The notes beneath the pieces were generated by a model, which searched no databases, was not told the DNA's origin, and saw only the letters and a list, made by a program, of their open reading frames with translations. Positions 1 through 7,999 of a DNA stretch of 7,999 bases are shown here, in pieces (positions within the stretch are counted from its first letter, which is position 1; every line of letters starts with the position of its first letter). The position numbers were made by a program, and so were the translations under genes. This DNA is from a bacterium (lineage in GTDB: Bacteria > CSSED10-310 > JAJRTK01): contig JAJRTK010000286.1 of the NCBI GenBank assembly GCA_024278345.1, positions 1 to 7,999 of the forward strand, read 5' to 3'.

Positions 1-75
1 CCCTGGCAGGACTTCGCCCTGCACCCACCAGGGAGCTCGCTCCCTGGACCCACATTTTTGTGCGCTGCGCGTTTT
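1..75. repeat. Left palindrome array with conserved flank
   Basis: Two short palindromes lie head to tail: GCAGG/CCTGC (6-10 with 18-22) and a perfect 9-bp stem with a 2-nt loop, ccagggagctcgctccctgg, at 28-47. They are separated by the spacer ACCCA. The second palindrome is followed by a non-palindromic flank at 48-75 that begins ACCCACAT and contains GTGCGCTGCGCG. The block 28-75 recurs as a reverse complement at 7891-7938 with about four differences. Arrays of small GGAGC/GCTCC hairpins separated by ACCCA/TGGGT are a known style of dispersed bacterial intergenic repeat. The window edge cuts the array, so its full length is unknown. Confidence 0.85.
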
Positions 76-120
76 CCTTTTGTTTCCAAACTTTGTCCCG
101 CCTTGCGTGGATACCCGTCA

Positions 121-215
121 ACCCTTTGTTTTCTACGTGTTACGTTCCCCTCCGTCCGCCGCTGGTCGCCATCATCGCCGCTCTCGCTATCCACTGCCCT
201 AAGGCCGAAGCACCA
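121..215 (+). repeat. Diverged dispersed repeat, copy A
   Basis: This 95-nt pyrimidine-rich segment is related in the same orientation to 6858-6967. Both copies begin with accctttgtt and end with ccactgccctaag followed by a similar ccgaagcacca-type end; the last 25 nt agree at 23 positions. The middle is diverged, and copy B is 15 nt longer. Both copies can be read as a short peptide sharing PLF and a HCPK-like stretch, which could mean a decayed coding element, but there is no Shine-Dalgarno site and no credible complete gene. The stretch 216-311 between this copy and the next element shows nothing I recognise. Confidence 0.6.
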
Positions 216-311
216 CCCAAGAGTGCCGGTCAGCTCTATCCGGTGCCTGGTCATCGTTTTCCACCCTTCCAAATTCTTTGCGCACATCAGTTCCATCGGC
301 GTTTCGTTTCA

Positions 312-480
312 TCCCGGATTTCTCATCAAATCCCGTCGCGAGGCGGCGCAGCCGGCGAATCCGACGACAGGCAGGCACCGGAGGCGTAGTAGAACTACGT
401 TGAGGATGCCTGACCGGGGAGGGCGCTGTTTGCTGCGATGATTGCGTTGACGCAGCAGGGATTTGATGAGATTTCCGGGT
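312..480. repeat. Multi-branched (cloverleaf-like) inverted-repeat element
   Basis: Two arms, 313-334 and 458-479, are inverted copies of each other matching at 20 of 22 positions; the shared core is CTCATCAAATCCC. Between them lie three further self-complementary segments. The first pairs GTCG 335-338 with CGAC 362-365, with an inner CGGC/GCCG stem at 344-354. The second pairs CAGGCA 372-377 with TGCCTG 407-412, and inside that CGTAGT 385-390 with ACTACG 394-399. The third pairs TGCTGCG 431-437 with CGCAGCA 451-457. The first and third hairpins abut the outer stem without a spare base. The right arm ends immediately before the TAA (480-482) of the GH172-family gene, so its transcript would fold here and could end or be stabilised here. 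It could be a REP-like or MITE-like repeat or a structured RNA; sequence alone does not decide. Confidence 0.7.
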
Positions 481-2075
481 TAATGAGCTAAATAGTAGAA
501 AACCACTGATCGATAATCGTCTGCTTGTCCTGGGACATTGCCGTTCTCGAGCTCGAAGAGCAGACTCGAAGAGAAGGGAAGTAAATCTGGAACCATGAAG
601 CGATGGGTGTGAACATCCGGCCGGATTCGCGCTCCCCTTGACGTGAGGCCGTGAAGTGGATGGGTACGGAGGCCCCCTTCAAAAAACCAATGAGCGTTGA
701 AATAGTCCTCAGTTCCAGTTCCCTTGTAGCTGGTTGTTCCATCCACCGTGATGAACTCATCGCCTTCCAGGGATTGAGGATCGGAGCGCACGTCCACCAC
801 AAGTTGGCATCCCACCAGGTGCCCCGCTCCGGTCACGTCAGCCATGGTCAGCCGCCGACCGTCCAACACGGTGGCTTCCACAAAGTCGGCATGCAGGTAA
901 CGAACGTCTGAAGAGACCTCTCTTTCATCGTAGTAGACTCGGGCCGATACCGGCAGAGAACCACTTCCTTCCCATCGCAATTCTAGGCGGAGCGACTGGC
1001 GAAAGGGCAGAGGGAATCGAAGATAAAAACCGCCGTCCGGAGCCACGCCCTGCACCAGGCTAGAAAAACTGGCTCTGCTGAAGTGGTTGCCCCATGCCGT
1101 TCCCACGGGAACGTTGATCGCCGGTGACGATTCGCCGTCGTAGGTTACGCGGAACCAGAGCTTCTCCAGATCCGCGGCACTGGCATTCCCAGGGTAAAGC
1201 CTTAGGCCACGAACTACCCCGGGGCCAGCAAGCTCAGCCACGGAGCTCGTGCCGGAAACCGGGCCTGGAAACTCCGTCATTTGCGCCGCGACCGTCATAC
1301 CCTCCGCGAAGGCAACGGGGTTTCCCCACTCCTCCAACGCCTTTTGGAAGGCGTACTGATCCTCAGCGCTGAGACCTAGAGAGCCATCCGCTTGAAGGAT
1401 AGGCGATGGCTCGACGGATTCTTGTCCAGTGAGATCCAAAACGTTGACATGATAAAAGAGCCTGTCCACGGGAAATCGCGCTCCCGGCGGCAAGGGATCG
1501 GTGATCTTCACGACCACGGATCGTGAAAACGAGATGGGCACATAGCTATAAAAACCCTTGCCATCGGGCCACGGGGAATCCGCACCGTTTTCGTGTTGCC
1601 CTACCAACGGCGGAACGAAGGGCCAAAGATCCCCGGCGAAGAATCGGCTGGGACGGACAGCGATGAGCGGAGTCACCGAGCCATCGACATAAACTTTGAG
1701 GCGGGCGCCATCGTAAAAGCCCGGCCCGTTGCTCGAACGGCTCCCGGTTCTCGCTGTCATCCAGATCCGTGTGATGACCCCAGGGCCTTGATGGTCCACC
1801 ATCACGTAAGTATTGCCCGATTCCCGGCGAAGATACTGGTTGAAGTCGATATTTGCGGCGTCCCTGGGGTCGTGAGACGAGTAAAGCCGCACTGACCCCA
1901 CCTTTGGCTCCGCCAGTTGATCGATCCCGCCCAAAAGCCGATAACCCACGGAGGCTCTTGCCACCACTGGCGTGGGAGTGGGCGTTCCACCATTGCCGCC
2001 ATCATCATTGCCGCTTCCACAAGCCGTCAGCGCAAGCACCCCACCGGCGATCACCAGTAGACCCAGTTTCCTCAT
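480..2075 (-). CDS. DUF2961/GH172-family lipoprotein, putative glycosidase
   Basis: This encodes a 531-residue protein that I assign to the DUF2961 family, now glycoside hydrolase family GH172. Known members act on alpha-D-fructofuranosides, including difructose dianhydride, or on D-arabinofuranosides. A basic start and hydrophobic stretch lead to a lipobox, LTAC, with the lipid-accepting Cys at residue 19. A Gly/Asp/Asn-rich and Thr-Pro linker (20-38) follows, so it should be membrane-anchored. Two related segments, GPGVITRIW (97-148) and GPGVVRGLRL (284-330), each lead to a V-x-YDG/VDG strand, fitting the paired jelly-roll fold. The C-terminal signature is LEGDE (436-440) then GTGTEDYF (452-459); Glu437 and Glu456 are the likely catalytic pair. 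The protein ends DDYRSVVFYY, so it looks complete. I chose Met at 2075 over an in-frame Met at 2138 because it gives a compact lipoprotein signal and has AGGAAGGG upstream. It is last in a probable three-gene operon. The substrate is unknown. Confidence 0.85.
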   Translation of the reverse strand: MRKLGLLVIAGGVLALTACGSGNDDGGNGGTPTPTPVVARASVGYRLLGGIDQLAEPKVGSVRLYSSHDPRDAANIDFNQYLRRESGNTYVMVDHQGPGVITRIWMTARTGSRSSNGPGFYDGARLKVYVDGSVTPLIAVRPSRFFAGDLWPFVPPLVGQHENGADSPWPDGKGFYSYVPISFSRSVVVKITDPLPPGARFPVDRLFYHVNVLDLTGQESVEPSPILQADGSLGLSAEDQYAFQKALEEWGNPVAFAEGMTVAAQMTEFPGPVSGTSSVAELAGPGVVRGLRLYPGNASAADLEKLWFRVTYDGESSPAINVPVGTAWGNHFSRASFSSLVQGVAPDGGFYLRFPLPFRQSLRLELRWEGSGSLPVSARVYYDEREVSSDVRYLHADFVEATVLDGRRLTMADVTGAGHLVGCQLVVDVRSDPQSLEGDEFITVDGTTSYKGTGTEDYFNAHWFFEGGLRTHPLHGLTSRGARIRPDVHTHRFMVPDLLPFSSSLLFELENGNVPGQADDYRSVVFYYLAH

Positions 2076-2083
2076 CCCAAGAA

Positions 2084-2091
2084 CCCTTCCT
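2084..2091 (-). promoter_or_regulatory. Ribosome binding site for the GH172-family gene
   Basis: On the minus strand AGGAAGGG sits 8 nt before the ATG at 2075. It supports this start over the in-frame ATG at 2138, which would add 21 Arg-rich residues ahead of the lipoprotein signal. Confidence 0.6.
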
Positions 2092-2141
2092 TGCCGCCCT
2101 GACCTGTCGAAGCCTCTTCGTGCCAAACCCCAAAACACCGC

Positions 2142-3728
2142 TCAGCCCGCCCGCACTGGCGAAGCACCCGATTTCCCGAAAACCAGCAGTCCTCCCAAGA
2201 GCGCCAGAGCCAAGGCCAGTACCGGCCAACTCAATCCGGGGACCACGGGACCAAAGGTGATCCGGCTCACCCGGGCTTTCTGCACTGTTGCGTCGTAGTA
2301 GGCCACCCATAGGTTCTCGCCGGAAAAGGCGATGCCCAAACCCTCCGCATCATCGAAAACGATGGCCTCGCGACCGTCGGTCCCAACGCCGATATAAGGA
2401 AACGGGACACCCTCCGTCTTCACCCGTTCCAGTGACTTCTCGCCCGCAATGAGGTCATTCAAGCCGTCGCAATACAGGTCGCAACTGTCCAAAAGAGGAG
2501 TGCAATTGGGAGGCGTGGTCGCACAGCCAGGCTCTCCGCACACGCATAGCCCATCGAAATCCTGGCCATCTTCAAACTGCGTGGGCCACTCGGTTCCCGC
2601 GGGAACCGTGAGCACGATCCCAACATCCGTTAGCTGGAGACTGTCATCGAAGGTGCTGTCGATCCCATAAGCAACGGCTCGACGACCTCCCGCGCTGGCC
2701 GCCACATTGATCTCCTGCGTCGCGAATTTGTCTGACACATTGTCAAAGCCATAACGGTGTAGAATTGTGGGGCTGACGGACGCACGAGCCGTCGTCAACT
2801 CCGAAAAATAGAGATCCCGCCCCAGGAGCCCATCCAAGGCCGTGATGCCGTAAAGATCGAGGCGCGTCGAGCCAGGCCAGGGTTGGAGCCGCACTTTTCC
2901 CGGCGAAGACGGAATGTCAAAGGTCTGGCTTCCAGGCGTCCACGCGCCCGCGGTAAGACCTTCCCGCCGGGAATAGACCCCATCGTTCCGGTTTATCCCG
3001 AAAGTCCCCACCACCTGCGCCATCCCATCATCGGACACGGCAATGGCCAGGCCATTGCCGATGGGCGGGCCGCTCGCCTTCTCGGCTTGGCCGAAGCTGC
3101 TACTGCCGCTGGCCGCCCGGTAAACTTTGATCTGATTGTTGCCGCGGGACACATCGATGAAGGTGTGAGCAGCGTACACAAGACCGTCTAGGCCCACGGC
3201 AATAGCCACATCCTTGATCTCCCGGCCCAAGGTGCCAAGGTTGATGCTCCTGGTGACGACTCCTTGGAGGTTGGTTGCGGCATCGATCTGGACGAGAACC
3301 GGCCGAGTCGAAACCGTGAAATCGCCGGCAAATGTGACGTAGGCTCGCCCGGGAGTCGTGGGATCGGCTGCGATTTTCGGCTGGTTGACATCGACATTGG
3401 AACTTACAAGCGTCCCGCAACCTTCGCCCAGAAGAAGCGAGGGAAAATGCCAACTGTCATCGGCGGCCGTGTAGTGAAGATACCGGATCTCGCAGTAACC
3501 TTGGGGATTGTTTCCCGTTCCCGCACGCCAAACTAGGTGCAGGTCTCCATTTCCTTCCGCGGCCATGGACATATTGACTCCGACGCGGTCGAGGTCCAGC
3601 GTCTTATCGACGGTGGCGCCGAAGGCGGGAGAGAGGAAAAGCAAAAGCCACAGCATCCACCAAGCCCCTGTGAGGACGGGCTTCGTGCTTCTTCGATTCA
3701 TACGGTGTCGTTTCAGTCTCTTCTCCAT
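2142..3728 (-). CDS. Exported protein of unknown function, paralogue 2 (Cys-rich insert, sorting-like tail)
   Basis: This encodes 528 residues. A strongly basic start (MEKRLKRHRMNRR) precedes a hydrophobic run WWMLWLLLFLSP and an AFGA-type cleavage region near residue 38, so it is probably exported by Sec. The mature N-terminus (43-136) carries TLDLD, NGDLHLVWRAGTG, YCE, RYLHY, WHFPS, GCG, NQPKI, TPGRAY and FAGD. About two thirds of these residues are identical to the neighbour encoded upstream. Cys79 and Cys104 are shared and may form a disulfide. Residues 386-423 hold six cysteines (395, 397, 402, 409, 416, 420) that the paralogue lacks. The C-terminus (495-528) is VVPGLSW, a hydrophobic stretch, then Lys/Arg, resembling IPTL-CTERM-type sorting tails. 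The many short beta-type segments suggest a beta-propeller or similar fold, but I recognise no catalytic motif. AGGA lies 4 nt before the ATG; Met10 is an alternative start with no clear site. The gene starts 46 nt after its paralogue stops. Confidence 0.85.
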   Translation of the reverse strand: MEKRLKRHRMNRRSTKPVLTGAWWMLWLLLFLSPAFGATVDKTLDLDRVGVNMSMAAEGNGDLHLVWRAGTGNNPQGYCEIRYLHYTAADDSWHFPSLLLGEGCGTLVSSNVDVNQPKIAADPTTPGRAYVTFAGDFTVSTRPVLVQIDAATNLQGVVTRSINLGTLGREIKDVAIAVGLDGLVYAAHTFIDVSRGNNQIKVYRAASGSSSFGQAEKASGPPIGNGLAIAVSDDGMAQVVGTFGINRNDGVYSRREGLTAGAWTPGSQTFDIPSSPGKVRLQPWPGSTRLDLYGITALDGLLGRDLYFSELTTARASVSPTILHRYGFDNVSDKFATQEINVAASAGGRRAVAYGIDSTFDDSLQLTDVGIVLTVPAGTEWPTQFEDGQDFDGLCVCGEPGCATTPPNCTPLLDSCDLYCDGLNDLIAGEKSLERVKTEGVPFPYIGVGTDGREAIVFDDAEGLGIAFSGENLWVAYYDATVQKARVSRITFGPVVPGLSWPVLALALALLGGLLVFGKSGASPVRAG

Positions 3729-3774
3729 CCTATCCTGGCTCCGATTCTTGAGAGGTCAAGGCTCCATCTCACCT

Positions 3775-5295
3775 TCATCCCCCCAGCATGGAGAGTTTTT
3801 CCCTATTCGACAACAGCCCGCCCAGAGCCAAAAGGGCAAGAAGCATCGCCCAAAACCTCATCTCGGGGACCGAGGGTGTGGGAGGCGGAGGAAGAATGTT
3901 GGGAAGAAAAACCTCCGTCAACCGGGCGCGGCCCACCACCTGATCGTAATAAGCAATCCAAAGCCTCTCCTTGGAAAAAGCCACCGTGGGGCACTCGGCT
4001 GAATCCAGCACCACCAAAAGGCGGCCGTCCGCTCCCGGCACGATGGCCGGAAGCCTCCCATCACCGCGAAGCCCATCCAGGGAATCGATCCCCAACCCAT
4101 CATTGAGTCCATCGTCATCGACATCGACAAAACCCAGGGGCCAACTCGATCCTATGGTCGTGATCGCCACAAGCCCAAGATCGTTCCGCTGCTCCCACAG
4201 CGTTCCGTCGATGCCATAGACGAGAGCGATTCGGCCACCGGCGCTCGACGCGATCTCAAAATCGTCAGTGGAGAAGCGATCACCGCCTCCCAGAAAGTTG
4301 TTGTTAAAGGTGTAGCGGTGGAGAAGCGTGGTCGTAAGGTCCGTGCGTGTCCCATCGTAGCGCGTGTACACAAGTTCCCAGGTCAAGTAGTCGGGAGGCA
4401 GTGCCACCCGCAAAAAGAGATCGAACTCTGCTCCACCGGCGACGGGCTGCACGCGCAACTGGTTCAGTCCCTTGTACGCGGCACCGGACGAATCCAGAAA
4501 CCGGAGGGCATTGGGTCCGGGAGTCCATGCACCTCCCGATATGCCATCCCGTCGCGAATAGACGCCATTCTTGTTGAAAGTCCCGAAAACCCGGGCACGA
4601 CCATCTTGGAGCTCCAGGAGATCGAGCCCCTTGCCAACCCCCGTCGAACCCGTGGCCTTTTCCTGGAAAAATTGCGTGCCCCCCGTTGCTCCACGAAAAA
4701 TGTTGATCCGGTTTTTCGAGACTCTGGGGAAAATCCACAGGTAGCCGACGTTGACCATTCCCGTGGGGCCAACCGCCAGATCGATGCCCTTAATTTCAGT
4801 GGTCCGCTGGCCGAGACCCAAGGTCCGGGTCACAACGCCCTGAGGAACAAGCTCGGTATCGACCTGCACCAACGTCGGCTGCGTGAGGCGGGCGATGTCC
4901 CCCGCAAACGCAATATAGGCCCTTCCCGGGGTCGATGGATCCACAGAGATCTTGGGCTGGTTCCAGTCGATCCGCTGGCTAATCAGCGATCCGCAGCCAT
5001 TGGCCACCAAAATCGACGGAAAATGCCAGGTATTGTCCGCCCGCGTATAATGAAGGTAGCGAAGCTCGCAATAACGCCCGGGATCGCCGCCGGTTCCCGC
5101 CCGCCACACAAGATGAAGATCTCCGTTCGCTTCGGAGTCCATGGCGAAATTGACCCCCGAAATATCGAGGTCGAGGGTCGTGCCAAACGACTGAGCTCGG
5201 ACGTTCGACGCCATGGCTCCCCAGAAGACCATTCCCAGAAGCAAACCAAGTGGAAATAGCGGTCCAGCTACTTTCGACCTCTTTTTCGCGCTCAT
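3775..5295 (-). CDS. Exported protein of unknown function, paralogue 1 (DxDxDG motif, sorting-like tail)
   Basis: This encodes 506 residues. MSAKKRSK, a hydrophobic stretch (11-29) and a likely cleavage NVRA/QS after residue 34 form a typical Sec signal. The mature protein opens with TLDLD, GVN, NGDLHLVWRAGTG, YCELRYLHY, WHFPS, GCG, NQPKI and TPGRAY, shared with the next gene; similarity continues through KNGVYSRRDG, GAWTPG, LLHRYTF, SAGGR and LWIAYYD. Residues 391-400 read DVDDDGLNDG, an Asp-rich loop like calcium-binding DxDxDG repeats. The end (467-506) is a proline-rich spacer, SVPEMRFW, a hydrophobic segment, then NREK, resembling an envelope-sorting tail. I chose Met at 5295 because GAGAGG lies 6 nt upstream and the signal peptide follows at once; an in-frame ATG at 5340 would add 15 residues. 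It is probably the first gene of the operon with its paralogue and the GH172-family lipoprotein. The family is unrecognised and no enzymatic residues are apparent. Confidence 0.85.
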   Translation of the reverse strand: MSAKKRSKVAGPLFPLGLLLGMVFWGAMASNVRAQSFGTTLDLDISGVNFAMDSEANGDLHLVWRAGTGGDPGRYCELRYLHYTRADNTWHFPSILVANGCGSLISQRIDWNQPKISVDPSTPGRAYIAFAGDIARLTQPTLVQVDTELVPQGVVTRTLGLGQRTTEIKGIDLAVGPTGMVNVGYLWIFPRVSKNRINIFRGATGGTQFFQEKATGSTGVGKGLDLLELQDGRARVFGTFNKNGVYSRRDGISGGAWTPGPNALRFLDSSGAAYKGLNQLRVQPVAGGAEFDLFLRVALPPDYLTWELVYTRYDGTRTDLTTTLLHRYTFNNNFLGGGDRFSTDDFEIASSAGGRIALVYGIDGTLWEQRNDLGLVAITTIGSSWPLGFVDVDDDGLNDGLGIDSLDGLRGDGRLPAIVPGADGRLLVVLDSAECPTVAFSKERLWIAYYDQVVGRARLTEVFLPNILPPPPTPSVPEMRFWAMLLALLALGGLLSNREKLSMLGG

Positions 5296-5301
5296 CGTGA
5301 A

Positions 5302-5307
5302 CCTCTC
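5302..5307 (-). promoter_or_regulatory. Ribosome binding site for paralogue 1
   Basis: On the minus strand GAGAGG lies 6 nt before the ATG at 5295, a normal spacing. It selects this start over the in-frame ATG at 5340. Confidence 0.6.
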
Positions 5308-5356
5308 ATGGCGTCGCTTGGGAATTGGGATGCACCACAAAGCATCTTAGCAACGC

Positions 5357-5385
5357 GAGCAGGCGGCGCAAAGCGCCGCCTGCTC
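5357..5385 (-). terminator. Perfect 13-bp hairpin between genes (terminator-like, no U tract)
   Basis: GAGCAGGCGGCGC (5357-5369) and its exact reverse complement (5373-5385) are separated only by AAA. The hairpin lies 48 nt past the stop of the 337-residue protein gene and 61 nt before the start of paralogue 1, both on the minus strand. No run of U follows in either direction, so it is not a textbook intrinsic terminator. It could end the upstream transcript less efficiently, protect its 3' end, or be a dispersed repeat. Confidence 0.6.
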
Positions 5386-5433
5386 ATACGAGCGATTACC
5401 TTCATCACAGACAGGAAAAGCCTTTATTGCTCG

Positions 5434-6447
5434 CTATTTGCCGATTCCGCTCGCCGTTGAGTCGGTGTTCTCCGCCGAACTTGCCGACCGAGACACTTGC
5501 CTCTGAGCCTCGCTGGCAGCCTGCTGCATGGCCGAATTTTGCGCAATCTGATTCGCATTTTGCCGCGCCGCGTCACGAGCCATCTGCTCCGTCGCACGCT
5601 GCATCATCATCTGAGCTTGCATCTGGGCCATGGCCTTACCAGCTCCGCCATCCGTGCTTGCCGTGATCGAGCCTTCGGGAAGCATCGCCCGGGCGTTGGC
5701 CGGAAGCTGACTAAGATTGGTGATCATCGCCTGGCTTGGTGCCGGGGATTTCGGCGGATTCCCGAAAAGCGCCTCGGCCCCGGTGAGGATCGTCACCTTG
5801 GTGCCCGCGGGAACACCACTGAGCCGCGCCGCCTGAGGAGGATTCGTCTTGACGTTCGCCAAGATGACATCCGGATTCTTCTGAAGAAATTCCTTCATCG
5901 CCTCGGGAGTCCCCGGCCAGACGCCCCCGTTGCGCTGGAGGATCTTGCCCGAATCTAGCGCCATGACCTGGGTTGGCTTGGGGTTTTTCCCATGAAGACC
6001 GGTGACCGAGATCACCATGTCTTCGCCCGTTGCCGTCGTTGCATATTTCGGATGGCCGATCCCCGCCTGCCCATTGAAGCTGGCTTTCTCTGAATATATC
6101 CCCGTAACCGAGGCGCCACCCCTCTGGGTCCCGCCGTACCAAAGCGAGTTGGCGGCGTCTTTGGAAAGCTGCTTGAATGCATCCGAGTTCGTCGCCTTGC
6201 TCGCCGGAGCCATACCGCCGGAAGCGCCCGGTGAGGGTGGCGGCGCCATGGTCGGCTGATGAACCGAACGCATGGCCGCGGGAATCGATCGGCTCTGCGC
6301 ACCCGCCGGCTTCACTGAAGAGGCTCCGGGTGTCGCGAAACCACCTCGCATCAAGCTGAAGCTACTCTTGGGCGATCTCGCCTTGTGGCGCCCCTTGAGG
6401 GATCGCTGACGAAACAAAGCATGTTTGGAAGGTGATGCGACTTGCAT
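5434..6447 (-). CDS. Hypothetical low-complexity protein, cysteine-free, helical C-terminus
   Basis: This encodes 337 residues that I do not recognise. The N-terminus (1-35) is rich in Lys, Arg, Ser and His with no hydrophobic segment, so I see no Sec signal and no membrane span. Residues 36-85 are Pro/Ala/Ser/Gly-rich and probably disordered. A more ordered core runs from about 88 to 230, including NSLWYGGTQRGG, GIGHPKY, MVISVTGLHG, VMALDSGKIL, PEAMKEFLQKNPDVILANV and GTKVTILTGAEALFG. Residues 265-320 are a Gln/Ala/Met-rich stretch (KAMAQMQAQMMMQRATEQM onward) likely to form a long helix or coiled coil, followed by a Ser-rich tail. There are no cysteines. I chose Met at 6447 because GGAGGA lies 8 nt upstream; an in-frame ATG at 6516 would add 23 residues but has no site nearby. 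The gene is divergent from recO. A structural, binding or surface role is possible, but nothing seen fixes it. Confidence 0.75.
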   Translation of the reverse strand: MQVASPSKHALFRQRSLKGRHKARSPKSSFSLMRGGFATPGASSVKPAGAQSRSIPAAMRSVHQPTMAPPPSPGASGGMAPASKATNSDAFKQLSKDAANSLWYGGTQRGGASVTGIYSEKASFNGQAGIGHPKYATTATGEDMVISVTGLHGKNPKPTQVMALDSGKILQRNGGVWPGTPEAMKEFLQKNPDVILANVKTNPPQAARLSGVPAGTKVTILTGAEALFGNPPKSPAPSQAMITNLSQLPANARAMLPEGSITASTDGGAGKAMAQMQAQMMMQRATEQMARDAARQNANQIAQNSAMQQAASEAQRQVSRSASSAENTDSTASGIGK

Positions 6448-6455
6448 GGAGAAGA

Positions 6456-6461
6456 TCCTCC
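6456..6461 (-). promoter_or_regulatory. Ribosome binding site deciding the start of the 337-residue protein
   Basis: On the minus strand GGAGGA lies 8 nt before the ATG at 6447. The alternative in-frame ATG at 6516 has no purine-rich site within the usual range. Confidence 0.65.
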
Positions 6462-6857
6462 GGCACGAGTGGTGAGATTCTTTGAATATTTCCCAGTGCC
6501 TCCAGCTCTCGCCCATGGAGAAACGGCCACGCCGTTCCCCCTACAAAACGAGTCACTTTGAACACTGACTAAAATAGATATCGGCAAACTCGAGCAAAAA
6601 GTTGCTGTACCACTTTCTCTCTTGCTCCCAAAAACTAGCGTTCAGCGGCATCCAGAGTCCCTAAAAAACTGTTCGGAAGAAACCGCCATGGGAAGGAAAA
6701 GGCTGGCCCATTTCTCATCCCGTGAACATCAAGGATTGCCCGCCAATCTCCAAGGAGCAACCTCGACAGTTTCACACCTGGCTGGGTCCGGAGCGCTCAT
6801 TGCCGAAGGCGCCCAAATTCCGATAGTGTTCTCGCACAAGGGCGAGGTTCTCGGTGG

Positions 6858-6967
6858 ACCCTTTGTTCTTTTTGCGTTGCGTTCCGCTCCCATCGTGCGC
6901 CATCCGACGCCCGCTACTCGCCATTGTCACCCCTTACGCCAGCCACTGCCCTAAGCCCGGAGCACCA
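6858..6967 (+). repeat. Diverged dispersed repeat, copy B
   Basis: This 110-nt partner of the segment at 121-215 lies in the same orientation. It shares accctttgtt at the start and ccactgccctaag with a matching end; a 37-nt inner stretch from about 6917 is recognisably alike (tcgccat..tc..cc..t..cgc..ccactgccc). It has about 15 nt more than copy A in the middle. It ends 41 nt before the recO start codon, so if transcribed it lies in the recO leader or promoter region. Confidence 0.6.
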
Positions 6968-7008
6968 TTAAAATTCCTGGCTCAACCACTTAGCAACGGT
7001 ATTTCTCC

Positions 7009-7776
7009 ATGCCTGTTTTCACCGCCGGAGCCTTGGTCCTTCGGACCTTCCCTACCAAAAACGCTAGCCTTGTCGTGCGCCTCTTTACAAGCGAATTTGG
7101 GAAGATCACCGGGTTCGCCCGCCGAGCGCAAAAAACCCGATCTCCCATGGCCGGACGGCTGGAAATCCTCAGCCTCGGCGAAATCAAAGGCTATCGCAAT
7201 CCCCGAAAAGAACTGTGCCAAATCGATTCCATCAGCACGTTGGAGATCTTTCCCACTCTGCGCTCCAGCCTCGAAGGGTTCTATGCCCTCAACTACATCG
7301 CCGAATTGCTCGATGAAATGTTCCTTCCCGACGAAGCTCATCCCCAGTTCTTCGCACTCGTCCTCAAACTGCTCATGCTCCTGGAGCACAAGGCCGCCAG
7401 CCGAGACCTCCTCCTTCGTTACCTGGAGATCCAGCTTCTTTCAGAACTCGGCTACAGTTGGAGCTTCGACGCCAGCCCTGACGAAAACAGCCATGACCTT
7501 GTCCCCGTCTTCCATCCGGAAGAGGGGGCCTTCCACTTTTCCCCAGCCTTACGGTGCCCAGCGGATGCGGTTCGACTTTCCCGACCGCTCCTGGAACTCA
7601 TCCGGAATCTCCACGGTTCCGAAGTCGAGGATCTACTAGAGCTCCGGCTGCAAGAGCGAGATCGCCGTCTCCTAGAGCATTTGTGCCACCGGGCATTGCT
7701 CTGGCGCTTGGAGCGTCCCCTCCGTTCGGCCCGATTCCTCCAAGAGCTCGATGATTCCGCGCCGCCACTTTTCTAG
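7009..7776 (+). CDS. recO: DNA repair protein RecO
   Basis: This encodes 255 residues, the usual length for RecO. RecO is the cytoplasmic recombination mediator that, with RecR, loads RecA onto SSB-coated single-stranded DNA and anneals complementary strands. The N-terminal OB-fold region (1-80) shows the family pattern: ALVLRTFPTKNASLVVRLFTSEFGKITGFARRAQKTRS, then a GRLEI...LGEIKGY strand. The helical C-terminal region includes SLEGFYALNYIAELLDEM (87-104), a Leu-rich helix and LLSELGY (143-149). After LGY many RecO proteins have a four-Cys zinc site; here there is WSFDASPDEN with no Cys, and only Cys183 nearby, so this member should not bind zinc there. It ends normally at LELDD-type residues and APPLF. 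The ATG at 7009 is the first in frame with the family start; no strong Shine-Dalgarno site precedes it. It appears monocistronic: no gene follows within the window. Confidence 0.93.
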   Translation: MPVFTAGALVLRTFPTKNASLVVRLFTSEFGKITGFARRAQKTRSPMAGRLEILSLGEIKGYRNPRKELCQIDSISTLEIFPTLRSSLEGFYALNYIAELLDEMFLPDEAHPQFFALVLKLLMLLEHKAASRDLLLRYLEIQLLSELGYSWSFDASPDENSHDLVPVFHPEEGAFHFSPALRCPADAVRLSRPLLELIRNLHGSEVEDLLELRLQERDRRLLEHLCHRALLWRLERPLRSARFLQELDDSAPPLF

Positions 7777-7890
7777 GCCGTCGCCGTCAGGCCATAAATA
7801 ATTTACCTTGAAAGTCGCGGTCAACAGATGTTTTAGGGGATCCGCTTACCATGAAAGTACGGCCTCGGTCATGGTACCGGCCACCCGAAA

Positions 7891-7997
7891 AAAGCGCGCA
7901 GCGCACAAAGATGTGGGTCCAGGGAGCTGGCTCCCTGGCGTGGGTCTGGGAGCGGCGCTCCCAGCGGAGGTCCGGAGGCGGAGCCTCCGCCGGGTTC
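7891..7997. repeat. Right palindrome array, inverted relative to the left end
   Basis: After the flank (7891-7918), which contains GCGCAGCGCAC and ATGTGGGT, three palindromes follow. These are ccagggagctggctccctgg (7919-7938, 9-bp stem), CTGGGAGC/GCTCCCAG (7946-7953 with 7957-7964) and CGGAGGC/GCCTCCG (7973-7979 with 7983-7989). They are separated by short TGGGT- or GGTC-type spacers. The block 7891-7938 is the near-exact reverse complement of 28-75. The array runs off the window. The 114 nt between recO and this block holds no gene and no clear terminator; an imperfect GGC..CGGT/ACCG..GCC hairpin lies near 7861-7882. Confidence 0.85.
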
Positions 7998-7999
7998 CA

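Follow-up and report, generated by a model that had tools for sequence, protein, structure and literature searches.

The interior of a bacterial MITE is usually viewed as leftover filler. Bacterial MITEs named in PMC3733652 include RUP, NEMIS, ERIC, Nezha and others, and the element described here is like them in being 70-300 bp long and palindromic, in having terminal inverted repeats (TIRs) and target duplications, in lacking an open reading frame (ORF) and in occurring in many copies. However, these MITEs are described from one species or group, whereas the interior of our element covaries across about eight phyla and occurs within several TIR types. REP/REPIN sequences and the GTAG/CGTC palindromic repeats (PMC3116915, PMC3733652) are also intergenic, folded and high in copy number, occur in several phyla and include single-ended units. 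REPs measure 20-40 bp, carry a GTAG or CGTC tag and, in the case of the GTAG type, are linked to RAYT genes; unlike them, our element is ~170 bp long, shows exact 5-bp duplications and has an IS1380 TIR. The HEARO/omega-RNA of IscB and the TnpB guide RNAs resemble it as ~150-nt structured single strands that are tied to transposons and cross phyla, but our element differs from them in having no Rfam match and no ORF found beside or inside its copies.

With the IS1380-family insertion sequences (IS), e.g. that of Pseudomonas putida/Stutzerimonas (WP_034018616), the element shares the TIR CCCG[C/G]nnTTCTCA[C/T], a short target duplication (4-bp CTAG for the plasmid IS, 5 bp for the element) and insertion flanks rich in CTAG/CTWAG. 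It differs from them in being 167 bp long and gene-less, and comparison by eye indicates that the plasmid IS ends have only the TIR in common with it. As an IS1380 MITE the element belongs to a known kind; it is the cross-phylum, strand-specific structured interior that sets it apart. It is this interior that has been conserved between phyla. It covaries as well as one would expect of a riboswitch or ribozyme, and the transposon ends that it bears vary from lineage to lineage.

The element at positions 313-479

The window, i.e. the whole stretch of 7,999 nucleotides that was analysed, contains at positions 313-479 a 167-bp palindrome, oriented with its GGAGG strand on the + strand. Its outer arms (313-334 and 458-479) pair at 20 of 22 positions, and our recomputation agrees in this with the original prediction. 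The left TIR, CCCGGATTTCTCAT (313-326, + strand), is of IS1380 type, with pairing running on to 334, and the right TIR lies at 466-479 (- strand). What had been read as the closing stem of a cloverleaf corresponds to the paired TIRs of a MITE of IS1380 type. Adjoining the ends are the target duplication copies TTCAT (308-312) and TTAAT (480-484), an imperfect duplication with one mismatch, the right copy of which overlaps the stop codon (480-482) of a minus-strand DUF2961 gene (PF11175, E 8.5e-50). We take this to be the gene that the original prediction called GH172. The folding energy of positions 300-490 is -95.9 kcal/mol for the + strand (z -6.7) and -82.3 kcal/mol for the - strand (z -7.1); none of 200 dinucleotide shuffles was as good on either strand, which bears out the claim that the order of this stretch exceeds that of random sequence.

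Inside the arms lies an outer internal-loop motif, conserved on its left side (CCGTCGCGAGGCG, 333-345; family consensus TTCGTCGCGAGGCGG) and on its right side (GACGCAGCAGG, 449-459; family consensus CCGCCGCAGTAGA), followed by a middle internal loop (GACGACAGG at 363-371, family consensus ACAAGGC; GAGGGCGCTG at 419-428, family consensus GACGCAG), all on the + strand. Further inwards on the same strand are the arms of stem P3 (CAGGCA, 372-377; TGCCTG, 407-412), which covary across phyla, and the cross-phylum core CCGGAGG-CGTAG...CTACG-TTGAGGA (378-406), with its G.A/A.G mismatches, near-invariant G.U and single-base bulges. Our covariance model R1 matches positions 366-418 (+ strand) with 59.6 bits.

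The hairpins that had been described at 335-347 (hairpin 1) and 439-457 (hairpin 3) are present, as is the stem CGTAGT/ACTACG (385-399) inside CAGGCA/TGCCTG. The cloverleaf drawn from them is not the conserved form, as the pairs of hairpins 1 and 3 are formed in 65% of cells, compared with 62% in shuffles. Elements are typically 167-176 bp long, this copy having 167 bp and its siblings 173-178 bp; it is without ~9 nt that the siblings possess just after position 345, within hairpin 1, and can for this reason be drawn with a side hairpin, i.e. as a cloverleaf. The sibling copies fold as a single long interrupted hairpin. No promoter-like site, terminator or T-run was seen in window positions 200-620, which is weak evidence against the functional fold proposed below.

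Two other features of the window may be mentioned. Positions 1-120 hold a different dispersed repeat (CCAGGGAGCTCGCTCCCTGG; GTCCCGCCTTGCGTGGATACCC), and similar sequence interrupts four element copies (L061, L063, L071 and L078), being followed in L078 by sequence like the 5' end of a group II intron. Two adjacent long genes on the minus strand (2142-3728 and 3775-5340), of ~520 aa each, are apparently related paralogues, and neither has a Pfam match.

Conservation of the interior across phyla

At least 48 stretches of GTDB genomes contain CCGGAGGCGTAGT...ACTACGTYGAGGA (378-406), the core of the central hairpin, in records assigned to Planctomycetota/Phycisphaerae, Deltaproteobacteria and Desulfobacterales, Acidobacteria, Fermentibacteria, Gemmatimonadetes, Bdellovibrionales, Gammaproteobacteria and Actinomycetota. 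Its consensus, drawn from metagenome-assembled genomes (MAGs) of about eight phyla, is CCGGAGG-stem-TCGAGGA, flanked by AAGGC/AACGC loops, and the stems adjacent to the core differ in sequence between the GTDB stretches with their pairing retained. When 46 representatives were compared, the 17-pair core structure was formed in 90% of cells (72.5% when shuffled, 32-41% when slid), and 137 cells were doubly changed against 43 in shuffled data. The inner stem CGTAG/CTACG is swapped for CGTAC/GTACG, CGTAT/ATACG, AATAC/GTATT or CGGGG/CCCCG and still pairs; the G.U recurs in 45 of the 46 representatives, and the core contains adjacent G.A and A.G mismatches as well as single-base bulges.

Matches to R1 occurred in 29 of the 386 genomes sampled and were spread over bacteria; one of these genomes, G269, is a complete one and has two copies. 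Most carriers of the element are MAGs, for which misbinning could inflate the phylum count; however, 24 of the 330 genomes with at least 90% completeness were R1-positive, and matches in these good-quality genomes of different families argue against misbinning. End-to-end alignment of 21 full-length elements with CCCG-type ends, originating from many lineages, gave as consensus one long hairpin of 53 pairs, with double compensatory change in 40 of them. These pairs are formed in 94% of cells (77% when shuffled, 35-48% when slid), and the doubly changed cells number 175, against 52 in shuffles. Given these changes and 41 matches in the window's own genome, the element is not the single copy devoid of compensatory change that the original prediction had named as the case counting against it. 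Three internal-loop modules are near-invariant, namely TTCGTCGCGAGGCGG/CCGCCGCAGTAGA, ACAAGGCG/GACGCAG and the core, and the loop pair AAGG + A[AC]CGC is found in 58% of clusters and, on the other strand, in 0%. The Rfam search that had been proposed (4227 families, covariance models) matched neither the element nor the window to any family, even at E<=1, and the full-text literature covered, to which subscription journals do not belong, yielded no description of the core, of the TIR or of a cross-phylum structured MITE family.

Different ends surround the same core in different lineages. Copies from Phycisphaerae/Planctomycetota have GGACC... ends and 3-bp TWA duplications, those of WY2.bin34 (G073) have ends GAACCTATCTC..., an end found in G073 also on another small element without the core, and in Olavius endosymbionts the terminal stems of the copies are variable; the interior has thus travelled in transposons of more than one type. 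The second small element of G073 (L251 2006-2260, L244, L246, L248) has the GAACC..ATCTCAAAAATAT ends of the core copies and a different, core-less interior that holds a long GAACCTTTTATTCATAAAAGGTTC palindrome. Searches for the core in named phages and plasmids gave no match or matches at chance level (22-32 bp), and the viral contigs searched included one clear carrier (L150, IMGVR_UViG_3300009788_000048). This contig has two core elements, at 9137 and 13726, 4.6 kb apart; a tyrosine-recombinase-like ORF lies immediately downstream of the first, and an apparent DNA methylase is encoded between the two elements. In another genome (G065; L172 980-1380 and 1443-2381), two core elements, one of which has the variant stem AATAC/GTATT, abut an N-terminally truncated RAYT gene.

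The folded strand and its possible role

In alignments that score every kind of mismatch equally, and for single mismatches flanked by Watson-Crick pairs only, the helices contain 172 G.U and 27 A.C when read on the GGAGG strand. The ratio is 13:1 when counted by sequence cluster and, by region, 104:8 in the interior and 30:11 in the terminal repeats. A wobble count over whole arms shows no strand bias (150:128), because unpaired loops are included in it. Since a G.U reads as A.C on the opposite strand, neither a cruciform nor passive palindrome correction explains the asymmetry. The GGAGG strand would be the folded one, and RNA and single-stranded DNA (ssDNA) both fit.

We consider it quite likely that the element joins a MITE moved by IS1380 to a functional one-strand fold in its interior. 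The interior would fold single-stranded on the GGAGG strand, as one long hairpin with the three conserved internal-loop modules, and would be maintained by selection and held in common by different phyla, in part within elements having other terminal repeats. The covariation, the wobble asymmetry between strands and the invariant loops are observed; they point to selection and to a putative trans-acting partner. The folded strand may be a short RNA of the element's own or ssDNA arising during mobilisation, and on the most likely reading a protein binding to it would help the element to spread or persist. The fold itself probably does something, because the one-strand interior is conserved with matching base changes in about eight phyla.

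The alternative with most in its favour is an ordinary MITE, in which the palindrome has no active role and what looks like covariation reflects template-switching symmetry together with recent amplification of copies. Mutation by the correction of quasi-palindromes is well established, and the copies of one genome are in many cases closely related to each other. Palindromic MITEs of bacteria are also well known (PMC3116915, on REPINs; PMC3733652). However, correction predicts equal numbers of G.U and A.C on a given strand and not the 172:27 found, it cannot make the unpaired loops CCGGAGG/TCGAGGA and AAGGC/AACGC the most conserved parts across phyla, and covariation persists between phyla, all of which leaves this account improbable in our judgement.

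Beyond the IS1380-moved MITE with a functional fold, a bolder reading is offered tentatively, its chances being somewhat short of even: an undescribed one-strand RNA/ssDNA module with a widespread protein partner would ride on MITEs of several unrelated transposon families in at least eight phyla. The parts of such a module, proposed with the same reserve, would be the CCGGAGG-stem-loop-stem-TCGAGGA core and the AAGGC/AACGC and GCGAGGCG/GCAGTAGA internal loops. If this is true, DNA transposons would in effect be parasitised by a structured RNA or ssDNA. Should the fold act as RNA or ssDNA, gene-less elements would have a means of spreading or being tolerated that has so far gone unrecognised, and a class of structures present in ~7% of the genomes sampled would be missing from Rfam.

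Copies, mobility and the IS1380 link

The window's genome (G000) comprises 6.06 Mb in 550 contigs and is 87.9% complete. Its 41 BLAST matches are full or partial copies, ~22 of them at about 90% identity and another group at about 70%, and the terminal repeat CCGGAnnTCTCATCAAA occurs, with at most 2 mismatches, in 140 places (4 for the reversed control). Subfamilies in this genome reach 400 bp, other repeats having inserted into them. Among 58 TIR pairs scanned, which include some chance pairs, a 5-bp target duplication was exact in 15 and had one mismatch in 7, against a background of 0.7% exact and 3.8% with one mismatch when flank partners were shuffled; in the same scan of G000 no signal beyond chance appeared at 4 or 6 bp. 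Examples of the duplications are CTAGA, CTTAG, TCTAA, TCAAA and TTTGA. The window element is a mobile multicopy MITE: it is short (<400 bp), its TIRs pair, it has no ORF of its own, its target duplication is of fixed length and its TIR is common to an autonomous insertion sequence.

This TIR, of ~14 bp, is likewise found at both ends of IS1380-family insertion sequences from named plasmids. Searching the outer part of a related repeat, AGCCCGCATTTCTCACCAG, against plasmids retrieved ends in which CTAG precedes CCCGCATTTCTCAC ... GTGAGAAATGCGGG and CTAG follows. These CTAG-flanked ends enclose the same IS1380-annotated transposase (NF033539, E 8e-122) in Pseudomonas putida pKF715A and Stutzerimonas zhaodongensis; CTAG-flanked ends also surround a related IS1380 transposase on a plasmid of Bradyrhizobium sp. 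CB82, and Bradyrhizobium sp. 62B has an end pair at similar spacing without an annotated transposase. In G000 itself, contig C239 starts with a remnant of an IS1380 transposase, its C-terminal part (NF033539, E 1.1e-21), followed after ~180 bp by ATGAGATATTCGGG and then CTAAA; ATGAGATATTCGGG is the right end of several copies, e.g. L030 and L068. Genome G297 encodes a full-length IS1380 transposase with a right end as in C239. The related repeat AGCCCGCATTTCTCACCAG is very abundant, being present in 229 places in G297 and 333 in G064. Duplications of 5 bp are also generated by IS1380 members such as ISEcp1, which are able to act from a single end, and one-end use of this type would fit the single-ended terminal repeats of G297.

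An IS1380-family DDE transposase would thus recognise the ~14-bp TIR and leave the 5-bp target duplication; repeats, duplications and matching insertion sequences are all observed, and from them we infer transposition by the IS1380 enzyme. On this sequence evidence, such a transposase probably moves the window MITE in its genome. IS1380 transposase was found in 10 of 30 element-bearing draft genomes, and the other terminal repeats of several lineages imply that IS1380 is not the sole mover. No autonomous copy, sought as TIR pairs 0.5-5 kb apart with a gene between them, was found in G000, G060 or G073, and none of the 20 half-core sites examined had acquired an ORF in the loop of its core hairpin. 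A 1.8-kb TIR pair in G077, considered as an autonomous copy, proved to be two separate copies around an imuB-like gene. The work provides a usable covariance model as well as named IS1380 systems in culturable bacteria.

The strand-specific fold, the high copy number and the single-ended terminal repeats would also suit a REPIN-like element mobilised by a Y1 (RAYT) transposase and moving as single-stranded hairpins. Y1 transposase genes are present in 15 of 20 element-bearing genomes, and the truncated RAYT gene of L172 adjoins two elements; however, a Y1 match is absent from the other five (G066, G068, G071, G073 and G076), the RAYT gene of G064 is bordered by inverted flanks, GGGGTCAGATCTTTAATGTT, that bear no relation to the element TIR, and the exact 5-bp duplications together with TIRs common to IS1380 point to a DDE enzyme, so that we give mobilisation by Y1 very little credence.

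The original prediction was right to set a mobile repeat against an RNA, and the 5-bp duplications show mobility; the structured 3' end of a gene was not borne out. It was also right that the element, ending at 479, abuts the stop codon, but this boundary is an insertion site and not the gene's 3' end, because copies show no preference for gene orientation (++13, --16, -+11 and +-9 among 49 copies with callable neighbours). The copies are likewise unbiased with respect to local GC skew. A cis-acting 3'-end RNA of the DUF2961 gene (terminator or mRNA stabiliser), which the abutting stop codon and the strong fold might suggest, is highly improbable given these 49 copies, the location of the window copy on the strand opposite the gene, the lack of a T-run and the insertion shown by the duplications; the element does not serve as a cis-element for its neighbour.

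Some copies have themselves received insertions or been joined to one another. The G000 copies L084 (2904-3303) and L077 contain an insertion of another palindromic repeat, which has the ends GGGACCTATCA...TGATAGGTCCC, and the core hairpin loop in four copies of the same genome (L073, L079, L083 and L091) contains an extra G/C-rich insert, e.g. GGGTGGGTTGAAAACCCCACC, from which it follows that this loop tolerates insertions. Head-to-tail dimers of the element occur in L139/L225, L130 and L287 (Olavius Delta 4 endosymbiont, Pseudodesulfovibrio, G255).
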